Source of the DNA: Halobium salinum
Lineage (GTDB): Archaea; Halobacteriota; Halobacteria; Halobacteriales; Haloferacaceae
Length of the DNA stretch: 64,000 nucleotides
Direction of reading: 5' to 3'
Assembly: GCF_026586625.1 (NCBI RefSeq)
Contig: NZ_JAODIW010000006.1
Location: forward strand, 1,215,061 to 1,279,060
In this document: positions 1-64,000 of the stretch, piece after piece
Layout: each line of letters begins with the position of its first letter
Numbering within the stretch: the first letter of the stretch is position 1
Program-made: the position numbers and the translations under genes
Notes under the pieces: generated by a model
Seen by the model: only the letters and a program-made list of their open reading frames with translations
Database searches by the model: none
Told to the model about the DNA's origin: nothing

Positions 1-373
1 CGCGGCCGCGGTGCTGTTCGCGGGTATCTTCCCCGACCTGTTCACCAACGGCGTGAACGCGTTCTATCCGCTCCACGACCGGTTCTACACCGTCGACGGA
101 CGGCTCGCGCTGTCCAATCAGCGGGGGCTCGTCCAGTCGTTCGTACAGGGGCCGCCGGAGACCGTCCACACGACGGAGAACCTCCACTACCGCACCGGCG
201 TCGACCCCTCGCCGGGCGCCGAGTCGGCGACCGTCGAGCGGGTGTTCCCGGTGGTCAACGGCGGCTGGCAGCTCATGCTCGTCATCGTCGGCGCCGTGAC
301 GCTCGGCGTCCGACTGTGGGAGACACGAGGGACGCGCGGCACGCGAGCGGAGACCGCGGACGGCCGCCGGTAG
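1..373 (+). CDS. C-terminal part of an unidentified membrane protein (5' end outside window)
   Basis: The reading frame is open from base 2, so the gene begins before the window; the GTG at 11 is probably internal. About 123 codons remain, ending at a TAG at 371-373. The visible part is polar, with aromatic-rich stretches such as FYPLHDRFYTV. It has one clear membrane segment near its end (WQLMLVIVGAVTLGVRLW) followed by a basic tail, so the C-terminus is probably cytoplasmic. A large transporter or antiporter subunit is possible, but no family motif is visible in this fragment and no function is assigned. Confidence 0.6.
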   Translation, partial: AAAVLFAGIFPDLFTNGVNAFYPLHDRFYTVDGRLALSNQRGLVQSFVQGPPETVHTTENLHYRTGVDPSPGAESATVERVFPVVNGGWQLMLVIVGAVTLGVRLWETRGTRGTRAETADGRR

Positions 374-490
374 CGTCCTGCGCCCCTCGCTACGCCGCCG
401 TCAACACCGTCGACGCCGGCGGACGGGACGACCCGCCTCGTCGCCGACGCCGACGGAACCACTCTTGTCGCCGCCGCTCGGAGAGGGCCT

Positions 491-1078
491 ATGACCGTCG
501 ACGTGCGACCGTACCGGGGCGACGACCCGGACGACAGAGCCGGCCTCTGGGCGCTGAAGCGGGCGTTCGAACTCGGCCTCGGCTCGGGTACCGGTGGCGA
601 GGAGAAGCGCGAGACGTACGAAGGGAAACTCACCGACGACTACCGGGAGCGCTGGCTCGCGTGGGCCGACCGGTGTGTCGAGGAGGACGCGGACTGCATC
701 GTCGTCGCCGAGACCGGGGAGTCGGGCGACGGGCGCGACGGCGGCGTCGGAGCCGACGAAGCCGACGGAGCCGGCGGCGAAGACGACGCCGCCGACGCCA
801 GCGGAGGCGACCTCGTCGGCTACGCGTTCCTCCTCCCCGAGTCGATGGCATTCGTCTGGGACGCGGCGGTGTTGAACGAGCTGTTCGTCGCACCCGAGCA
901 CCGGGGGACGGGCCTCGCGGACGACCTGATGGCGGCCGTCCTCGACGCCGCCCGCGACCAGACGCTCCCGCTCGACCGCCTCGTCCTCGACGTGGACCGC
1001 GAGAACGACCGGGCGCGGGCGTTCTACGACCGCCACGGCTTCGAACACTGGGGCGAGATGGTCGCCCGGGAGCTCTGA
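491..1078 (+). CDS. GNAT family N-acetyltransferase with acidic insert
   Basis: 195 residues starting at an ATG directly behind a short gap. The C-terminal half carries the GNAT core: a beta-4 strand reading AAVLNELFVAPEHRGTG, where the R/Q-x-x-G-x-G/A acetyl-CoA loop is EHRGTGLA, followed by the beta-5/alpha-4 part RLVLDVDRENDRARAFYDRHGF. Between the N-terminal alpha helices and the core (about residues 77-105) lies a low-complexity Gly/Asp/Glu/Ala insert, probably a disordered halophilic linker. GNAT enzymes move an acetyl group from acetyl-CoA to an amine. The substrate cannot be read from the sequence, and the neighbours do not suggest one. Confidence 0.85.
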   Translation: MTVDVRPYRGDDPDDRAGLWALKRAFELGLGSGTGGEEKRETYEGKLTDDYRERWLAWADRCVEEDADCIVVAETGESGDGRDGGVGADEADGAGGEDDAADASGGDLVGYAFLLPESMAFVWDAAVLNELFVAPEHRGTGLADDLMAAVLDAARDQTLPLDRLVLDVDRENDRARAFYDRHGFEHWGEMVAREL

Positions 1079-1144
1079 GGCGGTGTCACCGACCGGCGAG
1101 GAGTATCGAGGGCGTTAAGCGGCGACGCTCGGAACCGCGGAGCC

Positions 1145-2314
1145 ATGTTGTTGCGGAACGCGACGCTCGTCGACGGGGGCGAGGTCGAGAGGGGTGCCAT
1201 CGCGGTCGACCGAGAGACCGGAACCATCCGGGCGACGGGCGACCCGGAGCGACTGGACGGTGAGCGGGTCGTCTCGCTCGAGGGCTACACGGTGCTTCCG
1301 GGGCTGGTCGACGCCCACGTCCACCTGTCGCTGTCGGGCGAGCGGAGCGTCGAGGACGTGGTCGGGATGAGCGACGCCGAACTGGCGCTCGTCGAGGCGC
1401 GGAACGCACGGAAGACGCTGGAGGCGGGCGTCACGGGGCTCCGCGTCATGGGCGCCGCCGGCGTCGACCCGGTGGTCCGCGACGCCGTCGCCGTCGGCGA
1501 CCTCCCGGGACCGCGGATGACCGCGAGCTGCCGGTCGATAACCGTCACCGGCGGGCACGGCCACCACCTCGGTCGGGAGATAGACGGCCCGCACGACGCT
1601 CGGAAGGCGGTGCGCGAGCAGGCGAAGCGCGGCGCCGACTTCGTGAAGTTCATGACGACCGGCGGGGTGACGACGCCCGGAAGCGACCCCGACAGCGTCG
1701 CGCTCACCGACGACGAACTGGACGCGCTGGTCGACGAGGCCCACCGCCGGGGGCTGCCGACGGCGACACACGTCCACGGCGCCGAGGGCGCCGTCGCGGC
1801 GGCACAGGCGGGCGTGGACACGGTCGAGCACGGCACGTTCCTCGACGACGACGCTATCGACGCCCTCCTGCGTCACGACGTGACGCTCGTTCCCACCCTC
1901 TCGGCGCCCCACCACATCGTCCGCAACGTCGAGGCGGCGACCGAGGAGGACACCCGGAAGACCCGCGCCATCTACGAGCGACACGTCGAGTCCTTCGAGC
2001 GTGCGGTCGAGGCCGGGGTCCGTGTCGCCGGCGGCACCGACGCCGGCACGCCGTTCAACCACCACGGGTCGAACGCCGTCGAGGTCGAGTTCATGGCGAC
2101 CCACGGGATGGGCCCGCTCGACGCCATCCGAGCGATGACCGAGACCGCCGCCTCGGTGGCGGGACTCGACGGGTCGGGAACGCTCGCCGACGGGACGCCC
2201 GCCGACCTCCTCGTGGTGGATGGCGACCCGACGGCGGACCTCAGCCGGCTCACCGACCCCGTCGCCGTTCTGAAGGACGGACGGGTGGTCTCCGGGTCGC
2301 TGCCGTCGGCGTAG
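1145..2314 (+). CDS. Metal-dependent amidohydrolase (imidazolonepropionase / Xaa-Pro dipeptidase-like)
   Basis: 389 residues, a normal length for the amidohydrolase superfamily. It has the small N-terminal beta domain, then the metal-binding H-x-H at residues 58-60 (LPGLVDAHVHLSL). A lysine in GADFVKFMTTGG is the likely bridging, carbamylated residue. Further metal ligands are the histidines in ATHVHG and VEHGTF, and the catalytic aspartate is in GGTDAGTPF. The C-terminal strand (GTLADGTPADLLVVDGDP) closes the beta domain, as in imidazolonepropionase relatives. The architecture fits the group often labelled Xaa-Pro dipeptidase or prolidase-like; the true substrate is unknown. No histidine-degradation genes lie nearby, so a role as HutI is not supported. 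Confidence 0.85.
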   Translation: MLLRNATLVDGGEVERGAIAVDRETGTIRATGDPERLDGERVVSLEGYTVLPGLVDAHVHLSLSGERSVEDVVGMSDAELALVEARNARKTLEAGVTGLRVMGAAGVDPVVRDAVAVGDLPGPRMTASCRSITVTGGHGHHLGREIDGPHDARKAVREQAKRGADFVKFMTTGGVTTPGSDPDSVALTDDELDALVDEAHRRGLPTATHVHGAEGAVAAAQAGVDTVEHGTFLDDDAIDALLRHDVTLVPTLSAPHHIVRNVEAATEEDTRKTRAIYERHVESFERAVEAGVRVAGGTDAGTPFNHHGSNAVEVEFMATHGMGPLDAIRAMTETAASVAGLDGSGTLADGTPADLLVVDGDPTADLSRLTDPVAVLKDGRVVSGSLPSA

Positions 2315-2343
2315 CGATCGGCCGTCCGTTCGTTGAGGACCGA

Positions 2344-2982
2344 CTACCCCCACCGAACGGTCGCGACCCGCTCGTCGCCCACGGCGTCGCGCCAGTCGTC
2401 CCGGTCGATGGAGTAGTACGTCTGGTCGACGGCCGTCTCGTCCGGGTCCGGGTGGATGCGCCGGAAGGTCCCGTCGCGCCGGCCACCGAGGCGGTCCACG
2501 TACCGCTCGATGGCCCGTCGCGAGTTCCCGTTGCGCGGGTCGTGACTCACCCGGACGACCTCGAGACCCAGTCGGTCGAAGGCGAGTTCGACCATCGCGG
2601 CTGCGCGTTCGCCGGAGTAGCCGCGGCCCCAGAACCGCCTGCGGAGCCAGAGCCCGAGCGTGCCGACGCGACGCTCCCAGTCGAGGTGGAGGTCGGCGGC
2701 CCCGGCGATTTCGCCCGCGCCGTCCTCCTCCGGTCCCGGACGGACGACGTACGCGGCGCTCGTCGCCTCGTCCCACGCCTCCCGGCCGTCTTCGAGGAAC
2801 TCGTGGGTCTCATTCGGCGTCTCGTGAGCGCTCCAGGGCATCCACTTGGTCACCTCCTCCATCCCTTCGCTGGAACAGATTCGATAGAGCGCGCCGGTGT
2901 CGACGTGTGCTGGCGTCCGAGGTGTCAGCCGAAGGCGCTCCGTCTCGACGTGACTCGGGAGGAGTGGGGCCGGGTCACTCAT
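2344..2982 (-). CDS. GNAT acetyltransferase, RimJ/RimL type (downstream paralogue)
   Basis: 212 residues beginning MSDPAPLLPSHVETERLRL, the usual RimJ/RimL opening. The open frame extends far upstream, but only this ATG gives a family-like N-terminus. The core has TLGLWLRRRFWGRGYSGERAAAM, which contains the acetyl-CoA loop, and RVSHDPRNGNSRRAIERYV. Its start overlaps the end of the preceding minus-strand gene by 8 bases, so the two are probably co-transcribed and translationally coupled. The two proteins are clear paralogues (shared HETPxETHxxLE and RRRFWGRGYSGERAAA). RimJ/RimL relatives acetylate protein N-termini or small amines; the substrate is unknown. Confidence 0.85.
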   Translation of the reverse strand: MSDPAPLLPSHVETERLRLTPRTPAHVDTGALYRICSSEGMEEVTKWMPWSAHETPNETHEFLEDGREAWDEATSAAYVVRPGPEEDGAGEIAGAADLHLDWERRVGTLGLWLRRRFWGRGYSGERAAAMVELAFDRLGLEVVRVSHDPRNGNSRRAIERYVDRLGGRRDGTFRRIHPDPDETAVDQTYYSIDRDDWRDAVGDERVATVRWG

Positions 2983-3655
2983 CCCTGGTGTCCGTCTCGC
3001 ACTCGTCGAGGAACCTGGTCGTGCCGGCGTCGGCTCCGGTCCCCACTCCTCCCCCGCCTTCGACCGCCTCGCGCCACTCCGCCCGCGAGACGCTGTAGCG
3101 GTGACGGTCCGCCGGCTCGCCGTCGGCGTCGACGGCCCAGTTCCGGAGGACGCCCTCGTGGCACCCGCCGTAGGCGTCGACGTACTTCTCGACGGCCCGT
3201 CTCGACTGCTCGTTCTCGGGGTGGTGAAAGACGGCGACGAGGTCGAGGTCCAGTCGGCCGAAGGCGAGACGGAACAGGGCGGCGGCACGTTCACCCGAGT
3301 AACCCCGACCCCAGAACCGCCTGCGAAGCCAGATGCCGAGCGTCGCGGTCTGTTTCTCCCAGTCGACGTCGAGGGCGGTCGTCCCCGCGAACTCGCCCGC
3401 GCCATCCTCGCCCTCGCGCGGATACACGGCGTAGTGGGCGGCCCCGCGGTCGTCCCAGGAGTCCTCGACGCGCTCCAGGTAGTCGTGGGTCTCCTTCGGC
3501 GTCTCGTGGGGGCTCCACGAGAGAAACCGCGTCTCCTCCGCGACGGCGTCGCTGCGGCGTCGCCCGAGATGTTCGTACCCGACGAGCGGCGGAAGCTCCT
3601 CGCGCGTCAGCCGGCGGAGTCGCAGGCGGTCGGTGTCGATTCCGACGGGGAACAT
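2975..3655 (-). CDS. GNAT acetyltransferase, RimJ/RimL type (upstream paralogue)
   Basis: 226 residues, opening MFPVGIDTDRLRLRRLTREE. The central region reads TLGIWLRRRFWGRGYSGERAAALF, with the acetyl-CoA binding loop WGRGYSGE, followed by AVFHHPENEQSRRAVEKYVDAYGG. It has a longer C-terminal tail than its partner, ending in a Gly-rich and acidic stretch. A TATA-like run of T on the minus strand lies about 27 bases ahead of the ATG (plus-strand A run near 3679-3685), so this gene probably heads a two-gene transcript with a leaderless message. The pair most likely arose by tandem duplication. Confidence 0.85.
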   Translation of the reverse strand: MFPVGIDTDRLRLRRLTREELPPLVGYEHLGRRRSDAVAEETRFLSWSPHETPKETHDYLERVEDSWDDRGAAHYAVYPREGEDGAGEFAGTTALDVDWEKQTATLGIWLRRRFWGRGYSGERAAALFRLAFGRLDLDLVAVFHHPENEQSRRAVEKYVDAYGGCHEGVLRNWAVDADGEPADRHRYSVSRAEWREAVEGGGGVGTGADAGTTRFLDECETDTRDE

Positions 3656-3780
3656 GCGCCTGCCGACGTGTCACCGACAAAAAAGCGTTACCCGGGCGTG
3701 GACTCGACTGACACGGCTCCGTGAGCGCCACGGCCCGGCCGCCTGCGGCAGGATTCCGATTCCATCAATCAATATATGAA

Positions 3781-3788
3781 ATTTTATA
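3781..3788 (+). promoter_or_regulatory. TATA-like box that decides the start of the next gene
   Basis: ATTTTATA sits in an unusually A+T-rich patch (3763-3792). An archaeal start site 25-27 bases downstream falls near 3811. That excludes the in-frame ATG at 3776, which lies upstream of the box, and favours the GTG at 3818. Confidence 0.55.
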
Positions 3789-3817
3789 ATTCGGGGCGGG
3801 AGCAGGACGAGCCGTTC

Positions 3818-4153
3818 GTGGCTCGGTACCCTCACAAGCCGTCGATGCCCCGCCGTCTCCTCGTGTGGCTCGCCGCGTTCGTCGTCCTCGGACGCGTCCT
3901 GCACACGCCCACGTGGTACGAACTCAAGCGGACCTCGGTCGTCGAAGCGCTGTACGGGACGTTCTGCTTCGCGACGACGTGTGCCGCGGTGTACCACCTC
4001 TACGTGTGGGTTCCGAACGGGATTCTCGCCTCGGCGCTCGTCTGGCCGTTGCTACTGGGCGCCTGTACGCTCCTCGTCCTCGCCGTCCAGGGCGTCGGTT
4101 ACCGCGTCTCGGTTCGCCACCGGCGTCGGTCCGACGAGCGGTGGGCCGAGTGA
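3818..4153 (+). CDS. Small membrane protein, tandem paralogue 1
   Basis: 111 residues from a GTG start; no known family recognised. A longer frame begins with ATG at 3776, but the TATA-like box lies downstream of that codon. The protein starting at 3818 also aligns residue for residue with the N-terminus of the following paralogue (VARYPHKPSMPRRLLVW against VSRNRHRSSLVRRSLVW). Two to three membrane segments are visible: LVWLAAFVVLG, a central Thr/Cys/Ala-rich one, and GILASALVWPLLLGACTLLVLAV. Both ends are basic. The shared NGILA-ALVWP-GAC core with the next gene marks a small family; no function can be inferred. Confidence 0.7.
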   Translation: MARYPHKPSMPRRLLVWLAAFVVLGRVLHTPTWYELKRTSVVEALYGTFCFATTCAAVYHLYVWVPNGILASALVWPLLLGACTLLVLAVQGVGYRVSVRHRRRSDERWAE

Positions 4154-4268
4154 GCCGGAGGCGCCGCGAAGGGTGCCCGAGCGAGGCGCTCGAGCGACGG
4201 AAACGCGGCCGGAAGCGTCGTGTGGACAGTCCACAAACGTTGAAGTGTCGTCGCTCCGAGCACCCACC

Positions 4269-4610
4269 GTGAGTCGAAACAGACACCGCTCGTCGTTGGT
4301 CCGCCGTTCGCTGGTGTGGCTCGCCGGTTTCCTCGTCACCGGCCGTGTCGTCGACCCGCCGACCGAGTACGAACTCCGACAGATGCCGAGGCGCGTCGTC
4401 GCGATGGGGGCGTTCTCCTTCGGTGCGACCGTGTTCGCGGTCGGCTTCCTCTACACGATGGTTCCCCACGGAATCCTCGCGCAGGCGCTGGTCTGGCCGG
4501 CGATGATCGGTGCGTGTATGCTCGTCATCGTCGCGGCGCAGTCGCTCGGTGCGCGGCTCTCGGTGCTGAGTCAGGTCCGGACGAACCGTCGGTGGCGCTC
4601 CCGCCGCTGA
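4269..4610 (+). CDS. Small membrane protein, tandem paralogue 2
   Basis: 113 residues from GTG at 4269. The sequence parallels the preceding gene along its whole length: RRSLVWLAGFLVTGRV, then PTEYELRQ (PTWYELKR in the partner), then PHGILAQALVWPAMIGACMLVIVAAQSLG. The same hydrophobic pattern predicts two to three membrane segments with basic termini. It lies 115 bases downstream of its paralogue on the same strand, consistent with local duplication. No catalytic residues or ligand motif are visible. Confidence 0.7.
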   Translation: MSRNRHRSSLVRRSLVWLAGFLVTGRVVDPPTEYELRQMPRRVVAMGAFSFGATVFAVGFLYTMVPHGILAQALVWPAMIGACMLVIVAAQSLGARLSVLSQVRTNRRWRSRR

Positions 4611-4683
4611 GTCGCCTCCGACGGCTGCCACCCCTCGGCCGACCGCTCAGAGGGGCGCGGTCCGACTCGACCCTCCGGCCGAC

Positions 4684-5142
4684 TCAGTCCTCCGTCCGCG
4701 CCTCGCGCTTCCCCGTCACCTCCTCGGGGACGAGCCGGTAGAATCCGAACTCCACCTCGCGGGGGTGGCGGTCGAAGACGTCGACGAGCGGAATCTCCAC
4801 GTTGCGCATCGCTTGGACGACGTCGGAATCGATAGCCGCCTCGGTCACCTCCTCCAGCCGGCCGGTCGCGACGACGCTCTCCCAGCGCCCGTCGAGCGTC
4901 TCGTAGGCGACGAACGACACCGGCGTCCGCCGGTCGACGAAGTCGGCCTTACCCGCGTCCGGACCGGTCGCCAGTCGGAAGTAAAAGTCGCCGGATTCGG
5001 CGTCGTAGCCGTACGACACCGGGAGCGAGAACGGCGCCTCCCCCGCCTCGTCGGGGGCGAAGGAGACGACGCCGGTGCCGCCGGTGCCGAGGAACTCGTT
5101 TCGCGTCTCTTCGTCCATCCGGACGGAACGTACGTCGTCCAT
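4684..5142 (-). CDS. FMN-binding split-barrel protein (pyridoxamine 5'-phosphate oxidase family)
   Basis: 152 residues from the ATG at 5142 (MDDVRSVRMDEETRNEFL); in-frame codons further upstream give a non-family N-terminus. The order of elements fits the pyridoxamine-phosphate-oxidase-like split barrel: an N-terminal helix, GTGGTGVVSFAPDEAGEAPFSLPVSYGYDAESG, then FYFRLATGPDAGKADFVDRRTPVSFVAYE, then WESVVATGRLEEV. These proteins bind FMN or F420 and usually act as small flavin- or deazaflavin-dependent reductases. The phosphate-contacting basic residues are not distinctive enough to choose between FMN and F420. Confidence 0.8.
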   Translation of the reverse strand: MDDVRSVRMDEETRNEFLGTGGTGVVSFAPDEAGEAPFSLPVSYGYDAESGDFYFRLATGPDAGKADFVDRRTPVSFVAYETLDGRWESVVATGRLEEVTEAAIDSDVVQAMRNVEIPLVDVFDRHPREVEFGFYRLVPEEVTGKREARTED

Positions 5143-5298
5143 GGTCGAAGGTACGTCCGCACAGGGCAAAGAGGTGCGCCGTGATTCCCGAGACTGTCTA
5201 CCGAGCGAAACGTTCAAATCGACGGTGCGTTCGGTCGATGTACTTCTCCGTGGGTCGAGGTCCCTCCCGCCCGTTTCGGGCCCGACACCGGGAGTCGG

Positions 5299-6306
5299 TC
5301 AGATTCCTCGGACGGTCTCGATGACGCCCGTCGATTCGAGCGTCATCCAGAGGAGAAACAGCGCGTACAGCCCGAGGAACCCGTACGCCTCGGCGTCGGT
5401 GAGTACGAGGTGGGTGCGGGTGAAGACGATGAAGACGAACGTCGCGAACGCCAGAAAGCCCATCGTCGGGATGGCGGTCAGGAAGTTGATAGTCGCGGAC
5501 CCCGCCAGGAGGACGCCGACGGGGATGGCGACGAGCAGGTTGAACGTGTTGCTCCCGAGGACGTTCGTGAGGCTGGTGACGCTCTCGCCGTTTCTGGCGG
5601 CGCGGACGCTGATGAACGCGTCCGGGAGGCTGGTCCCCGCGGCGATGACGGTCAGCCCCCAGAGAAACGGCGGCGTGTCGAAGGCCGCACCGAAGTTCAG
5701 CGCGGCGCGGACGAGGCCCTCCACGCCGACGGCGATGACGGCGAGGCTGAGGAGGAGCGCCCCCCACTCGCGGAGCGGGTCGACGTCGAACGATTCGTCT
5801 ACCGCGTGTTCGCTGACGTCCTGCTGGTGGAGGAAGACGTAGACGGCGTACGTGGCGAGCGGGAGGACGGCCAGCGTCGGCGTCAGGATAGCGGCCTCGT
5901 TGGTCCCGCCGGGGACGTAGGTCGCCCCGAGGGCGAAGACGATGAACAGGACGAGGATGCTGATGATGTAGAACTGCGCGTCCTTGTGGACGATGTCGCG
6001 AGTCGCCTCGAGACGGGTGCTGGCGAGCGCCGAGAGCGCCGGAATCACGAGGAGGTTGAAGATGGCGCTCCCGACGATGGCGCCGACGCCGAGGGAGAAC
6101 TCGCTGTGCAGGAGCGTGCTGATGACGACCGAACTGAGTTCGGGGAAGCTCGACCCGACGGCGACGACGACGGCGCCGTGGACGGCCGCCGGGAGCCCGT
6201 AGTACCTGCTGAGGGACTCGGCGGAACGTTCGAGGAGCCCGCTCCCCTTCCAGATGACGGCCGTCGCGACGACGGCGATGACCACAGAGGCGAGTACGCC
6301 GACCAT
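5299..6306 (-). CDS. Sodium/calcium exchanger family membrane protein (CaCA superfamily)
   Basis: 335 residues and about ten hydrophobic segments. The two characteristic alpha repeats are present: VVVAVGSSFPELSSVVIS followed by GAIVGSAIFNLLVIP near the N-terminus, and VIAAGTSLPDAFISV followed by NVLGSNTFNLLVAIP in the second half. The acidic residues in SFPE and SLPD are the expected cation ligands; the aspartate in the second repeat is a common variation. A GTG at 6327 could add seven residues, but a CTTTGAG TATA-like element on the minus strand near 6336 fits the ATG at 6306 better. The exporter probably exchanges Ca2+ for Na+ or H+. A second family member lies near 62 kb. Confidence 0.88.
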   Translation of the reverse strand: MVGVLASVVIAVVATAVIWKGSGLLERSAESLSRYYGLPAAVHGAVVVAVGSSFPELSSVVISTLLHSEFSLGVGAIVGSAIFNLLVIPALSALASTRLEATRDIVHKDAQFYIISILVLFIVFALGATYVPGGTNEAAILTPTLAVLPLATYAVYVFLHQQDVSEHAVDESFDVDPLREWGALLLSLAVIAVGVEGLVRAALNFGAAFDTPPFLWGLTVIAAGTSLPDAFISVRAARNGESVTSLTNVLGSNTFNLLVAIPVGVLLAGSATINFLTAIPTMGFLAFATFVFIVFTRTHLVLTDAEAYGFLGLYALFLLWMTLESTGVIETVRGI

Positions 6307-6358
6307 GTGAGGGAGGGTTGTCGACACTCACTCAAAGGTGTGTCCGAACGAGTCGGCG

Positions 6359-6410
6359 CTCTCTCTCTCTCCGAATCGGACCGGACCGGGACGGACCGGG
6401 ACGGACCGGG
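6359..6410. repeat. CT microsatellite followed by three 10-bp tandem repeats
   Basis: A (CT) run covers 6359-6371. A 10-bp unit, ACGGACCGGG, then occurs three times at 6381-6410 (the first copy begins C instead of A). The array lies between the exchanger and rfcL, upstream of both divergent genes. Confidence 0.8.
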
Positions 6411-6537
6411 ACCGGACATTGGCGGGTTGTCGTTCCACGACGTGGTACGGAGGGTTCGGTCCCGACTCGGTCCGAGAGGGACGACCGAGGAGTAGCGCTC
6501 CGCAACCACTAAACGCGCTTCACCCCTCGCTTCGACA

Positions 6538-8037
6538 ATGACCGACTGGACGGAGAAGTACCGCCCCTCGACGCTCTCCGAGGTCCGCGGGAACGACAAA
6601 GCCCGCGACGCCTTCGCCGAGTGGGCGCGCTCGTGGGACGACCACCGGAAGGCCGTCATCCTCCACGGGAGACCGGGCGTCGGGAAGACGAGCGCGGCCC
6701 ACGCGCTCGCCGCCGACATGGGGTGGGAGACGGTCGAACTCAACGCCTCCGACCAGCGCACCGCCGACGTCATCGAGCGGTTCGCCGGCCGCGCGGCCAA
6801 GAACACCACCCTCGCCGGCGCCGCGGCCGGACCGGGTGACGGCGCCGACGGGCCCGGCCGCCAGCTCGTGATTCTGGACGAGGCCGACAACATCCACGGC
6901 AACTACGACCGCGGCGGCGCACAGGCCATCACGCGCCTCGTGAAGGAGGCCGGCCAGCCCATCGTCCTCATCGCCAACGAGTTCTACGACATGTCCCGGG
7001 GCCTGCGCAACGCCTGCGAGGACATCGAGTTCCGCGACGTGTCCGCGCGCTCCATCGTCCCCGTCCTGCGCGACCTCTGTCGCCGCGAGGGCATCGAGTA
7101 CGACTCGGACGCGCTCCAGCGCATCGCCGACATGAACAACGGCGACCTGCGCGGGGCCGTCAACGACCTGCAGGCGGTGGCGGAGGGGAAAGACCGCCTC
7201 ACCGAGGAGGACGTGGTCACCGGGGGCCGTGACGACACGGTCGACATCTGGACGTTCCTCGACGCGGTGCTCAAAGAGAAGGGCGCACAGGAGGCGCTGT
7301 ACACCGCCTACGACGTGGACGAGACGCCGGACGACCTCACCCGGTGGATAGAGGACAAGGTGTCGATGCTGTACGAGGGGCCGGAACTCGCCCGCGCCTA
7401 CGACGCGCTCGCGAACGCCGACAAGTGGCTCGGCCGCGTGATGGCCACCCAGAACTACTCCTACTGGCGCTACGCGACGGACAACCTCGCCGCCGGCGTC
7501 GCCGCCGCCCGCGACGGTACCTCCGGTGGGTGGACCCAGTACGGCGGCCCGCCGCAGTTCTGGCCCTCCTCGGACAAGACCGCCGACTACGTCGTGCGGA
7601 AGCTCGCGGAACGGAGCGGCACGAGCATGGCGACCGCCCGCCGCGAACTGCTCCCTTTCCTCTCGGCGATGACCCACCACTGCAAGCCGCGCGAACTCAC
7701 CGTCGCGATGGCCGCCGCCTACGAGTTCGAGGCGGAACACGTCGCCTTCGTCACCGGCAGCGGCGAGTCGACGAACAAGGTGCAGGACATCGTCGAGGAC
7801 GCCCAAGAGCTACGCGACGAACTGATGGAAGAGCACTCCGGCGGCGCGTTCGTGGGTGCGACGCGGTCGGTCGACGAGGGCGAAGAGGACGGGGCGGGCG
7901 CGGGCGGCACCGTCGAGGCCGAGGCGCCGACCGACGAGACGGACGCCGAGGCTGTCGAGGCCGGCGAAGCGACCGCGGACGCCGCCGAGACCGGCGACGA
8001 GGGGGACGACGGACAGATGAGCTTCAGCGACTTCTGA
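6538..8037 (+). CDS. rfcL: Replication factor C large subunit
   Basis: 499 residues, the size of archaeal RfcL without an intein. It opens MTDWTEKYRPSTLSEVRGN, as clamp-loader large subunits do. Walker A is GRPGVGKT at 44-51, and Walker B is VILDEADNIHG at about 111-121. Domain III follows, then a long Asp/Glu/Ala-rich tail from about residue 440. The protein ends QMSFSDF, which fits a PCNA-interacting peptide (Q-x-x-hydrophobic-x-x-F). With the small subunit it loads the PCNA clamp on primed DNA using ATP. A CTAAACG TATA-like element about 27 bases ahead of the ATG suggests a leaderless message. Confidence 0.96.
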   Translation: MTDWTEKYRPSTLSEVRGNDKARDAFAEWARSWDDHRKAVILHGRPGVGKTSAAHALAADMGWETVELNASDQRTADVIERFAGRAAKNTTLAGAAAGPGDGADGPGRQLVILDEADNIHGNYDRGGAQAITRLVKEAGQPIVLIANEFYDMSRGLRNACEDIEFRDVSARSIVPVLRDLCRREGIEYDSDALQRIADMNNGDLRGAVNDLQAVAEGKDRLTEEDVVTGGRDDTVDIWTFLDAVLKEKGAQEALYTAYDVDETPDDLTRWIEDKVSMLYEGPELARAYDALANADKWLGRVMATQNYSYWRYATDNLAAGVAAARDGTSGGWTQYGGPPQFWPSSDKTADYVVRKLAERSGTSMATARRELLPFLSAMTHHCKPRELTVAMAAAYEFEAEHVAFVTGSGESTNKVQDIVEDAQELRDELMEEHSGGAFVGATRSVDEGEEDGAGAGGTVEAEAPTDETDAEAVEAGEATADAAETGDEGDDGQMSFSDF

Positions 8038-8175
8038 CCTCGGCGCGGCAAGTAGACTTACGCCCGAACCGTTCGAAGCGACGGTCGAGCGGCCGTCGGC
8101 CCCCGTGGCCGTCGAATCGACCGATGGTCCCGAACACCCACGACAACCCACAGCGACGGCCACCCCGACCCACCC

Positions 8176-9150
8176 ATGACACGAATCGGCTACACCCTCT
8201 CCAGCGAAGAGTTCGGACCGAACGAACTGGTCGACAACGCGGCCCGCGCCGAGGAGGTGGGCTTCGAGTTCCTCTCCATCTCCGACCACTTCCACCCGTG
8301 GACGCGCACGCAGGGGGAGTCCCCGTTCGTCTGGGGCACCCTCGGCGGCGTCGCGCAGGCCACCGACGAGGTACCCGTCGGCGTCGGCGTCGCGGCCCCC
8401 GCGTTCCGGCTCGGCCCGGCACTCTACGCGCAGGCGGCGGCGACGGCGGCGACGATGTTCGAGGGCCGGAAGTTCCACTTCGGCGTCGGCACCGGCGAGG
8501 ACCTGAACGAGCACGTGTTCGGCCACCGCTGGCCGAACTACGAGGAGCGGATGGACCGCACGCGCGAGGCCGTGGAGGTCATCCGCAAGCTCTGGCAGGG
8601 GACGAACGTCACCCACCGCGGCGAGCATTTCACGGTCGAGAACGCGACCATCTTCACGAAGCCGGACGACCCGGAGATGCTCCCGAACGTCTGCATCTCG
8701 GCGTTCGGCGAGCAGGCGGCGGAGGCGGCCGCCGAGTTCGGCGACGGGTTCTGGACGACCGGCCCGTCGGGCGACTTGCTCGACGTCTACGAGGAGGCCG
8801 GCGGCGCCGACGGGCCGAAGATCACCCAGCTCTCGGTCTGCTACGCCGACACGGAGGACGAGGCGGTGTCGACGATGTACGAACACTGGCCCCAGAGCTT
8901 CCTTCCAGGCGAGCTGAACCAGCTCCTCCCGACTCCGAAGCACTTCGAGCAGGCCTGCGAGATGGTGAGCGAGGACGACGTTCGGGAGTCGAGCACCCCG
9001 ACGACGCCCGACGCGGACGAACACATCGACGGCATCCAGCAGGCCATCGACGCCGGGTTCGACCACGTGTACGTCCACCAGGTCGGCCCCGACCAGGAGT
9101 CCTTCTTCGAGTTCTACGAGGAGGAGGTGCTGCCCTCGTTCTCGGAGTGA
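8176..9150 (+). CDS. F420-dependent LLM-class oxidoreductase (TIGR03557-like, F420-dependent glucose-6-phosphate dehydrogenase relatives)
   Basis: 324 residues of the luciferase-like TIM-barrel type. Recognisable parts are the opening RIGYTLSSEEFGPNELV, the SDHFHPWTRTQGESPFVW segment that includes the cofactor-contacting histidine region, FHFGVGTGEDLNEHV, and the C-terminal HVYVHQVGPDQESFFEFYEEEVLP. The last matches the F420-dependent TIGR03557 group. These enzymes move hydride between a substrate and coenzyme F420. The F420 biosynthesis gene cofD is in the same window (18.3-19.3 kb), so the cofactor is available. The substrate is unknown; in a haloarchaeon a sugar phosphate or an alcohol is possible. 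Confidence 0.85.
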   Translation: MTRIGYTLSSEEFGPNELVDNAARAEEVGFEFLSISDHFHPWTRTQGESPFVWGTLGGVAQATDEVPVGVGVAAPAFRLGPALYAQAAATAATMFEGRKFHFGVGTGEDLNEHVFGHRWPNYEERMDRTREAVEVIRKLWQGTNVTHRGEHFTVENATIFTKPDDPEMLPNVCISAFGEQAAEAAAEFGDGFWTTGPSGDLLDVYEEAGGADGPKITQLSVCYADTEDEAVSTMYEHWPQSFLPGELNQLLPTPKHFEQACEMVSEDDVRESSTPTTPDADEHIDGIQQAIDAGFDHVYVHQVGPDQESFFEFYEEEVLPSFSE

Positions 9151-9260
9151 GGTGCCGGACGCCTCCGGCTCCCCGTCCCGACGCGGAGCGTTCCCACCCG
9201 CCGGGAACCGGCGCGCGCCGATATACGCCGTCGAACCGTACCATCCGACGGTGACACACG

Positions 9261-10184
9261 ATGCGACTCCGCACGGTCGGCGCCGTCCTCGGCGCCCTCC
9301 TCCTCGTCCTCGCGGCCGCGGTCGGGGGGCTCTATCTCTTCGTCGACTGGCGAATCGAGGACAGTTACTACAGCAGCTACCACTACGACGTCTCGCTCTC
9401 GACCAACGAGACGCTCGAGAACGTCACGCTGTACCTCCCGGTTCCGATGGAGAACGGGACGCCGCTCGTCGCGAACGCGACGCTCGCGGCCGACGAGCCC
9501 TACCCCTGGCTGGAGACGCGGGTGAACGCGACCCACGCGGCGAGCGTCGTCGACACCGAACAGGGGCCGATGCTGGCCGTCGAGGCTGCCGAGCTCATCG
9601 CCCCCGAACGGTACGCCGTCCACTACTTCGACGAGGACGGGAATCTGGAGCGCTGGGAGGTCGTCGACGCCGAGAACCGCCCCGCCGCCTCGTCTACGGT
9701 CCGCGTGCGACCGTTCCCGACGACCTACGAGCTGAGCGTCTCCCTGACGGTCGACGAACGCATCGACACGCGCGACCCCGTCGCCAACGCGGCGACGCTC
9801 TCCCCCCGCGGCGCGGCCGAAGCGGTCGCCTGTGAGGGGCCGTCCGTGAGCGACGTGGAGCGATGCTTCGCCGTCCGGAGCCTCGTCTACGCCGAGTACG
9901 AGGCGAGCGACGCGGCCGTCGTCGACCTCCGGGTGGAGTTCTCCGGCTGGAACGAGTACGGCTTCGGCCTCTACAACAGCTACAACGAGTACGACGAACG
10001 CTTCGGAGCGGCCTACCGCGGCGGTCAAGACGGCTGGCTCCCCCTCGACGGCGAGCGACGCACCGGTGTCGGCAACTACCGCGATGGCTCGCTCTTCGGT
10101 TCCTCGGAGACGACGAACGCGGCCCGCACGCGCCTTTTTGTCACACCCGCACCAACCGGCGAGCCATGCGCGCCGCGGTCCTGA
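9261..10184 (+). CDS. Exported, membrane-anchored protein of unknown function
   Basis: 307 residues. An N-terminal hydrophobic segment (about residues 7-28) acts as a signal or anchor and has no lipobox cysteine. The rest is hydrophilic and acidic, with many Asn-x-Thr/Ser sequons (TNETL, ENVTL, ENGTP, ANATL, VNATH) suited to archaeal N-glycosylation outside the cell. Two cysteines around residues 195-205 could form a disulphide. The C-terminal part is Tyr/Asn/Gly-rich. No domain is recognised. Its last 19 bases overlap the start of the alcohol dehydrogenase gene. That gene appears to have its own promoter inside this one, so the overlap does not prove an operon. Confidence 0.75.
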   Translation: MRLRTVGAVLGALLLVLAAAVGGLYLFVDWRIEDSYYSSYHYDVSLSTNETLENVTLYLPVPMENGTPLVANATLAADEPYPWLETRVNATHAASVVDTEQGPMLAVEAAELIAPERYAVHYFDEDGNLERWEVVDAENRPAASSTVRVRPFPTTYELSVSLTVDERIDTRDPVANAATLSPRGAAEAVACEGPSVSDVERCFAVRSLVYAEYEASDAAVVDLRVEFSGWNEYGFGLYNSYNEYDERFGAAYRGGQDGWLPLDGERRTGVGNYRDGSLFGSSETTNAARTRLFVTPAPTGEPCAPRS

Positions 10185-11230
10185 GAGAGTACGGCGAACC
10201 GCTCGAAATCGAGGAGGTCCCCGAACCGACGCTCGAACCCCACGGCGTCGTCGTCGACGTCGAAGCCTGCGGAATCTGCCGGAGCGACTGGCACGCCTGG
10301 CAGGGCCACGGGGAGTGGGCCGGCGACGACGTGCCGCGAGGGCAGATTCTGGGCCACGAGCCGGCCGGTACGGTCGTCGAGGTGGGCGACCGAGTCGAGA
10401 CGGTCCGGGAGGGCGACCGCGTCGCCCTGCCGTTCAACCTCGGCGACGGCGCCTGTCCGCTGTGTCGCACCGGACACGGCAACGTCTGTCTGAACGGGCG
10501 GGCGCTCGGCTTCGGCCCCGAAGCGCCGGGGGCGTTCGCCGAGCGCGTCCACCTCCCGTGGGCCGACCACAACGCGATGGCCCTGCCCGAGGGGGTCGCC
10601 GCCCGCGACGTGGCGACGGTCGGCTGTCGAGTCATGACGGCGTACCACGCGTTGGTCCACAGGACGGGGTTCCACCCCGGGAACTGGGTCGCCGTCCACG
10701 GCTGTGGCGGCGTCGGCCTCTCGGCGGTCCACCTCGCAGACGCGCTGGGCGCCCGAGTCGTCGCCGTCGACGTTCGCGAGTCGGCGCTCTCTCGGGCTCG
10801 AGACCTCGGCGCCGACGCCGTCGTCGACGGCCGGGAGACCGACGTGGTCCGCGAAATCAAGGGCATCACGGACGGCGGCGCCCACGTCTCGATGGACGCG
10901 CTGGGGCGGGCAGAGACCTGCCGGAACTCCGTCCGCTGTCTCCGAATTCGCGGCGAACACGTCCAGGTCGGGCTGACGACCGACGCCGAGAAGGGCGAGG
11001 TGTCGCTTCCGGTCGACACGCTGGCGATGGCGGAACGCTCCTTCCACGGTTCGCGCGGGATGCCACCCTCGCGCTACGACGAACTGTTCGGTATGTTGGA
11101 GGCCGGAGCCATCGACCCCGGTCGGCTCGTCGGTCGGGAGGTGTCGCTCTCGGCGGTCCCCGAGCGGCTGGCGGGGATGACGAACTACGAGACCGAGGGC
11201 GTCGAGGTCGTCACCGACTTCGGGGGGTAG
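10166..11230 (+). CDS. Zinc-dependent alcohol dehydrogenase family protein (MDR superfamily)
   Basis: 354 residues. It opens MRAAVLREYGEPLEIEEVPEP. The catalytic-zinc site is in EACGICRSDWHAW (Cys38 region) and GHEPAGTV (His64, Glu65). The NAD(P)-binding turn is GCGGVGLSAVHLADALGARVVAVD. The structural-zinc lobe reads DGACPLCRTGHGNVC: only three of the usual four cysteines remain, with an aspartate where the first normally sits. A CCTTTTTG TATA-like element at 10133-10140 places a start site close to the ATG at 10166, inside the end of the preceding gene. It probably oxidises an alcohol or reduces an aldehyde; the substrate is not inferable. Confidence 0.88.
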   Translation: MRAAVLREYGEPLEIEEVPEPTLEPHGVVVDVEACGICRSDWHAWQGHGEWAGDDVPRGQILGHEPAGTVVEVGDRVETVREGDRVALPFNLGDGACPLCRTGHGNVCLNGRALGFGPEAPGAFAERVHLPWADHNAMALPEGVAARDVATVGCRVMTAYHALVHRTGFHPGNWVAVHGCGGVGLSAVHLADALGARVVAVDVRESALSRARDLGADAVVDGRETDVVREIKGITDGGAHVSMDALGRAETCRNSVRCLRIRGEHVQVGLTTDAEKGEVSLPVDTLAMAERSFHGSRGMPPSRYDELFGMLEAGAIDPGRLVGREVSLSAVPERLAGMTNYETEGVEVVTDFGG

Positions 11231-11237
11231 TCGACGC

Positions 11238-11420
11238 GTGCTCTCCACATCCGCTTCACGCGCGCTCCGCAACGGAACGGTCGCCTTCGCCGTCTCGACG
11301 GTGACTACGTTCGCCGTCGGCCGTGAGCGCCGACTCGCCCTCCGAACCGGCGCGCTCACGGGCGGGTCGACCGCGCTGGCGACGTATCTCGCGAGCCGGT
11401 GGCTCGGCGGGAGAAACTGA
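11238..11420 (+). CDS. Small hydrophobic protein, hypothetical
   Basis: 60 residues from a GTG 8 bases behind the dehydrogenase stop codon, so probably the second gene of that transcript. Two short hydrophobic stretches (VAFAVSTVTTFAVG and GGSTALATYLASRWLGG) flank a basic turn, suggesting a tiny membrane hairpin protein. Base composition and G/C-ending codons match the surrounding genes. No family recognised. Confidence 0.45.
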   Translation: MLSTSASRALRNGTVAFAVSTVTTFAVGRERRLALRTGALTGGSTALATYLASRWLGGRN

Positions 11421-11836
11421 CTGCGGCGCGTCGCCCTCGAGACAGCAAGCAGGCGTTCGGTCCCGACGCGGGAGCGAACACCCACCTACCGTTCGGAACG
11501 CCGACCACCGTTCGGCGGAAACCCCCTGCCCAGAGGGGGCTCGACATTCCGAGATGTCCACGCGACGAGCGCGCGGACGCGATGGGGTACGCGACCGGCT
11601 GTGAAGTACTTTGTCGCAGAATCGGCCGGAGCGAGTCGCTACGCGCCGCTCAGGACGTCTCTCGGAGCAGAAACACCCGCCGAAGCGGGTGCCGGAATGC
11701 CGCAACCCGAAACCGTCCTCTGGGCAGGGAAGCGAATCGGGTTGCGCCCACACGTCGCTACGCTAGCATTATAACAGTGCTGATTATTCACTTGACATGA
11801 GGCCGGTTGAGCGGGCCGAATCCATCCCCGGGTCGG
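11421..11836. other. Non-coding stretch with three strong hairpins
   Basis: No convincing gene is seen. The stretch contains: CCCCCT/AGGGGG (11522-11539, 6-base loop); CACCCGC/GCGGGTG closing a CGAA tetraloop (about 11674-11691); and GCAACCCGA (11702-11710) pairing with TCGGGTTGC (11737-11745). An A+T-rich patch follows at 11767-11800. One plus-strand frame stays open through 11545-11773 with a plausible composition but matches no family I can name. It may be a structured RNA or the worn end of a mobile element. Confidence 0.45.
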
Positions 11837-13630
11837 TCACTCGGCGGACTCGTGGACCTTCTCACCCCGATGGAGTCGCGAGGCGATGGTGAACGTCTGT
11901 TCGCGTTCCCGACGCGTCGGGGAGTGCGCCGCGAGGTAGCGGGCGGCCGCGACGAGGAGGGTTCGACGCTCCTCGGGGTCCGCCCGGCGGTCGACCTGCG
12001 AGAACGCCGCTTCGAGCGCCTGGTAGGTGTGGAAGCCGGCGTCCTCCCGGAGCAGTCCCTCGCCGAGTCGCTCGCGAAGACGGGCCGGGTCGCCGCCGGC
12101 GTCGAGGTAGTGGCCGGCGAGTCGTCCCGCGTCGTTCACCTCACCCTCCACGTCGAACGTCGCGAGGAGGTCGTCGAGGAGCGCGTCGGGGTCGGCGTCG
12201 GCCGGCCCCTCGGCCGGGAGGTCCGCGGGCGGCGTGTTGAGGAACCGGTCGAGGTAGACGTTGGCGGCGGCGTCGAACACGCCGCGGTAGAGTTCGGTCG
12301 CGTCGGTGCGCTCGGCGAGCCGGTGGACTGCGTTGGCGTACGTAAACGTGTGGTGGACGGTGTTCCAGTCGGAGAACTCGTTCACCGTCGAGAAGCGCGC
12401 GACGCGGGTGCCGGCCGCGAAGGCCACCGCGGCGGCGAGCTGTTCGACGGTCGCCCCGTCCCGAATCGCACCTTCGAGGGCGTCGACGACGCGTTCGGGG
12501 TCGTCGGCGAGGAGGGTCTCGGTGAACTCGTCGGGTTCGGTCCACTCGCTGTTCTCGCCCTCCTCCCCGAGGGCGTCCAGCCGGTCGAACGACTCCGCCA
12601 GCATCGCCGCGAGGTCGACGGGTTGGCGCCACGAGGAGCGCTCCTCGGCGCGGTCGGCGCTCGCGAGCCCCTCGACGAGCGACGGGAGGACGGCCTCGGC
12701 GTGGTCCCAGCCGATCAGGTCGAGCGCCTCGCAGGCCTTGTTCACGAAGTCGAGGGTGTGGCCCGTGTCGAGGTAGCGGTGGTCGGTGCCGGCGGCGACG
12801 AGCAGTTCGGCGAGCTCGGCGTCCGAACGGCCCGAGGCGATGGCGGTCCGCAGGCAGCGTTCCGCGCCGTCGGCGTCGCGCACCTCGACCGTCTCGCGGA
12901 ACCAGGACTTCAGGCGCGCGAACGGAATGTCGCGGGCGGCGAACGCCTCCTGGTCGAACTTCGGGGGCTGGTCCGCACAGTCGCTCGCGACGTGGACGTG
13001 GCCGTGGTACAGCGCCCGCTTGCGGTCCGCGGGCCGGAGGTCGGGGAGGACGTTCGCGAGCAGGGTGAGGATGGTGAGTCCCGAGGACCAGCCACCCTCG
13101 CGATACCGGGTCCCGAACAGCACGCTCGTCTCGACCTGTTCTTCGGCTCCGACGCCGGCGTCGAGCAGGCCGATGGCGGACTTCGCGAGGACGAGCCGGA
13201 GGTTGCGTTCGAGGCCGTCCTCCAGCCGTTCGGCCCAGTGGACGGCGGGCGGCTCCGTTCGGACCGGCTCGGGTTTCACGTAGACGACGCCGTCGCGCAC
13301 CTCGACGGGGTAGGTCGGCACGTCGTCGGCCCACGGGTCGAACGTGTCGCCACAGGAGAGTTCGAAGCGCGCGTGGTGCCAGTGACAGGTGAGAACCCCG
13401 TCGTCGACGGTCCCCTCCGTGAGGGGGAACCCCATGTGCGGACAGCGGTTGTCGACGGCGCGCACCTCGCCTTCGTGGTGGAACAGTGCGATGGCGTGTC
13501 CGCCGCGGGTCAGGAGTCTCCGCCCCTCGGCTTCGAGGTCGGGGAGCGGGAGGGCCTCGACGAACGTCGTCTCTTCCCCGTCCCCCCGGCCCTCGGTTCC
13601 CGCCGCCGGTTCGTTCGGTGTGTCTGCCAT
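11837..13630 (-). CDS. Rieske [2Fe-2S] protein with long helical C-terminal domain
   Basis: 597 residues from ATG at 13630; the open frame extends 190 codons upstream but without coding character, and a GTTTTATC TATA-like box lies about 27 bases ahead of this ATG. Residues 20-115 form a Rieske ferredoxin domain with the ligands CPH (63-65) and CHWH (82-85). The remaining roughly 480 residues are acidic and predicted helical. They include histidine clusters (HGHVHVASDCAD, NTVHHTFTYANAVH) and resemble no catalytic oxygenase domain. Rieske-type ferredoxins carry electrons or serve oxygenases; the extension makes a bound partner or a second metal site plausible. It is divergently arranged with the PHP gene. 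Confidence 0.82.
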   Translation of the reverse strand: MADTPNEPAAGTEGRGDGEETTFVEALPLPDLEAEGRRLLTRGGHAIALFHHEGEVRAVDNRCPHMGFPLTEGTVDDGVLTCHWHHARFELSCGDTFDPWADDVPTYPVEVRDGVVYVKPEPVRTEPPAVHWAERLEDGLERNLRLVLAKSAIGLLDAGVGAEEQVETSVLFGTRYREGGWSSGLTILTLLANVLPDLRPADRKRALYHGHVHVASDCADQPPKFDQEAFAARDIPFARLKSWFRETVEVRDADGAERCLRTAIASGRSDAELAELLVAAGTDHRYLDTGHTLDFVNKACEALDLIGWDHAEAVLPSLVEGLASADRAEERSSWRQPVDLAAMLAESFDRLDALGEEGENSEWTEPDEFTETLLADDPERVVDALEGAIRDGATVEQLAAAVAFAAGTRVARFSTVNEFSDWNTVHHTFTYANAVHRLAERTDATELYRGVFDAAANVYLDRFLNTPPADLPAEGPADADPDALLDDLLATFDVEGEVNDAGRLAGHYLDAGGDPARLRERLGEGLLREDAGFHTYQALEAAFSQVDRRADPEERRTLLVAAARYLAAHSPTRREREQTFTIASRLHRGEKVHESAE

Positions 13631-13742
13631 GCCACGAGGTACCGAACGACGGGATAAAACGCTTCGCGGAACGGCGTTTTTGTTGGAAATTTGCCTCTTA
13701 ATCGCGACACTTATTGCCGACCGAGGACCTACCTCCCCTAAC

Positions 13743-14615
13743 GTGTCCGAGACACTGACCGTCTGCGTCGACCCGCACGTCCACTCCGAGGCGTCGTACG
13801 ACGCGACAGACCCCGTCGAGCTGATCCTCGAACAGGCCGCGGAGATCGGCCTCGACGCCGTCGTCGTCACGGACCACGACGTGCTCCACGAATCGCTCCG
13901 CGCCGCCGAGTTGGCGTCCGAGTACGGGCTCGTCGGGATTCCGGGCGTCGAGGTGTCGACCGCCGACGGCCACCTGCTCGCGGTCGGCGTCGAGGAGATG
14001 CCGCCGCGCCGGCGCCCGCTCGACGAGACCGTCGCGTGGGTCCGCGACCGCGGCGGCGTCGCCATCGTCCCGCACCCGTTCCAGCGTTCCCGCCACGGTG
14101 TGCGAAAGCGTCCGCTCGCCGACTGCGACGTGGACGCCATCGAGGTGTACAACTCGTGGCTGTTCACCGGGTACAAGAACCGCCGCGCGCGGCGCTTCGC
14201 CGACAAGCACGGCTACCCGGGCGTCGCCGGCAGCGACGCCCACCACGTGCCGAGCATCGGGCGGGCGTTCACCGAAATCGAGGTCGAGGGCGTCTCGCGG
14301 GCCGAGTTGACCGCCGACGTGCTCCTCGACGCCATCCGCGAGGGCGACACCGCCGTACAGGGTCGGCGCCAGCCTATCCCCGTCTCGGCGCACCACTACG
14401 GCGTCGGCGCGGCCCGCAAGAGCGGCTACTACGCGAAGGCCGGCGCAATCAGGAGCGCGTACTACGCGAAGACCGGCGCCATCACCAGCGCCTACTACGC
14501 CAAGAAGGGCGGTCTCCGCAGTGCGTACTACGCGAAGACGGGCGCGCTGCGCGGGGCGACGGGGATGTTCCGGACGATGCAGTCGCTGTACCGGCGGACG
14601 CCGCTGTCGCGGTAG
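13743..14615 (+). CDS. PHP-domain metal-dependent phosphoesterase with C-terminal YYAK repeats
   Basis: 290 residues from GTG at 13743, about 30 bases behind an ACTTATT TATA-like box. PHP metal-site motifs are clear: DPHVHSEASYD, VVVTDHDVL, GIPGVEVST, AIVPHPFQ and AGSDAHH. These correspond to the trinuclear metal site of PolIIIA/histidinol-phosphatase-like phosphoesterases. After about residue 226 the fold ends, and four back-to-back 11-residue repeats of the form S-x-YYAK-x-G-x-x-x follow, then a short basic tail. PHP enzymes hydrolyse phosphate esters, for example nucleotides or nucleic-acid ends; the substrate here is unknown. The repeat tail is not part of the standard domain. Confidence 0.88.
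   Translation: MSETLTVCVDPHVHSEASYDATDPVELILEQAAEIGLDAVVVTDHDVLHESLRAAELASEYGLVGIPGVEVSTADGHLLAVGVEEMPPRRRPLDETVAWVRDRGGVAIVPHPFQRSRHGVRKRPLADCDVDAIEVYNSWLFTGYKNRRARRFADKHGYPGVAGSDAHHVPSIGRAFTEIEVEGVSRAELTADVLLDAIREGDTAVQGRRQPIPVSAHHYGVGAARKSGYYAKAGAIRSAYYAKTGAITSAYYAKKGGLRSAYYAKTGALRGATGMFRTMQSLYRRTPLSR
14421..14552 (+). repeat. Four in-frame 33-bp repeats (11 residues, SxYYAKxGxxx)
   Basis: Units lie at 14421-14453, 14454-14486, 14487-14519 and 14520-14552. They encode SGYYAKAGAIR, SAYYAKTGAIT, SAYYAKKGGLR and SAYYAKTGALR. Synonymous positions differ between units, so the protein repeat is being kept rather than just recently copied. Confidence 0.9.
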
Positions 14616-14646
14616 TCTGTCTGAGATTGCGACTGCAAACTATACG

Positions 14647-15321
14647 TCAGAGTTCTCGACGATACTCCGGTACTGGGTCATAGTCTGTCTCCGGCAACCG
14701 TACTCCATAGAAGTCACCTCTAATTTTTGAACGCTTTTCGAGTGGACCGGTTCCTGTGGGAGGGTCAGTATACGGCAACTCGCCAGTTGCTATTGAGTCA
14801 ATGATTACATCAGATATTCTCAGTCCGGCGAGCGCGCTCTCGATGGCGCATTCGTGGTCACTGTAACTTACGAAATCATCCGGTGACAAACTGAATCTCT
14901 CCTCGTTAATTCCATACGAAACAAGACTGTATACGTTTCCATACATGTAACATAAGAACATCAGACGACCGACCTCACCGGTGTGCATCCGTTTCAGTTC
15001 CTCTTGAGTTATGTGCCCTCTCTTCTGTTCAAAATATTCGATACTATCAACCTCAGCTGAGATGGCGTTCAGTAGATTGAGACCGGATTGCGATTTTGGG
15101 TTGATCGCATGATCCGGAGGATACTGAACATTCATCAGTTCAAAAATAGCTTTGGTACTTCGCTCTATTGAACGCTGAGCATCAACAAATCTAGTACTAT
15201 GACTTGTACCTCGTTCCTCTCCTGTGGATTTCAGAGCCGAGTCGAGTCTTGATTCAGCTATCTCAAACTCGTTCTGCGCTTTCCGAACCAGACTATTATC
15301 GAAATCATTCCTGATGTGCAT
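14647..15321 (-). CDS. HEPN-like helical protein in an A+T-rich insert
   Basis: 224 residues, strongly helical. The region DAQRSIERSTKAIFELMNVQYPPDHAIN follows the HEPN pattern: a helix with a conserved basic/acidic face, a short loop with aliphatic-x-YPPxHxI, then another helix. A second half contains HTGEVGRLMFLCYMYGNVYSLVSYG. No clear R-x4-6-H nuclease motif is seen, so it may be a non-catalytic HEPN protein. Base composition drops sharply here, and A/T-ending codons are common, unlike every neighbour; this suggests acquisition from elsewhere. HEPN proteins often act in toxin-antitoxin or antiviral systems, but no nucleotidyltransferase or other partner lies beside it. Confidence 0.6.
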   Translation of the reverse strand: MHIRNDFDNSLVRKAQNEFEIAESRLDSALKSTGEERGTSHSTRFVDAQRSIERSTKAIFELMNVQYPPDHAINPKSQSGLNLLNAISAEVDSIEYFEQKRGHITQEELKRMHTGEVGRLMFLCYMYGNVYSLVSYGINEERFSLSPDDFVSYSDHECAIESALAGLRISDVIIDSIATGELPYTDPPTGTGPLEKRSKIRGDFYGVRLPETDYDPVPEYRREL

Positions 15322-15448
15322 AGTCTACTTATATGAGCCAATGATGTAAATTCGGTTTATATTTTCAGCTTGGTGTCTATGTGCTGAGAACAGCAGTTTT
15401 GATATTCAGTAGCCCGCGGCTCGGAATGGATAGTGTGAGGAAAGGAAC

Positions 15449-15464
15449 AGCCGAAAAATCGGCT
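15449..15464 (-). terminator. Hairpin behind rps17e, candidate terminator
   Basis: AGCCGA and TCGGCT pair perfectly around a four-base loop, starting 5 bases beyond the S17e stop codon. On the minus strand a short pyrimidine run (CCTTTCC) follows. The structure also separates S17e from the A+T-rich HEPN insert. Confidence 0.55.
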
Positions 15465-15468
15465 CGGA

Positions 15469-15663
15469 TTACGCTTCGGCGGCCTGGCTCTGCTTCTTGC
15501 GCGTGACGTAGCCGGCGATGCGGTTACGGACGCCCTTGGACTCGACGTTGGTGAGCTCGTTGACGTTCTGCTTGTTGGTCTCGAAGTCGGTGTTGAACGC
15601 CTCCGGGTAGCGCTCCAGCAGGAGGTTCCCCATCTGCTTGACGTACTTGGGTTTGATAGCCAT
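15469..15663 (-). CDS. rps17e: 30S ribosomal protein S17e
   Basis: 64 residues, full length for the archaeal protein. The sequence MAIKPKYVKQMGNLLLERYP, then FNTDFETNK, then VESKGVRNRIAGYVTRK is the family signature. It is a small-subunit protein found only in archaea and eukaryotes. The message is probably leaderless. It lies downstream of the DUF447-CitG-like-cofD operon on the same strand but has its own promoter. Confidence 0.97.
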   Translation of the reverse strand: MAIKPKYVKQMGNLLLERYPEAFNTDFETNKQNVNELTNVESKGVRNRIAGYVTRKKQSQAAEA

Positions 15664-15687
15664 GCGGGAAGATTCCGTAGAGACGCA

Positions 15688-15694
15688 CTAAAAC
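15688..15694 (-). promoter_or_regulatory. TATA-like box of rps17e
   Basis: GTTTTAG on the minus strand is centred 28 bases before the ATG at 15663, the spacing expected for a leaderless archaeal transcript. Confidence 0.6.
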
Positions 15695-15842
15695 GATTCG
15701 TTCCGTCGCCATTGGGGCGTGGCGCCTTTCGTGGTCTCTTCAGGCCTGCTGACGGTTCCGTGGTGTTCCTCGAAAGCCCCCGGACGCTCGCCGTCGCTCG
15801 CGGGAACGCAGACGGGACTGCTCGCCAGCGCGCGCTCAACGT

Positions 15843-16487
15843 TCACCCCCTGCTCTCGCGCCGCTCCCGCCACCCCGTCACCTCGCCCAGCGTCTCGAAC
15901 GCCTCGCGCTCCTCGGGGCCGCCACACTTCCCGACGGTCTCGGCGAAGTAGGCGAGGCGGTCGAGCAGTTCGTCGGTGTCGTAGGCGGGCACGTCCAGTC
16001 TGGAGGCCGCGACGGTGGCGTCGACGACGGCGTAGAACCCCCGGTTGATGGTGAGGGGTCGCTCCGCGAGCACCGCGCTCTCGACGGGGTGCAGCGCCCA
16101 CTCGACCCACTCGGTGCCGTCGTCCGAGGCGCCACCTTCCACGCCCGCGTCGAGGCGCTCGACTTCGACTTCGACCCACGCGTCCGCGCTCGGGAGTATT
16201 GGCCCCTCTTCCTCCCGAATCGTGAGCGCGGCGTCGACGAACTCCCGGGGGTCGGTGACGAACTGCACGACGCCGCTCCCTCGGCGCTCGAAGTTCCGGC
16301 GGGTGCGGGTTCGACCCCATGTCGTCGCCGTGACGGGAGCGTCCGCGTCGTCGGGCGCGTGCAGTCCCAGCGCGGCGGCGTTCCACAGTTCGTTCGGCCC
16401 GAGCGTCGTCACGACCGACTCGGTGACACCCCGGAGGGAAACGGGCCACCCCTCGGCCGTCTCCGTCTCGTGTCCGTCGTCACCCAT
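15843..16487 (-). CDS. DUF447 family FMN-binding protein
   Basis: 214 residues from ATG at 16487, with a one-base overlap (TAATG) with the upstream CitG-like gene. It opens VSLRGVTESVVTTLGPNELWNAAALGLHAP, typical of the family, then TTWGRTRTRRNFERRGSGVVQFVTDPREFVDAAL and TINRGFYAVVDATVAASRLDV. Solved DUF447 structures are split-barrel flavin-binding dimers. The family recurs in archaea and in methylotrophs beside C1-carrier biosynthesis genes, and here it sits last in an operon with CitG-like, Dus-like and CofD proteins. That context suggests a role in making or using a pterin, furan or F420 cofactor rather than general metabolism. Confidence 0.85.
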   Translation of the reverse strand: MGDDGHETETAEGWPVSLRGVTESVVTTLGPNELWNAAALGLHAPDDADAPVTATTWGRTRTRRNFERRGSGVVQFVTDPREFVDAALTIREEEGPILPSADAWVEVEVERLDAGVEGGASDDGTEWVEWALHPVESAVLAERPLTINRGFYAVVDATVAASRLDVPAYDTDELLDRLAYFAETVGKCGGPEEREAFETLGEVTGWRERRESRG

Positions 16488-17449
16488 TAGACGGTGACCC
16501 CGCGCTCCAGCGCGACGAACAGCGCCGCGGCGACGGCGTCGGCGGTCGTCCCCGGGTTCACGCCGTCGGCGGCGAACTCCTCGGCGAGCGCCTCGGCGGC
16601 GTCGAGGTCGATGCGCTCCACGGGCGGCTCCGTGGACTGGGGGTCGCCACCCACCTCTCGCGCCCGACGCCGGACCTCGCGGGCGCGCTCCGGGCCGTGC
16701 TGGGTCGCGACGAGCGTGTCCAACTCGGCGTCGTCGGCGAGCAGGTCGACGAACGCCCGGGCGGCGCGGTCGAGCACCGGCCCCTCGTCGGCGCCTATCG
16801 ACTCCGCCGCGCGAAACGTCCGGGGGAACCCGGAGACCCACTCGCGGGCGTTCCCGTCGCCCGAGGAGCCGTCCCCGCGCTCGACGGCCAACTCCATCAC
16901 GTCGTAGAGGGTCACCCCCCGCTCCCGGACGGCGGACACCGCGTCGCTCCCGTGGCGCACGTCGAGGTCGGGGGCGTCCGCGGGCGGGTCGCCGACCGCG
17001 ACCGCGACGTGGTCGAACGCGCGGTAGAAGTCCGCCGCGTCCTCGACGGTGGTCCCCTCGACGACGTCGGTGACGCCCGCCGGGGAGAGGTCGCCCGCCG
17101 CGGCCGCTCGGACGAGCGGGACGAGCAGGAGGAGACAGCCGAACTGCGTGTTGCCGCCGGACTGCTGGCTCATCCCGTCCACGGCGCGTTCGAACGCCTC
17201 GCCGACCGGCGCTCCGCCGGCGGCGCGTCGGAGTCCCCGACCCGACCCGACGCCCCCGGCGAGGAACTGCTCGAACCGGAGGTCGTCGAGGTCACGCCGG
17301 CGGTCGACGTTCCCCGGCTTCGGCGTTCCGGCGACCTCGAGCAGGAGCGCGAGTTGGGCGTGGTCGGCGGGCGAGTACCCCGGCCGCGGGTGGTCGAGCG
17401 GGAGGGAACGGCTGAACTCCCGGACCGACCCGTCGCGGTCGTCACTCAC
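16487..17449 (-). CDS. Triphosphoribosyl-dephospho-CoA synthase-like protein (CitG family)
   Basis: 320 residues from GTG at 17449; this codon overlaps the stop of the upstream gene by 4 bases (GTGA), which fixes the start. Family motifs are LLLEVAGTPKPGNVDRRRD near the N-terminus, MSQQSGGNTQFGCLLLLVPL in the middle, and ATQHGPERAREV and DGVNPGTTADAVAAALFVAL near the end. In bacteria CitG makes the prosthetic group of citrate lyase, but no citrate lyase genes are present here. Archaeal homologues travel with DUF447 and cofactor genes, so a nucleotide or phosphoribosyl transfer in coenzyme synthesis is more likely. A disordered Gly/Asp stretch interrupts the C-terminal half. Confidence 0.82.
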   Translation of the reverse strand: MSDDRDGSVREFSRSLPLDHPRPGYSPADHAQLALLLEVAGTPKPGNVDRRRDLDDLRFEQFLAGGVGSGRGLRRAAGGAPVGEAFERAVDGMSQQSGGNTQFGCLLLLVPLVRAAAAGDLSPAGVTDVVEGTTVEDAADFYRAFDHVAVAVGDPPADAPDLDVRHGSDAVSAVRERGVTLYDVMELAVERGDGSSGDGNAREWVSGFPRTFRAAESIGADEGPVLDRAARAFVDLLADDAELDTLVATQHGPERAREVRRRAREVGGDPQSTEPPVERIDLDAAEALAEEFAADGVNPGTTADAVAAALFVALERGVTV

Positions 17450-18270
17450 GGCGTCACCTCCCCGTTCTCGACTCGGCGCTCGGCGGCCCACTCGTCGGCG
17501 GCCGCCCGGACCCGGCGGAGCACGGTCGGGTCGTCGCTCGGCCGACCGACGCTCACCGCGTCGGCGCCGTAATCGAGATACTCCCGGACCGTCTCGCGGT
17601 CGCGGACGCCGTTGTTGGCGACTACGACGGCGTCGGGCGCGGCGTCGACCACGTCGGCGACGACGGCCTCCGAGTCCATCGCGTCGACGTGGAGGACGTC
17701 GGCGCCGGCGTCGACCAGTCGGGGAGCGAGCGTCGGGAGGTCGACCCCCTCGACCTCGGCGCGGAGCTTCACGCTCGTCGTCGCGCCGGCGTCTCCCGCG
17801 GCGGCGACGTACCGACGGAGACGCTCGGTGTCGCGAAGGAGCGTCTCGCCGCAACCGGCCGCACACAGCTCCTCCTGTCGGCAGTGGGCGTTCACCTCCA
17901 GGACGGCGCCGTAGTCCGCACAGACGCCGGCGACCTCTCGAATCGGCGCGAGGGTCGCGCTGCGGACGTTGACGCCGACGACCGGGGGCGCATCGGGGGC
18001 GTCGGCGAGGGTCGCGAGCTGTCGGTCGACGAACGCCGTCGGGTCGTCGGGGAGGAACTCGTTCCGACCGCGAGCGACGAGCGCTCGGGCGGCCGCCCTG
18101 GCGTCGGCGTCGAGCGCGATTCCGCCGAGGAACGCGGCGCCGACGTGGGGCGCGGCGGCGCGTGCCCACGACGCGTCGGACTCGCCGCTGAGGCTCGCGA
18201 CGGCGACGCGCGGGTCGAAGCGAGCGTGGAGGTCGGCGTCGACCGTGAGCCGGTCCGGCGGGCCGCTCAT
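17446..18270 (-). CDS. Dihydrouridine-synthase-like TIM-barrel protein
   Basis: 274 residues from ATG at 18270, overlapping the cofD stop by 4 bases (ATGA). The barrel pattern includes [34 protein letters not shown], the conserved [22 protein letters not shown] (equivalent to the active-site loop of Dus enzymes), [16 protein letters not shown] and [30 protein letters not shown]. It is shorter than true tRNA-dihydrouridine synthases and lacks their C-terminal RNA-binding helical domain. Its place inside a coenzyme operon suggests a flavin-dependent small-molecule oxidoreductase. True tRNA modification cannot be excluded. Confidence 0.78.
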
Positions 18271-19301
18271 TCGGCCACCCCCGTCACCTCGGCCGGGTCG
18301 GCGCCGGTCGCCCCGACGCGTTCGAACGCCTCCTCGACCGCCCGGGTGACGCGCTCGGCGTCGGCCGCGTCGTCGATTCGGGTGTCGGTGCGGACGACGG
18401 GGCGGTCGAGGTCGGTGCCGTCCTCGTCGTCGAGGACGAACGCGTCGGCGAAGGGGTACGCGTCGGCGACGCCCGCAGTGCTCGGCTCGTAGCCGACGCC
18501 CGCCATCAACGCCGCGGCGGGGCCCGAGAAGACCTCGTCCTCGACGAACGGGGAGACGGCGACGACGGGCGTCCGCTCCAGCGCCTCCTCGACTCCCCAC
18601 ACCGACAGCATCGGTCCGATGCTCGTCACGGGATTCGAGGGGCCGACGACGACCCGGTCGTCGAGGGCGTCGAGCACCGCGGGGGTCGGGCTAGCCTGCT
18701 GGTGTCCGCGGAACTCCACGTCCTCGACGGTCGGCTCGGCCCGGCGGGCGACCCAGAACTCCTGGAAGTGCATCGTCCCCTCGTCGGTGTGGACCATCGT
18801 CGCGACGGGGTCGTTCGACATCGGCAGGAGCGCGAACGCGAGGTCGAACGCGTCGGCGAGGAGTCGAGTCACCTCCGTGAGACTGTACCCCTCGTCGAGC
18901 AGGCCCGTCCGGGTGACGTGGACGGCGCGGTCGCGGTCGCCCAACTCCATGAACTCGGCGACGCCGGAGAAGCGTCGCCATTGACTTATCTCACGGCCCG
19001 TCACCTGCTGTTCGGCGGGGAGGTAGCGCGGGCCGGCGTCGAGGCCGGCGGCCTCGGCGAGTCGGTGGAGTTCGTCGTCGGTCTCGGTCGTGTCGTTCTC
19101 GATGCCCCACCACCGCTCGCGGTCGAGCACGCCGCCGCCGTAGAACAGGACGGTGTCGAGGTCCGGACAGACGAGCACCCCGCCGAGTTCGACGTCGTCG
19201 CCGGTGTTGCCGACGACGGTCACGGACTCGGGGTCGAAGACCGAGAGCGCCCCGTCGAGGAGCTTCGGGGTCCCGGTTCCGCCGGCGAGGAACGTAACCA
19301 T
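18267..19301 (-). CDS. cofD: 2-phospho-L-lactate transferase, coenzyme F420 biosynthesis
   Basis: 344 residues. The N-terminus [19 protein letters not shown] and the segment [27 protein letters not shown] are diagnostic for CofD, as is [18 protein letters not shown] in the C-terminal half. The enzyme joins the deazaflavin Fo with an activated phospho-lactate (or phosphoenolpyruvate-derived) unit to give F420-0 or its dehydro form. It is the first of four overlapping minus-strand genes. F420-using candidates in the window include the LLM oxidoreductase at 8.2 kb. Confidence 0.95.
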
Positions 19302-19460
19302 GTCAGGACACGTTAGTACGGTCGCGTCTTGTATCTGCCCCTCTCACGGCACCGACCGGCCGGTCAGCGGGGTCGAGCGGGGCCGAGCCGACCGGCTGGG
19401 AGGGCGAGCGGGCCAAACCAGGGCCGACCCGGGTGGTCGAGCGGTCGGCGGTCGACCCGA

Positions 19461-19937
19461 CTACCGCCGCATGAACTCGGAGAGCTTGTCCTTCAGACTG
19501 CTGTCGGGGCCGAGCTTGAGGTAGTAGGCGTCGCCGCCGTCCTCGTAGTAGCTGTCGATGCGGCGCTTGACCTCGAATCCGATGTGCTCGTAGAACTCCA
19601 AGGCGGACTCGTTGGTCGTGCGGGCGTGACAGGTGACGGTGCGGTGGTCCTTCGCGACTTCGGCGACGAGGCGTTCGCCGTACCCCTCGCCGCGTCGTTC
19701 CGGGTGGACCGCGAGAAAGAGGATGTAGCCGTCGCGGCGGACGGAGGCGAACCCGACGAGGGCGTCCTCCTCGAACAGCAGGTGGGTGGTCGACCGGCGA
19801 TAGGCGTCCATGAAGAATCGTCGCTGCTGCTTGAGGACCCCCTCGCTTCGCCGGATGCGCTCTTTCAACTCCCACGCCTCGGTAGCGTGGTCGTCCGCAC
19901 CCGGCTCGTCGACCCGGTTCTCGACGTTGACGCTCAC
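19461..19937 (-). CDS. GNAT acetyltransferase, RimI-like
   Basis: 158 residues from a GTG at 19937; a second GTG lies at 19943. A GTTATATT TATA-like box on the minus strand near 19961-19968 points to a transcript starting at or just before these codons. The acetyl-CoA loop is LFLAVHPERRGEGYGERLV, followed by VTCHARTTNESALEFYEHIGFEVKRRIDSYYEDGGDAYYLKL, as in ribosomal-protein or N-terminal acetyltransferases of the RimI type. This arrangement (VENRVxEPG...EAWELKERIR) is common in haloarchaea. The substrate is probably a protein N-terminus; this is inferred from family only. Confidence 0.85.
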   Translation of the reverse strand: MSVNVENRVDEPGADDHATEAWELKERIRRSEGVLKQQRRFFMDAYRRSTTHLLFEEDALVGFASVRRDGYILFLAVHPERRGEGYGERLVAEVAKDHRTVTCHARTTNESALEFYEHIGFEVKRRIDSYYEDGGDAYYLKLGPDSSLKDKLSEFMRR

Positions 19938-20023
19938 TACCACGCACGTAACACGGAGAGGAATATAACTCCACCGTCGGCTCAGGCGAGCGCCAGCGAG
20001 CCTGGGCCGGAGCGCACGAATCG

Positions 20024-20038
20024 GAGAGAGAGAGAGAG
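20024..20038. repeat. GA microsatellite
   Basis: An uninterrupted (GA) run of 15 bases lies between the divergent GNAT and archease genes. Similar runs occur at 6359-6371 (as CT) and 42882-42893. Confidence 0.8.
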
Positions 20039-20117
20039 CTCCCGAGCCAGTGACCCAGCCGATTGTCTCCGTCCGCCGAGCGTAACCGACTTGTCCCACG
20101 CCACGAAACCCGACGTC

Positions 20118-20534
20118 GTGCCGTACTCGTTGCGCGACCACACCGCAGACGTCGGGGTCGAAGCGACCGGTTCGGACCTCGACGAGCTGTTCGCGGGCGT
20201 CGCGAACGGCCTGACCGCCTGTATGTGCGAGTCGGTGCCGGACGACGGCGACCGGTTCGCCGTCGAGGTGACCGCCGAGGGGCTGGAGGCCGCGCTGTTC
20301 GACTACCTCGACCAGCTCATCTACGAACGGGACGTTCGAGACGTGCTCCCGGTCGACCACGAGGCGACGGTCACCGAGGACCCGGCGACCGGCGAGTGGA
20401 CCGTCGCGGCGAGCGCGCGCGGCGTCCCTCTGTCGGCGGTCGTGGCCCGCGAAATCAAGGCCGTCACTTACTCGGAGATGACCGTTGAGGAGACCGACGA
20501 CGGGTGGCGCGCCTACGTCGTCTTCGACGTCTGA
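20118..20534 (+). CDS. Archease
   Basis: 138 residues from GTG at 20118, giving VPYSLRDHTADVGVEATGSDLDELF, the archease N-terminus with the metal-binding HTAD. The C-terminus VAREIKAVTYSEMTVEETDDGWRAYVVFDV carries the other conserved residues (KAVTYH/S-type motif and the final acidic residue). Archease activates the RNA ligase RtcB and allows its multiple-turnover guanylylation. rtcB itself lies 1.7 kb downstream on the same strand, separated by an unrelated membrane-protein gene, so the pair is neighbouring but not in one simple operon. Confidence 0.93.
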   Translation: MPYSLRDHTADVGVEATGSDLDELFAGVANGLTACMCESVPDDGDRFAVEVTAEGLEAALFDYLDQLIYERDVRDVLPVDHEATVTEDPATGEWTVAASARGVPLSAVVAREIKAVTYSEMTVEETDDGWRAYVVFDV

Positions 20535-20680
20535 GGCCGGACGCTCGCCGAGTGTCCGTCCTCGCGAGAGATGTTGACGGCTGTCCGATTCCGCGGTCGA
20601 AATCCGCGTCGTTCCGGACGGGTTCTCAGTTCCCGAGAACGGACGTCGTCGACTTATTACTCCGGTTCCGAGTTACGGCT

Positions 20681-21796
20681 ATGAGACGACCCCTGACCGC
20701 GAGCCTCGCCCTCGTTGGGTTGCTCGCGACCGCGGGCCTCGCGAGCGCCCACGTGAAGTACGTGACTCCGGGGGCCGACCCGGTCGCCGTCGCCGAGTTC
20801 CTCGCGACGGCGCTGTCGGACCCGTTCAACCTGTTCGTCCTCGGCTCCGGCGGCGTGGTCGTCGGCCTGACCGTCGCCGCCTACCTCAAGGTCCGGCCCC
20901 TCCGCCGCGACGTGAACCTCTTCCGCGAGTCGCTTGCGGGGTACGAGGACCTCCTCCCGTGGCTGCTCCGACTCTCGCTCGGACTCCCGCTCGTCGGCGC
21001 CGGCTTCTCGGGATACCTGTTCTCTCCCGCTGTCGAACCGGCGAACGCCGTCTTCGTCAGACTGTTCGGCATCACGGTCGGGTTCCTGTTGCTGTTCGGA
21101 CTGGCGACGCGGTTCGTCGCCGCCGTGGGCCTCCTCGTGTACGTCGTCGGTCTCGTGGTGAACCCCGCGCTCCTGCTCGCCGTCGAGTACTTGCCGGGAT
21201 TTCTGGCGGTGCTTCTCGTCGGTCCGGGCCGCCCGAGCGCCGACGACGTGCTCGCGACCCTCGCGGCCGACCACTCGACGGTGTACTCCCGGTTCGACCT
21301 CGCCTACCACGAGGTCGCCGAGCCGTTCGCCGCGCGAGTGGCGCCGTATCGCGACTACGTCCCGACGGTGGTCCGCGTCGGCCTCGGGGTCGCCTTCCTC
21401 TACCTCGGAATCAGCCAGAAGCTGATGAACCCCGGCGAGGCGCTCGCCGTCGTCGAGAAGTACGGGCTGACGGGCGTCGTCCCCGTGGCCCCCGAGCTGT
21501 GGGTCGTCGGCGCCGGCCTCACCGAGGCGCTCGTCGGCACCCTCCTCGTCGTCGGGGCGTTCGTCCGGGCCTCGTCGCTCGTCGCCTTTCTCCTCTTCAC
21601 GACGACGCTGTTCGGCCTCCCGGACGACCCGGTCGTCGCGCACATCTCGCTGTTCGGGCTCGTCTCGGCACTGCTCGTGACGGGCGCCGGCCCGCTCTCG
21701 GTCGACGCGTGGCTCTCGGAGCACGAGACCGGGGGTGAGAAGGCGACCGGGGGAGAGGCCGCCGATCGCTCCGTCAGTCGCGTCGCCGACGACTGA
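20681..21796 (+). CDS. DoxX-like multi-spanning membrane protein
   Basis: 371 residues from ATG at 20681, 25 bases behind a CTTATTA TATA-like box (20653-20659). An N-terminal signal-like helix ending in SAHVKYV is followed by two blocks of four helices. The second block, VPTVVRVGLGVAFLYLGISQKLMNPGEALAVVEKYGL and GLTEALVGTLLVVGAFVRASSLVAF, has the DoxX pattern. DoxX relatives are membrane subunits or partners of quinone-linked oxidoreductases, but the role here is unknown. The C-terminal tail is charged. Its last 23 bases overlap the end of the convergent small gene on the other strand. Confidence 0.78.
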   Translation: MRRPLTASLALVGLLATAGLASAHVKYVTPGADPVAVAEFLATALSDPFNLFVLGSGGVVVGLTVAAYLKVRPLRRDVNLFRESLAGYEDLLPWLLRLSLGLPLVGAGFSGYLFSPAVEPANAVFVRLFGITVGFLLLFGLATRFVAAVGLLVYVVGLVVNPALLLAVEYLPGFLAVLLVGPGRPSADDVLATLAADHSTVYSRFDLAYHEVAEPFAARVAPYRDYVPTVVRVGLGVAFLYLGISQKLMNPGEALAVVEKYGLTGVVPVAPELWVVGAGLTEALVGTLLVVGAFVRASSLVAFLLFTTTLFGLPDDPVVAHISLFGLVSALLVTGAGPLSVDAWLSEHETGGEKATGGEAADRSVSRVADD

Positions 21797-22052
21797 CGAC
21801 CGTCCGCGTCTGCCTCACGACCTTCCTGCCGCCGGCGACGCCGAACAGGAACCCCGAGAGGAAGAGCAACTCGTTGCCCTCGTAGAACCCGGTGAGCACG
21901 CTGTCGACGACACCGGTCACGGACGCCGGCACGGCGAGTCCGAGGACGAACAGGCCGAGCGCGAGGAGCGCCGCGAGCCCGGCGAGCCAGCTGGTGAGCC
22001 GACCGGCGAGGTAGCCGACGACGAACACGACGAGGAGGGCGAGGAGGTCCAC
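21774..22052 (-). CDS. Small membrane protein, hypothetical
   Basis: 92 residues from GTG at 22052, giving VDLLALLVVFVVGYLAGRL. The open frame extends further upstream but without coding character. A minus-strand AGTATATG box at 22076-22083 lies 27 bases ahead of this GTG, which supports it as a leaderless start. Two or three membrane segments (residues 3-20, 24-45, and around 60-75) precede a strongly basic end (RKVVRQTRTVVSRRRRD). The stop overlaps the end of the convergent DoxX-like gene. No family recognised. Confidence 0.65.
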   Translation of the reverse strand: MDLLALLVVFVVGYLAGRLTSWLAGLAALLALGLFVLGLAVPASVTGVVDSVLTGFYEGNELLFLSGFLFGVAGGRKVVRQTRTVVSRRRRD

Positions 22053-22227
22053 ACGTCCCGTAGCCGCTCGGGAGGCATATACTGTCTCCCGTCGACCGTC
22101 GCCCCGTGTCGTCGTCGAGTACCGGTCGACCCCCCGTCGTCTCGGACGACCCTCCGGCCGTCGATACACTCGCGGTCGCCGACGCGAGAGGGGACGCTAT
22201 TTGGGGACCGGGAGCCAACGCTCCACC

Positions 22228-23688
22228 ATGACCACACGCGAGTTCCAGGGCATCGAGCTGGAGCGCGTCCGCGAACACGTCTGGGAGATTCCGAAGGAGG
22301 GCGACATGCGCGTCCCCGCCCGCGTGCTCGCGAGCGAACCCCTGCTCGAACAGATCGGCGACGACAAGACCCTCCAACAGCTGAAGAACGCGACCCAGCT
22401 CCCGGGCATGACGAAGTACGCGGTCTGCATGCCCGACGGCCACCAGGGGTACGGCTTCCCCGTCGGCGGCGTCGGCGCGACGGACACGGAGACCGGCTGT
22501 ATCTCCCCCGGCTCTGTCGGATACGATATAAACTGTGGGGTGAGAATGATGAAAACCAACCTGTCGTACGACGACCTCCAGGGGAAGGAGGAGGAACTCG
22601 TCGACACCCTGTTCGCGAACGTTCCGTCCGGGCTCGGCGGCGGCGGCGTCGTCGAGGGAGACGCCGCGACGGTCGAGGCCGTCCTCGACCGCGGGATGGA
22701 GTGGGCGCTGGAGGAGGGACACGCCGTCGAGGACGACCTCAAGCACTGCGAGGACGAAGGGGTGCGCTACGATGCGGACCCGAGCGCCATCACACAGAAG
22801 GCCAAAGACCGGGGGAAGAACCAGCTCGGCTCGCTCGGGTCGGGCAACCACTTTCTCGAAGTCCAGCGGGTGACCGACATCTACCGCGAGGACGTGGCCG
22901 ACTCGTTCGGTCTCGAACCGGACCAGGTCGTCGTGCTCATCCACTGTGGCTCCCGCGGGCTGGGCCACCAGACCTGCAACGACTACCTCAGGCGCATCGA
23001 GAAGGAACACGGGGACCTGCTCGCGCAGTTACCGGACAAGGAGCTCGCGGCGGCGCCGGCCGGCTCCGACCTCGCGGAAGAGTACTACGGCGCGATGTGT
23101 GCCGCCATCAACTACGCGTGGACGAACCGTCAGCTCATCATGCACCGCACCCGACGGGTGTTCGAGCGCGTGTTCGGCCGGGACTGGGAGGAGATGGAGA
23201 TGTACCTGCTGTACGACGTGGCCCACAACATCGCGAAGAAGGAGGTCCACGACGTCGACGGCGAGGAGCGGGAACTGTACGTCCACCGGAAGGGGGCGAC
23301 GCGGGCGTTCCCGGCGGGCCGACCCGAAGTTCCGGAAGCCTACCGCGACGTGGGACAACCCATCATCATCCCCGGGAGCATGGGCGCCGGGAGCTACGTT
23401 CTTCGTGGTGGAGCGGCGTCGATGGCGGAGACGTTCGGCTCGACGGCCCACGGCGCCGGCCGGGTGATGTCCCGGACGCAGGCGAAGAAGGACTACTGGG
23501 GCGAGACGGTCCAGCAGGAGCTGGAAGACCAACAGAAAATCTACGTGAAGGCGCAGTCGGGAGCGACCATCGCCGAGGAGGCACCCGGCGTCTACAAGGA
23601 CGTAGACGAGGTCGTGCGCGTCTCCGACGAACTCGGCATCGGCGACAAGGTCGCGCGGACGTTCCCCGTCTGCAACATCAAGGGGTGA
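22228..23688 (+). CDS. rtcB: RNA-splicing ligase RtcB
   Basis: 486 residues from ATG at 22228, 28 bases after a CTATTT TATA-like element. Manganese and guanylylation motifs are present: DGHQGYGFPVGGV, YDINCGVRMM (Asp100 and the metal-binding Cys103), GSGNHFLE, HCGSRGLGHQ, and the guanylate-accepting histidine in HGAGR (408-412). RtcB joins 2',3'-cyclic-phosphate and 5'-hydroxyl RNA ends using GTP and is the archaeal ligase for tRNA exons. Many archaeal rtcB genes carry an intein; this one does not. The archease gene lies just upstream of the neighbouring DoxX-like gene. Confidence 0.97.
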   Translation: MTTREFQGIELERVREHVWEIPKEGDMRVPARVLASEPLLEQIGDDKTLQQLKNATQLPGMTKYAVCMPDGHQGYGFPVGGVGATDTETGCISPGSVGYDINCGVRMMKTNLSYDDLQGKEEELVDTLFANVPSGLGGGGVVEGDAATVEAVLDRGMEWALEEGHAVEDDLKHCEDEGVRYDADPSAITQKAKDRGKNQLGSLGSGNHFLEVQRVTDIYREDVADSFGLEPDQVVVLIHCGSRGLGHQTCNDYLRRIEKEHGDLLAQLPDKELAAAPAGSDLAEEYYGAMCAAINYAWTNRQLIMHRTRRVFERVFGRDWEEMEMYLLYDVAHNIAKKEVHDVDGEERELYVHRKGATRAFPAGRPEVPEAYRDVGQPIIIPGSMGAGSYVLRGGAASMAETFGSTAHGAGRVMSRTQAKKDYWGETVQQELEDQQKIYVKAQSGATIAEEAPGVYKDVDEVVRVSDELGIGDKVARTFPVCNIKG

Positions 23689-23706
23689 CGTGGCACTCGC
23701 CACGTC
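23687..23706 (+). terminator. Perfect 8-bp hairpin overlapping the rtcB stop codon
   Basis: GACGTGGC and GCCACGTC pair around an ACTC loop. The stem begins within the TGA of rtcB, so the structure would form at the very end of the message. No T-run follows, so termination is plausible rather than certain. Confidence 0.5.
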
Positions 23707-23793
23707 GCCAGTCGCCGAGGTCGAACGCGTCCGACCCGGCCGACGGCGACGCCGCTCACCGGTGTGAAGAAACTGCGTCGACCGTCCGGGGGG

Positions 23794-23913
23794 TCACTCC
23801 TCGTCGCCGGACGGTTCGGGGAGGGGTTCGCTCGTCGCCGCGTCGTTGTCGAGGCGGGCGAGCTGTCTCTGCATCTCGCTGAAGTCGGGGAGGCTACGCG
23901 TCCCGGCGCTCAC
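23794..23913 (-). CDS. Tiny acidic protein downstream of a DUF7556-like gene, hypothetical
   Basis: 39 residues from a GTG only 2 bases behind the stop of the upstream small gene, a spacing that suggests translational coupling. The predicted product begins VSAGTRSLPDFSEMQRQLARLD and is acidic and helical. It has no recognised domain. The tight spacing and codon use support it, but its length makes it uncertain. Confidence 0.4.
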   Translation of the reverse strand: MSAGTRSLPDFSEMQRQLARLDNDAATSEPLPEPSGDEE

Positions 23914-23915
23914 GG

Positions 23916-24110
23916 TCAGACCTCCTCGGCGACCGTAGGGCAGGCGTCCGCGTCCATCGATATCCACGCGTCGTCCGTCGTCAGGTCCGCGATGACGAGG
24001 CGAGAGCCGTCTGCGGTCTCGTCGACGCTCTGCGAGACCCACGATTCACGCTCCTGGCGACCCTGAGCAGGGGCCGTCGACGTCGTGTGGCATTCCGGTT
24101 TTTCTTCCAT
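23916..24110 (-). CDS. Small haloarchaeal protein (DUF7556-like)
   Basis: 64 residues from ATG at 24110 (MEEKPECHTTST). The core SRLVIADLTTDDAWISM and the opening MEEKPECHTT resemble small proteins found widely in haloarchaea. The protein is acidic, without membrane segment or catalytic signature. It is followed after 2 bases by a 39-codon frame, so the two small genes probably share one transcript. Function unknown. Confidence 0.7.
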   Translation of the reverse strand: MEEKPECHTTSTAPAQGRQERESWVSQSVDETADGSRLVIADLTTDDAWISMDADACPTVAEEV

Positions 24111-24209
24111 GCTACACCCATTAGTTAGGGCGAGTGAAGGATAGGGGCTGTCCCCCAACAGTTTGGCCCCGATGTCGCGGCAACCGTTACCGGCTTCCGC
24201 CACCGCGGC

Positions 24210-24641
24210 TCAGAACCCTAACCCCGGGCCGGAGGGGCCACGAGGACCGCTCGGACGGTCGCTCGCGACCTCCACGAACTCCGTCGGGTCGCCGGGGTCG
24301 ACCTCCTGACCGTCCTCGTAGCGGACGAAACTGAGGTAGAACGGCTCGCCACAGCCGTCGGCGCCCTCGGGAACGAGCGAGGGGTCGCCGTCGGGAGCGT
24401 GCTCGCCGGTCCAGCGGAGGCCGCCGGCCTCGCTCTCGCCACAGACGAAGCGAACACCGTCGGCGTCCACGTCCTCACCGTCGGTCCCCGACCCGTCCGC
24501 TTCGAACGGTTCGTCGGGGTCCGCGTAGCTCCACCCCTCCAGCGGGTAGGGGGTCACCGCCTTGTCCGCGAGGTACCCCTCGCGCTGGAGTTCGACGAGG
24601 GTTCCACAGGCGGGACAGTAGTAGGTGACGGGGTAGCTCAT
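24210..24641 (-). CDS. Zinc-ribbon-like small protein, hypothetical
   Basis: 143 residues from ATG at 24641 (MSYPVTYYCPACGTLVELQREG). A CPAC pair at the N-terminus, and single cysteines in VRFVCGESE and ADGCGEPFYLSFVRY, could complete a zinc site. The middle is very acidic. It looks like a conserved haloarchaeal protein with a zinc ribbon. No enzymatic motif is visible, and the neighbours give no functional hint. Confidence 0.68.
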   Translation of the reverse strand: MSYPVTYYCPACGTLVELQREGYLADKAVTPYPLEGWSYADPDEPFEADGSGTDGEDVDADGVRFVCGESEAGGLRWTGEHAPDGDPSLVPEGADGCGEPFYLSFVRYEDGQEVDPGDPTEFVEVASDRPSGPRGPSGPGLGF

Positions 24642-24737
24642 CGGCCGACGGTAGGGACGCAGGGGGTTTAACGCGCGTGGTGGGTCGGACCCGGTGGCGT
24701 GACGCCGACCGACGTCGGTCGGTCCGTCACAGACAGT

Positions 24738-24807
24738 CGACGCCCGGCAATCGACGTCCGACAATCGCCGCCCGACAACCGACGCCCGACGACCGCCGCC
24801 CGGCCCC
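24738..24807. repeat. Five degenerate 14-bp direct repeats
   Basis: Units at 24738, 24752, 24766, 24780 and 24794 follow CGMCGyCCGrCrAy; examples are CGACGCCCGGCAAT, CGACGTCCGACAAT and CGCCGCCCGACAAC. The array ends 35 bases before the start codon of the eIF2B-like gene and so covers its probable upstream promoter region. Confidence 0.8.
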
Positions 24808-24842
24808 GGAAGACCTTTGCACCGACCCACGGACGATGAGGT

Positions 24843-25691
24843 ATGATCGACGAGACCATCGAGGAGATCCGCGAGATGCAGAGCCACTCCTCCTCGGTCG
24901 TCGCGGTGAAGGCCACGGAGGCCCTCACCGCGCTGCTCGACCGGGAGTACACCTCGGTCGAGGAGTTCGAACGCGACCTCGAACGCAACACGGGGGCGCT
25001 CAGGCGGGCGAACCCCTCACACGCCTCTCTCCACAACGCGATGCGGGAGGTGACCCGGAGCGTCGTCGGCCGCGCCGACACCGTCGACTCCGCGAAGAAG
25101 ATAACGCGCTCGACCATCGAGCGCGTCGTCGAGGACGTCGAGTCCGGAAAACACCGCGCGGCGGTCCACGCCGCCGAGACCTTCGACGACGGCGAGACGT
25201 TCCTCACACACGACTACTCCTCGACGGTGCTGGAGGCCATCGACCGGGCCGCGGCGGACGGCAAGGGGCTGACGGCGTACGTCACCGAGGCACGGCCGCG
25301 CTTCCTCGGGCGGAAGACCGTCCGGGAGCTCGTCGGCATCGAGAACGTCGAACCCCACCTCCTCGTCGACGGGGCCTGCGGATCGGTGCTCCCCGACGTG
25401 GACCGCGTCGTCGTCGGGATGGACTGCATCGTCGAGGACACGCTGTACAACCGCGTCGGCACGTTCCCCATCGTCGCGACCGCTCACCACCTCGACGTGC
25501 CCGTCACCGTCGTCGGCAGCGGCGCGAAGATCATCACCGAGGGATTCGTCTTCGAGAACGAGGACCGTCCCAACTACGAGGTGATGCTCGAACCCACCGA
25601 AGGCGTCGAAATAGAGAACCCCGCCTACGACGCGACGCCGGTCGAACTCATCGACCAAGTGCTCACGGACGACGGCGTCCGAGAGTTCTGA
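24843..25691 (+). CDS. eIF2B alpha/beta/delta-like protein (ribose-1,5-bisphosphate isomerase relatives)
   Basis: 282 residues. An N-terminal helical half (MIDETIEEIREMQSHSSSVVAVKATEAL) leads to the Rossmann-like half with FLTHDYSSTVLEAI, YVTEARPRFLGRKTVREL, VVVGMDCIVEDTLYNRVGTFPIVATAHHLDVPVTVVGSGAKI and an acidic end. This is the archaeal e2b2-like type, shorter than full eIF2B-delta. Relatives include AMP-pathway ribose-1,5-bisphosphate isomerase and methylthioribose-1-phosphate isomerase. The usual label is translation initiation factor eIF-2B-like, but a sugar-phosphate isomerase role is at least as likely in an archaeon. No RuBisCO or AMP phosphorylase is in the window. Confidence 0.87.
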   Translation: MIDETIEEIREMQSHSSSVVAVKATEALTALLDREYTSVEEFERDLERNTGALRRANPSHASLHNAMREVTRSVVGRADTVDSAKKITRSTIERVVEDVESGKHRAAVHAAETFDDGETFLTHDYSSTVLEAIDRAAADGKGLTAYVTEARPRFLGRKTVRELVGIENVEPHLLVDGACGSVLPDVDRVVVGMDCIVEDTLYNRVGTFPIVATAHHLDVPVTVVGSGAKIITEGFVFENEDRPNYEVMLEPTEGVEIENPAYDATPVELIDQVLTDDGVREF

Positions 25692-25745
25692 GGCGTCGGC
25701 TCTCGCTGACGCGGCGGTTACCCGTCTCCCGCGCGTACCGCTCTC

Positions 25746-25922
25746 GTGTCCGGTTCGCCCTCTCTCGACGGCGAGTCCGTCTCCCCCCACGTGGTCGAGG
25801 AAGACGACCGCCCCTTCCTCCACGACCTCGTCGACGACCGCTACTACGGGCTCCTCGCCGAGGAGTGGCGCGAACGCCGGGGCGACGCGACGGCGCGAGG
25901 GACAGAACGCCTCGTCTCCGGC
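25746..25922 (+). pseudogene. Coding-like fragment without its own stop, possible gene remnant
   Basis: A GTG at 25746 opens a frame whose first 55-60 codons look natural (HVVEEDDRPFLHDLVDDRYYGLLAEEWRERRGDA). It then runs without a stop into the antisense of the convergent oxidoreductase gene. The likely reading is the 5' end of a gene cut off by deletion or frameshift. A short intact gene is ruled out because no stop codon follows in frame before 27084. Low certainty. Confidence 0.3.
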
Positions 25923-27050
25923 TTAGTCCAGCCCGACCCACTCCCCCTTCTCGTCGCTGCGCTGCACGGCGTCCAGCACGCGCTGGACCTCGTAGGCGTC
26001 GTCGAACGAGGGGTGGAACTCGTCGCCGCTCTCCACGGCAGAGAGGAACTCGTAGTTCTCGTGGACGAACGTGTGCTCCCAGCCGAGGACGTGCCCCGGC
26101 GGCCACCAGTGTTCGACGTAGGGGTCGTCGGCGTCGGTGACGAGGACGGTCTCGTAGCCGCGAGCGTCCCCGGTCAGGACCTCCAGTTCGTTGAGGCGTT
26201 CGAGCGAGAACTTCAGGCTCCCCTCGGAACCGTGAATCTCGACCGTGTGGTCGTTCTTGTGACCCGTCGCGGTCCGCGACGCCTCGAAGCTCCCCATCGC
26301 ACCGGAGTCGTACTCGACCTGCGCCGTGTAGGCGTCGTCGACGGTCACCTCGCGGGTCTCCGTCTCACCCTCCCCGTCGCCTCCTTCCACCGGACGCTCG
26401 TCGACGAACGTGCGGCAGTGGCCGGAGAGGCGGTCGACCTCGCCGACCTCGTCGCCGACGAGGAAGCGTGCGAGGTCGATAGTGTGGGCGCCGAGGTCGC
26501 CGAGCGCGCCCGACCCGGCCAGTTCCTCGTCGTTGCGCCACGACCACGGGGCGTCGGCGTCGACGAGCCAGTCCTGGAGGTAGCGCCCGCGGACGTGTCG
26601 AATCTCGCCGAGTTCGCCGGCCTCGACGAGGTTCCGTGCGTAGCGGATGGCCGGGACGAACCGGTAGTTGAACGCACAGCCGGCGACGGCGTCGCTCGCG
26701 GCGGCCGCATCGCGCATCCGCTCGGCCCCGTCGAGCGTCGGTGCGAGGGGTTTCTCACAGAGCACGGGCGTCCCCGCGTCGAGCGCGTCCACGGAGGGCT
26801 CCTCGTGGACGTGGTTCGGGCCGAGGTTGTAGAAGGCGTCCACCTCGTCGACGACCGACTCCCAGTCGGTCGCGGTGTGTTCGAAGCCGAGACGGTCCGC
26901 GGCTCCCGCGAGCGCCTCCTCGTCGCGGCCGACGAGCGTGTGGCGATTGACCTCGGGCGCGTCCGGGAAGAACATCGGGAGGCGAGCGAGCGCGTTGGCG
27001 TGAGCCTTGCCCATGAAGCGGTAACCGAGGACGCCGACGTTCAGTGTCAT
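25923..27050 (-). CDS. Gfo/Idh/MocA family oxidoreductase
   Basis: 375 residues from ATG at 27050 (MTLNVGVLGYRFMGKAHANAL). The N-terminal Rossmann turn GxLGYRFMG is followed by DAFYNLGPNHVHEEPSVDALDAGTPVLCEKPLAPT, with the EKP motif, and the C-terminal alpha/beta domain with GALGDLGAHTIDLARFLVG, where the GxH catalytic histidine lies. Family members oxidise or epimerise sugars and inositols with NAD(P). An acidic insert (about residues 230-245) is typical of halophilic versions. Its neighbours, a sugar isomerase/epimerase and a carbohydrate ABC transporter, suggest a shared sugar or polyol pathway. Confidence 0.9.
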   Translation of the reverse strand: MTLNVGVLGYRFMGKAHANALARLPMFFPDAPEVNRHTLVGRDEEALAGAADRLGFEHTATDWESVVDEVDAFYNLGPNHVHEEPSVDALDAGTPVLCEKPLAPTLDGAERMRDAAAASDAVAGCAFNYRFVPAIRYARNLVEAGELGEIRHVRGRYLQDWLVDADAPWSWRNDEELAGSGALGDLGAHTIDLARFLVGDEVGEVDRLSGHCRTFVDERPVEGGDGEGETETREVTVDDAYTAQVEYDSGAMGSFEASRTATGHKNDHTVEIHGSEGSLKFSLERLNELEVLTGDARGYETVLVTDADDPYVEHWWPPGHVLGWEHTFVHENYEFLSAVESGDEFHPSFDDAYEVQRVLDAVQRSDEKGEWVGLD

Positions 27051-27180
27051 GGATGTATCTGTTCGCGGCGGGGGCTTATGCGTTGATGTGGCCACCACGG
27101 TCGGGAGGCCGTCGGGCGCCGTCGGACCGGCCCACGCCGGACCGCGGTACTCATGTTCCGGAGCGTCCTCGCTGTCGAGT

Positions 27181-27648
27181 ATGAGCGAGCAGCGCGACGG
27201 CTCCGGGGACCGGACCATCCGCGTCCTCGCCCTCGGTGTCGTCCGGCGCGGGAGCGAGGGGGAGAGCGGGAACGAGATACTGGTGTTCGAAGGCGAGTCG
27301 CCCGAGTCCGGCGTCTACTACCGACCACTCGGCGGCGGTGTGCGCTTCGGCGAGGACAGCGTGGACGCTCTGCGCCGAGAGTTCCGCGAGAAGTTGGAGG
27401 TCGAACTGGAGGGTGTCGGCGAGTTCGGAACGTTCGAGGACGTGTTCGACTGCGGCGGAGCGCGACACCACGAGGTCGCACTCGTGTACGAGGCCGGCAT
27501 CGCCCAGCGCTGGCCCTACCGGCTCGATTCGTTCCCGGCCGCCGACCCCGAGACCGGCGAGGAGTTCGACTGTCTGTGGAAACCGGTCTCGGCGTTCACC
27601 GACGGCGGCGAGACGCTGCACCCCGAGGGGTTGGCGGGGCGCCTCTGA
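27181..27648 (+). CDS. NUDIX hydrolase
   Basis: 155 residues from ATG at 27181. The NUDIX box runs GGGVRFGEDSVDALRREFREKL. It fits G-x5-E-x7-R-E-U-x-E-E-x-G-U except that the last of the paired glutamates is lysine (REFREK instead of REFREE) and the final glycine is replaced. The rest (YYRPLGGGV, HHEVALVYEA, WKPVSAF) is normal for the family. NUDIX enzymes cleave nucleoside diphosphates linked to other groups. Because a metal-binding position is altered, activity may be reduced or changed. It stands alone on the plus strand between two minus-strand sugar genes. Confidence 0.85.
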   Translation: MSEQRDGSGDRTIRVLALGVVRRGSEGESGNEILVFEGESPESGVYYRPLGGGVRFGEDSVDALRREFREKLEVELEGVGEFGTFEDVFDCGGARHHEVALVYEAGIAQRWPYRLDSFPAADPETGEEFDCLWKPVSAFTDGGETLHPEGLAGRL

Positions 27649-27669
27649 GGCGGCCTCCGAGCCGCGCCG

Positions 27670-28641
27670 TCACTCCGTCCAGTAGGCCTCGCCGGGCGTC
27701 GTACGGAACACCGCCCGCTGGAGCACGTCGACGGCCTTCTCGAGGCCCTCACGCGAGGAGGTGAGCGAGTCCTCGTGTTCGATGGAGAGCGCGCCGTCGT
27801 AGCCGACCATCCGGAGCGTCGAGACCATCTCCTTCCAGTGGTTCTCGTCGTGGCCGTAGCCGACCGTTCGAAAGAGCCACGAGCGGTCCGTCTCGTAGGT
27901 GTACGGCTCCGTGTCGAGAACGCCTTTCAACTCGGCGTTGGTCTCGTACACCCGCGTGTCCTTCGCGTGGACGTGGTGGATGGCGCCCCACTCGCCGAGG
28001 AAGCGGACCGCCTCCATCGGGTCGATGCCCTGCCAGTAGAGGTGCGAGGGGTCGAAGTTGGCGCCGACGTACTCGTTGGTCGCCTCGCGCAGGCGCATCA
28101 TCCCCGTCGGCTCGTAGACGAGCATGTTCGGGTGCATCTCGACCGCGACCTTCACGTCGTGGTCGGCGGCGTGCTCGGCGAGGTCGGACCAGTACGGAAT
28201 CGCGACCTCCTCCCACTGGTACTCGAGCGCCTCGGCGTGCTCGGTCGGCCACGGTGCGGTAATCCAGTTCGGCGTCTCGTCGTTCGGTCCGCCCGCGGGG
28301 AGCCCCGAGAAGCAGGTGACGGCGTCGACGCCGAGCTGGTCGGCGAGGGTGATGGCCTCGCGCAGTTCGGTGTCGGCCTCGCTCGCGCGCGCCTCGTCCG
28401 GGTGGAGCGGGTTGTTGTGGGTCGCCAGCGCGGACACGCGGAGGTCGTGCTCGTCGAGTAAGTCGTGGAGTTCCGACTGGGCGTCGTCGTCGTCGAGGAA
28501 CTCCTCGCGCGGGAGATGAGCGTCGCCCGGGTGGCCGCCGCAGCCGAGTTCGACCGCGTTCACGCCGAGTCCGGCGAGGTATTCGAACGCGTCGGCACGG
28601 GACTGGTCGCCGAGGGGAACGGTGAGGACACCTACGTCCAT
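27670..28641 (-). CDS. Sugar phosphate isomerase/epimerase (xylose isomerase-like TIM barrel)
   Basis: 323 residues. The AP-endonuclease-2/xylose-isomerase-like barrel is clear: MDVGVLTVPLGDQ, AVELGCGGHPGDAHLP, RVSALATHNNPLHP, VKVAVEMHPNMLVY with a glutamate metal ligand, GANFDPSHLYWQG, AIHHVHAKD and LSIEHEDS. The metal ligands Glu, Asp, His and Glu are all present. Such enzymes isomerise or epimerise keto-sugars or inosose. The gene lies between the oxidoreductase and the ABC transporter genes on the same strand and fits a pathway with them. Confidence 0.9.
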   Translation of the reverse strand: MDVGVLTVPLGDQSRADAFEYLAGLGVNAVELGCGGHPGDAHLPREEFLDDDDAQSELHDLLDEHDLRVSALATHNNPLHPDEARASEADTELREAITLADQLGVDAVTCFSGLPAGGPNDETPNWITAPWPTEHAEALEYQWEEVAIPYWSDLAEHAADHDVKVAVEMHPNMLVYEPTGMMRLREATNEYVGANFDPSHLYWQGIDPMEAVRFLGEWGAIHHVHAKDTRVYETNAELKGVLDTEPYTYETDRSWLFRTVGYGHDENHWKEMVSTLRMVGYDGALSIEHEDSLTSSREGLEKAVDVLQRAVFRTTPGEAYWTE

Positions 28642-28729
28642 GTGGACGCTACACGCACGGCGAGGATAAACGTCCGGGGCCGTCGTCGGTCGGGGCGTCC
28701 GACGAGGTCGACGACCCGCCGCGAATCGG

Positions 28730-29167
28730 TCAGACCGGGAGCCAGCGAGTGAGAGCCTCGGAGCCCTCGCGGTACACCACGTAGTACGCCAACCCGTAGC
28801 GGCTGACGACGACGACCGTCGTCCCGACCGGGCGGACGACCGAGACGAGTCGGTTGATGAGTCCGAGGAGTACGAGACCGCCCGGGACCGACCGGAGCGC
28901 CGCGAGCGCGGCGTAGCCGAGGACGAACCCTGGAACGAGCGTCATCGAGAGGAACTGGACGACGACGATGAACGCTGCGAGGCGCCGCAGCGACCGCCGC
29001 CCGCGGGCGTACCCGGCCGCGAGCACGAGGCTGACGCCGATGACGAGCATCGAGCGGACGCCGACCGTCGTCACCGGGTCCGCCGGGAGGAGAACCGCGA
29101 GCGGTAACGTCAGGGCTACCAGCCCCACCGTCGCCACCCCGAACCGCGCGGTCGAACGTACCGGCAC
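28730..29167 (-). CDS. Membrane protein with four segments, hypothetical
   Basis: 145 residues from GTG at 29167; an in-frame TTG at 29194 is an alternative. About four membrane segments are visible (GVATVGLVALTLPLAVLLP, MLVIGVSLVLAAGY, LAAFIVVVQFLSMTLVPGFVLGYAAL and GLVLLGLINRLVSVV). The C-terminal region is aromatic and basic. An A+T-rich patch with a TTATA element lies upstream (about 29213-29236). No family recognised, and the position between sugar genes may be incidental. Confidence 0.6.
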   Translation of the reverse strand: MPVRSTARFGVATVGLVALTLPLAVLLPADPVTTVGVRSMLVIGVSLVLAAGYARGRRSLRRLAAFIVVVQFLSMTLVPGFVLGYAALAALRSVPGGLVLLGLINRLVSVVRPVGTTVVVVSRYGLAYYVVYREGSEALTRWLPV

Positions 29168-29234
29168 TGTCGGTCCGTCGCCGAGCGACCGCAAAAGTGT
29201 TCCGACAGAGACTATAAGGAAATGTTATATATTC

Positions 29235-29438
29235 TCAGTACAGCTGCTTCTCCCGCTCCTCACGCTCCTCTTCGCGGCGTTTCTCCTCTTTGAGTCGGCG
29301 ACGTCCCCGGAGGAACTGGCGACCCTTCGGGATGTAAATCTGTTTCACGTCCATGACGAACCGGACGAAGCCGTACGCCCAGAAGAAGAACAGGAGCGTC
29401 CCTCCGACGAGGAACAGCCAGCCGGCGGTCGTTGGCAT
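29235..29438 (-). CDS. Small single-span membrane protein with charged tail
   Basis: 67 residues from ATG at 29438 (MPTTAGWLFLVGGTLLFFFWAYGFVRFVMDVKQIYIPKGRQ). One N-terminal membrane segment is followed by a cytoplasmic tail of alternating basic and acidic residues (RGRRRLKEEKRREEEREEREKQLY), likely a helix. The frame extends far upstream but only this part is plausible. It lies just behind the ABC operon on the same strand, separated by a strong hairpin. Function unknown. Confidence 0.65.
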   Translation of the reverse strand: MPTTAGWLFLVGGTLLFFFWAYGFVRFVMDVKQIYIPKGRQFLRGRRRLKEEKRREEEREEREKQLY

Positions 29439-29507
29439 ACGACAGCCTTCGACACGCGGCCGTTTAGTCGTTGTGTGCGAGTCGGCGGCGGCGCGTGCTC
29501 GCGAGCG

Positions 29508-29531
29508 CCGGTCGCTCGCGGGAGCGACCGG
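29508..29531 (-). terminator. Perfect 10-bp hairpin downstream of the sugar ABC operon
   Basis: CCGGTCGCTC pairs with GAGCGACCGG around a GCGG loop. It lies 77 bases past the ATPase gene stop (29608) on the minus strand. No T-run follows, so it may act as a terminator or as an RNA-stabilising 3' end. Confidence 0.5.
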
Positions 29532-29607
29532 ATTCGGTGAGAGTAGTAGCCGCTCACACCACCGCGTCAGCGAGGCGGCTGGCGACGGACGCCGGCCGTC
29601 GTGGCGC

Positions 29608-30792
29608 TCAGTCGTCGCTCTCCGCGCCCGACGTACCCGACGCCCCACTCGCGGCGGGGGAGGCGACGAGGCTGTGCTCGATGGCCTGCCCGCTCTCGGT
29701 GTCGAACAGGTGAATCTTGTTTCGGTCGAGCACGACCGACATGTCCTGGTCCTCCTCGACGTCGGAGTCCGGGGGGACGCTGATGAGGAGTTGGTTGCTG
29801 GCGGCCGGGTCCTCGAGGTCCGTCTCGACCTCCTCGGAGAGGAGCAGGTAGATGAAGATTTCGTCACCCATCGGCTCGATGACGTCGGTCTTCGTCCGAA
29901 TCTCGCCGGTCGGCGAGGAGATGCTTCGGCCGGACTCCGCCGGGTAGATGTCCTCGGGGCGGACGCCGAGGGTCACCTTGTCGCCGGCCGAGACGCCGTA
30001 GTTCGACGGGTCGAACTCGACGTCCATGTACTCCGAGGTGAAGCCGTTCTCGGTGACTTCCCCCTCGACGAAGTTCATGGACGGCGAGCCGATGAAGCCG
30101 GCGACGAACAGGTTCGCGGGCTGGTTGTAACACTCCAGCGGCGGGTCTATCTGCTGGAGTTGCCCGCCGTCGATGATGGCGATGCGGTCGGACATCGTCA
30201 TCGCCTCCGCCTGGTCGTGCGTGACGTAGATGACCGTGGTCTCCAGGTCCTTGTGGAGCCGCTGGAGCTCCGTGCGCATGTGGACGCGGAGCTTCGCGTC
30301 CAGGTTGGCGAGCGGCTCGTCCATCAGGAACACGTCCGGCTGACGCACGATGGCGCGGGCGATGGCGACGCGCTGGCGCTGGCCGCCGGACATCTCGTCC
30401 GGCATCCGGTCGAGCATCCCCTCGAGCTGGACGACCTCGGCCGCCTTGTCGACGCGGCGGTCGATTTCGTCCTTCTCGAAGTTCCGCAGTCGGAGCCCGA
30501 AGGAGATGTTGTCGTACACGTCCATGTGCGGGAACAGCGCGATGTTCTGGAACACCATCGCGACCCCGCGGTCCTTCGGCGGCAGGTTCGTCACCTCGCG
30601 GCCGGCGATGTGGACCGTCCCCTCGGTGGGCATGGTCAGCCCGGCGACCATCTCCATGGTCGTGGACTTTCCACAGCCCGAGGGGCCGACGAGACAGACG
30701 AACTCCCCGTCGTGGATTTGGATGTTCATGTTGTCGACCGCCGTTACGTCCTCGTATCGCTTCGTTACGTTCTCGAGTTTGACGTCTCCCAT
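29608..30792 (-). CDS. Carbohydrate ABC transporter ATP-binding protein (UgpC/MalK type)
   Basis: 394 residues. Walker A is GPSGCGKST at 36-44, the Q-loop is VFQNIALFPHM, the signature is MSGGQRQR at 134-141, Walker B is VFLMDEP at 154-160, and the H-loop is at His192 (THDQAEAM). After residue 240 a C-terminal regulatory OB-type domain follows, as in MalK/UgpC (GEVTENG..., VTLGVRPEDIYP). The tail (SLVASPAASGASGTSGAESDD) is extra. It powers sugar import with the two permeases upstream, lies 3 bases from the inner permease gene, and is the last gene of the operon. Confidence 0.94.
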   Translation of the reverse strand: MGDVKLENVTKRYEDVTAVDNMNIQIHDGEFVCLVGPSGCGKSTTMEMVAGLTMPTEGTVHIAGREVTNLPPKDRGVAMVFQNIALFPHMDVYDNISFGLRLRNFEKDEIDRRVDKAAEVVQLEGMLDRMPDEMSGGQRQRVAIARAIVRQPDVFLMDEPLANLDAKLRVHMRTELQRLHKDLETTVIYVTHDQAEAMTMSDRIAIIDGGQLQQIDPPLECYNQPANLFVAGFIGSPSMNFVEGEVTENGFTSEYMDVEFDPSNYGVSAGDKVTLGVRPEDIYPAESGRSISSPTGEIRTKTDVIEPMGDEIFIYLLLSEEVETDLEDPAASNQLLISVPPDSDVEEDQDMSVVLDRNKIHLFDTESGQAIEHSLVASPAASGASGTSGAESDD

Positions 30793-30795
30793 GAT

Positions 30796-31737
30796 TTACT
30801 CCTTGAGTGCGCCCGCAGTCAGTCCGCTCACGATCTTCTCCTGTGCGATGACGACCAGGATCGCGATGGGGAGCACCCCGATCAGACCCGCGGCCGCCAT
30901 CAGGTTGTACGACGCCGAGTACTGGCCCTGGTACCCCAGGATGCCCCAGACGATCGGCGCCCAGTTCTTGGCCTGCCCGTCCACCATGAGGAACGAGAAG
31001 AAGAACTCGTTGTACACCCAGATGAACGTCAGCACCGCCGCCGTCGCCACGCCCGGCGCCGACAGCGGAACGATGACCCTGAACAGCGCGCCGAGCCGCG
31101 TGGTCCCTTCGACCCGCGCCGCGTCCTCGAGCCCGTCCGGAATCTGGGCGTAGAACGTGGTGAGGATGAAGATGGCCAGCGGCAACGACAGCGCGCTGAA
31201 CGGGAGGAACAGCGCTCCCGGCGTGTTGTACAGCATCGGGCTACTGAGGCCGAGAATCTCGATGTTCCCGGTGAACAGCCGGAACAGCGGCAGCAGGAAC
31301 GCCGCCGGCGGGAAGTACGAGATGGCGAGGATGAGTAGCATCAACGCTCCTCGTCCCTTGAAGTCGAACCGACCGAACACGTAGCCGGCGAGACTGGCGA
31401 GAATCAGGACGATGACCGTCGTGATCAGCGCCAGGATGAAGCTGTTGAACATGTACCAGTGGAAGGGGAGCGTCGTGAACACCTCGACGAACGCGCCCGG
31501 GTTGAACCCCTTCGGCAGGAGGCCCATGTTACTGATCATGTTGTTCGGCGTTACCGCGAGGATGAACAGCCAGTACAGCGGGAACAGCGTCGTGACGAGG
31601 AAGAATATCATCACGACGTAGAACGCCGCCCGGTACGCCCGGTCGGGGTTCTGAATCGAGGACTGCACCCAGCCCTCGTAGCCGCCCTGGGAGTCGGAGT
31701 CGCTGGACCTCGTCGCCGTCCCTCCTTCACTCGCCAT
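30796..31737 (-). CDS. Carbohydrate ABC transporter permease (MalG type)
   Basis: 313 residues from ATG at 31737, one base behind the stop of the preceding permease (TGAGATG); a GTG at 31746 is possible. Six membrane segments are visible. The conserved cytoplasmic EAA loop reads DGLEDAARVEGTTRLGALFRVIVPLSAPG. The N-terminal region is acidic, as in halophilic versions. With the MalF-type partner it forms the membrane channel of a binding-protein-dependent sugar importer. Confidence 0.92.
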   Translation of the reverse strand: MASEGGTATRSSDSDSQGGYEGWVQSSIQNPDRAYRAAFYVVMIFFLVTTLFPLYWLFILAVTPNNMISNMGLLPKGFNPGAFVEVFTTLPFHWYMFNSFILALITTVIVLILASLAGYVFGRFDFKGRGALMLLILAISYFPPAAFLLPLFRLFTGNIEILGLSSPMLYNTPGALFLPFSALSLPLAIFILTTFYAQIPDGLEDAARVEGTTRLGALFRVIVPLSAPGVATAAVLTFIWVYNEFFFSFLMVDGQAKNWAPIVWGILGYQGQYSASYNLMAAAGLIGVLPIAILVVIAQEKIVSGLTAGALKE

Positions 31738-31738
31738 C

Positions 31739-32734
31739 TCAGACACCTCCCTCGTCGCGGAACTTGATGATGTACACGCTGACGATGACGGCGATGATGG
31801 CGGCCGTGATGAACGCGATGGCCGCGGCGGTGCCGTAGCGCCGGACGCTGAACGTCGAGACCACGAGACAGGACAGCGACGGGACGGTGGTACAGCTCGC
31901 CATCGTCTCGATGAGCCCGTACACGCGCGCCGCCTGGATGGTGCGGAACAGCATCGCGACCAGGACGGTGGGAAGCACGAGCGGGAACGTGATCAGCTTG
32001 AACGACTGCCACTTCGAGGCGCCGGCGACCTTCGCCACGTCGTAGAGGCTCCGGTCGACGCTCTGGAGCCCGGCGAGGATGAGCAGCGCCATGAACGCCG
32101 ACGTCTTCCAGATGTCGGCGAGGATGACGATGAGCAGCGCGTTCGAACTGCTCACCAACGGCGTCTGGGACCAGCCCAGCCCGCCGAACAGGTTGTACAG
32201 CATGTCCGGGAGGAAGCTGATACCGGGCTGGAACAGCAGGTAGAAGATGAGCCCCTGGATGACCAGCGGGATGGCCCACGGCAGGATGATGGCCACTCGG
32301 ACCCAGCGTCGACCCCGGAAGTCCTGGTCCAGCACGAGCGCCTGTCCGAAGCCGATGAGCGTCTCGAAGGAGACGCTGATGACGACGAAGATGAACGTCA
32401 CGATGAGGGCGCTCGTGAACGGCGAACTCAGGTCGAAGAACGGCTGTGGAAGCACGACCGTGTTGTACGCTCCGGAGAGGACGCCGATGTAGTTCTCCAG
32501 TCCGACGAACTCGCCGATCTGCGCCGCCCCGCGGATGCTGTCCGCCTGGAACGACATGATGAACGTGCTCAGGAGCGGCCAGATGGAGATGACGCCCAGC
32601 AGCAGCAACGTCGGCGTCAACAGCAGGTACGCGAACTGGGTGTCGTTGAGGTTCTCTACCCACCGAGTGGCTCCGGAGAACGCTCCGGACCCGCCTCGGC
32701 TTCGAGTCTGTTCCGTCGATTGTTCTGTAGACAT
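31739..32734 (-). CDS. Carbohydrate ABC transporter permease (MalF/UgpA type)
   Basis: 331 residues. A hydrophilic Ser/Thr/Glu/Arg N-terminus of about 35 residues precedes six or more membrane segments. The EAA loop appears as RSLYDVAKVAGASKWQSFKLITFPLVLP, contacting the ATPase. The periplasm-equivalent loop near residues 60-110 is long, as in MalF-type subunits. It is followed with one base of spacing by the MalG-type gene, and preceded within 21 bases by the solute-binding protein gene. Confidence 0.92.
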   Translation of the reverse strand: MSTEQSTEQTRSRGGSGAFSGATRWVENLNDTQFAYLLLTPTLLLLGVISIWPLLSTFIMSFQADSIRGAAQIGEFVGLENYIGVLSGAYNTVVLPQPFFDLSSPFTSALIVTFIFVVISVSFETLIGFGQALVLDQDFRGRRWVRVAIILPWAIPLVIQGLIFYLLFQPGISFLPDMLYNLFGGLGWSQTPLVSSSNALLIVILADIWKTSAFMALLILAGLQSVDRSLYDVAKVAGASKWQSFKLITFPLVLPTVLVAMLFRTIQAARVYGLIETMASCTTVPSLSCLVVSTFSVRRYGTAAAIAFITAAIIAVIVSVYIIKFRDEGGV

Positions 32735-32755
32735 ATGTGTGGTTCTCCTTCGAAA

Positions 32756-34234
32756 TCAGTCGACGGCGTTGAACTGTTCGATCTGCTCCAGCTCGCTCTT
32801 GAGCGTCCCCAGTGCCTCCTGGGAGGTCTCTTGACCGGTGAGCGCCGCGTGGACCCGCTGTGCAATCTTCGTCGACTCCAGCGGCCAGACGGCCGTCGCG
32901 GGCCGGGGAATCGCGTTCTGCCCGGCGACCTTGAGCGCGTCGATGTATCGCCCGACGATGGGGACGTCCCGCGCCTCCTGTGTGTCGAGCAGTGACGGCT
33001 CCGGCGGAATCCAGCCGATGGTCTCGAAGAGGCTGAGCTTGAAGCTCTGCTGTGCCATCGCTTCGAAGACCTGGATGGCCATGTCGATCTTCTCCGAGTT
33101 GGGGTTGATGGTCATGTGCCAACCCCCGAGGGCGGCGACCGGGCCACCCGTCATCGGGTACTGCGCCTCGTCGGCGGTGACGCCGTACGGGATGGGCATC
33201 ACGCCGAGGTCCTCGCCGAACACGTCTTCGGCGCCGTTGATGACGATGGAGTACGGCCAGTTCCGGTGCATGACCGCGTCCCCGGACGTGAACGGGCGAC
33301 GGGAGGGCTCCTCGGCCCACCCGAGCACCCCCTGTGGGGAGATGGGGCCCGCGTACCCGTCGAGCGTGTCCGGGGCGTCGGGGCCGTTGATGAACGTCCG
33401 CATCAACTGCGTCGCCTGAACGACTGGGTCTTCGTCGACCGTGACTGGGCGGTCGCCGATGGGTCCGAACAGGTACTCCTCCGGGTTGCCGAAGTAGGCG
33501 CCCCCGAAGGAGGTCATGAACTCGTTGAAGTCACAACACGAGAGCCCCTCGTAGTTGTCCGCCTGGAAGGTGAACCCCATGTCCGTGTCGGTCTGTTCCA
33601 TCACGTCGGCCGTGACCTCGGAGAACCGCTGCCAGTCCATCGTCTCCGTCGCCCAGTTGTTCCCGTCCGGGTCGTACCCGGCCTCCCGCACGAGGTCCTT
33701 CCGGTACTGCATGGTCGGGAAGTCCGGGAACAGCGGCATGGCGTACAGGCTGCCGTCCTCGCCGGTGGCCGTGTTGACGCTGGCCTCGAAGTACTCGTTC
33801 TTGATGCGGTTCGTGAGCGAGCTCGGCAGGTTGTCGTCGAGATTGAGGAGCTGGTCGCGTTGGATGAACGTCAACGCCCACCCGCTGTCCATCAGTAGCA
33901 TGTCGGGCTCCTCTAAGTCGGCCGACAGCCAACGTTGGTACTGCGACTGGCGAGCGCCCGTCTGGGTCGCCCCTGCCACGATCTCTACGTAGATGTCCTG
34001 TGGCAGGCCAGCGTCCCACATTGCTTGGCGAAGCGCGTCGGCGTTGTCCGCCGCACGCGAGTCTGCTGCCCAACGAATCGTCCGTCTCGACGTCTCGTCT
34101 TCCGTGAGCGCGAGGGGGTGCAGGCTTGTACAGCCCGCCAGCCCCGCTGTGACGCCCGTCGCGCCAGCAGCCTCGACGAAACGCCGTCTCGAGACGGTTC
34201 GCTGCCGTCCGTCCGCTGAATCACCTCCGTCCAT
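32756..34234 (-). CDS. Sugar ABC transporter solute-binding protein, Tat lipoprotein
   Basis: 492 residues from ATG at 34234. An upstream in-frame ATG at 34255 would lie only 6 bases from the TATA box (34261-34267), so it cannot be the start of a normally initiated transcript. The N-terminus has a Tat motif (SRRRFVEAAG) and a lipobox (GLAGC), so the protein is exported folded and anchored by lipid, the usual haloarchaeal strategy. The mature part is a family-1 extracellular binding protein (PDMLLMDSGWALTFIQRDQLLNLDD, YAMPLFPDFPTMQYRKDLV, GGPVAALGGWHMTINPNSEK). The ligand is probably an oligosaccharide or glycerol-phosphate-like molecule; this is not resolvable from sequence. Confidence 0.92.
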   Translation of the reverse strand: MDGGDSADGRQRTVSRRRFVEAAGATGVTAGLAGCTSLHPLALTEDETSRRTIRWAADSRAADNADALRQAMWDAGLPQDIYVEIVAGATQTGARQSQYQRWLSADLEEPDMLLMDSGWALTFIQRDQLLNLDDNLPSSLTNRIKNEYFEASVNTATGEDGSLYAMPLFPDFPTMQYRKDLVREAGYDPDGNNWATETMDWQRFSEVTADVMEQTDTDMGFTFQADNYEGLSCCDFNEFMTSFGGAYFGNPEEYLFGPIGDRPVTVDEDPVVQATQLMRTFINGPDAPDTLDGYAGPISPQGVLGWAEEPSRRPFTSGDAVMHRNWPYSIVINGAEDVFGEDLGVMPIPYGVTADEAQYPMTGGPVAALGGWHMTINPNSEKIDMAIQVFEAMAQQSFKLSLFETIGWIPPEPSLLDTQEARDVPIVGRYIDALKVAGQNAIPRPATAVWPLESTKIAQRVHAALTGQETSQEALGTLKSELEQIEQFNAVD

Positions 34235-34260
34235 CACTTTGTGACCACGGGGCATGATTA

Positions 34261-34267
34261 TTTATAA
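34261..34267 (-). promoter_or_regulatory. TATA box of the sugar ABC operon
   Basis: TTATAAA on the minus strand, in an A+T-rich tract (34256-34300), is centred about 30 bases from ATG 34234. Start-site spacing therefore fixes that codon as the beginning of the binding-protein gene. Confidence 0.7.
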
Positions 34268-34387
34268 CTAATGACAAAATCTGTTATTTCTTTCGAGTGT
34301 TTTCATTTCCGACACCGATTCCGTCTGCCGATTTTCCCGCTTAGTATAGGAGGAGTTTTCAGATTCGAGTAAATACTCGGCCGCCTG

Positions 34388-35374
34388 TCAGTCTTTTCCG
34401 GGCGCCGGCCACCGCGGCGTCTTGGGTGCCTCGATGCGCTCGACCTGGTCGTCGTCGAGTGAGAGCTCCAGCGCGGAGAGGTTCTCCCGAAGGTGCTCGG
34501 TACTGCGCGGGCCGACGATGGGGGCGTCGACGACCTCCTTCGAGAGGAGCCACGCCAGCGACACCTGTGCGGGACTCGCGTCCTCCGCCTCTGCAATCGA
34601 CCGAATCTCGTCGAGCACCGCCCAGTTCTCCTCGGTGAACCGGTTGCGCGTGTACTGGTCGCCGCTCGCCCGGAGCCCCTCCTCGGGGTCTTCGTCGCGG
34701 TCGTACTTCCCTGTGAGAAACCCGCCCGCGAGCGGCGACCAGGGGATGACGCCGACGCCCTCACCCGCACAGACGGGGAGGAGGTTCGCCTCCTCGTGGC
34801 GGTCGACGGCGTTGTACTCGGGTTGCATACACGCGAAGCGCTCGTAGTCCGCCACGTCGCTCGTGTACAGCGCCTTCGTGAACTGGTAGGACGTCATCGT
34901 GCTCGCGCCGATATAGCGCACCTTCCCGGTCTCGACCAGGTGTGAGAGCGCCGACAGCGTCTCCTCGATGTCGGTCTCCTCGTCCCAGCGGTGAATCTGG
35001 TACAGGTCGAGGTAGTCGACGCCGAGTCGGTCGAGGCTCGCCTCCACCTGGTCGAGGATGTGTTTCCGGGAGAGCCCCTGTCGGTTCGGCCCGTCGCCCA
35101 TCCGGCCGAACACCTTCGAGGCGATGACGAGCTCGTCGCGGTCGTACTCCGCGATGGCGTCGCCGACTATCTCCTCGCTCTCGCCCCGAGAGTAGACGTT
35201 CGCGGTGTCGAGGAAGTTCACCCCGGCGTCGATGGCCTCCCGAATCAGGTCCACGCTCGCCTCGCGGTCGTTCATCATCCACTCGGCGCCGGAGCCGAAG
35301 TTCATACACCCGAGACAGAACCGGGAGACGTCGAGGCCGGTGCTCCCGAGCTTGGTGTACTCCATGTCGGTCAT
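34388..35374 (-). CDS. Aldo/keto reductase
   Basis: 328 residues from ATG at 35374; an ATG three codons later (MEYTKLGSTGLDVS) gives the canonical start and is an equal alternative. The (beta/alpha)8 family residues are present: NFLDTANVYSRGESEEIVGDAI with catalytic Asp and Tyr, VIASKVFG with Lys, and DLYQIHRWDEETDIEET with His. The NADPH-binding C-terminal region is VDAPIVGPRSTEHLRENLSAL. It reduces aldehydes or ketones with NADPH. Its place directly upstream of the sugar transporter operon, on the same strand, makes a sugar or sugar-derived carbonyl substrate likely. Confidence 0.92.
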   Translation of the reverse strand: MTDMEYTKLGSTGLDVSRFCLGCMNFGSGAEWMMNDREASVDLIREAIDAGVNFLDTANVYSRGESEEIVGDAIAEYDRDELVIASKVFGRMGDGPNRQGLSRKHILDQVEASLDRLGVDYLDLYQIHRWDEETDIEETLSALSHLVETGKVRYIGASTMTSYQFTKALYTSDVADYERFACMQPEYNAVDRHEEANLLPVCAGEGVGVIPWSPLAGGFLTGKYDRDEDPEEGLRASGDQYTRNRFTEENWAVLDEIRSIAEAEDASPAQVSLAWLLSKEVVDAPIVGPRSTEHLRENLSALELSLDDDQVERIEAPKTPRWPAPGKD

Positions 35375-35488
35375 GTTCCGGAGTTCACCCGGCCCACCGA
35401 AAAAGGTGGGTCAGGCGGCAGAGTACACACCGAAAAGTACGGCAGACGACAGGTATATTATCCTACCATTCCGACGAGGAGTGTACCC

Positions 35489-36283
35489 GTGTCACACTCG
35501 GCGTTGAACCAGTTCGTCGACGAGGTGGAGGCGGCCGACGACGACGGCGGCGGGGGTGAGGGCTGTGGTCCCACACTCGTCGTGGTCAACCGGACGGAGC
35601 CCGACCCCATCCAGCGGATGCTCGACTCCCTGTTCGAGGGACAGTCGGTGTCGGTTCGGGAGGCGGCCGTCGCCGACCTCGACGACGACGTGGTCCTGCT
35701 TCTCAGGGACGATGCCGTCGTCGCCGCCTCGACGCTCGACGCGCTCGAACGGTCGGTACTGCTCGTCAACTCGGACCGCTACATCACCGGAACCGGCGGC
35801 GTCGGCGCCACCGACCCGCCGGCCGTCCTCACCGCGCTCCGGGACACGGCGTTCCGCGTCAGGGGGTACCCGGCGTCGAACTCGGAGAAGCTCCCCATGA
35901 TACTGCTCTCGCGCTACGTCGAACGGCTCGCGTGGGAGGGTGGGTCGGGAAGTCTGCGCTCGGCGTTCCAGCGGCTCTCCCGCATCGAGGACGAGCGCGG
36001 GACCCGACAGGTGTACGCACAGCTCGGCGCCACCGACCTCGACGTTCACGTGTACGGCGTCCCCGACTGCGACCTCCCGCCGTCCGTCGACGCGACGGTA
36101 CACGCGAACGACTCCGAGGAGTACCGCCGCTCGTGGTTCGTCGTCTACGTCCCCGAGGAGCCGGACTGCCGCCACGCCGCGCTCGTCGCCACCGAACTCG
36201 CACCCAACGAGTGGCACGGGATGTGGACCTTCGACCGCGACCGCGTCGAGCGAGTCGACAGGTACGTCGCGCGCCGGCTGTGA
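35489..36283 (+). CDS. DICT sensory domain protein
   Basis: 264 residues from GTG at 35489, about 32 bases after a GTATATTA box (near 35452-35459). The pattern matches the haloarchaeal DICT type: TLVVVNRTEPDPIQRMLDSL, VSVREAAVADLDDDVVLLL, AASTLDALERSVLLVN, VLTALRDTAFRVRGYPASNSEKLPMILLSRYVERLAWEGG, LRSAFQRLSRIEDERGTRQVYAQLG, LDVHVYGVPDCDLPP and the closing WHGMWTFDRDRVERV. DICT domains are thought to sense light or other signals next to diguanylate cyclases and two-component proteins. This one stands alone with no output domain. Function unknown beyond sensing. Confidence 0.78.
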   Translation: MSHSALNQFVDEVEAADDDGGGGEGCGPTLVVVNRTEPDPIQRMLDSLFEGQSVSVREAAVADLDDDVVLLLRDDAVVAASTLDALERSVLLVNSDRYITGTGGVGATDPPAVLTALRDTAFRVRGYPASNSEKLPMILLSRYVERLAWEGGSGSLRSAFQRLSRIEDERGTRQVYAQLGATDLDVHVYGVPDCDLPPSVDATVHANDSEEYRRSWFVVYVPEEPDCRHAALVATELAPNEWHGMWTFDRDRVERVDRYVARRL

Positions 36284-36301
36284 GTCGTCTTTCGAGCGAG
36301 C

Positions 36302-36323
36302 CGGTGGGACTGGGATTTGAACC
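36302..36323 (-). repeat. tRNA-Ser 3'-tail copy 1
   Basis: 22 bases identical to the discriminator, 3' acceptor strand and T-arm of the intact tRNA-Ser at 36765-36786. On the plus strand it begins CGGTGGGACTGG and ends TTTGAACC. It is followed by an 8-base insert absent from copies 2 and 3, then ACGGTCG as in those copies. Confidence 0.9.
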
Positions 36324-36446
36324 GGAGCCAGACGGTCGCGCTCACTTCGTTCGCGCGCTGCGACTGGCAGGGTTAAAATCGCCAGTACATTCCTCTCAGC
36401 ACGGCAGGGTGGCTCGCTGCGCTCGCCACGTACTGTCGCGCAGAAC

Positions 36447-36468
36447 CGGTGGGACTGGGATTTGAACC
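36447..36468 (-). repeat. tRNA-Ser 3'-tail copy 2
   Basis: The same 22 bases as copy 1 and the intact tRNA. It continues directly into ACGGTCG, shared with copy 3. Confidence 0.9.
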
Positions 36469-36632
36469 ACGGTCGCGCTGCTCACTTCGTTCGCGACGCT
36501 CCTTGATTCAAGTCCCCGCGGCACCTTCGATTCGGCGCCGGCGACTCGCTGCGTCGCCGTCGGCCTCGCCCGCCGGCCTCCAGCGGGACGGCGTCGCCGT
36601 CCCGCACGGCTCGTCGCGTAGCGCCTCGAAAA

Positions 36633-36654
36633 CGGTGGGACTGGGATTTGAACC
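36633..36654 (-). repeat. tRNA-Ser 3'-tail copy 3
   Basis: The same 22 bases as copies 1 and 2, followed by ACGGTCG. Its partner T-arm-like inversion (GGTTCAAATCACCAG) is the best preserved of the three. Confidence 0.9.
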
Positions 36655-36764
36655 ACGGTCGTTCCGCTCGCTGCGCTCGCTACACTCTCCGGTTCAAATC
36701 ACCAGCCGATACCTCGCACGCGCCGCTGGCGGCTCACTTCGTTCGCCGCGGAGCGGCGCTGAGA

Positions 36765-36848
36765 CGGTGGGACTGGGATTTGAACCCAGGAAGCCGAAAG
36801 GCTACCTGCTTTCAAGGCAGGCGCAATAGGCCACTCTGCCATCCCACC
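36765..36848 (-). tRNA. tRNA-Ser (anticodon TGA)
   Basis: 84 bases with all parts of a class II tRNA. The acceptor GGTGGGA pairs with TCCCACC, with discriminator G73. The D-arm is GCAGAGTGGCC. The anticodon stem CCTGC/GCAGG encloses CTTGAAA, so the anticodon is TGA. A long variable arm GCCTTTCGGC follows, then the T-stem CTGGG/CCCAG with loop TTCAAAT. The CCA end is not encoded. The gene is intact; three copies of its 3' tail lie downstream. Confidence 0.96.
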
Positions 36849-36900
36849 GCGTCTCCGTGTACCGATGGGTCGGCCAAATGCCTACCGGTCGTCCCTCGGT

Positions 36901-37704
36901 TCAGACGAGCAACAACACCGCGGTGTACGCCGCGGCACCGACCGCGAAGGCCGAGAACCGGCTCTGGCGCTCCTCCGGAATCTCCTCTTTGATGACGTTC
37001 AGGACGATTCCGCCCGCGAGGAAGGCGAGCACGGTCGCGAACAACGCGTCGTCGAGCGGGTAGACGAACGCGAGGGCCGTTCCGGCGACGACGGCGACCG
37101 AGACCAGCCACCGCCCGACTTCGTGGTAGCGGTGTCGGTGGTGTTCCCGGAGGCTGTCGTCGTTGACGACGAAGTGCAACCCCATCGCGACGGTGAACAG
37201 CGCGAGCGACGCGGCGTCGCTTCGGTGGTGGAGGGTGTACCCGATGAGGAAGTTGTAGACGGTGAACGAGGCGATGTGAATCCAGAACACGCCCGTGCTC
37301 TTCTCGGCCTCCTCGGCCCCTCCGACCCCGTCGCCCTCGCTCTCGTCCCCGGGTCCGCCGCGACCGCCGGCGGTGTCTCCGTCGGGGTCCCCCCGACTCC
37401 CCCCCGACCGGACGGCCATCCGCTCCAACCCGTAGAACGCGACGAACCCGGCGAGCGCCACGAGGTAGACGTGGTGTTCGAGGAAGGCGAGCGGGAGCCA
37501 CTCGGCGACGTGTTCGCCGCCCGCTTCGACCTCCGGGAGCAGGTGGACGAACACGTAGGCGACCGAGATTCCGCCGCCGAAGGAGAGCCACCCGCTCCGC
37601 GGGATGCGATCGAGGACGGTCAACCGTCCGGCGAAGAGGTGGACGAGCGCCAGCGCGACTGCGGCCGCGAGAAAGAGAGCCGGCGGGAACTCGACGGCGG
37701 TCAC
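36901..37704 (-). CDS. ZIP-like metal transporter family membrane protein
   Basis: 267 residues from GTG at 37704. Seven to eight membrane segments are visible. GGGISVAYVFVHLLPE contains the H-x-L-P-E motif of ZIP zinc/iron permeases, and FTVYNFLIGYTLHH gives a second histidine-containing helix. A long Gly/Glu/Asp-rich loop (about residues 100-138) divides the two halves; loops here are typically cytoplasmic and metal-binding in ZIP proteins, but this one lacks histidines. The second canonical HE motif is replaced by HFVVNDDSL. Metal transport is plausible but unproven. Confidence 0.65.
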   Translation of the reverse strand: MTAVEFPPALFLAAAVALALVHLFAGRLTVLDRIPRSGWLSFGGGISVAYVFVHLLPEVEAGGEHVAEWLPLAFLEHHVYLVALAGFVAFYGLERMAVRSGGSRGDPDGDTAGGRGGPGDESEGDGVGGAEEAEKSTGVFWIHIASFTVYNFLIGYTLHHRSDAASLALFTVAMGLHFVVNDDSLREHHRHRYHEVGRWLVSVAVVAGTALAFVYPLDDALFATVLAFLAGGIVLNVIKEEIPEERQSRFSAFAVGAAAYTAVLLLV

Positions 37705-37832
37705 CGGTCGCCTTCACCTCCGAGCGAACGGCTCACGGTCGATGTTCGCGCGTCCATCGCTGAACGTGCCTACGTCCGGTCCGTTTTAACCTGTACCGGC
37801 CTCGGTCGCGTCTCCCGTTTCACTCGCTCCCT

Positions 37833-38603
37833 TCAGTTGTCGGCGCGGACGACCTCGGGCCCGTCGTCGCCGTCGACGACCTGCAGGCCGAGGTCCCGCA
37901 CGCACGTGGCCGTGTTGACCGGGACGATTCGCTCGGCGGCGACCCGGGATTCGAGCAACGGGAGCACCGTCGTAAGGTCCTCGGGTCGTTCGAGTGTCGG
38001 GACGGTCTGGAGGAAGTCGGCAGCGTGGCCGGCGTCGGCCGCGCGGGTCGTCAGGGTCTCCAGTTCGGGGACTGCGAAGGCCCCGTCGAAGTCTATCGGC
38101 TCGGTGAACCCGGCGTAGTACGTCCGCCCCTCCGTGCTCGGACCGAGTACGACCGGGCTCCGGCGAAGCTTCATCGCCGCGGAGTCGACGACGGACCGGA
38201 AGAGAAACGGCGCGGTCCCCCGGACGACGGCGGCGGAGGCGACCGACTCGTCGCGCAGGAGGTGAGTGACGGTGTTGCCAGCGCGGGCGGCGAAGGAGGA
38301 GCCGACCTGCACCTCAAAGCGGGCGTCCCCGGTTCCGCCGAGTTCGTCGGCGACGAGCGCCCGGAGTTCGGCCTCGGCGGACTCCTCGTCGTCGCCGGCG
38401 GCGTACTCCTCGGGGAGGCCCTCGTCGGCACGGTAGTTCACTAGCAGGTCCCCACCGGAGTTGTCGACGGCCGCGAAGGTGTCTCGGAGCATCGCGGCGT
38501 AGAGCTTCGCGGCCTCCGACTCCGTGAGAGGTCCGTCGGCGGCGAGTTCCGGAAGGACGAGACCGGGGCGGGGCGGCGACGCGAGAACGGCGATGACGGT
38601 CAT
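37833..38603 (-). CDS. DUF2064-like protein, nucleotide-sugar transferase fold
   Basis: 256 residues. The opening MTVIAVLASPPRPGLVLPELA, then LTESEAAKLYAAMLRDTFAAV, and the central RRSPVVLGPSTEGRTYYAGFTEPIDFDGAF follow the pattern of DUF2064, a glycosyltransferase-A-like family. The donor-binding acidic motif is not distinctive. An Asp/Glu-rich insert (about residues 70-85) is a halophilic feature. It may transfer an activated sugar or nucleotide, but no acceptor or pathway is suggested by the neighbours. Confidence 0.6.
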   Translation of the reverse strand: MTVIAVLASPPRPGLVLPELAADGPLTESEAAKLYAAMLRDTFAAVDNSGGDLLVNYRADEGLPEEYAAGDDEESAEAELRALVADELGGTGDARFEVQVGSSFAARAGNTVTHLLRDESVASAAVVRGTAPFLFRSVVDSAAMKLRRSPVVLGPSTEGRTYYAGFTEPIDFDGAFAVPELETLTTRAADAGHAADFLQTVPTLERPEDLTTVLPLLESRVAAERIVPVNTATCVRDLGLQVVDGDDGPEVVRADN

Positions 38604-39068
38604 GTCCCGACGTGGGGTCGGCCCCGCCTTGAAGCCGCTGGTCCGGTCGAGCCGACGCCGGCCGTCGGACCCGGGTCCGAACGGTAGCGCCCGACGGTGG
38701 TGACGGGCGCGAACGGTCGGGACGGGTGACCGGCGAAACCGAGGGACTGCGAGTCGATTCGACCCCGAGGGGACGGGAAGCGAAGAGTGGCGAAGGAAGG
38801 AAGCGGACAGAGAACCCGTCGGCGAAGAGAGACGTGGTCGGCGGTGACGACGTGCCGACCGAAATCCGGCGGCAAGGGCGATGACGATGGGCTCCTGGGA
38901 TTCCCGAGCGCACCACCCCGAGACGACGCTTCGCTTGCGGTCGCGTCCGCCGGCATCGCGACCGTCCGAAACGGGAGGCGGCGTGCAGGTAGCCTCCCTG
39001 CCTGTCAGTACGGGGTTTTTATGTAGCGACCCCGGGACTTAACCTCGGCAGTGCCGTCTGTCCCACCG
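38604..39068. other. Long intergenic stretch without a recognised gene
   Basis: All frames lack protein-like composition. The middle is purine-rich (38770-38830). A TTTTTATG TATA-like box at 39014-39021 precedes the next gene. Short GC-rich inverted repeats exist, but no strong RNA fold stands out. The stretch was compared by eye with RNase P and SRP RNA and not matched. Confidence 0.5.
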
Positions 39069-39287
39069 ATGACCCTCGCAGGCCTCCTCTCGCGCCTGGT
39101 CGTGGCGGCGATCGCAGTCCTGCTGCTCGGCGGGCTGTTCACCCTCTTCACCGGGTTCGCCGGCTCCGAGAACAGGGCATTCTTCACTCCGACGTTGCTC
39201 GTCCTCTGGCTCCTCGCCGGGGCCGTCTTCGGCCTCTACCGACTCGGACAGCAGGGGGCCGGCCGCGACGACACCGTATACTGGTAA
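39069..39287 (+). CDS. Small two-span membrane protein, hypothetical
   Basis: 72 residues from ATG at 39069; a GTG at 39051 would add six residues and is also compatible with the TATA-like box. Two membrane segments (LVVAAIAVLLLGGLFTLFTGF and TPTLLVLWLLAGAVFGLYRLG) are joined by a short loop, and the tail is polar (QQGAGRDDTVYW). The layout resembles other small haloarchaeal membrane proteins of unknown role. Confidence 0.6.
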   Translation: MTLAGLLSRLVVAAIAVLLLGGLFTLFTGFAGSENRAFFTPTLLVLWLLAGAVFGLYRLGQQGAGRDDTVYW

Positions 39288-39311
39288 CCCCTCCACGCGG
39301 GAGTCGAACGC

Positions 39312-39947
39312 TCAGCGGCTCCGTCGACCCTTCGTCTGTCTGTAGTCCCGACCGAACACGTTCTCGCGGACGTGGTCGACCCACGCCTCGCTGTCGGCGT
39401 CCGTCTGCCGGTCGAGTTCGAGCATCGGGAGGAGTTCGAACCCTCGCCCGCGGACGGTCGTCGCGTGCTCGGCCTCGACGTCGAACGACTCCGGGGCGCG
39501 GGTCGTGTACTCGATGGCCAGGGCCTCCAGTGCCCGTTGGCCGATGGGGACGATTATCTCCGGGTTTATCATCCGCAGCTCCGCGTTGAGGTAGGGCTCG
39601 CAGTTCGCGAGTTCCTCGGCGGTGGGGTCGCGGTCGGGGTGTCGACAGCGGGAGAGGTAGGTGAGGACGCAGTTCTGAAGCTCCGGTTCGAGCGCGTCCG
39701 GCGGCGACCGGGAGAAGCCGAGTTCGCCGAGCATCCGCTGGAGACGCTCGCCGTCCGCGTCGCCGACGAACGGGACGCCGGCCGCGTCGGCCCCCTCGCT
39801 CGGCATCTCGCCGACGAAGACGAACTCGCCGCCGACGTCCCCGTACCCGTGGACGACCGACTCCCGCGTCTCACAGAGTGCCGGGCAGTTGCGACAGTCC
39901 TCGTCCATGTTGAACGGGTTCTCGAGGCTCTCCTGGTGGGCGTCCAT
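39312..39947 (-). CDS. Uracil-DNA glycosylase superfamily protein with Fe-S cysteines
   Basis: 211 residues from ATG at 39947, 27-30 bases behind a minus-strand GTTTTTCC element. CRNCPALC near the N-terminus and further cysteines at about 93, 101 and 116 can bind a 4Fe-4S cluster, as in family 4 UDGs. Motif 1 reads VFVGEMPSEGADAAGVPFVG, and PEIIVPIGQRALEAL is the middle strand. At the place of the usual H-P-S loop the sequence reads ELLPMLE, without the histidine. It therefore belongs to the superfamily, but catalytic ability to remove uracil is uncertain. Confidence 0.82.
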   Translation of the reverse strand: MDAHQESLENPFNMDEDCRNCPALCETRESVVHGYGDVGGEFVFVGEMPSEGADAAGVPFVGDADGERLQRMLGELGFSRSPPDALEPELQNCVLTYLSRCRHPDRDPTAEELANCEPYLNAELRMINPEIIVPIGQRALEALAIEYTTRAPESFDVEAEHATTVRGRGFELLPMLELDRQTDADSEAWVDHVRENVFGRDYRQTKGRRSR

Positions 39948-40196
39948 AGTCGGTCTTCGAGCGGGAGCGGAAAAACGAGCGGGGTCGGCGACACCGTGCT
40001 TGTAAGCACGCCGACACCTCTGCCACCGGACGCCGATTCGGCGGTACGCCGACACCCGACCGGCGGATACCAATCCGACGGCAGGACGGCTCGCCGACCC
40101 GTCGCCCCGGCGATTCAGCGCCTCACGCCGTCGGCGACGCGGCCGAGTTGGTTGATTAGGGTGAATCCCTATTCGGGTGGGTGGTATACCTCTTCT

Positions 40197-40499
40197 GTGC
40201 TCAATCCCGACACCGGCGTCGTCGAAGTCCGGGAGTACCGACTCGGTGACGGTGTGGAGGAGAAGGCGTTCATGGCGGCCTCGGCCCAGACGCAGCTCGC
40301 GATGAAGGAGTGTCCCGGCTACGTCTCGCGAGAGGTGTTCAAGGGCGAGGACGGGTACCTCGACGTCGTCCACTGGGAGCGCCCGGAGAACGCCGACGCC
40401 GCCACGACGTTGGAGGAGGAGGATTCGGCGGTGCGGACGCTGTTCGACCTGCTCGACGAGGAGAGCCTCTCGCGACGACGGTTCGTTCCCGTCGGCTGA
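40197..40499 (+). CDS. Small dimeric alpha/beta-barrel protein (antibiotic biosynthesis monooxygenase-like)
   Basis: 100 residues from GTG at 40197, about 26 bases behind a CTATT element (40169-40173). The pattern VVEVREYRLGDGVEEKAFMAASAQTQLAMKECPGYVSREVFKGEDGYLDVVHWE is that of ABM/EthD-type ferredoxin-like barrels: a beta strand, a long helix, PGYxxREV, and a final strand. These are often oxygenases or stress proteins without metal. Stands alone; function unknown. Confidence 0.7.
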   Translation: MLNPDTGVVEVREYRLGDGVEEKAFMAASAQTQLAMKECPGYVSREVFKGEDGYLDVVHWERPENADAATTLEEEDSAVRTLFDLLDEESLSRRRFVPVG

Positions 40500-40569
40500 G
40501 AGGGACGGCGAACCGGACGGCGGGCGTGTGAGAACGAACTACCCGCGGCGCCGGCGTGGGGCTCCCGGA

Positions 40570-40908
40570 CTACGAGTCGGGTCGGAGGCCGCCCTGTTCT
40601 TTGATGTTCATGATGTGGCGGACGTTCAGATATATCTCCTCGGGTGAGGTGTCGCCCTCCGCGTCGTACAGGTCCGAGATGCGGTACACGATGGCCGACA
40701 GCTGTCGGCTCTCCGAGGAGTCACCGTAGATGTCGTCGCCGACGTCCCGGAGCAGGCGGACCGTCTCGGGGTCGGTCTCGAAACTCCTCTCGGAGTCGGG
40801 TGCCATCTCCCAGTCGACCTCGTCGTCCTCCGCCGAGTCGCCTGAGTTGGCACTCGCCTCGATTCCATCCCCGGCCGTCGGGGCACCGTCGTCGCCCCCG
40901 TCGCTCAT
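40570..40908 (-). CDS. Conserved acidic protein coupled to Mrp ATPase gene, hypothetical
   Basis: 112 residues. The first 45 are a disordered acidic stretch. The rest (DPETVRLLRDVGDDIYGDSSESRQLSAIVYRISDLYDAEGDTSPEEIYLNVRHIMNIKEQGG) is a compact helical domain. The start overlaps the Mrp stop by 4 bases, so the two are translated together. The role may be linked to the Fe-S or ATPase function of Mrp, which is inference only. Confidence 0.7.
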   Translation of the reverse strand: MSDGGDDGAPTAGDGIEASANSGDSAEDDEVDWEMAPDSERSFETDPETVRLLRDVGDDIYGDSSESRQLSAIVYRISDLYDAEGDTSPEEIYLNVRHIMNIKEQGGLRPDS

Positions 40909-41969
40909 CGCCCGGTCACCCGGCGGCGCTTGACGACGCCGACGTTGTTGGCGACGTTCTCGACGAGCAGGCGGAAGGCGTCGGCGGTCTCGTTCTCCTC
41001 ACCCTCCTCTTCGCCCCCTTCGAGGACGACCGGCTTCCCGCCGTCGCCGCCGGCCCGGACCTGCGGGTCGAGCGGGATGCCGCCGAGGTAGGGCATGTTC
41101 GACTCGTCCGCGAGCGCGCGGCCGCCGCCGGTGCCGAAGATGTCGTGGGTCGACCCGCAGTCGGGACAGCGGAAGCCGGCCATGTTCTCGGCGATGCCGA
41201 GCACGTTGGTCTCGTGCTTCCCGAACATCTGGAGGGCCTTCCGGGCGTCGTCGACGGCCACGTCCTGCGGGGTCGTGACGACCACCGCGCCGGTGAGCGG
41301 GAGCGTCTGGAGGACCGTGAGCTGGGTGTCGCCCGTCCCCGGCGGGAGGTCGAGCACCATGTAGTCGAGTTCGCCCCACTGCACGTCCTCGGTGAGTTGG
41401 GTCAGCACCTTGTGGACCATCGGACCGCGCCAGATGACGGGGTCGTCCTCGCCGACGAGGAAGGCCATCGACATGAGCTTCACCCCGTACTTCTCCGGCG
41501 GGATGATGGTCTCGTCGGCCGTGGCCTTCGGCGCCTCGTCGGCGGCGACCATCCGGGGGACGTTCGGGCCGTACACGTCGGCGTCGAACAGGCCGACGCG
41601 AGCGCCGAGCGCCGAGAGGCCGGCCGCGAGGTTCACCGCGACGGTGGACTTGCCGACGCCGCCCTTCCCGGAGGCGACGGCGATGACGTTCTTCACGCCC
41701 GGCAGCACCTGCTCCTCGGTGCCGAGGTCGGAGGGGATGGACGCCGAGAGGTCCACCTCCGCGAACTCGTCGGCCAGTTCCTCGCGCACGCGGGCCGCGA
41801 TGGTGGTCTCGTGTGGGGAGTACGGGGCACCGAGGGCGAGGGAGATTCTGACGGTGTCGCCGTCCTCCGAGACCTCCACCGCGTTGACGAGGCCGAGGGA
41901 GACGATGTCGTCGCCGAGGTCGGGGTCCTCGACGGCCCGGAGCCGCTCGCGCACGTCCGCTTCGTTCAT
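40905..41969 (-). CDS. Mrp/NBP35 family ATP-binding protein, iron-sulfur carrier
   Basis: 354 residues from ATG at 41969 (MNEADVRERLRAVEDPDLGDDIVSLGLV). The first 85 residues form an MIP18/DUF59-type domain. The deviant Walker A is ASGKGGVGKSTVA, followed by FDADVYGPNVPRM, DYMVLDLPPGTGD (Walker B) and FRCPDCGSTHDIFG, whose CxxC binds the bridging Fe-S cluster. These proteins assemble and deliver iron-sulfur clusters. The message is probably leaderless. The next gene in the operon is an uncharacterised acidic protein. Confidence 0.93.
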   Translation of the reverse strand: MNEADVRERLRAVEDPDLGDDIVSLGLVNAVEVSEDGDTVRISLALGAPYSPHETTIAARVREELADEFAEVDLSASIPSDLGTEEQVLPGVKNVIAVASGKGGVGKSTVAVNLAAGLSALGARVGLFDADVYGPNVPRMVAADEAPKATADETIIPPEKYGVKLMSMAFLVGEDDPVIWRGPMVHKVLTQLTEDVQWGELDYMVLDLPPGTGDTQLTVLQTLPLTGAVVVTTPQDVAVDDARKALQMFGKHETNVLGIAENMAGFRCPDCGSTHDIFGTGGGRALADESNMPYLGGIPLDPQVRAGGDGGKPVVLEGGEEEGEENETADAFRLLVENVANNVGVVKRRRVTGR

Positions 41970-41990
41970 GCTTCGAGGTCCGGGTGTGTG

Positions 41991-42000
41991 GCGAATAAGG
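41991..42000 (-). promoter_or_regulatory. TATA-like box of the Mrp operon
   Basis: CCTTATTCGC on the minus strand is centred 27 bases before ATG 41969. Confidence 0.55.
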
Positions 42001-42146
42001 GTTGTGTCCTCGGGTCCGATTCCCCGTGGCTGCAGAAGCCGGTATCCGTCGGGAACTGGTGACGACGGTGGCCCAGCAACCCCCTCGTCCGACACGAGGT
42101 CGCGTCGGCGCGGCTCGCGCCCTCCGTGGCCGCCTTCGCGAGCAGA

Positions 42147-42240
42147 GTGGGACCTTCTGTCCCGCTGGAAGCCGGCGGTGAAGCCGCCGGCGACGTAGCG
42201 GGTCTTTCCGTAGCTGAACGAGGGAGCTTGCCACTACGTC
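42147..42240. other. Three consecutive stems, candidate structured RNA or element end
   Basis: GTGGGAC pairs with GTCCCGC at 42147-42165 (one G-T pair). GCCGGCGG and CCGCCGGC at 42171-42191 enclose a 5-base loop. GACGTAG (42192-42198) pairs with CTACGTC (42234-42240) across a 35-base region that itself contains AGCT...AGCT. The stems abut and cover nearly the whole stretch. It lies between the divergent Mrp and Lrp-type genes; transcript strand unknown. Confidence 0.5.
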
Positions 42241-42329
42241 ACCCAACCCACGAACCGAACTCACACGAACGACCACGCGAAATCGCGCCATTCGCAAGGC
42301 CAAAGACCCACGGAAGCAACCACCGACAC

Positions 42330-42788
42330 ATGGAACTGGACGACACGGACCGGGCCATCCTCCGCATCCTCCAGGAGGACGCCCGGACCCCCTTCTCGGA
42401 GATCGCGCGTCGCATCGACATGTCGAGCGCGACCGTCCACGACCGGGTCGGCAGGCTGGAGGAGGCCGGTGTCATCGAGGGGTACCACGCCAAGCTGAAC
42501 CCTCGCGAAATCGGCCTCGGCACGTCGGCGTTCGTCGGCCTCCGGGTCCAACAGGGCCACGAGGAGGAGACCCTCGAACGCCTCCGCGAGATAGAGGGCG
42601 TCCGCGAGGTCCACCTCACGACCGGCGAGTGGGACGTGCTCCTCCGGGTGTACGCGGCCGACACCGACGAGCTCCGCGAACTGATGTTCGAGGGCATCGC
42701 CGGGATGGGCGGGTTCGCGCGCTCCCAGACGATGGTCGTGCTCGGCACCGACTACGACGACCCGGTACTGCCGCTCAAAGACGAGTGA
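42330..42788 (+). CDS. Lrp/AsnC family transcriptional regulator
   Basis: 152 residues from ATG at 42330. The opening MELDDTDRAILRILQEDARTPFSEIARRIDMSSATVHDRVGRLEEAGVIEGYHAKLNPREIG is the winged helix-turn-helix of the family (recognition helix around residues 33-44). The C-terminal RAM/AsnC ligand domain follows (FVGLRVQQGHEEETLERL...VREVHLTTGEWDVLLRVYAAD), where GEWD is the usual ligand-contact region. Such proteins form octamers and sense amino acids or metabolites. Targets are unknown; the structured stretch directly upstream may be part of its own control region. Confidence 0.92.
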   Translation: MELDDTDRAILRILQEDARTPFSEIARRIDMSSATVHDRVGRLEEAGVIEGYHAKLNPREIGLGTSAFVGLRVQQGHEEETLERLREIEGVREVHLTTGEWDVLLRVYAADTDELRELMFEGIAGMGGFARSQTMVVLGTDYDDPVLPLKDE

Positions 42789-42966
42789 CGCGCCGGCACC
42801 CCGACCGTCGGGTCGGTTCGGTAGAACGAGTCGAGAGACGCGAACGGGCCGGGAGACGCGGCTAAAACGGAGCTACGGGCGAAGAGAGAGAGAGGCCCGG
42901 ACCGGGCGGGCGGTGCCGACGGGCGAGGGGGCGGAGCGGGAGACGCTCGGGGAGGACGCGTCCGAC

Positions 42967-43476
42967 TCACACCGAGGGCCGGAGGCCGTTCTCGGCGCCG
43001 GTCCCCGACTCGACGAGGGGGTCGCCGCCGCCGCCGTCGTCGTCATCGTCGTCGCGGTCGTCGCCGCCGGCGTCCCGGCGGGCCGCCGAGCGGACGACCA
43101 GCACGTTGAGGGCGAGTGGAATCGCGAGGAGGGCGGCGACGGCCGCCGAGACGGCGACTGCTGTCGCCGTGAGGCCACCCAGCGCGACGCCGAAGACGCT
43201 GAGCCCCGCGAACACGAGGCCGGCCGTCGAGGTCCGGGCCACGAACGCGTCGGAGACGCCGCGCGCGAGCCACCCCACGACCGCCGGGACGAACGCGAAC
43301 GCGAATCCGAACAGTCCGGTCAGGAGGGCGACCGCGAACAGAACGAATTCGAGGGTGATGGCATCGGTGCCGACGGCCACGACGTACGCGCCGAGTGCGA
43401 AGAACACGGCGATGCCCGCCGTGAGGAGTCCGCCGAGGAGGTTGAGAAGGCCGAGGCCGACGCGGCTGGAAGTCAT
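42967..43476 (-). CDS. Four-span membrane protein, hypothetical
   Basis: 169 residues. Four membrane segments are arranged as two hairpins (LLNLLGGLLTAGIAVFFALG, LEFVLFAVALLTGLFGFAFAF, STAGLVFAGLSVFGVALGG and AVAVSAAVAALLAIPLALNVL). A very acidic Asp/Gly-rich tail follows. An A+T-rich patch with a GATATC TATA-like element lies upstream near 43507. It is divergent from the DUF63 gene. No family recognised. Confidence 0.68.
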   Translation of the reverse strand: MTSSRVGLGLLNLLGGLLTAGIAVFFALGAYVVAVGTDAITLEFVLFAVALLTGLFGFAFAFVPAVVGWLARGVSDAFVARTSTAGLVFAGLSVFGVALGGLTATAVAVSAAVAALLAIPLALNVLVVRSAARRDAGGDDRDDDDDDGGGGDPLVESGTGAENGLRPSV

Positions 43477-43617
43477 CGTAGATCGAGCTACTGACGCCGG
43501 CCGGCGATATCAATACGTACGGCGGCGCTGGCCGTCGACAGCGTCCCGGACGCGGGGTGGCCGACACCGACGCACGAGACCGGAACGATAAAACGCTCCG
43601 CAGACGGCGTTCGGGGT

Positions 43618-44757
43618 ATGGCAACGGTCGCTGAGCGCGTCGGCATGGAGCCCGAGCGGCTCTGGGGCGTGACGGTGCTCGCCCTCCTCGCCGCCCTCGT
43701 CGGTGGCTCGGTACTCTTCCCGCGTATCGTCTGGGACGGATTCCTCTGGCACTACTTCTGGGGCCCCGTGCAGGCCGACGCCAACTCGGCGACCTGCGCG
43801 GTCATCGACGCCGGACAGGTGTCGTACCTCCGGAGCGCGGACGCCTGTGCGGCCGCCGCGGAGCCGGTCGCCTACCCGGGCTACACCCTCGTCTCCGAGG
43901 CGGGCTACGTCGTCACACTCCTCATCGCGTTGATGGGCGTCGTGCTCCTCCTGCGCAAACTGGAGATCGGCGAGGACCGCCCGTTCTTCTTCGCGCTCGT
44001 CCCGTTCATGTTCTTCGGGGGCGCCCTGCGCGTCGTCGAGGACGCGAACGACGCGATTCCGGCGGGCGAGGCGCTGATATCCTACCCGCTGAACACGTTC
44101 GTCATCAGTCCGGTCATCTACTTCACCGTCTTCTTCATCACCCTCGCGGCGGTCGTCGCGACGGTGTGGGCGGACCGGAACGGCGCCATCGACGACTACG
44201 TCCGCCCGCTCGCCGGCGTCGGAACCGCCCTCGTCGGCCTCTGTGTGGGCTACCTGCTCGTGCTCGCGGTCACGGACGCGCAGGGCGTCGAGTTCTACCC
44301 GCAGGTGCTCGTCGTCGTCCTCCTCGGGGCGACCGCCTCCGCCGCGGCGACGTGGTGGCTCATCGAGGAGTTCAAACCCGAGATAAACGCCGGCACCGGC
44401 CTCATCGGCTTCGTCGTCCTCTGGGGCCACGCCGTCGACGGCGTCGCCAACGTGGTCGGCCTCGACTTCATGCCGGCGCTGAACGCCGGCCGGAACCTCG
44501 TGCCGAAACACCCCGTCAACCAGTTCGTCGTGGACTTCACCGGCTCCGTCCTCCCCCAGTCGATTCTCGCGGTGACGGGCGACGCGTGGCCGTTCCTGCT
44601 CATCAAGCTCGTGGCCGCCACCGCGGTCGTCTGGCTGTTCGACGACACCGTCTTCGAGGAGTCGCCGCGCTACACCATCCTCATGCTGGTCGCCATCGTC
44701 GCCGTCGGTCTCGGCCCCGGCACCCGGGACATGCTCCGCGCGACGTTCGGCGTCTGA
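43618..44757 (+). CDS. DUF63 family membrane protein
   Basis: 379 residues with about eight membrane segments. The sequence [17 protein letters not shown] near the N-terminus, [75 protein letters not shown] and [30 protein letters not shown] mark the archaeal DUF63 family, known only as a membrane protein. A GATAAAAC element lies 28 bases before the ATG. The conserved acidic and histidine residues inside helices suggest ion or lipid handling, but this is not established. Confidence 0.88.
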
Positions 44758-44864
44758 CGGCGGCTCGATTTCGGCTGTTTTCGATAGACTGACGACCGGC
44801 CGAACAGTCGTCACGACGACGACAGCCGAGCGACCACTAGCGACGACGGCGAACCAGCCGCCAG

Positions 44865-44999
44865 GGCGGGACTCCGGAAGGGGCCGACCTCCCGACGAAC
44901 GCGGCCGACGCAAGCACCACAGGCGAGCGAGCGGAGCGAGTGAGCCGAGGAGCACCGCGAGGCCCCGGAGTCGAGAGGTCGGGGGCTTCCGAGGGTCAC
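44865..44999. repeat. Dispersed palindromic element, copy B
   Basis: About 135 bases with matching ends: ACTCCGGAAGGGGCCGACCT near 44871 and its imperfect reverse partner around 44970-44993 (AGGTCGGGGGCTTCCGAG). The centre holds a hairpin-prone GCGAGCGAGCGGAGCGAG run. It is homologous, in reverse orientation, to 46421-46548. The rest of the 44758-45086 gap has no gene. Confidence 0.8.
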
Positions 45000-45086
45000 A
45001 GACTCGGATGAGTCAGTATCGCACCGAGCCTCTCCCAGGAACGTATCCGACAGCACTTAGCCGACCCACCGCCCACCACCGGACGA

Positions 45087-46013
45087 ATGAGCGACACGAG
45101 CGAGCCGCGCATCCTCGTCACCAACGACGACGGAATCGACGCTCCGGGCATCGCATCGCTGTACGAGGAACTCTCCGCGCTCGGCGAGGTGACGGTCGTC
45201 GCGCCCGCGACGAACCAGAGCGGCGTCGGCCGCACGCGCAACGGCCGCGCCACCGTCCGCGAGCACCCGTGGGGGTACGCGCTGGCGGGGACGCCAGCCG
45301 ACTGCGTCGCGTTCGGTCTCGGCGGCGGCCTGGCCGACGACGACATCGAGGCGCCCGGCGTCGACGTCGACGGCACCGCGACGCACCCCTTCGACGTGGT
45401 CGTCTCCGGCGTCAACGACGGCCCGAACGCCGGCAACTACGTCGTCGGCCGCTCCGGGACGGTCGGCGCCGGCATCGAGGCCGCTTTCCTCGGCGTCCCC
45501 GCCGTCGCCGTCTCCGCCTACCACACCGAGCTGTTCCACCCCGACGCGGAGCAGTACGACTTCAACCGACCGGCTCGGGTCGCCCGCCGGTTCGTCGAGA
45601 GGGGGCTCGAATCGGGCGTCTTCGACGAGGTGGACGTGTTGAACCTCAACGCACCCGTCGACGCCGAGCCGACCGGGACGCGGGTCACCCGGCCCGTCGC
45701 CGACTACGGCCAGCGCGTGAGCTTCGAGGCTGCAGACGGCGGGGAGTCGGTGTCGGAGAGCGAGGAGGACAGGGGGAGCGCGAGCGACGAAGACGAACGT
45801 GCCGTCCGACTCGTCGATCGCTCCTGGCCCCACATCGAGGGGTTCGAGAACCCCTTCCCCGGCGCGGAGGAACACCGCCACCGCTACCCGGAGGACGGCG
45901 ACCGCGTCGCGATGATGGACGGCGCGGTCAGCGTCTCGCCGCTGTCGGTCGGCCACGAACACCTCGACTCGGCGACGCTCGCGGGGCTGGTCGAGGACGT
46001 CGACCTCGGTTGA
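45087..46013 (+). CDS. surE: 5'/3'-nucleotidase SurE
   Basis: 308 residues from ATG at 45087, about 31 bases after a CACTTAG element. The SurE active site is complete: ILVTNDDGIDAPGIASLYE with the metal-binding aspartates of NDDG, then APATNQSGVGRTRNGR and VSGVNDGPNAGNYVVGRSGTVGAGIEAAF. SurE removes phosphate from nucleoside monophosphates and polyphosphate ends in a metal-dependent way. The C-terminal half carries an acidic Ser/Glu insert (about residues 215-245) absent from bacterial SurE, consistent with halophilic adaptation. Confidence 0.95.
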   Translation: MSDTSEPRILVTNDDGIDAPGIASLYEELSALGEVTVVAPATNQSGVGRTRNGRATVREHPWGYALAGTPADCVAFGLGGGLADDDIEAPGVDVDGTATHPFDVVVSGVNDGPNAGNYVVGRSGTVGAGIEAAFLGVPAVAVSAYHTELFHPDAEQYDFNRPARVARRFVERGLESGVFDEVDVLNLNAPVDAEPTGTRVTRPVADYGQRVSFEAADGGESVSESEEDRGSASDEDERAVRLVDRSWPHIEGFENPFPGAEEHRHRYPEDGDRVAMMDGAVSVSPLSVGHEHLDSATLAGLVEDVDLG

Positions 46014-46040
46014 TTGGCGGTGCGCGAGAAGAAAGGCGAG

Positions 46041-46319
46041 TCAGTCGTCGCCGGCGTCGGCGACCTCTGCCGCGTCGGGGGCATCCTCTCGGGCCTCCCG
46101 GCGCCGCGCGTAGAGGTAGGTCGCGACGGCGGTGACGAACCAGACCGCGGCGCCGACGCGGACCGCGAAGGAGGCCCACTGGCCCCACGAGGAGAGCTCG
46201 ACGGCCATCGAGAGGAGGGCGACGACGGGGGCGCCGACGACGATGGTGAGGACGAACGTCGTCTGCATCACCCAGCCGAAGTCGACGCCGTCCGGGTCGG
46301 TTCGCTCGACGGGTTGCAC
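46041..46319 (-). CDS. DUF5822 family small membrane protein
   Basis: 92 residues (MQPVERTDPDGVDFGWVMQTTFVLTIVVGAPVVALLSM...). Two membrane segments (VMQTTFVLTIVVGAPVVALLS and ASFAVRVGAAVWFVTAVATYLYARR) are followed by an acidic tail. This layout with the VDFGWVMQTTFVLTI start matches DUF5822, a haloarchaeal family without known role. It converges with surE. Confidence 0.78.
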   Translation of the reverse strand: MQPVERTDPDGVDFGWVMQTTFVLTIVVGAPVVALLSMAVELSSWGQWASFAVRVGAAVWFVTAVATYLYARRREAREDAPDAAEVADAGDD

Positions 46320-46420
46320 GGATGCGTGTTCGGCGCCGGCGGCTAAGGCGTGCCGGTTTCGGCTTCCATTACTTCTGGACCATCACCGGTTCCGGTGCGA
46401 CTGCGAGCCGGACGGTGCAG

Positions 46421-46548
46421 TGTCTCGGAAGCCCCGACTTCTGGACTCGCGCGTCTCGCTGTGGTCCTCGTCGCTCACTGCGTTCGCTCCTGCGGTCCTT
46501 GCGTCGGCGTGCGTCGTCCAGAAGCCGGCCCCTTCCGGAGCCCCACCC
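46421..46548. repeat. Dispersed palindromic element, copy A
   Basis: Terminal inverted repeats: CTCGGAAGCCCCGACTTCTG beginning at 46424 and, read inverted, CTCCGGAAGGGGCCGGCTTC ending near 46541. The centre contains CGCTCACTGCGTTCGCTCC. Its reverse complement aligns along its whole length with 44865-44999, sharing GACGCAAG-ACC-CAGG and GAGGA-CAC-GCGAG. The rest of the 46320-46604 gap has no gene. Confidence 0.8.
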
Positions 46549-46604
46549 TATCGGATGGTCGGTAGGTCGCCAGCGGCGGATGACCGCTCTCTGCGCTCGG
46601 TCCG

Positions 46605-47435
46605 TCACAACCGCTCGAAGAACTCCTCCAGCGCGGCGTTGAACGCCTCCGGCTGTTCGACCATGGCGAGGTGGGCGGCGTCCTCGACGACGGCGAGGTC
46701 GCAGTCCGGCATCTCCTCGGCGAGGAACTCGTGGTAGTACGGCGGCGTGAGTTGGTCGTGCTCGCCGACGACCGCCAGGGCCGGCACGTCGACGTCGCCG
46801 AGGCGGTCCCGAACGTCGAACACGTGGCAGGTGTGGAAGTCCCGACTCGTCACAGCCTGCCCGGCCTCCAACATCGCCTCTCGGGACTCCGACAGATACC
46901 GCTCGTCGGGGTCGTGGAACAGCCGGTCGGGCGCGTGTAGGAACTCGACGGCGCGTTCGAAGTCGCCCTCCAGCCAGTGGAGCAGGTCGTCGAGGACGGC
47001 CAGTCGCGCGCCGGTGCCGGCGAGGACGAGTCCGTCGAGGTCGAGATCGCCGCCGCGTTCGAGCGCGACGGTCATCGCGACCGCTCCGCCGAGGGAGTTG
47101 CCGACGAGTACGCGCGCGTCGGTCTCGCGGGCGACCGCGACGACGTCGTCGGCGTAAGCGGAGAGACAGCCGTACCCGGGGTCGGCGTCCACGTCCTCGC
47201 TCTCGCCGTGACCGCTCAGGTCCAGCGCGACGACCGGCCGCCGGTCGGCCAGCCGCGACTGGGCCTTCCAGACCCCGCTCGACCCGCCGCTCCCGTGGAT
47301 GCAGAGCATCGCCCCCGGTTCGCTCCCGCCGTTCCCGTCCCGGTCGCCCGTGTCCTCGCCGTCCCCATCGTCCCCTCCCGATCTGTCGAACCGTCGGTAG
47401 ACCGTCCGCCGTCCGTGGTGTGTGACCCCGTCCAT
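46605..47435 (-). CDS. Alpha/beta fold hydrolase
   Basis: 276 residues from ATG at 47435. The oxyanion turn is LCIHGSGGSSGVWKAQ. The nucleophile elbow is VLVGNSLGGAVAM (G-N-S-L-G-G), the acid is in ALAVVGEHDQLTPP, and the final histidine is in EDAAHLAMVEQPEAFNAALEEFFERL. This is a complete catalytic triad for an esterase or lipase-like enzyme. An acidic Gly/Asp insert occupies residues about 18-40. The substrate cannot be inferred. Confidence 0.88.
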   Translation of the reverse strand: MDGVTHHGRRTVYRRFDRSGGDDGDGEDTGDRDGNGGSEPGAMLCIHGSGGSSGVWKAQSRLADRRPVVALDLSGHGESEDVDADPGYGCLSAYADDVVAVARETDARVLVGNSLGGAVAMTVALERGGDLDLDGLVLAGTGARLAVLDDLLHWLEGDFERAVEFLHAPDRLFHDPDERYLSESREAMLEAGQAVTSRDFHTCHVFDVRDRLGDVDVPALAVVGEHDQLTPPYYHEFLAEEMPDCDLAVVEDAAHLAMVEQPEAFNAALEEFFERL

Positions 47436-47573
47436 GCCACGACCGACGGGGTGGGAGTGCAAAGAGACCACGGGTCACCGAACCGAGCGACTGAACCCAC
47501 CAGCCAACCCCGAACCGCTATTCTACCGAACGAAGTCTGACCGGACGCCGTCACCCGATTACGCTAGCGAAGA

Positions 47574-47606
47574 TTTATATTCTTCGGACCCTAACTTAGG
47601 GTTAGG
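47574..47606 (+). promoter_or_regulatory. TATA box plus inverted repeat, promoter of the DUF7127-like gene
   Basis: TTTATAT at 47574-47580 is followed by CCTAAC-TTAGG-GTTAGG (47590-47606), an inverted repeat with a 5-base centre. It spans the expected transcription start, so a bound protein would block initiation. No SD-like sequence precedes the ATG at 47613. Confidence 0.55.
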
Positions 47607-47612
47607 TATAGT

Positions 47613-47864
47613 ATGAGTCTCCAGCAGTTCGCCAATCCCGACGAGCGTTTCCTCCGTCGCTACGAGTACGACGACCAGTGGGTCGTCGCGGGCGACCTCG
47701 GCGTCGCGGACGACCGTGTCGATGTCGACGTGGTCGGGTCGACGGCGATCGTCGTCGTCGAGCGCGAAGACGAGGCCGAGGCCGAGTTCGAGTTCGAACT
47801 CCCCGGTGCCGAGGCGGAAGTGCTTATGCGAAACGGCGTGCTCACCATAACCGGTAGCAGATAA
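47613..47864 (+). CDS. Small beta-rich protein, DUF7127-like, upstream of cdc48
   Basis: 83 residues. The sequence alternates beta strands, RRYEYDDQWVVAGDLGVADDRVDVDVVGSTAIVVVERED and FEFELPGAEAEVLMRNGVLTITGSR, like an alpha-crystallin/Hsp20 core without its N- and C-terminal arms. It lies 76 bases ahead of the CDC48-type ATPase, in the same direction. This arrangement is common in haloarchaea and suggests a chaperone or adaptor role with the unfoldase; the link is positional, not shown. Confidence 0.78.
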   Translation: MSLQQFANPDERFLRRYEYDDQWVVAGDLGVADDRVDVDVVGSTAIVVVEREDEAEAEFEFELPGAEAEVLMRNGVLTITGSR

Positions 47865-47940
47865 CCACGACGTCGGCGACGACCGACCTGACCTGTAAAC
47901 GTCCCGTCGCGTCTCCGACCCGGATTCCGATTATTCAGTC

Positions 47941-50205
47941 ATGAAACTCACCGTCAAACCCCTCAAACAGAAGGACGCCGGCCGCGGACTGGCCGCGATC
48001 GACCGGCAGGCCGCCGACGAACTCGGTCTGACCGGAGGCGACTTCATCCGCATCGAAGGCAAGGAAGGCACCGCCATCGCCCGCGTCTGGCCGGGCTACC
48101 CCGAAGACGACGGCAGCGGCGTCGTCCGCATCGACGGCCGACTCCGTCAGCAGGCGAACGTCGGCATCGACGACAAGGTGTCCGTCGAGAAGGCCGACGT
48201 CAAGCCCGCCGAGGAGGTCGTCATCGCCCTCCCGCAGAACCTCCGCATCTCGGGCAACGTCGGTCCGCACATCCGCGACAAGCTCTCGGGTCAGCCCGTC
48301 ACGAAGGGCCAGTCCGTCCAGATTCCGTTCGGCTTCGGCTTCATGGCCTCCCAGAGCCAGTCCGTCCCCCTCAAAATCGCGAAGACGAAACCCAGCGGAA
48401 CGGTCGTCATCAACGACTCCACCGACGTGCAGATCAGCGAGAAGCCCGCCGAGCAGATTCGCGGCGCCCCGAGCGGCGCCACCGGCGACGGTCCCGACGT
48501 GACCTACGAGGACATCGGCGGCCTCGAAGGCGAACTCGAGCAGGTCCGCGAGATGATCGAACTGCCGATGCGCCACCCGGAACTGTTCAAGCGCCTCGGC
48601 ATCGAGCCGCCGAAGGGCGTCCTCCTCCACGGGCCGCCCGGCACGGGGAAGACGCTCATCGCGAAGGCCGTCGCCAACGAGATAGACGCCTCCTTCCACA
48701 CCATCTCGGGCCCCGAGATCATGTCGAAGTACTACGGGGAGTCCGAGGAGCAACTCCGCGATATCTTCGAGGAGGCCACGGAGAACGCCCCGGCCATCGT
48801 CTTCATGGACGAGCTGGACTCCATCGCCGCCAAGCGCGAAGAGGCCGGCGGCGACGTGGAGCGCCGGGTCGTCGCCCAACTACTCAGCCTGATGGACGGG
48901 CTGGAGGAGCGCGGGCAGGTCGTCGTCATCGGCGCGACCAACCGCATCGACGCCATCGACCCCGCGCTCCGTCGCGGCGGCCGCTTCGACCGCGAAATCG
49001 AAATCGGCGTCCCCGACCGTGAGGGCCGCAAGGAAATCATGCAGGTCCACACGCGGAACATGCCGCTCGCGGACTCGGTGAACCTCGACGAGTACGCCGA
49101 CAGCACGCACGGGTTCGTCGGCGCCGACCTCGAGTCCCTCGCCAAGGAGGGGGCGATGAACGCCCTGCGGCGTATCCGCCCCGAAATCGACCTCGAGGCC
49201 GACGAAATCGACGCCGACGTACTCGACGCCCTGCAGGTCACCGACGACGACTTCAAGGAGGCGATGAAGGGTATCGAGCCCTCCGCGCTCCGCGAGGTGT
49301 TCGTCGAGGTGCCGAACGTCACTTGGGAGGACGTCGGCGGCCTCGAAGGGACGAAGAAACGCCTCCGCGAGACCATCCAGTGGCCGCTCGACTACCCCGA
49401 GGTGTTCCAGGCGATGGACATGGACGCCGCGAAGGGCGTGCTGATGTACGGCCCGCCCGGCACGGGGAAGACCCTGCTGGCGAAGGCCGTCGCCAACGAG
49501 TCCGAGTCCAACTTCATCTCGGTGAAGGGGCCCGAACTGCTCAACAAGTTCGTCGGGGAGTCAGAGAAAGGCGTCCGCGAGATATTCAAGAAGGCCCGCC
49601 AGAACGCGCCGACCGTCATCTTCTTCGACGAGATAGACGCCATCGCCACCGAGCGCGGGCGCAACTCGGGCGACTCGGGCGTCTCCGAGCGCGTCGTCTC
49701 CCAGCTCCTGACCGAGTTGGACGGACTCGAAGCCCTCGAAGACGTGGTCGTCATCGCCACCACGAACCGTCCCGACCTCATCGATTCCGCCCTGCTGCGG
49801 CCCGGTCGGCTGGACCGCCACGTCCACGTGCCCGTGCCCGACGAGGAGGCCCGCCGGAAGATATTCGAAGTCCACACGCGGAACAAGCCGCTCGCGGACG
49901 ACGTGGACCTCGAGAAGCTCGCTCGCCGCACCGAGGGGTACGTCGGCGCCGACATCGAGGCGCTGGCCCGCGAAGCCGCGATGAACGCCTCCCGCGAGTT
50001 CATCGAGTCGGTCTCCCCCGAGGACATCGAGGGCGGCGTCGGCAACGTCCGCATCACGATGGACCACTTCGAGGACGCCCTCGACGAGGTCGTCGCGAGC
50101 GTCACCGAGGAGACCAAGCAGCGCTACGAGGAGATCGAAGAGCGCTTCAAGAAGAGCGAGGTCCAGAAGGAGGGCGAGGAAGCGATCGGCCGGACCTTCC
50201 AGTGA
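47941..50205 (+). CDS. cdc48: CDC48/VAT family AAA+ ATPase
   Basis: 754 residues. Residues 1-180 form the double-psi-barrel/4-residue substrate-binding N domain ([30 protein letters not shown]). Two AAA+ domains follow, each with a complete nucleotide site: GPPGTGKT at 231-238 with Walker [12 protein letters not shown], and GPPGTGKT at 504-511 with [11 protein letters not shown]. Arginine fingers lie in [12 protein letters not shown] and [11 protein letters not shown]. The C-terminal region is acidic and basic mixed and ends IGRTFQ. This unfoldase extracts and threads proteins, feeding the proteasome. No intein is present. Confidence 0.96.
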
Positions 50206-50578
50206 GCCTTTCTTCGCCGAGGGCTCCGCGAGCGCGCTGATGCACACTCGCTCGGACACGCCGGTAGAAGAGCTTCGTGAGGGAGAACCCGCTCGTTCGG
50301 GCCTGCCGGCCCTCGCTCGCGGTACGACGTCAGCGCGAGTCCTGTCGCAGTAACGTCCGGCGGCTACTTCTCCGACACCTCCCGTTCTACTTCCGCTCTC
50401 AGTCCCGCCGCGACGACCGTGTCGTGTCGCTCCGGGACGAACGGTTATCAGTGAGGACGGGACCACCTCGCGGCGTGACCTGAGCGTCGCCGCGCGACGG
50501 ACGGCGGGTGTCCGGCACGCCGTCGCGCGGGCGGGAACGGTGTCGGCTGTTCGCTCCAGTGACCCCCACCAGGTGAGC
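50206..50578. other. Intergenic stretch, no gene seen
   Basis: The gap between cdc48 and the convergent small gene has no protein-like frame in six translations. It is G+C rich with short inverted repeats near 50210-50260 and 50490-50535 that could end either transcript. Confidence 0.5.
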
Positions 50579-50872
50579 CTACGCCCGGTCGGCGTCGACC
50601 GTCAGGTGGAGTTCGACCTGCCCGCTGTCGCCGAGTTTCACGCCGGGGTAGCGCTCGCGCAGTTCGTCGGCGAGCCCCACGTCGACACGCACGGTCGCAG
50701 TTTTCTCGTGGGTCTCGTGGTCGTAGTCGTACTCCGAGGAGACGTACTCCGTCTCCACGTCCAGCAGTTCCTGTACGTCGTCGGAGACGGCCTTCGCGAG
50801 GTCGGCCATCTCCCCGTCGACGTTGCGCACCATCTCTTCGACGTCGCCTCCGTCTGCATCGGAATCGCTCAT
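50579..50872 (-). CDS. Small conserved haloarchaeal protein, hypothetical
   Basis: 97 residues (MSDSDADGGDVEEMVRNVDGEMADLAKAVSDDVQELLDVETEYVSSEYDYDHETHEKTATVRVDVGLADELRERYPGVKLGDSGQVELHLTVDADRA). A helical first half is followed by beta strands. Strong acidity and regular secondary-structure pattern support a real protein. No known family or motif; no operon partner. Confidence 0.65.
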   Translation of the reverse strand: MSDSDADGGDVEEMVRNVDGEMADLAKAVSDDVQELLDVETEYVSSEYDYDHETHEKTATVRVDVGLADELRERYPGVKLGDSGQVELHLTVDADRA

Positions 50873-51195
50873 GCGAGTCGAACGAAGGAGTCGACCGACG
50901 TAGGTGCTGTTGCCGGTCGCGCCGCGACCGAGCGAGCGGCGCCGCTCCCGGACGAATCCGGGCGCAGTCCGCGTCGGTGCCCGACCTGCGACCGACGGCA
51001 GGGTTATCGTTCGGGCGCCGCGGGCCGGTAGTACGACGCGGCATCGTACCCGTCGGCTGTGCGCCCTCTAGCTCCGTCCAGCGGTCGGTGTCGACAGTCA
51101 CGGCCGGAACGGAGGGTTGCGAGGGAGTACGCGGTCGGGCCGCGTCGAGGCAAGACGGCCGAAACCTATCTTCCGACCCGGTCCTACCGGCCGGT
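50873..51195. other. Divergent intergenic region
   Basis: No gene is seen. It carries the start regions of two divergent genes, including a CCTATC element near 51164-51170 that lies about 29 bases before the epimerase-like ATG. Confidence 0.5.
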
Positions 51196-51861
51196 ATGCA
51201 CCTCCTCGTCGTCGGCGGGAACGGGTTGATCGGCCGCCGGACGTGTCGCGCCGCGGTCGACCACTCGGCCGTCGAGCGCGTCACCAGCGTCTCGCGGAGC
51301 GGCCGGCCCGCGGACGCCGGTGAGTGGGTCGACGGCGTGCGCTGGGTCGCCGGTGACGCCCTCGACCCGGCGGGCTGGCGGTGGGCGCTCCGCGACGCCG
51401 ACAGCGTCGTCCACTCGGTCGGCATCGTCGAGGAGTCTCCGAAGGAAGGAGTCACCTTCGAGCGTATCAACGGCGACGCCGGAGTCGTCGTCGGCCTCGA
51501 AGCGGAGCGAGCCGGCGCCGACGCGCTCGTCCTGCTCTCGGCGGCGACGAAACCGCCCCGGACGCGTGACGCGTATCTCGACGCGAAGCGCCGAGCGGAG
51601 CGGTCGGTCGCCGACCTCGACCTGCGGACGGTGGCGCTCCGTTCCGGTGCCGTGTACGGCGCCGGCGACCCCCACTTCCCGTGGCTCCTCGACCGCGCGT
51701 TCGCACTCGTCGACCGGGTCGACACGCTGGGCCGGCGGGTCGAACACCGTCCGCTCCCGGTCGAGACCGTCGGTCGTGCGGCGTTGCGTGCCGCGCTCGA
51801 CCCGACGTGTCGAGGCGTCCACGACGCCGACGCGATACGGGCGCTCGGGAGCGACGGCTGA
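51196..51861 (+). CDS. NAD(P)-binding epimerase-like protein (NmrA/atypical SDR)
   Basis: 221 residues from ATG at 51196. The N-terminal nucleotide turn is HLLVVGGNGLIGRRTCRAAV (G-x-x-G-x-x-G). SVVHSVGIVEESPKEGVTFERINGD and ADALVLLSAATKPPRTRDAYLDAKRRAERSVADLDLRTVALRSGAVYG follow, where the Y-x-x-x-K-like YLDAK may be catalytic. The end HRPLPVETVGRAALRAAL matches complex-I-assembly/NDUFA9-like atypical SDRs. It may bind NAD(P)H as a regulator or act on a quinone- or sugar-linked substrate. A short form with no membrane anchor. Confidence 0.8.
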   Translation: MHLLVVGGNGLIGRRTCRAAVDHSAVERVTSVSRSGRPADAGEWVDGVRWVAGDALDPAGWRWALRDADSVVHSVGIVEESPKEGVTFERINGDAGVVVGLEAERAGADALVLLSAATKPPRTRDAYLDAKRRAERSVADLDLRTVALRSGAVYGAGDPHFPWLLDRAFALVDRVDTLGRRVEHRPLPVETVGRAALRAALDPTCRGVHDADAIRALGSDG

Positions 51862-51896
51862 GTTCCGGGTCGGGCCCACCGCGGAATCCACACCCG

Positions 51897-51903
51897 TTTT
51901 TAG
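51897..51903 (+). promoter_or_regulatory. TATA-like box of gltX
   Basis: TTTTTAG is centred 27 bases before the ATG at 51927, fitting a leaderless transcript. Confidence 0.55.
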
Positions 51904-51926
51904 GGCGCGCCGGAAAGGACCGGGTA

Positions 51927-53642
51927 ATGGACGACGACCTTCGCGAGCGCGTGCGGACCGAGGCGGAGAAACACGCGCTGTTCAACGCGGTGAAGTACGA
52001 GAGCGAGGCCGACGTGGGCGCCGTGATGGGGCCGCTGATGGGTGAGAACCCCGACTTTCGGCCACACGGCGACGAGATTCCGGGCGTCGTCGGCGGCGTC
52101 GTCGCCGACGTGAACGCGATGGACGGGGAGGAGCGGCTGGAGCGCCTCCTCGAACTCGACCCCGAACTCGTCGCCGAGTTGGAAGAAGAGGAGCAGGAGG
52201 ACGAGCACACGCTCCCCGACCTGCCGAACGCCGGCGAGTACGAGGAGATTCGGATGCGCCAGGCGCCGAACCCGAACGGCCCGTGGCACATCGGCCACGC
52301 GCGGATGCCCTCCGTCATCGGGACGTACAAGGAGCGCTACGACGGGTCGTTCGTCGTCCGCTTCGACGACACCGACCCGGAGACCAAGCGCCCGGACCTC
52401 GACGCCTACGACGCCATCCTCTCGGACATCGAGTACCTCGGCTTCGAGCCCGACGAGGTCATCCGCGCCTCCGACCGCGTGGAGACGTACTACGACCACG
52501 CGCGCGAACTCATCGACCTCGGCGGGGCGTACACCTGCTCCTGTTCCGGCGAGGAGTTCTCGGACCTGAAGAACAGCGCCGAGGCCTGCCCGCACCGCGA
52601 CAAGGACGCGGAGACGACGCGTGAGGAGTTCGAGGCCATGGTCGACGGCGAGTACGGCGCCGGCGAGATGGTGCTCCGCGTCCGGACAGACATCGAGCAC
52701 AAGAACCCCGCCCTCCGGGACTGGGTCGCCTTCCGGATGATAGACACGCCCCACCCGCGCGAGGAAGCGGCGGAGTACCGCTGCTGGCCGATGCTCGACT
52801 TCCAGTCCGGCGTCGACGACCACCTCACGGGCGTCACCCACATCATCCGGGGCATCGACCTGCAGGACTCCGCGAAGCGTCAGCAGTTCGTCTACGACTA
52901 CTTCGACTGGGAGTACCCGGAGGTCATCCACTGGGGTCACGTCCAGGTCGACGAGTACGACGTGAAGATGTCGACGTCGACCATCAAGGAGCTCGTCGAG
53001 GGCGGGGAGCTCGCCGGCTGGGACGACCCGCGCGCGCCGACCATCAAGAGCCTGCGACGGCGGGGTATCCGCGGGTCGGCCATCGTCGACGCCATGATCG
53101 AACTCGGCACGTCGACGAGCAACGTCGAGCTATCGATGTCGGCCATCTACGCGAACAACCGCGAACTGGTCGACGACGGGGCGAATCGCTACTTCTTCGT
53201 CCGCGACGGCGTCGACAAGCAGGTCGTCGGCGGTCCCGAGGAAGGGAAGCCGCCGCTGCATCCCGACCACCAGGACCGCGGCCCGCGCGTCATCCCGGTG
53301 ACCGGCGGCGTGCGGGTCGAACCCGAGGACGTACCCACCAACGGCGAGCGTGTCTGGCTCAAAGGGTACGGCTGCGTGCGTCACACCCGCGACGCCTTCG
53401 AGTACACCGGCGACGACATCAGCGCGGTGCGCGAAGAGGGCGTGCAGGTCGTCCACTGGGTGCCCGCCGAGGGGAGCGTGCCGACCCGCCTCCGCACCCC
53501 CGACGGCGACGTGGAAGGCGAGGCCGAACCGGCGTTCGCCGAGGTCGACGCCGACGAGATGGTGCAGTTCGAGCGCATCGGCTTCGCTCGGGTCGACGAC
53601 CACGGCGAGGACGAGAGCGTGGCGTACTTCGCGCACAAGTAA
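51927..53642 (+). CDS. gltX: Glutamyl-tRNA synthetase, archaeal type
   Basis: 571 residues. An archaeal/eukaryotic-type N-terminal extension of about 100 residues precedes the catalytic Rossmann fold: RQAPNPNGPWHIGHARM (HIGH at 121-124) and DVKMSTSTIKEL (KMSTS at 347-351). The C-terminal beta-barrel anticodon-binding half is of the archaeal GlnRS-like class. In archaea without GlnRS this enzyme charges both tRNA-Glu and tRNA-Gln with glutamate, and GatDE completes Gln-tRNA. Two cysteine pairs near residues 205-225 (CSCSGEEF, CPHRD) could bind zinc. Confidence 0.97.
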   Translation: MDDDLRERVRTEAEKHALFNAVKYESEADVGAVMGPLMGENPDFRPHGDEIPGVVGGVVADVNAMDGEERLERLLELDPELVAELEEEEQEDEHTLPDLPNAGEYEEIRMRQAPNPNGPWHIGHARMPSVIGTYKERYDGSFVVRFDDTDPETKRPDLDAYDAILSDIEYLGFEPDEVIRASDRVETYYDHARELIDLGGAYTCSCSGEEFSDLKNSAEACPHRDKDAETTREEFEAMVDGEYGAGEMVLRVRTDIEHKNPALRDWVAFRMIDTPHPREEAAEYRCWPMLDFQSGVDDHLTGVTHIIRGIDLQDSAKRQQFVYDYFDWEYPEVIHWGHVQVDEYDVKMSTSTIKELVEGGELAGWDDPRAPTIKSLRRRGIRGSAIVDAMIELGTSTSNVELSMSAIYANNRELVDDGANRYFFVRDGVDKQVVGGPEEGKPPLHPDHQDRGPRVIPVTGGVRVEPEDVPTNGERVWLKGYGCVRHTRDAFEYTGDDISAVREEGVQVVHWVPAEGSVPTRLRTPDGDVEGEAEPAFAEVDADEMVQFERIGFARVDDHGEDESVAYFAHK

Positions 53643-54071
53643 GTACGAAACAGAGTCGCTGTATAGACGACTTCGGACGCCGCCTTCGACGGCAGTCTTC
53701 GGGTAACTCGGACTCCCTCGGCGGCGAGTCCGGAGAGGCCGCAGCACGTCGTAGCGCACGCCTCGGGACACCGAACCGGTGTCGACGGACACCGACTCGC
53801 CTCCGAACGATTCTACGGACCGCTCACACTGACCGACGGGGGTCGAAGCGTCATCGCTTCCGAATCGGGAGTCCGCTTCATCCCGGAGGACTCGGTTCGT
53901 AACTCCGCGAGCCATCCGTTTTCGATTCGAGCCCGGTACGGAGATGAACTGCGCAGACGTATACAAGTCCGACACTGACCAGTCCCGGAGACTCGCTCAC
54001 GGGCGCGTTCTCGTCTGCGAGAACGTTTCCGAGCCGGGACATGAGGGCTGGCGGTGACGGAGCGTGCTCAC
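53643..54071. other. Intergenic stretch at the edge of the metal-handling patch
   Basis: No clear gene in any frame. CGGACT...AGTCCG near 53709-53732 forms a hairpin behind gltX. A GTATACAA element near 53958 could be a promoter for the ATPase gene. Codon-like composition is weak, and this may be a former gene. Confidence 0.45.
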
Positions 54072-56324
54072 ATGAGCGACCCGTCGAATCACGATTCACA
54101 CCACACGAGCGGCGACCGACATCAAGAGGCAGGCGACGACCGCATCGACCCGAGCAAGGGCGGACCGGACGAACGCGAAATCACAGCGGCCCAGCGCCGA
54201 CCGGATGGGAACGAGGGCTACCCTGCCCCGACCCACGGCCAGGGTTCCCACGAACGCGCCGTCCACGGTGACCGGGGTGAACACGATGGACGCGGCGGGA
54301 TACACGCCGGTCACGAAGCGATGTTCCGTCGGCGCTTCTTCGTCTCGGTAGTCCTCTCGATACCTGTCCTACTGTACAGTGAGGGGCTTCAGCGCCTGCT
54401 CGGGTTCTCCGCACCCGCGTTCCCCGGGAGCGAGTGGGTGAGCCCGCTGTTCGCCACGGTTATCTTCGCGTACGGTGGGGTGCCCTTCCTCCGAATGGCC
54501 GTGCCCGAAGTCCGGGCGCGTGAGCCAGGGATGATGACGCTCGTCTCGATGGCCATCACCGTCGCGTTCACCTACAGTCTCGCGACCGTCGTGACGCCCA
54601 TCGGGATGGACTTCTTCTGGGAGCTGGCGACGCTCGTCGACATCATGCTGCTAGGCCACTGGATCGAGATGCGCTCGGTTCGGCAGGCCTCCGGTGCGCT
54701 CGACGAACTCGCCGCGCTGCTTCCCGACACCGCCGAACGAATCGGTGAGGACGGAAGCGTCGAGGAGGTCCGCGTCGACGACCTCAGGACGGGTGACCTC
54801 GTACTGGTCCGCCCCGGTGGGAGCGTCCCCGCCGACGGTGTCGTTGAGGACGGCGACTCCGACGTGAACGAGGCGATGGTCACCGGCGAGTCCAAGCCGG
54901 TCTCGAAGGAGGGCGGCGACGAGGTCATCGCCGGCACCATCAACGGCGAGGGGAGCCTCCGTGTCCGGGTCACAGCCGTCGGCGACGACACCGCCCTCTC
55001 GGGTATCATGCGACTCGTCGCGGAGGCACAGTCGAGCAAATCTCGAACCCAGGTACTGGCCGACCGTGCGGCGGGCTGGCTGTTCTACGCGGCCATCGCG
55101 GCCGCTGCCGTCACCGCCGTCACCTGGACCGTCGCCGTCTCGTTCGACGTCGAGGTCGTCGAGCGCGTCGTGACGGTGCTGGTCATCGCCTGCCCCCACG
55201 CGCTTGGTCTCGCTGTTCCGCTCGTCATCGCCATCAACACTTCGCTGGCGGCGCAGAACGGGATGCTCGTCCGCGACCGCATCGCGATGGAGGAAGCCCG
55301 AAAACTCGACATCGTGGTGTTCGACAAGACCGGGACGCTCACGCGCGGCGAACAGGGCGTCGTCGCCGTCGAGACCGTGGGAGGCGTCGACGAAGACGAA
55401 GCACTCGCGCTCACGGCCGCCGTGGAGGGTGATTCGGAGCACGTCATCGCGCGAGCGATTCGGACGGCCGCTCACGAGCGCGGCCTCCCACTTCCCGAAC
55501 CGACTTCGTTCGAGGCCATCAAAGGCCGAGGCGTCCGCGCGACCGTCGACGGCGAGACGGTCCACGTCGGCGGACCGAACCTCCTCGTAGCGCTCGACGT
55601 CGAACCGGCCCCGGAACTCGCCCGGTTCGCCTCGGAGGCGGGTGCGAACGCACAGACGGTCGTCTACCTCGTCCGCGAAGGGGAGGCTGTCGCGGCGGTC
55701 GCGCTCGCGGACGTCGTTCGCGAGGAGAGCCGCGCCGCAATCGAGGCACTTCACGACCTCGGCGTCGAGGTGGCGATGCTCACCGGCGACTCCGAGGACG
55801 TCGCCCGGGCGGTCGCGTCCGACCTCGGCATCGACACGTACTTCGCCGAGGTGCTTCCCGAGGACAAAGACTCGAAGATCGCCGAGCTACAGTCACGGGG
55901 GAAGCGCGTCGCGATGGTCGGCGACGGCGTCAACGACGCGCCCGCACTCACTCGCGCCAACGTCGGCATCGCCATCGGGAGCGGCACCGACGTCGCGGTC
56001 GAATCCGCTGACGTCGTCCTCGTGCAGAACGACCCGCGGGACGTGGTCGGCCTCATCCGCCTCTCGCGGGCGAGCTACCGGAAGATGCAGCAGAACCTGG
56101 TGTGGGCGGCCGGCTACAACGTGTTCGCCATCCCGCTCGCGGCCGGCGTCCTCGCTCCGTGGGGCATCCTGCTCTCCCCGGCCGTCGGCGCGTTGCTGAT
56201 GTCGCTGTCGACCGTTATCGTCGCGGTCAACGCACAGACGCTCCGCCGGACCGAGTTGGCGGAGTCGAGCCAGAGCGTGACTCACGACCCGAGTCTCGCC
56301 GTCGACGCGAGGCCGGCTGGCTGA
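54072..56324 (+). CDS. Heavy-metal P1B-type ATPase, CopB-like
   Basis: 750 residues from ATG at 54072; a GTG at 54054 adds six residues. The first about 90 residues are rich in His and Asp ([29 protein letters not shown]) and lack CxxC metal-binding domains. The membrane motif is CPH at 374-376 ([14 protein letters not shown]). The phosphorylation loop DKTGT starts at 418, TGES at 271-274 and GDGVND at 617-622. A CPH motif with a His-rich N-terminus marks CopB-type (P1B-3) pumps, which export Cu(II), Cu(I) or Ag(I). Nearby copper proteins support a copper role. Confidence 0.93.
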
Positions 56325-56402
56325 CGGGGCGAGCGAACGGCCCGAACTACCTCGAAGAACGACTGTTCCGAGACAACCCCATTCTCACACGTAGCCTTCG
56401 TT

Positions 56403-56546
56403 TTCGACGTGACGACTACGCATCGACACGGGGAGGTGAAGTTCGGCGCACGGTTCCCGAGCGACGGTCGGTACCGTCGCTTCCCTCAGGCGAGGCCGGA
56501 CGGGGAGCTGATTACGGCCGCGTTCGAGGTCTCCGCCGGCGAGTGA
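56403..56546 (+). pseudogene. 3' remnant of a metal-island protein
   Basis: A frame ending at TGA (56544-56546) encodes FDVTTTHRHGEVKFGARFPS, then GRYRRFPQARPDGELITAAFEVSAGE. This has the beta-rich end of an immunoglobulin-like exported domain found beside haloarchaeal metal genes. The same frame is open further upstream, but no start or leading domain is present. Deletion of the 5' part is the likely cause. A GTG at 56409 could still drive a 45-residue peptide. Confidence 0.45.
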
Positions 56547-56696
56547 CCGCTTTGGAATCTGAGCCACAAACCGTGAGACGGTCCAAACAGTACAGGGTAG
56601 TACCGTGTCGGAGACGACGATACACCTCGTACTTCGTGCTCGTTCGGATGACGCTCTACAGTTTCGCCTGAGACGGCGAGACCAGCAGGAGTAGTC

Positions 56697-57704
56697 GTGA
56701 CGGTGAACACAAACGGCGGAGGACTCTCGGGTCGGTTCTTCCGTTGGCTACTCGTCGACGCGAGTCGCCTGTGGGTTGCGGCGTACGTGCTCGGAGGGAT
56801 TACTCTCCTCTCTCTCGTACTCGCTGCGGTCGGCTTTCTGACGCCGGTCCCTTCGAGCCCGATGTACTTCCTCTACAGCGCGATACTGGGCGGGAACCTC
56901 ACGCTCATCACGGTGGTCATCTCCATCAACCAGCTCGTCCTCTCTCGGGAACTGGGTGCGCCCGGCGACCTCCGGGAACGGATAGAGAAGGCGGACGCGT
57001 TCCGGGAAGACGTCGAGCGGATTACCGGAGACGCGGCGAGTCCGGTCGCGCCGGCCGACTTCCTCCTCCGTCTCCACGAGTCGCTGGCAGAGATGGCCGA
57101 GGCGCTCTCCGAGGCGACACGAGACGACGGCCGAACCGACGAGCTGGCCCGTAAAGTCGAGGAACTGGCCGGTGACCTCGAATCAGACGCGAACGACGTC
57201 GTTAGCACCATCGACTCGAGCGAGGGCGGGGATGGACGCTCGGCCTCGAGTCGCGTCTTCGAGGTCGTCGCCGCGACGCTCGGAACCAATCACGCGGGTC
57301 AACTCCGTCGAATCGACCGCTTGCTCACCTCGGAACGGGACGCTCTGACGAACCGGCAGCGCGAGCACCTCGACGCGCTCCGGGAGCTCCTGCTCTACAT
57401 CGACGTCGCCCGGAAGTACTTCCGGACCGTCTACACCGAGAAGGAGCTGTCGTACTTCTCCCGAGTGATGCTGTACGTCGGGATTCCGGCCGAGGTCGCG
57501 ACGGCGGCGATGCTCGCCATCTACGGCGGCGTCGAAGTCGGAATTCTCCAGCCGAACGGGTTGCTTCCGGTCGTCGTCGTCACGCTGGTCGCCGGGTTCG
57601 CCCCGCTCGCGGTGCTGTTCGCCTTCGTCCTCCGACTCGCGTGGGTCGCACAGCGAAACGCCTCCGTCGCTCCCTTTGCAGGGGGCGAATCGGGGTACCC
57701 CTGA
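56697..57704 (+). CDS. Membrane protein with large cytoplasmic helical domain, hypothetical
   Basis: 335 residues from GTG at 56697. Two membrane segments near residues 27-78, then about 180 residues of helices with charged heptad-like pattern (RERIEKADAFREDVERI, LARKVEELAGDLESDANDVVSTI), then two more segments near 258-282 and 289-320. The organisation is like small haloarchaeal signal or scaffold proteins. No catalytic or metal motif is visible, so its link to the copper genes is positional only. Confidence 0.7.
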   Translation: MTVNTNGGGLSGRFFRWLLVDASRLWVAAYVLGGITLLSLVLAAVGFLTPVPSSPMYFLYSAILGGNLTLITVVISINQLVLSRELGAPGDLRERIEKADAFREDVERITGDAASPVAPADFLLRLHESLAEMAEALSEATRDDGRTDELARKVEELAGDLESDANDVVSTIDSSEGGDGRSASSRVFEVVAATLGTNHAGQLRRIDRLLTSERDALTNRQREHLDALRELLLYIDVARKYFRTVYTEKELSYFSRVMLYVGIPAEVATAAMLAIYGGVEVGILQPNGLLPVVVVTLVAGFAPLAVLFAFVLRLAWVAQRNASVAPFAGGESGYP

Positions 57705-57744
57705 CACGCCCCCGACTCCTGCCCGGCGCCGATAGTCCGGGACG

Positions 57745-58101
57745 TTACTGCCCGGACAGCCGACGACGCCGAGACTCGAACTCCTCCTCGTCTATCTCCC
57801 CTCGCGCGTACTCCTCGCGGAGGGTCTCCATCGCCGAGTCGGGATGGGACGCTTCACGCGTGGTGAGCAGCCAGTAGACGAGCGCCACGGGGAGCGCGAC
57901 GAGGAGGGCCATCCAGAGGAGGCCGACGAACATCATGCCGAACCCCCAGGCGCCCATCCCCATCCAGCCGCCCCACATGTGGGGCATCCACCGGCCACCA
58001 CTGAACTGGTTCCCGGCGGCGGCCGCCATGCCGAGCACGAACACAGTTAGGAGGGCGAGCCCGCCAGCGGTCCAGGTGAAGAGCTGCTTTGCAGTTACCA
58101 T
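57745..58101 (-). CDS. SHOCT domain membrane protein
   Basis: 118 residues. Two membrane segments (FTWTAGGLALLTVFVLGMAAAAG and MMFVGLLWMALLVALPVALVYWLL) are separated by a Met/Trp/Gly-rich loop (RWMPHMWGGWMGMGAWG). The C-terminal SHOCT helix pair reads METLREEYARGEIDEEEFESRRRRL. SHOCT proteins often sit in metal-stress regions. The methionine-rich loop could bind Cu(I). It lies directly between a membrane protein of unknown role and the multicopper oxidase. Confidence 0.85.
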   Translation of the reverse strand: MVTAKQLFTWTAGGLALLTVFVLGMAAAAGNQFSGGRWMPHMWGGWMGMGAWGFGMMFVGLLWMALLVALPVALVYWLLTTREASHPDSAMETLREEYARGEIDEEEFESRRRRLSGQ

Positions 58102-58212
58102 CGTCTACTCACCTATCTAGCGATAGCATCCGGTCGGGGATAACTGCGCGGCGCAATTCCCACGCGTTAGGAACGCGGCCGACAGGTGGCTCGTCGGTCG
58201 CTTCGGCTCCGG

Positions 58213-59664
58213 TTACCGATACTCGAACACCCGTGCCATCCCCGCGTGGAGGTGGTACAGGTTGTGGCAGTGGAACAGCCACTCGCCGGGGTTGTCGGCG
58301 ACGAAGTCGAACGTGACCTCCCCCATGTGACCGGGGACGAGCACGGTATCCTTGACCGCATCTCCGACCTGGAAGAAGTGCCCGTGGAGATGCATCGGGT
58401 GGAGCACCGGACTTCGGTTCGCCATCCGGACGCGGACGTGGTCACCCTCGGCGATTCGGAGCGGGTCCGCGTCCGGGTACGTCTGCCCACCGATGGCCCA
58501 CGAATACGACCCGCCACCGCCAGCCGAGAGCGTCAGGTCGAACGTCCGGTCCGGTCGGCCGTCGACGCCCTCGACGGGTGAGAGCGCACGGAGGTCCGAG
58601 TAGCGAAGCCGACTGCCGAACGACTGCAGTGCCGTCGGCGAGCTATCGCCGTCACCGGCTCGGAGAACCGCTCTCGCCGGGGGTTCGTTCCCGTCGACCG
58701 CCGAGGCGCGAATCTCCCACGAGCCCGGTTCGGCCACCTCGGCGATGGCGTCGTAACGCTCCCCGGCACCGAAGACGAACGACCCGGCACTGACCGGTTC
58801 GACCGGCCGCCCGTCCGCGTGGGAAACCGAGAGGTCGTGACCCGCGACACCGACCTGGAACACCGTCGCGCTGGAGGCGTTGATGAACCGGAGTCGAACC
58901 CGTTCACTCTCCTCGACGGTGAACTCGGGCGGGTCCGAAGGGAGGTGCCCGTTGACGAGGAGTCCTTCGTACGGCGGTCGCGTGTCGCCCATCATGCCAC
59001 CGGACCCGCCCATCCCACCAGAACCGCCCATGCCGCCACCGAACCCCTCTGGTAATCGCGGCTCACCGGGGAGGAAATCGTCGAGGACGAGGACGAACTC
59101 ACGGTCGTACTCGACGTGGGGGTCCGACTCCTCGATAATCAGCGGCCCGTAGAGTCCCCTGTCCAGCTGTAGTCCGACGTGGCTGTGGTAGAAGTACGTC
59201 CCCGCCGGTTCGGCTCGGAACGTGTACTCGAACGACGACCCAGGGTCGATGGGGGGCTGGGTGAGGCCGGGGACACCGTCCATCGCGTTCCTGACCGGAA
59301 CGCCGTGCCAGTGGACCGTCGTCTCCTCCTGCAGGTCGTTAGTGACGGTCGCTCTGAGCACGTCCCCTTCCGCGACCCTGAGTTCGGGGCCGGGGACGCC
59401 GTCACCGTACGCCCACGTGTTCCACGAACGGTCGGCGGTGACCGAGTGTGACCCGCCGGTCGCTCGCAACTGGACCGTCCGGTCGGGTTCCATCCGGGAG
59501 TCGGGAGCGGCAGTCGATTCCGACGCGCTGTCGGTCGTGGTTCCGTCGTTACTCCCGAGCGGGGTACTCGCACTACAGCCAGCGAGCGCGGCGAGCGAAC
59601 CGGCGGTCAACGAGCCGAGCAACTCGCGTCGGGTCCACGTGGGGGAAGGCGGCGTTCGTCTCAT
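58213..59664 (-). CDS. Multicopper oxidase, Tat lipoprotein
   Basis: 483 residues from ATG at 59664. The Tat signal has RR at 12-13, and a lipobox ends at Cys30 (LAALAGC). All copper sites are present: TVHWHGVPV, FYYHS-type YHSHVG, HPMHLHGHFF, and the C-terminal HCHNLYHLHAGM that gives T1, T2 and T3 ligands. A Gly/Met-rich loop (GGGMGGSGGMGGSGGMMGD, about residues 230-250) recalls the Met-rich regions of CueO. It probably oxidises Cu(I) at the cell surface, with a phenol oxidase or bilirubin oxidase-like side activity possible. Confidence 0.93.
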   Translation of the reverse strand: MRRTPPSPTWTRRELLGSLTAGSLAALAGCSASTPLGSNDGTTTDSASESTAAPDSRMEPDRTVQLRATGGSHSVTADRSWNTWAYGDGVPGPELRVAEGDVLRATVTNDLQEETTVHWHGVPVRNAMDGVPGLTQPPIDPGSSFEYTFRAEPAGTYFYHSHVGLQLDRGLYGPLIIEESDPHVEYDREFVLVLDDFLPGEPRLPEGFGGGMGGSGGMGGSGGMMGDTRPPYEGLLVNGHLPSDPPEFTVEESERVRLRFINASSATVFQVGVAGHDLSVSHADGRPVEPVSAGSFVFGAGERYDAIAEVAEPGSWEIRASAVDGNEPPARAVLRAGDGDSSPTALQSFGSRLRYSDLRALSPVEGVDGRPDRTFDLTLSAGGGGSYSWAIGGQTYPDADPLRIAEGDHVRVRMANRSPVLHPMHLHGHFFQVGDAVKDTVLVPGHMGEVTFDFVADNPGEWLFHCHNLYHLHAGMARVFEYR

Positions 59665-60075
59665 TTCGGTATCTGTGGGGACTGGTTCGGTCGTCGACGA
59701 CGGGAGCCGGGTTCGTCGATTCACCAACCGGCAACTGTTTTCGACGGGGAACGTAGTCCTCGCTTCGAGTTGGTATTGTGTGCTTATCCCACTATTGGCT
59801 TGGATTCGAGAGGTCACCCGGTTGCGGTCCTGAAGGGGGAGAGCCGACAGCGGACGGCAAAACCGCCGTCATCGGTACGTTGGCCTTCGTCGCCTGGGAC
59901 CACAGTCGACAGACGAACGCACCGAAGCAGTGTCGCACTCCGACCGCTGAGGCGCCAGGCTTCGGTTCGTATCGTGGACCGGCCTGCACCTTAACAATCG
60001 AAAGTACGGCGGGGGAGTCGGGACCGAATCAGAGCCACAATAGGGTAGAGGGAGACGGCCGTTGTATTGTATGCA
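59665..60075. other. Intergenic region between oxidase and copper-binding protein genes
   Basis: Divergent starts lie on both sides. A short plus-strand frame (ADGKTAVIGTLAFVAWDHS) looks protein-like over about 20 codons but has no clear boundaries. Control sites for both copper genes probably lie here, though no palindromic operator stands out. Confidence 0.45.
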
Positions 60076-60414
60076 ATGTCATCAGTCAGCGAGCAGTTCG
60101 AGGGTTCGATGGAGGAGTGTATCGACAACTGTCACGAAGCGGTGAAGGTCTGTGAGAACTGCGCCGACGCCTGTGCCGGCCACGGCGAGGACATGGCGGA
60201 GTGTATCCGACTCTGCCGCGACGTCGCCGAGATCGCCTCGACGTGCGCGAAGCTGTGCGCCCGCGACTCGCAGTTCAACTCCCAGGTCGCCGAGATTTGC
60301 GCGGAGGTCTGTGAGGCCTGCGCCGACGAGTGTGAGGGTCACGACCACGACCACTGTCAGGCCTGCGTCGAGCCGCTCCGCGAGTGCGCGGAGACCTGCC
60401 GCTCGATGGCGTAA
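60076..60414 (+). CDS. Four-helix bundle copper-binding protein (Csp/DUF326-like)
   Basis: 112 residues from ATG at 60076; an in-frame TTG at 60067 is less likely. Seventeen cysteines are spaced along four helices (ECIDNCHEAVKVCENCADAC, ECIRLCRDVAEIASTCAKLC, EICAEVCEACADECEGHDHDHCQACVEPLRECAETC). This fits Csp-type storage proteins that hold many Cu(I) ions in the core. It lacks a signal peptide and should be cytoplasmic. The copper pump and oxidase genes lie upstream within 6 kb. Confidence 0.92.
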   Translation: MSSVSEQFEGSMEECIDNCHEAVKVCENCADACAGHGEDMAECIRLCRDVAEIASTCAKLCARDSQFNSQVAEICAEVCEACADECEGHDHDHCQACVEPLRECAETCRSMA

Positions 60415-60630
60415 CGCCGGACGACTCCCGCCCTTCCGCTTTTTTTAGTTACCGCTGCCGAGCGAACCTCGGCGCGTGAGCGAACAGTATCGGGTGTGCG
60501 CTCCGCCAGGGCTAGTGATTCGTGTGTCGAGGGGCACCTCAGTCGAAGAGTCGAACGTTCTGCGGGGAGGTGACTTCCGAATCACAGCCGGAACCGGGTT
60601 AGTAGAGCCGCCCGAAAACACGCACCGAGA

Positions 60631-61407
60631 ATGTCAGAGACCGCCGGTCTCGACATCGGTGTATCGCCGCTCCAGTCGCCCGGAGGAGTCGCCGAACTCG
60701 TCGGCGCGATAGAGCGGGCGTTCGAGCCTGCACGGGAGGTACTCGTGCCATTCCTCTCCGACCCGCTCGTCGCCGGCGTGTGGCTGGTGCTCGTACTCGC
60801 CTCGGCCGGTACTCTGCGGTGGGACCTCCGGACCAACAACGAGATGCTCGGCTCCATGATGAAGGGCGTCTGGACGCTCTGTGTGCTCTACTCGGGGCCG
60901 TTCGGTCTCGCCATCTACTGGTACTCGGGTCGAACGCAGATTCCCAACGACTCGGTCTGGCGGCGCGGCTTTCGGTCGACGAGCCACTGCTATTCGGGGT
61001 GTGGCGCCGGAGAGGTCGTGGGCATCACGCTCGCACAGGGAATCCTCGCACTCACCGTCGGCTGGGTTGCGGCCGTCACCTTCGCGTTCGCGTACCTGTT
61101 CGGCTACGCGCTCACCATCGGCCCGCTGATGCAGGACGGGGTCGGACTCGGGGAGGCGACGTGGGACGCGCTGCTGAGCGAGACACCGTCGATTACCCTG
61201 ATGGAGATTTTCGCCATCGGCACCGAACTCCTGCTCGCCAGCCAGACCCACATGGGCGAGATTCTGTTCTGGACGGCCCTCGCGTTCTCGCTCTCCATCG
61301 GCTTCCTCGTCGCCTGGCCGGTCAACGTCGTGCTCGTGAAGTACGGCGTCAAGGAGGGGATGAGCAACCCCGCCGAGATGCGCGACGACGCTCAGAGCGC
61401 CGCCTGA
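60631..61407 (+). CDS. DUF4396 domain membrane protein
   Basis: 258 residues with six hydrophobic segments. The central core GFRSTSHCYSGCGAGEVVGITLAQG carries a His-Cys-x-x-x-Cys set typical of DUF4396, and the later SETPSITLMEIFAIGTELLLASQTHMGEILFWTALAFSLSIGF completes the domain. DUF4396 proteins occur beside copper and other metal genes, and the His/Cys residues in the membrane could bind a metal. A transport or redox role is a guess. Confidence 0.8.
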   Translation: MSETAGLDIGVSPLQSPGGVAELVGAIERAFEPAREVLVPFLSDPLVAGVWLVLVLASAGTLRWDLRTNNEMLGSMMKGVWTLCVLYSGPFGLAIYWYSGRTQIPNDSVWRRGFRSTSHCYSGCGAGEVVGITLAQGILALTVGWVAAVTFAFAYLFGYALTIGPLMQDGVGLGEATWDALLSETPSITLMEIFAIGTELLLASQTHMGEILFWTALAFSLSIGFLVAWPVNVVLVKYGVKEGMSNPAEMRDDAQSAA

Positions 61408-61712
61408 GTCGCGCTCGGGAGCGGCCGTCGCGCGGACTGTCGGAACGGAGTGGGAACGGAGTGGACACCGTCTTTCGGTCGCCACGACTCGACTACGCCT
61501 CCCGTGGCGTATCTCTCGCCCGAGTGAACCGCGAGACGTGACCGGGAGCCGTGACGAGACGCCAGGCACCCCGAAACCGGAATTCGGCCGACGTCCGGGA
61601 CCGGTACACGAAGGTCGGCACGTCGGTAGGGCTGTAGCCGGGGCGACTGCGGACCTGAGCGGGCCGCTGTCGGGCCAAACCCACTTACCGTGCTGAGACG
61701 AAGCCGAACCCG
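61408..61712. other. Intergenic stretch, no gene seen
   Basis: Six-frame reading shows no protein-like frame. CGGAACGGAGTGGGAACGGAG (61440-61460) is a short direct repeat of GGAACGGAGTG. The last 40 bases form the promoter region of the exchanger gene. Confidence 0.45.
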
Positions 61713-62642
61713 ATGGTCGATGGAACCCTCGCCGCGTCGGTCGTCTTCCTCCTCAGCGTCGCGGCGCTCTGGCTCGGTGCGGAGCTGTTCGTCACGAACG
61801 CGGCGCGTATCGCCCGGCGATTCGGCCTCTCGGAGCTGGTCGTCGGACTCACCGTCGTCGCACTCGGGACGTCGGCCCCGGAGGTCGCCGTCAGCGTCGA
61901 CGCCGCGCTCGTCGGGACCGGCGACATCGCCGTCGCCAACGTCGTCGGGTCGAACCTCTTCAACATCGGCATCGTCCTCGGGGGCATCGCGGCAGCCGTA
62001 GGCGTCCGGAGCTCTCGCCAGATGGTCCGCCGCGACGGGGCCGTGATGGTCGGGTCGACCGTGCTGGTGCTCCTCTTCCTCCTCGACCTCCGGCTGACCC
62101 GTCTCGAGGGCGCGGTACTACTCCTCGCGTTCGCGGGCTACCTCGCCTGGCTGTTCCTCCGGCCCGTCGACGGCGTCGAGTCGAACGGCGGGACCGAGAC
62201 GGTGGGAGTACGAGCGGCGGTACTCCTGCTGACCGGACTCGGCGTCATCGTCGGCGGCGCGCACTTCCTCGTCGAGTCGGCCGTCGCCATCGCCCGCGCC
62301 GGAGGGCTCTCCGAGTGGGTCATCGGCGAGACCGTCGTCGCGGTCGGCACCTCAACGCCGGAGGTCGTCGCGTCCGTCGCCGCCGCGCGGAAGGGGATGG
62401 GCGACATCGCCGCGGGCAACCTCATCGGGAGCAACGTGTTCAACGCCCTGTTCATCCTGGGTATCGCGTCCACGCTGACGCCGCTCCAGGTCGTCGACAC
62501 CGCCATCGGAACCACGACGTGGCTCCTCGGACTCTCGGTCCTCGCCGCCGTGCTCCTCGGGACGAGGGGACAACTCGGACGGCTCGAGGGTGCGGCGCTC
62601 GTGGCAATCAACCTCACTCGGTGGATACTCGACCTGCTGTGA
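61713..62642 (+). CDS. Calcium/sodium antiporter (CaCA superfamily)
   Basis: 309 residues and about ten membrane segments. Both alpha repeats are intact: VVALGTSAPEVAVSV with NVVGSNLFNIGIV, and VVAVGTSTPEVVASV with NLIGSNVFNALFIL. The glutamates in TSAPE and TSTPE are the expected ion ligands. It is closer to the YrbG type than the exchanger at 5.3-6.3 kb, whose first repeat reads SSFPE. The protein probably exports Ca2+ in exchange for Na+. Confidence 0.92.
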   Translation: MVDGTLAASVVFLLSVAALWLGAELFVTNAARIARRFGLSELVVGLTVVALGTSAPEVAVSVDAALVGTGDIAVANVVGSNLFNIGIVLGGIAAAVGVRSSRQMVRRDGAVMVGSTVLVLLFLLDLRLTRLEGAVLLLAFAGYLAWLFLRPVDGVESNGGTETVGVRAAVLLLTGLGVIVGGAHFLVESAVAIARAGGLSEWVIGETVVAVGTSTPEVVASVAAARKGMGDIAAGNLIGSNVFNALFILGIASTLTPLQVVDTAIGTTTWLLGLSVLAAVLLGTRGQLGRLEGAALVAINLTRWILDLL

Positions 62643-63195
62643 CTCGGATTCAGCCGGCCGTCGTACCCTGCTCGACTCCCCCGTGGCTCGATGATTCCGT
62701 CCGTTTATATTCGGTCACCGGTTCCACGTTCGTGACGGCCCCTCACCCCGGAAACGCCGATAAACGCCCTCTGGGTTTTTCAGACGCGCGAATCCGCGGC
62801 CGGCCGCTACGGTCGCCCGGGAAGCAAACAATCGTACACTCCGGGCGGGCTTCGACGTTCGATTCACGAGACGATTGTCAGTCGACAGTTCGGTCGTTCT
62901 CGGTTCGGCGGCTATAATCACAGGAGAGACATTCCTCGCGACGAGTCGCGGCGCCGGCGCCGACTATCGACTGTGGAGAGTGTTGCCCAAACCCACACGC
63001 TATGCACTATCACGGGCGTAGTGAGGAGCGAGGGGAGGAAGTCTGTCATCCCCATCGACCGTACCACACCTCTCCTCGCACCTCCGTTCCTGTGATTCGA
63101 ATGTACGGTGAGCGAGGCGTTTCTCGAGGAACTCGTGAAAGCGACGGACGTGCGCGCTGTGGGCCGAAAAGGGAGAGACCGCCGTGGCCGGAGAG
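62643..63195. other. Long intergenic stretch without a recognised gene
   Basis: No convincing frame is found. The stretch is less G+C-rich than the genes around it, with TTTATATT near 62704 and GGCTATAAT near 62910 as possible promoters. An inverted GGCGCCGGCGCC lies near 62950. A decayed insert or unrecognised RNA is possible. Confidence 0.45.
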
Positions 63196-64000
63196 TTACT
63201 CGGCGTCGATGGACTGTTCGAGGTCGCGCAGGAGGTCCACGTCCGGCGACGAGGTGGTGAACGCGGCGATGAGGCGGGTGACCTCCTCGCGAGACACCTT
63301 CACCGACGACTCGGTGAACACTTGGTCGAGGTTGGCGTCGAGGTCGCGGAGCGTGGCGACCGCGAGGAGGTACGGGAGCGCCCACGCCGAGAGGTGGCCC
63401 TCGGTCGTGCGGCCGAGCCGGTGGAGGTACTCGCGGGCTTCGCCGCGGAACGAGCGAGCGTGGTCGATGACGCGCTTGACGGCGACGCCGGCGCCGGCGC
63501 GGTACTCGGGGGCGAGGATGCGGTCCTGCGGGACGCCGTGGGCGCGGAGCCACTCGGCGGGGACGTACACGTTGTCCTCGTCGCGGAAGTCGGTGTGGAC
63601 GTCCTTCGCGATGTTGACGAGCTGGAGAAGGAGCCCGAAGCTCTCGGCGCGCTCGCGGAGGTAGCTCTCGGTACCGTCGTCGGTCTCGAGGGCGGTGAGG
63701 TTGGTGATGAGGTGACCGACCGTCCCGGCGACGAAGTAGCAGTATCGGTCGAGCTCCTCGCGGTCGGCGATGCGCAGGCCGCGGTCGTCGTCGGAGCGCT
63801 CGACGAACGTCGCCATCCCCTCGACGAGCTCGCGGATGGGCGGACGCATCGCCTCCCGCGCGTCGGCGTCGAACGCCTCGTAGGCCCCGAACACGCGGGC
63901 GACGTTCTCGACCACGTCCCAGTCGGCCGGGTCGGCGGGTTCATCGGGCACCCACTCCTCGACGGCGTCGACGAACGCCTCCGGGGAGGTGTCGTCCTCC
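63196..64000 (-). CDS. crtB: Phytoene/squalene synthase, C-terminal part (5' end outside window)
   Basis: About 268 residues are visible and the frame is open at the window edge; the GTG at 63951 is internal. The region DRYCYFVAGTVGHLITNLTAL and the second aspartate-rich motif LLQLVNIAKDVHTDFRDEDNVYVPAEWL are diagnostic of head-to-head prenyl synthases. The first aspartate-rich motif lies beyond the window. In haloarchaea this enzyme makes phytoene for bacterioruberin and retinal, or squalene. The genus-level distinction needs the missing N-terminus; the ending (SSVKVSREEVTRLIAAF) is like haloarchaeal CrtB. Confidence 0.88.
   Translation of the reverse strand, partial: EDDTSPEAFVDAVEEWVPDEPADPADWDVVENVARVFGAYEAFDADAREAMRPPIRELVEGMATFVERSDDDRGLRIADREELDRYCYFVAGTVGHLITNLTALETDDGTESYLRERAESFGLLLQLVNIAKDVHTDFRDEDNVYVPAEWLRAHGVPQDRILAPEYRAGAGVAVKRVIDHARSFRGEAREYLHRLGRTTEGHLSAWALPYLLAVATLRDLDANLDQVFTESSVKVSREEVTRLIAAFTTSSPDVDLLRDLEQSIDAE

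Follow-up and report, generated by a model that had tools for sequence, protein, structure and literature searches.

Structured repeat units carrying copies of adjacent tRNA 3' tails in Halobium salinum and other Halobacteria

The repeats that follow the tRNA-Ser(TGA) gene of Halobium salinum are best explained as one member of a Halobacteria-wide family of cassettes anchored to tRNA genes. The common build is an H1 hairpin, an element that we call invT (the complement of the T-loop and the 3' T-stem strand of the unit's own tRNA), a core hairpin with tandem G.A pairs and, finally, the tail of the adjacent tRNA. Across 99 genome or locus groups, 209 units keep the order of H1, invT and core.

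The tRNA-Ser(TGA) array and its fold

In the window (the whole 64,000-nucleotide stretch of DNA that was analyzed), three units lie downstream of the tRNA-Ser(TGA) gene, and each closes with a perfect copy of the 22-nt tRNA tail (Table 1). This 22-mer (CGGTGGGACTGGGATTTGAACC; minus strand GGTTCAAATCCCAGTCCCACCG) takes in the final two bases of the 5' T-stem strand, then the T-loop, the 3' T-stem strand, the acceptor 3' strand and the discriminator; the 5' T-stem strand (49-51) is absent from the copies. Exact matches in the 4.46-Mb genome are limited to these four sites, the next-best site has three mismatches, and the reversed control of the genome gave no match. The exact search thus confirms the three perfect 22-base tails, downstream of the tRNA and in its orientation, that a preliminary description of this DNA had reported. 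That description also assigned the acceptor strand, the discriminator and the T-arm to the tail; the first two stand, but the whole T-arm does not, since only the T-loop and the 3' T-stem strand are copied in full. The order that it gave for each unit (hairpin, inverted T-arm-like sequence, second hairpin) holds in all three, with the tail following as the last part.

Table 1. Positions of the tRNA-Ser(TGA) gene and of the parts of its three downstream units in the window
Feature	Position	Strand	Remarks
tRNA-Ser(TGA), anchor gene	36765..36849	-	tail (T-loop to N73) = 36765-36786
Unit 1 (132 nt)	36633..36764	-	type A core
H1 hairpin of unit 1 (GCGCCGCT..GCGGCGAACGAAGTGAGCCGC..AGCGGCGC)	36720..36759	-	
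invT of unit 1 (GATTTGAACC)	36691..36700	-	complement of T-loop and T-stem 3' strand
Type A core of unit 1 (GGAGAGTGTAGCGAGCGCAGCGAGCGGAACGACCGT)	36655..36690	-	
Tail copy 1	36633..36654	-	22/22 identity to tRNA
Unit 2 (186 nt)	36447..36632	-	type A core, H1 region enlarged
invT of unit 2 (GACTTGAATC)	36505..36514	-	
Tail copy 2	36447..36468	-	22/22 identity to tRNA
Unit 3 (145 nt)	36302..36446	-	type B core (CTGCCAGTCGCAGC..GACCGTCTGGCTCC)
invT of unit 3 (GATTTTAACC)	36371..36380	-	
Tail copy 3	36302..36323	-	22/22 identity to tRNA

When compared with dinucleotide shuffles, the three units fold better as RNA (z = -3.6, -2.8 and -3.2). With Rfam 15 at the gathering score, the tRNA itself was the sole match in the window, leaving the units without a match. 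Hairpins with tandem G.A pairs (GCGAACGAAGTGAGC and GCGAGCGAAGCGAGC) recur throughout the units, both at 36447-36632 of the window and at many haloarchaeal loci.

Across the larger collection, invT follows the tRNA that it adjoins. At position 57 its match to its own tail is 0.89 versus 0.49 for the tails of other tRNAs, and at positions 62-65 the values are 0.78, 0.60, 0.48 and 0.49 versus 0.45, 0.36, 0.25 and 0.34. Matching drops to background level at 66-73: the tail includes the acceptor strand and discriminator, but these bases usually stay unpaired. We rejected acceptor-stem mimicry by the 5' part of the unit, because with all units taken together this part pairs with the acceptor strand (66-73) no more than background; some pairing of this kind does occur in the window units and a few others.

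There are at least three core types (A, B and C), each always located between invT and the T sequence. Type A has two constant tandem GA/GA mismatches, and the two-base-pair step between them switches from GC/GC to GT/AC, with U-A in place of G-C. This step is complementary in 88 of 98 cores (shuffles: mean 44, maximum 57), and the first GA of the tandem is kept in 98 of 106. In nine tRNA-Val units from Halobacteria, H1 shows double changes at 5 of its 11 pairs, and the covariation score of the whole structure in the Val units was reached by none of 500 shuffles and by no slid control. Many units have a pyrimidine run directly past N73, and 91 of 209 have a G53.U wobble. Half-changes in the invT:T stem are equally divided (114 G.T versus 109 A.C) and therefore do not inform on a strand preference, RNA or single-stranded DNA, of that stem. 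In a sampling biased to type A, cores of one genome resemble each other only a little more than cores from different genomes at the same tRNA do, and H1 goes with the tRNA; these comparisons do not demonstrate spread of units between tRNA types.

Units at other tRNA genes and across the class

A search of the H. salinum genome with the Ser array returned 29 places, several of them 3' of other tRNAs and carrying the tails of those tRNAs. We fetched all of the tRNA loci, took the units from genome stretches and scored 45 tRNAs, counting as a tail copy any site within 1 kb of the tRNA with at most 5 mismatches in 22. Copies of the gene's own tail lie downstream of 23 of the 45 tRNA genes (one to three each, 33 in total), compared with about 0.01 expected genome-wide, by simple probability, for 22-mers of this stringency near a tRNA. 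Upstream there are two, both owed to an adjacent tandem duplicate of tRNA-Asp, and no antisense copies were found near the 45 scored genes. For 30 of 32 units in this genome, the unit's own tRNA was the best or equal-best match among the 45 tails (T-stem/acceptor part compared). Displaced or decayed units occur at further tRNAs, namely tRNA-Arg (L018 and C2), tRNA-Trp (L058) and tRNA-Val (L029). About half of the tRNAs in this genome have no unit, so units are dispensable. Two 3'-half copies of tRNA-Met (L057; C13, around 622.7 and 626.4 kb) are each followed by a unit in which H1 pairing is kept through changes on both sides, and these units remain folded although no complete tRNA stands upstream. 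A frame that resembles PemK/MazF by eye lies near one of the half copies.

The preliminary description proposed searching for the combination of tail, hairpin and inverted T-arm near other haloarchaeal tRNAs. That search succeeds class-wide and well beyond tRNA-Ser, in line with its suspicion of a small tRNA-derived element. Using a pattern of the core end plus T-loop (GARCGACCGTGGTTCRAATC, one mismatch allowed), we found matches in 255 of the 392 Halobacteria genomes, representing 71 of 86 genera; the reversed pattern had none among the Halobacteria genomes, and about 310 genomes from other classes of the phylum had none. A scan of named genomes placed loci in dozens of genera, including Natrialba, Natrinema, Haloarcula, Haloferax (one unit in Haloferax sulfurifontis, L124), Halorubrum and Halomarina. 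Nearly all of the 80 named matches follow a tRNA on the same strand at a distance of 70-330 nt, with 0-5 mismatches to its tail; the exceptions are a few at contig or locus ends or without a recognized tRNA. Two bacterial matches, with no tRNA beside them, were dismissed as chance. The core pattern had no match in IMG/VR viral contigs or in phages and two weak ones in plasmids, and we rejected a viral or plasmid origin on these grounds; tRNA tails that do occur in viral contigs are unrelated to the units.

The 209 units cover 35 tRNA types, and the tail carried is that of whichever tRNA precedes the unit, with perfect identity over 20 nt in 123 of 209. Units of the family are non-coding, with an overall length of 70-260 nt and most of them about 75-200 nt. 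At orthologous tRNAs, units persist across genera.

Gain and loss of units and the explanations weighed

Unit number varies among genomes, and several arrays consist of near-identical repeats: four identical 111-bp units at tRNA-Lys (L187 in G038), three 108-bp units with one base different (L188 in G168) and an A-B-A-B' array (L189 in G058). At tRNA-Ser(TGA), 30 genomes of the family have between zero and three units. Within one genus, an empty site (L223) can be compared with an occupied one (L216), placing the junction at the tail: the post-tRNA flank of the former (ACTTCyCTCGACTC..CGTCTCGGTC) is the sequence found past the unit's tail in the latter. Distal units have more tail mismatches than first units (mean 1.55 versus 0.94), which is compatible with, but not proof of, newer units being added proximal to the tRNA. 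Two kinds of tRNA remnant were also encountered. A degenerate tRNA-Leu copy lies within a repeated unit array behind tRNA-Leu(CAA) (L196, G075:C2:151000-152500), and fragments of the first 61 bases of tRNA-Ser are present about 10-12 kb from the complete gene (G048:C2:74720 and G275:C17:205797), suggesting elements that left the 5' part behind.

We tentatively favor, at a little short of an even chance, a tRNA-anchored non-coding recombination cassette that would have a selected single-strand fold, in either single-stranded DNA or RNA, and be served by a putative recombinase. The shared anatomy, matching to the own tail, the class-wide range, covariation of the arms, gain, loss and tandem amplification with junctions at the tail and the lack of an integrase inside all argue for it. 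Cassettes would enter, leave and multiply by recombination between a tail copy and the tRNA's own tail, and any exchange within the shared T-loop would restore the tRNA; we propose that this need is the reason why the identity begins at the T-loop and ends at N73. In the folded strand the invT:T duplex would copy the target sequence of the tRNA, and a recombinase acting in trans might recognize that strand, much as the attC hairpin of an integron is brought together with a double-stranded attI. Tandem copies may then arise by homologous recombination between tails, which would also keep the tails homogeneous. Against such a cassette, units persist at orthologous tRNAs across genera, unlike a freely moving element, and are absent from viral contigs and phages and almost absent from plasmids; neither a circular form nor an excision product was seen. 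Also against it stand the core and H1 comparisons, with no demonstrated spread between tRNA types, and the equal G.T and A.C half-changes, which show no one-strand constraint in the invT:T stem.

The main rival is a functional RNA, and the preliminary description had likewise named a processed RNA; we consider such an account possible but on balance unlikely. The unit would be a trailer made by read-through of the tRNA, with H1 and the invT:T hairpin acting as terminator, processing signal or regulator, or else as a mask keeping the tail copy from pairing with the 5' strands of the tRNA. The folding z-scores of -2.8 to -3.6, the covariation of core and H1, the frequent G53.U wobble and the pyrimidine run past N73 all suit an RNA. 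It fits less well that the acceptor strand and discriminator are conserved while usually unpaired, and that units behind half-tRNA copies stay folded with no complete tRNA upstream. Because units are dispensable and change in presence, with roughly half of the tRNAs free of them and close relatives gaining or losing them, a general role in tRNA maturation is disfavored. Neutral DNA dynamics, in which tandem duplication, gene conversion of tails with the tRNA and template switching that perfects quasi-palindromic hairpins suffice, would account for the perfect tandem copies, the loss of units at tails and the recurrence of similar short hairpins in many units. We find this improbable: quasi-palindrome correction should erase tandem G.A mismatches, which instead are constant (98 of 106 cores) while the adjoining pairs covary, and either a common origin or selection has to be assumed for cores that many tRNA types and dozens of genomes share. 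The preliminary description had read the exact tails as a sign of selection or gene conversion, and this is supported.

Its other suggestion was that the array is a series of integration scars. In favor of such scars, left one after another by ordinary tyrosine-integrase elements, the tails span the classical att region at the tRNA 3' end, and integrase elements are present at some tRNAs of this genome, which has nine matches to the phage integrase family (PF00589). No unit contains any of the integrase genes found, nor do 70-260 nt leave room for one. At L018 (G000:C11:551063-557137), tRNA-Arg and an exact tail enclose a decayed 2.1-kb element that has a reading frame resembling an integrase by eye; a unit lies beyond that tail. 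At the C2 tRNA-Arg (291.8 kb; L032, L186), an integrase gene adjoins an attR-like end at 323.6 kb and a unit follows immediately beyond that end; the stretch from about 291.8 to 323.7 kb is probably a 32-kb element integrated in tRNA-Arg. Both elements entered at the tRNA and displaced an older unit outward, so that the unit beyond attR is older flank. Scars of different elements should have unrelated spacers; unit spacers instead share one anatomy across the class, and the core pattern is missing from viral contigs. These observations contradict att scars, which we regard as a very improbable source of the array. The preliminary description was right in its reservation that plain scars should not bring with them a conserved inverted T-arm and paired hairpins, and the integrase elements at the two tRNA-Arg genes differ in build from the units. 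Tails serving as decoy attachment sites that shield the tRNA from integrases would likewise explain why a preferred target is copied exactly, but are hardly credible: at both loci that have an integrase element and a unit, the element entered the tRNA itself.

Comparison with known repeats and significance

Integron cassettes are non-autonomous and stand head-to-tail in one orientation at one anchor, and their attC sites work as one folded DNA strand in which the core sites are inverted and an extrahelical base is conserved. The haloarchaeal units have a similar anatomy, head-to-tail in one orientation at one anchor and with a predicted fold that may present inverted core sites and an extrahelical base in the manner of attC, a likeness of build only; unlike integrons, they have no gene cassette, a tRNA gene serves as their anchor and their tail is specific to that tRNA. 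REP/BIME sequences are short intergenic hairpin repeats, as the units are, and are associated with RAYT, a Y1 transposase; the units differ in being tied to tRNAs, and a search of the H. salinum genome for the Y1 (TnpA) transposase (PF01797) found none, while the Haloferax volcanii control had it. For this reason mobilization of the IS200/IS605 kind was rejected as well.

Scars of tyrosine integrases, as described in PMC8371274, are direct repeats from inside a tRNA to its 3' end that keep the tRNA intact. The direct repeat of the units also runs to the 3' end with an intact tRNA always kept, but there is no integrase or element DNA between the repeats, and the conserved two-hairpin build with invT, the tails for many tRNA types and the vertical retention set them apart. 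PATEs and SMRs of Haloquadratum are, in PMC3119063, short (SMR-A about 110 bp), non-coding and palindrome-bearing, with no target duplication described there. Like the IS605-derived PATEs, the units have palindromes near their ends and no coding gene; unlike PATEs and SMRs, they occur only beside tRNAs, in fixed orientation, and end in the host tRNA's tail. The dispersed insertion of PATEs is not seen, since unit matches sit behind tRNAs or tRNA fragments. In comparison with MITEs and SMRs, the units do have inverted repeats in invT and T, yet these leave H1 and the acceptor tail on the outside and are not terminal, and copies are again confined to the vicinity of tRNAs.

The units lack one or more of the defining features of att scars, of PATE/IS605, of MITE/SMR and of Rfam families, and look like a new kind of tRNA-bound repeat cassette. 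Such a family was not found in the databases and open-access literature searched, PMC8371274, PMC3119063, PMC7237163 and PMC2841640 among the latter; an earlier account in the subscription literature is possible. By analogy with integrons, the units might belong to an undescribed archaeal system anchored on the tRNA set of the whole class. Its recombinase would read a folded single strand, in which invT is paired to the T-loop/T-stem copy, and place non-coding cassettes head-to-tail at the T-loops of tRNAs. We hold this idea to be rather doubtful.

The result is a structured repeat family, tied to tRNAs across an archaeal class, that fits no family tested here and poses the question of how a repeat keeps in step with dozens of different tRNAs. 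A tail downstream of a haloarchaeal tRNA should not be taken for an att scar as a matter of course, a caution that bears on where the borders of proviruses and integrated elements are drawn. Genetic work is feasible in haloarchaeal models, Haloferax among them, and the units open to test a possible new route for copying and moving tRNA 3' ends and for keeping them identical.
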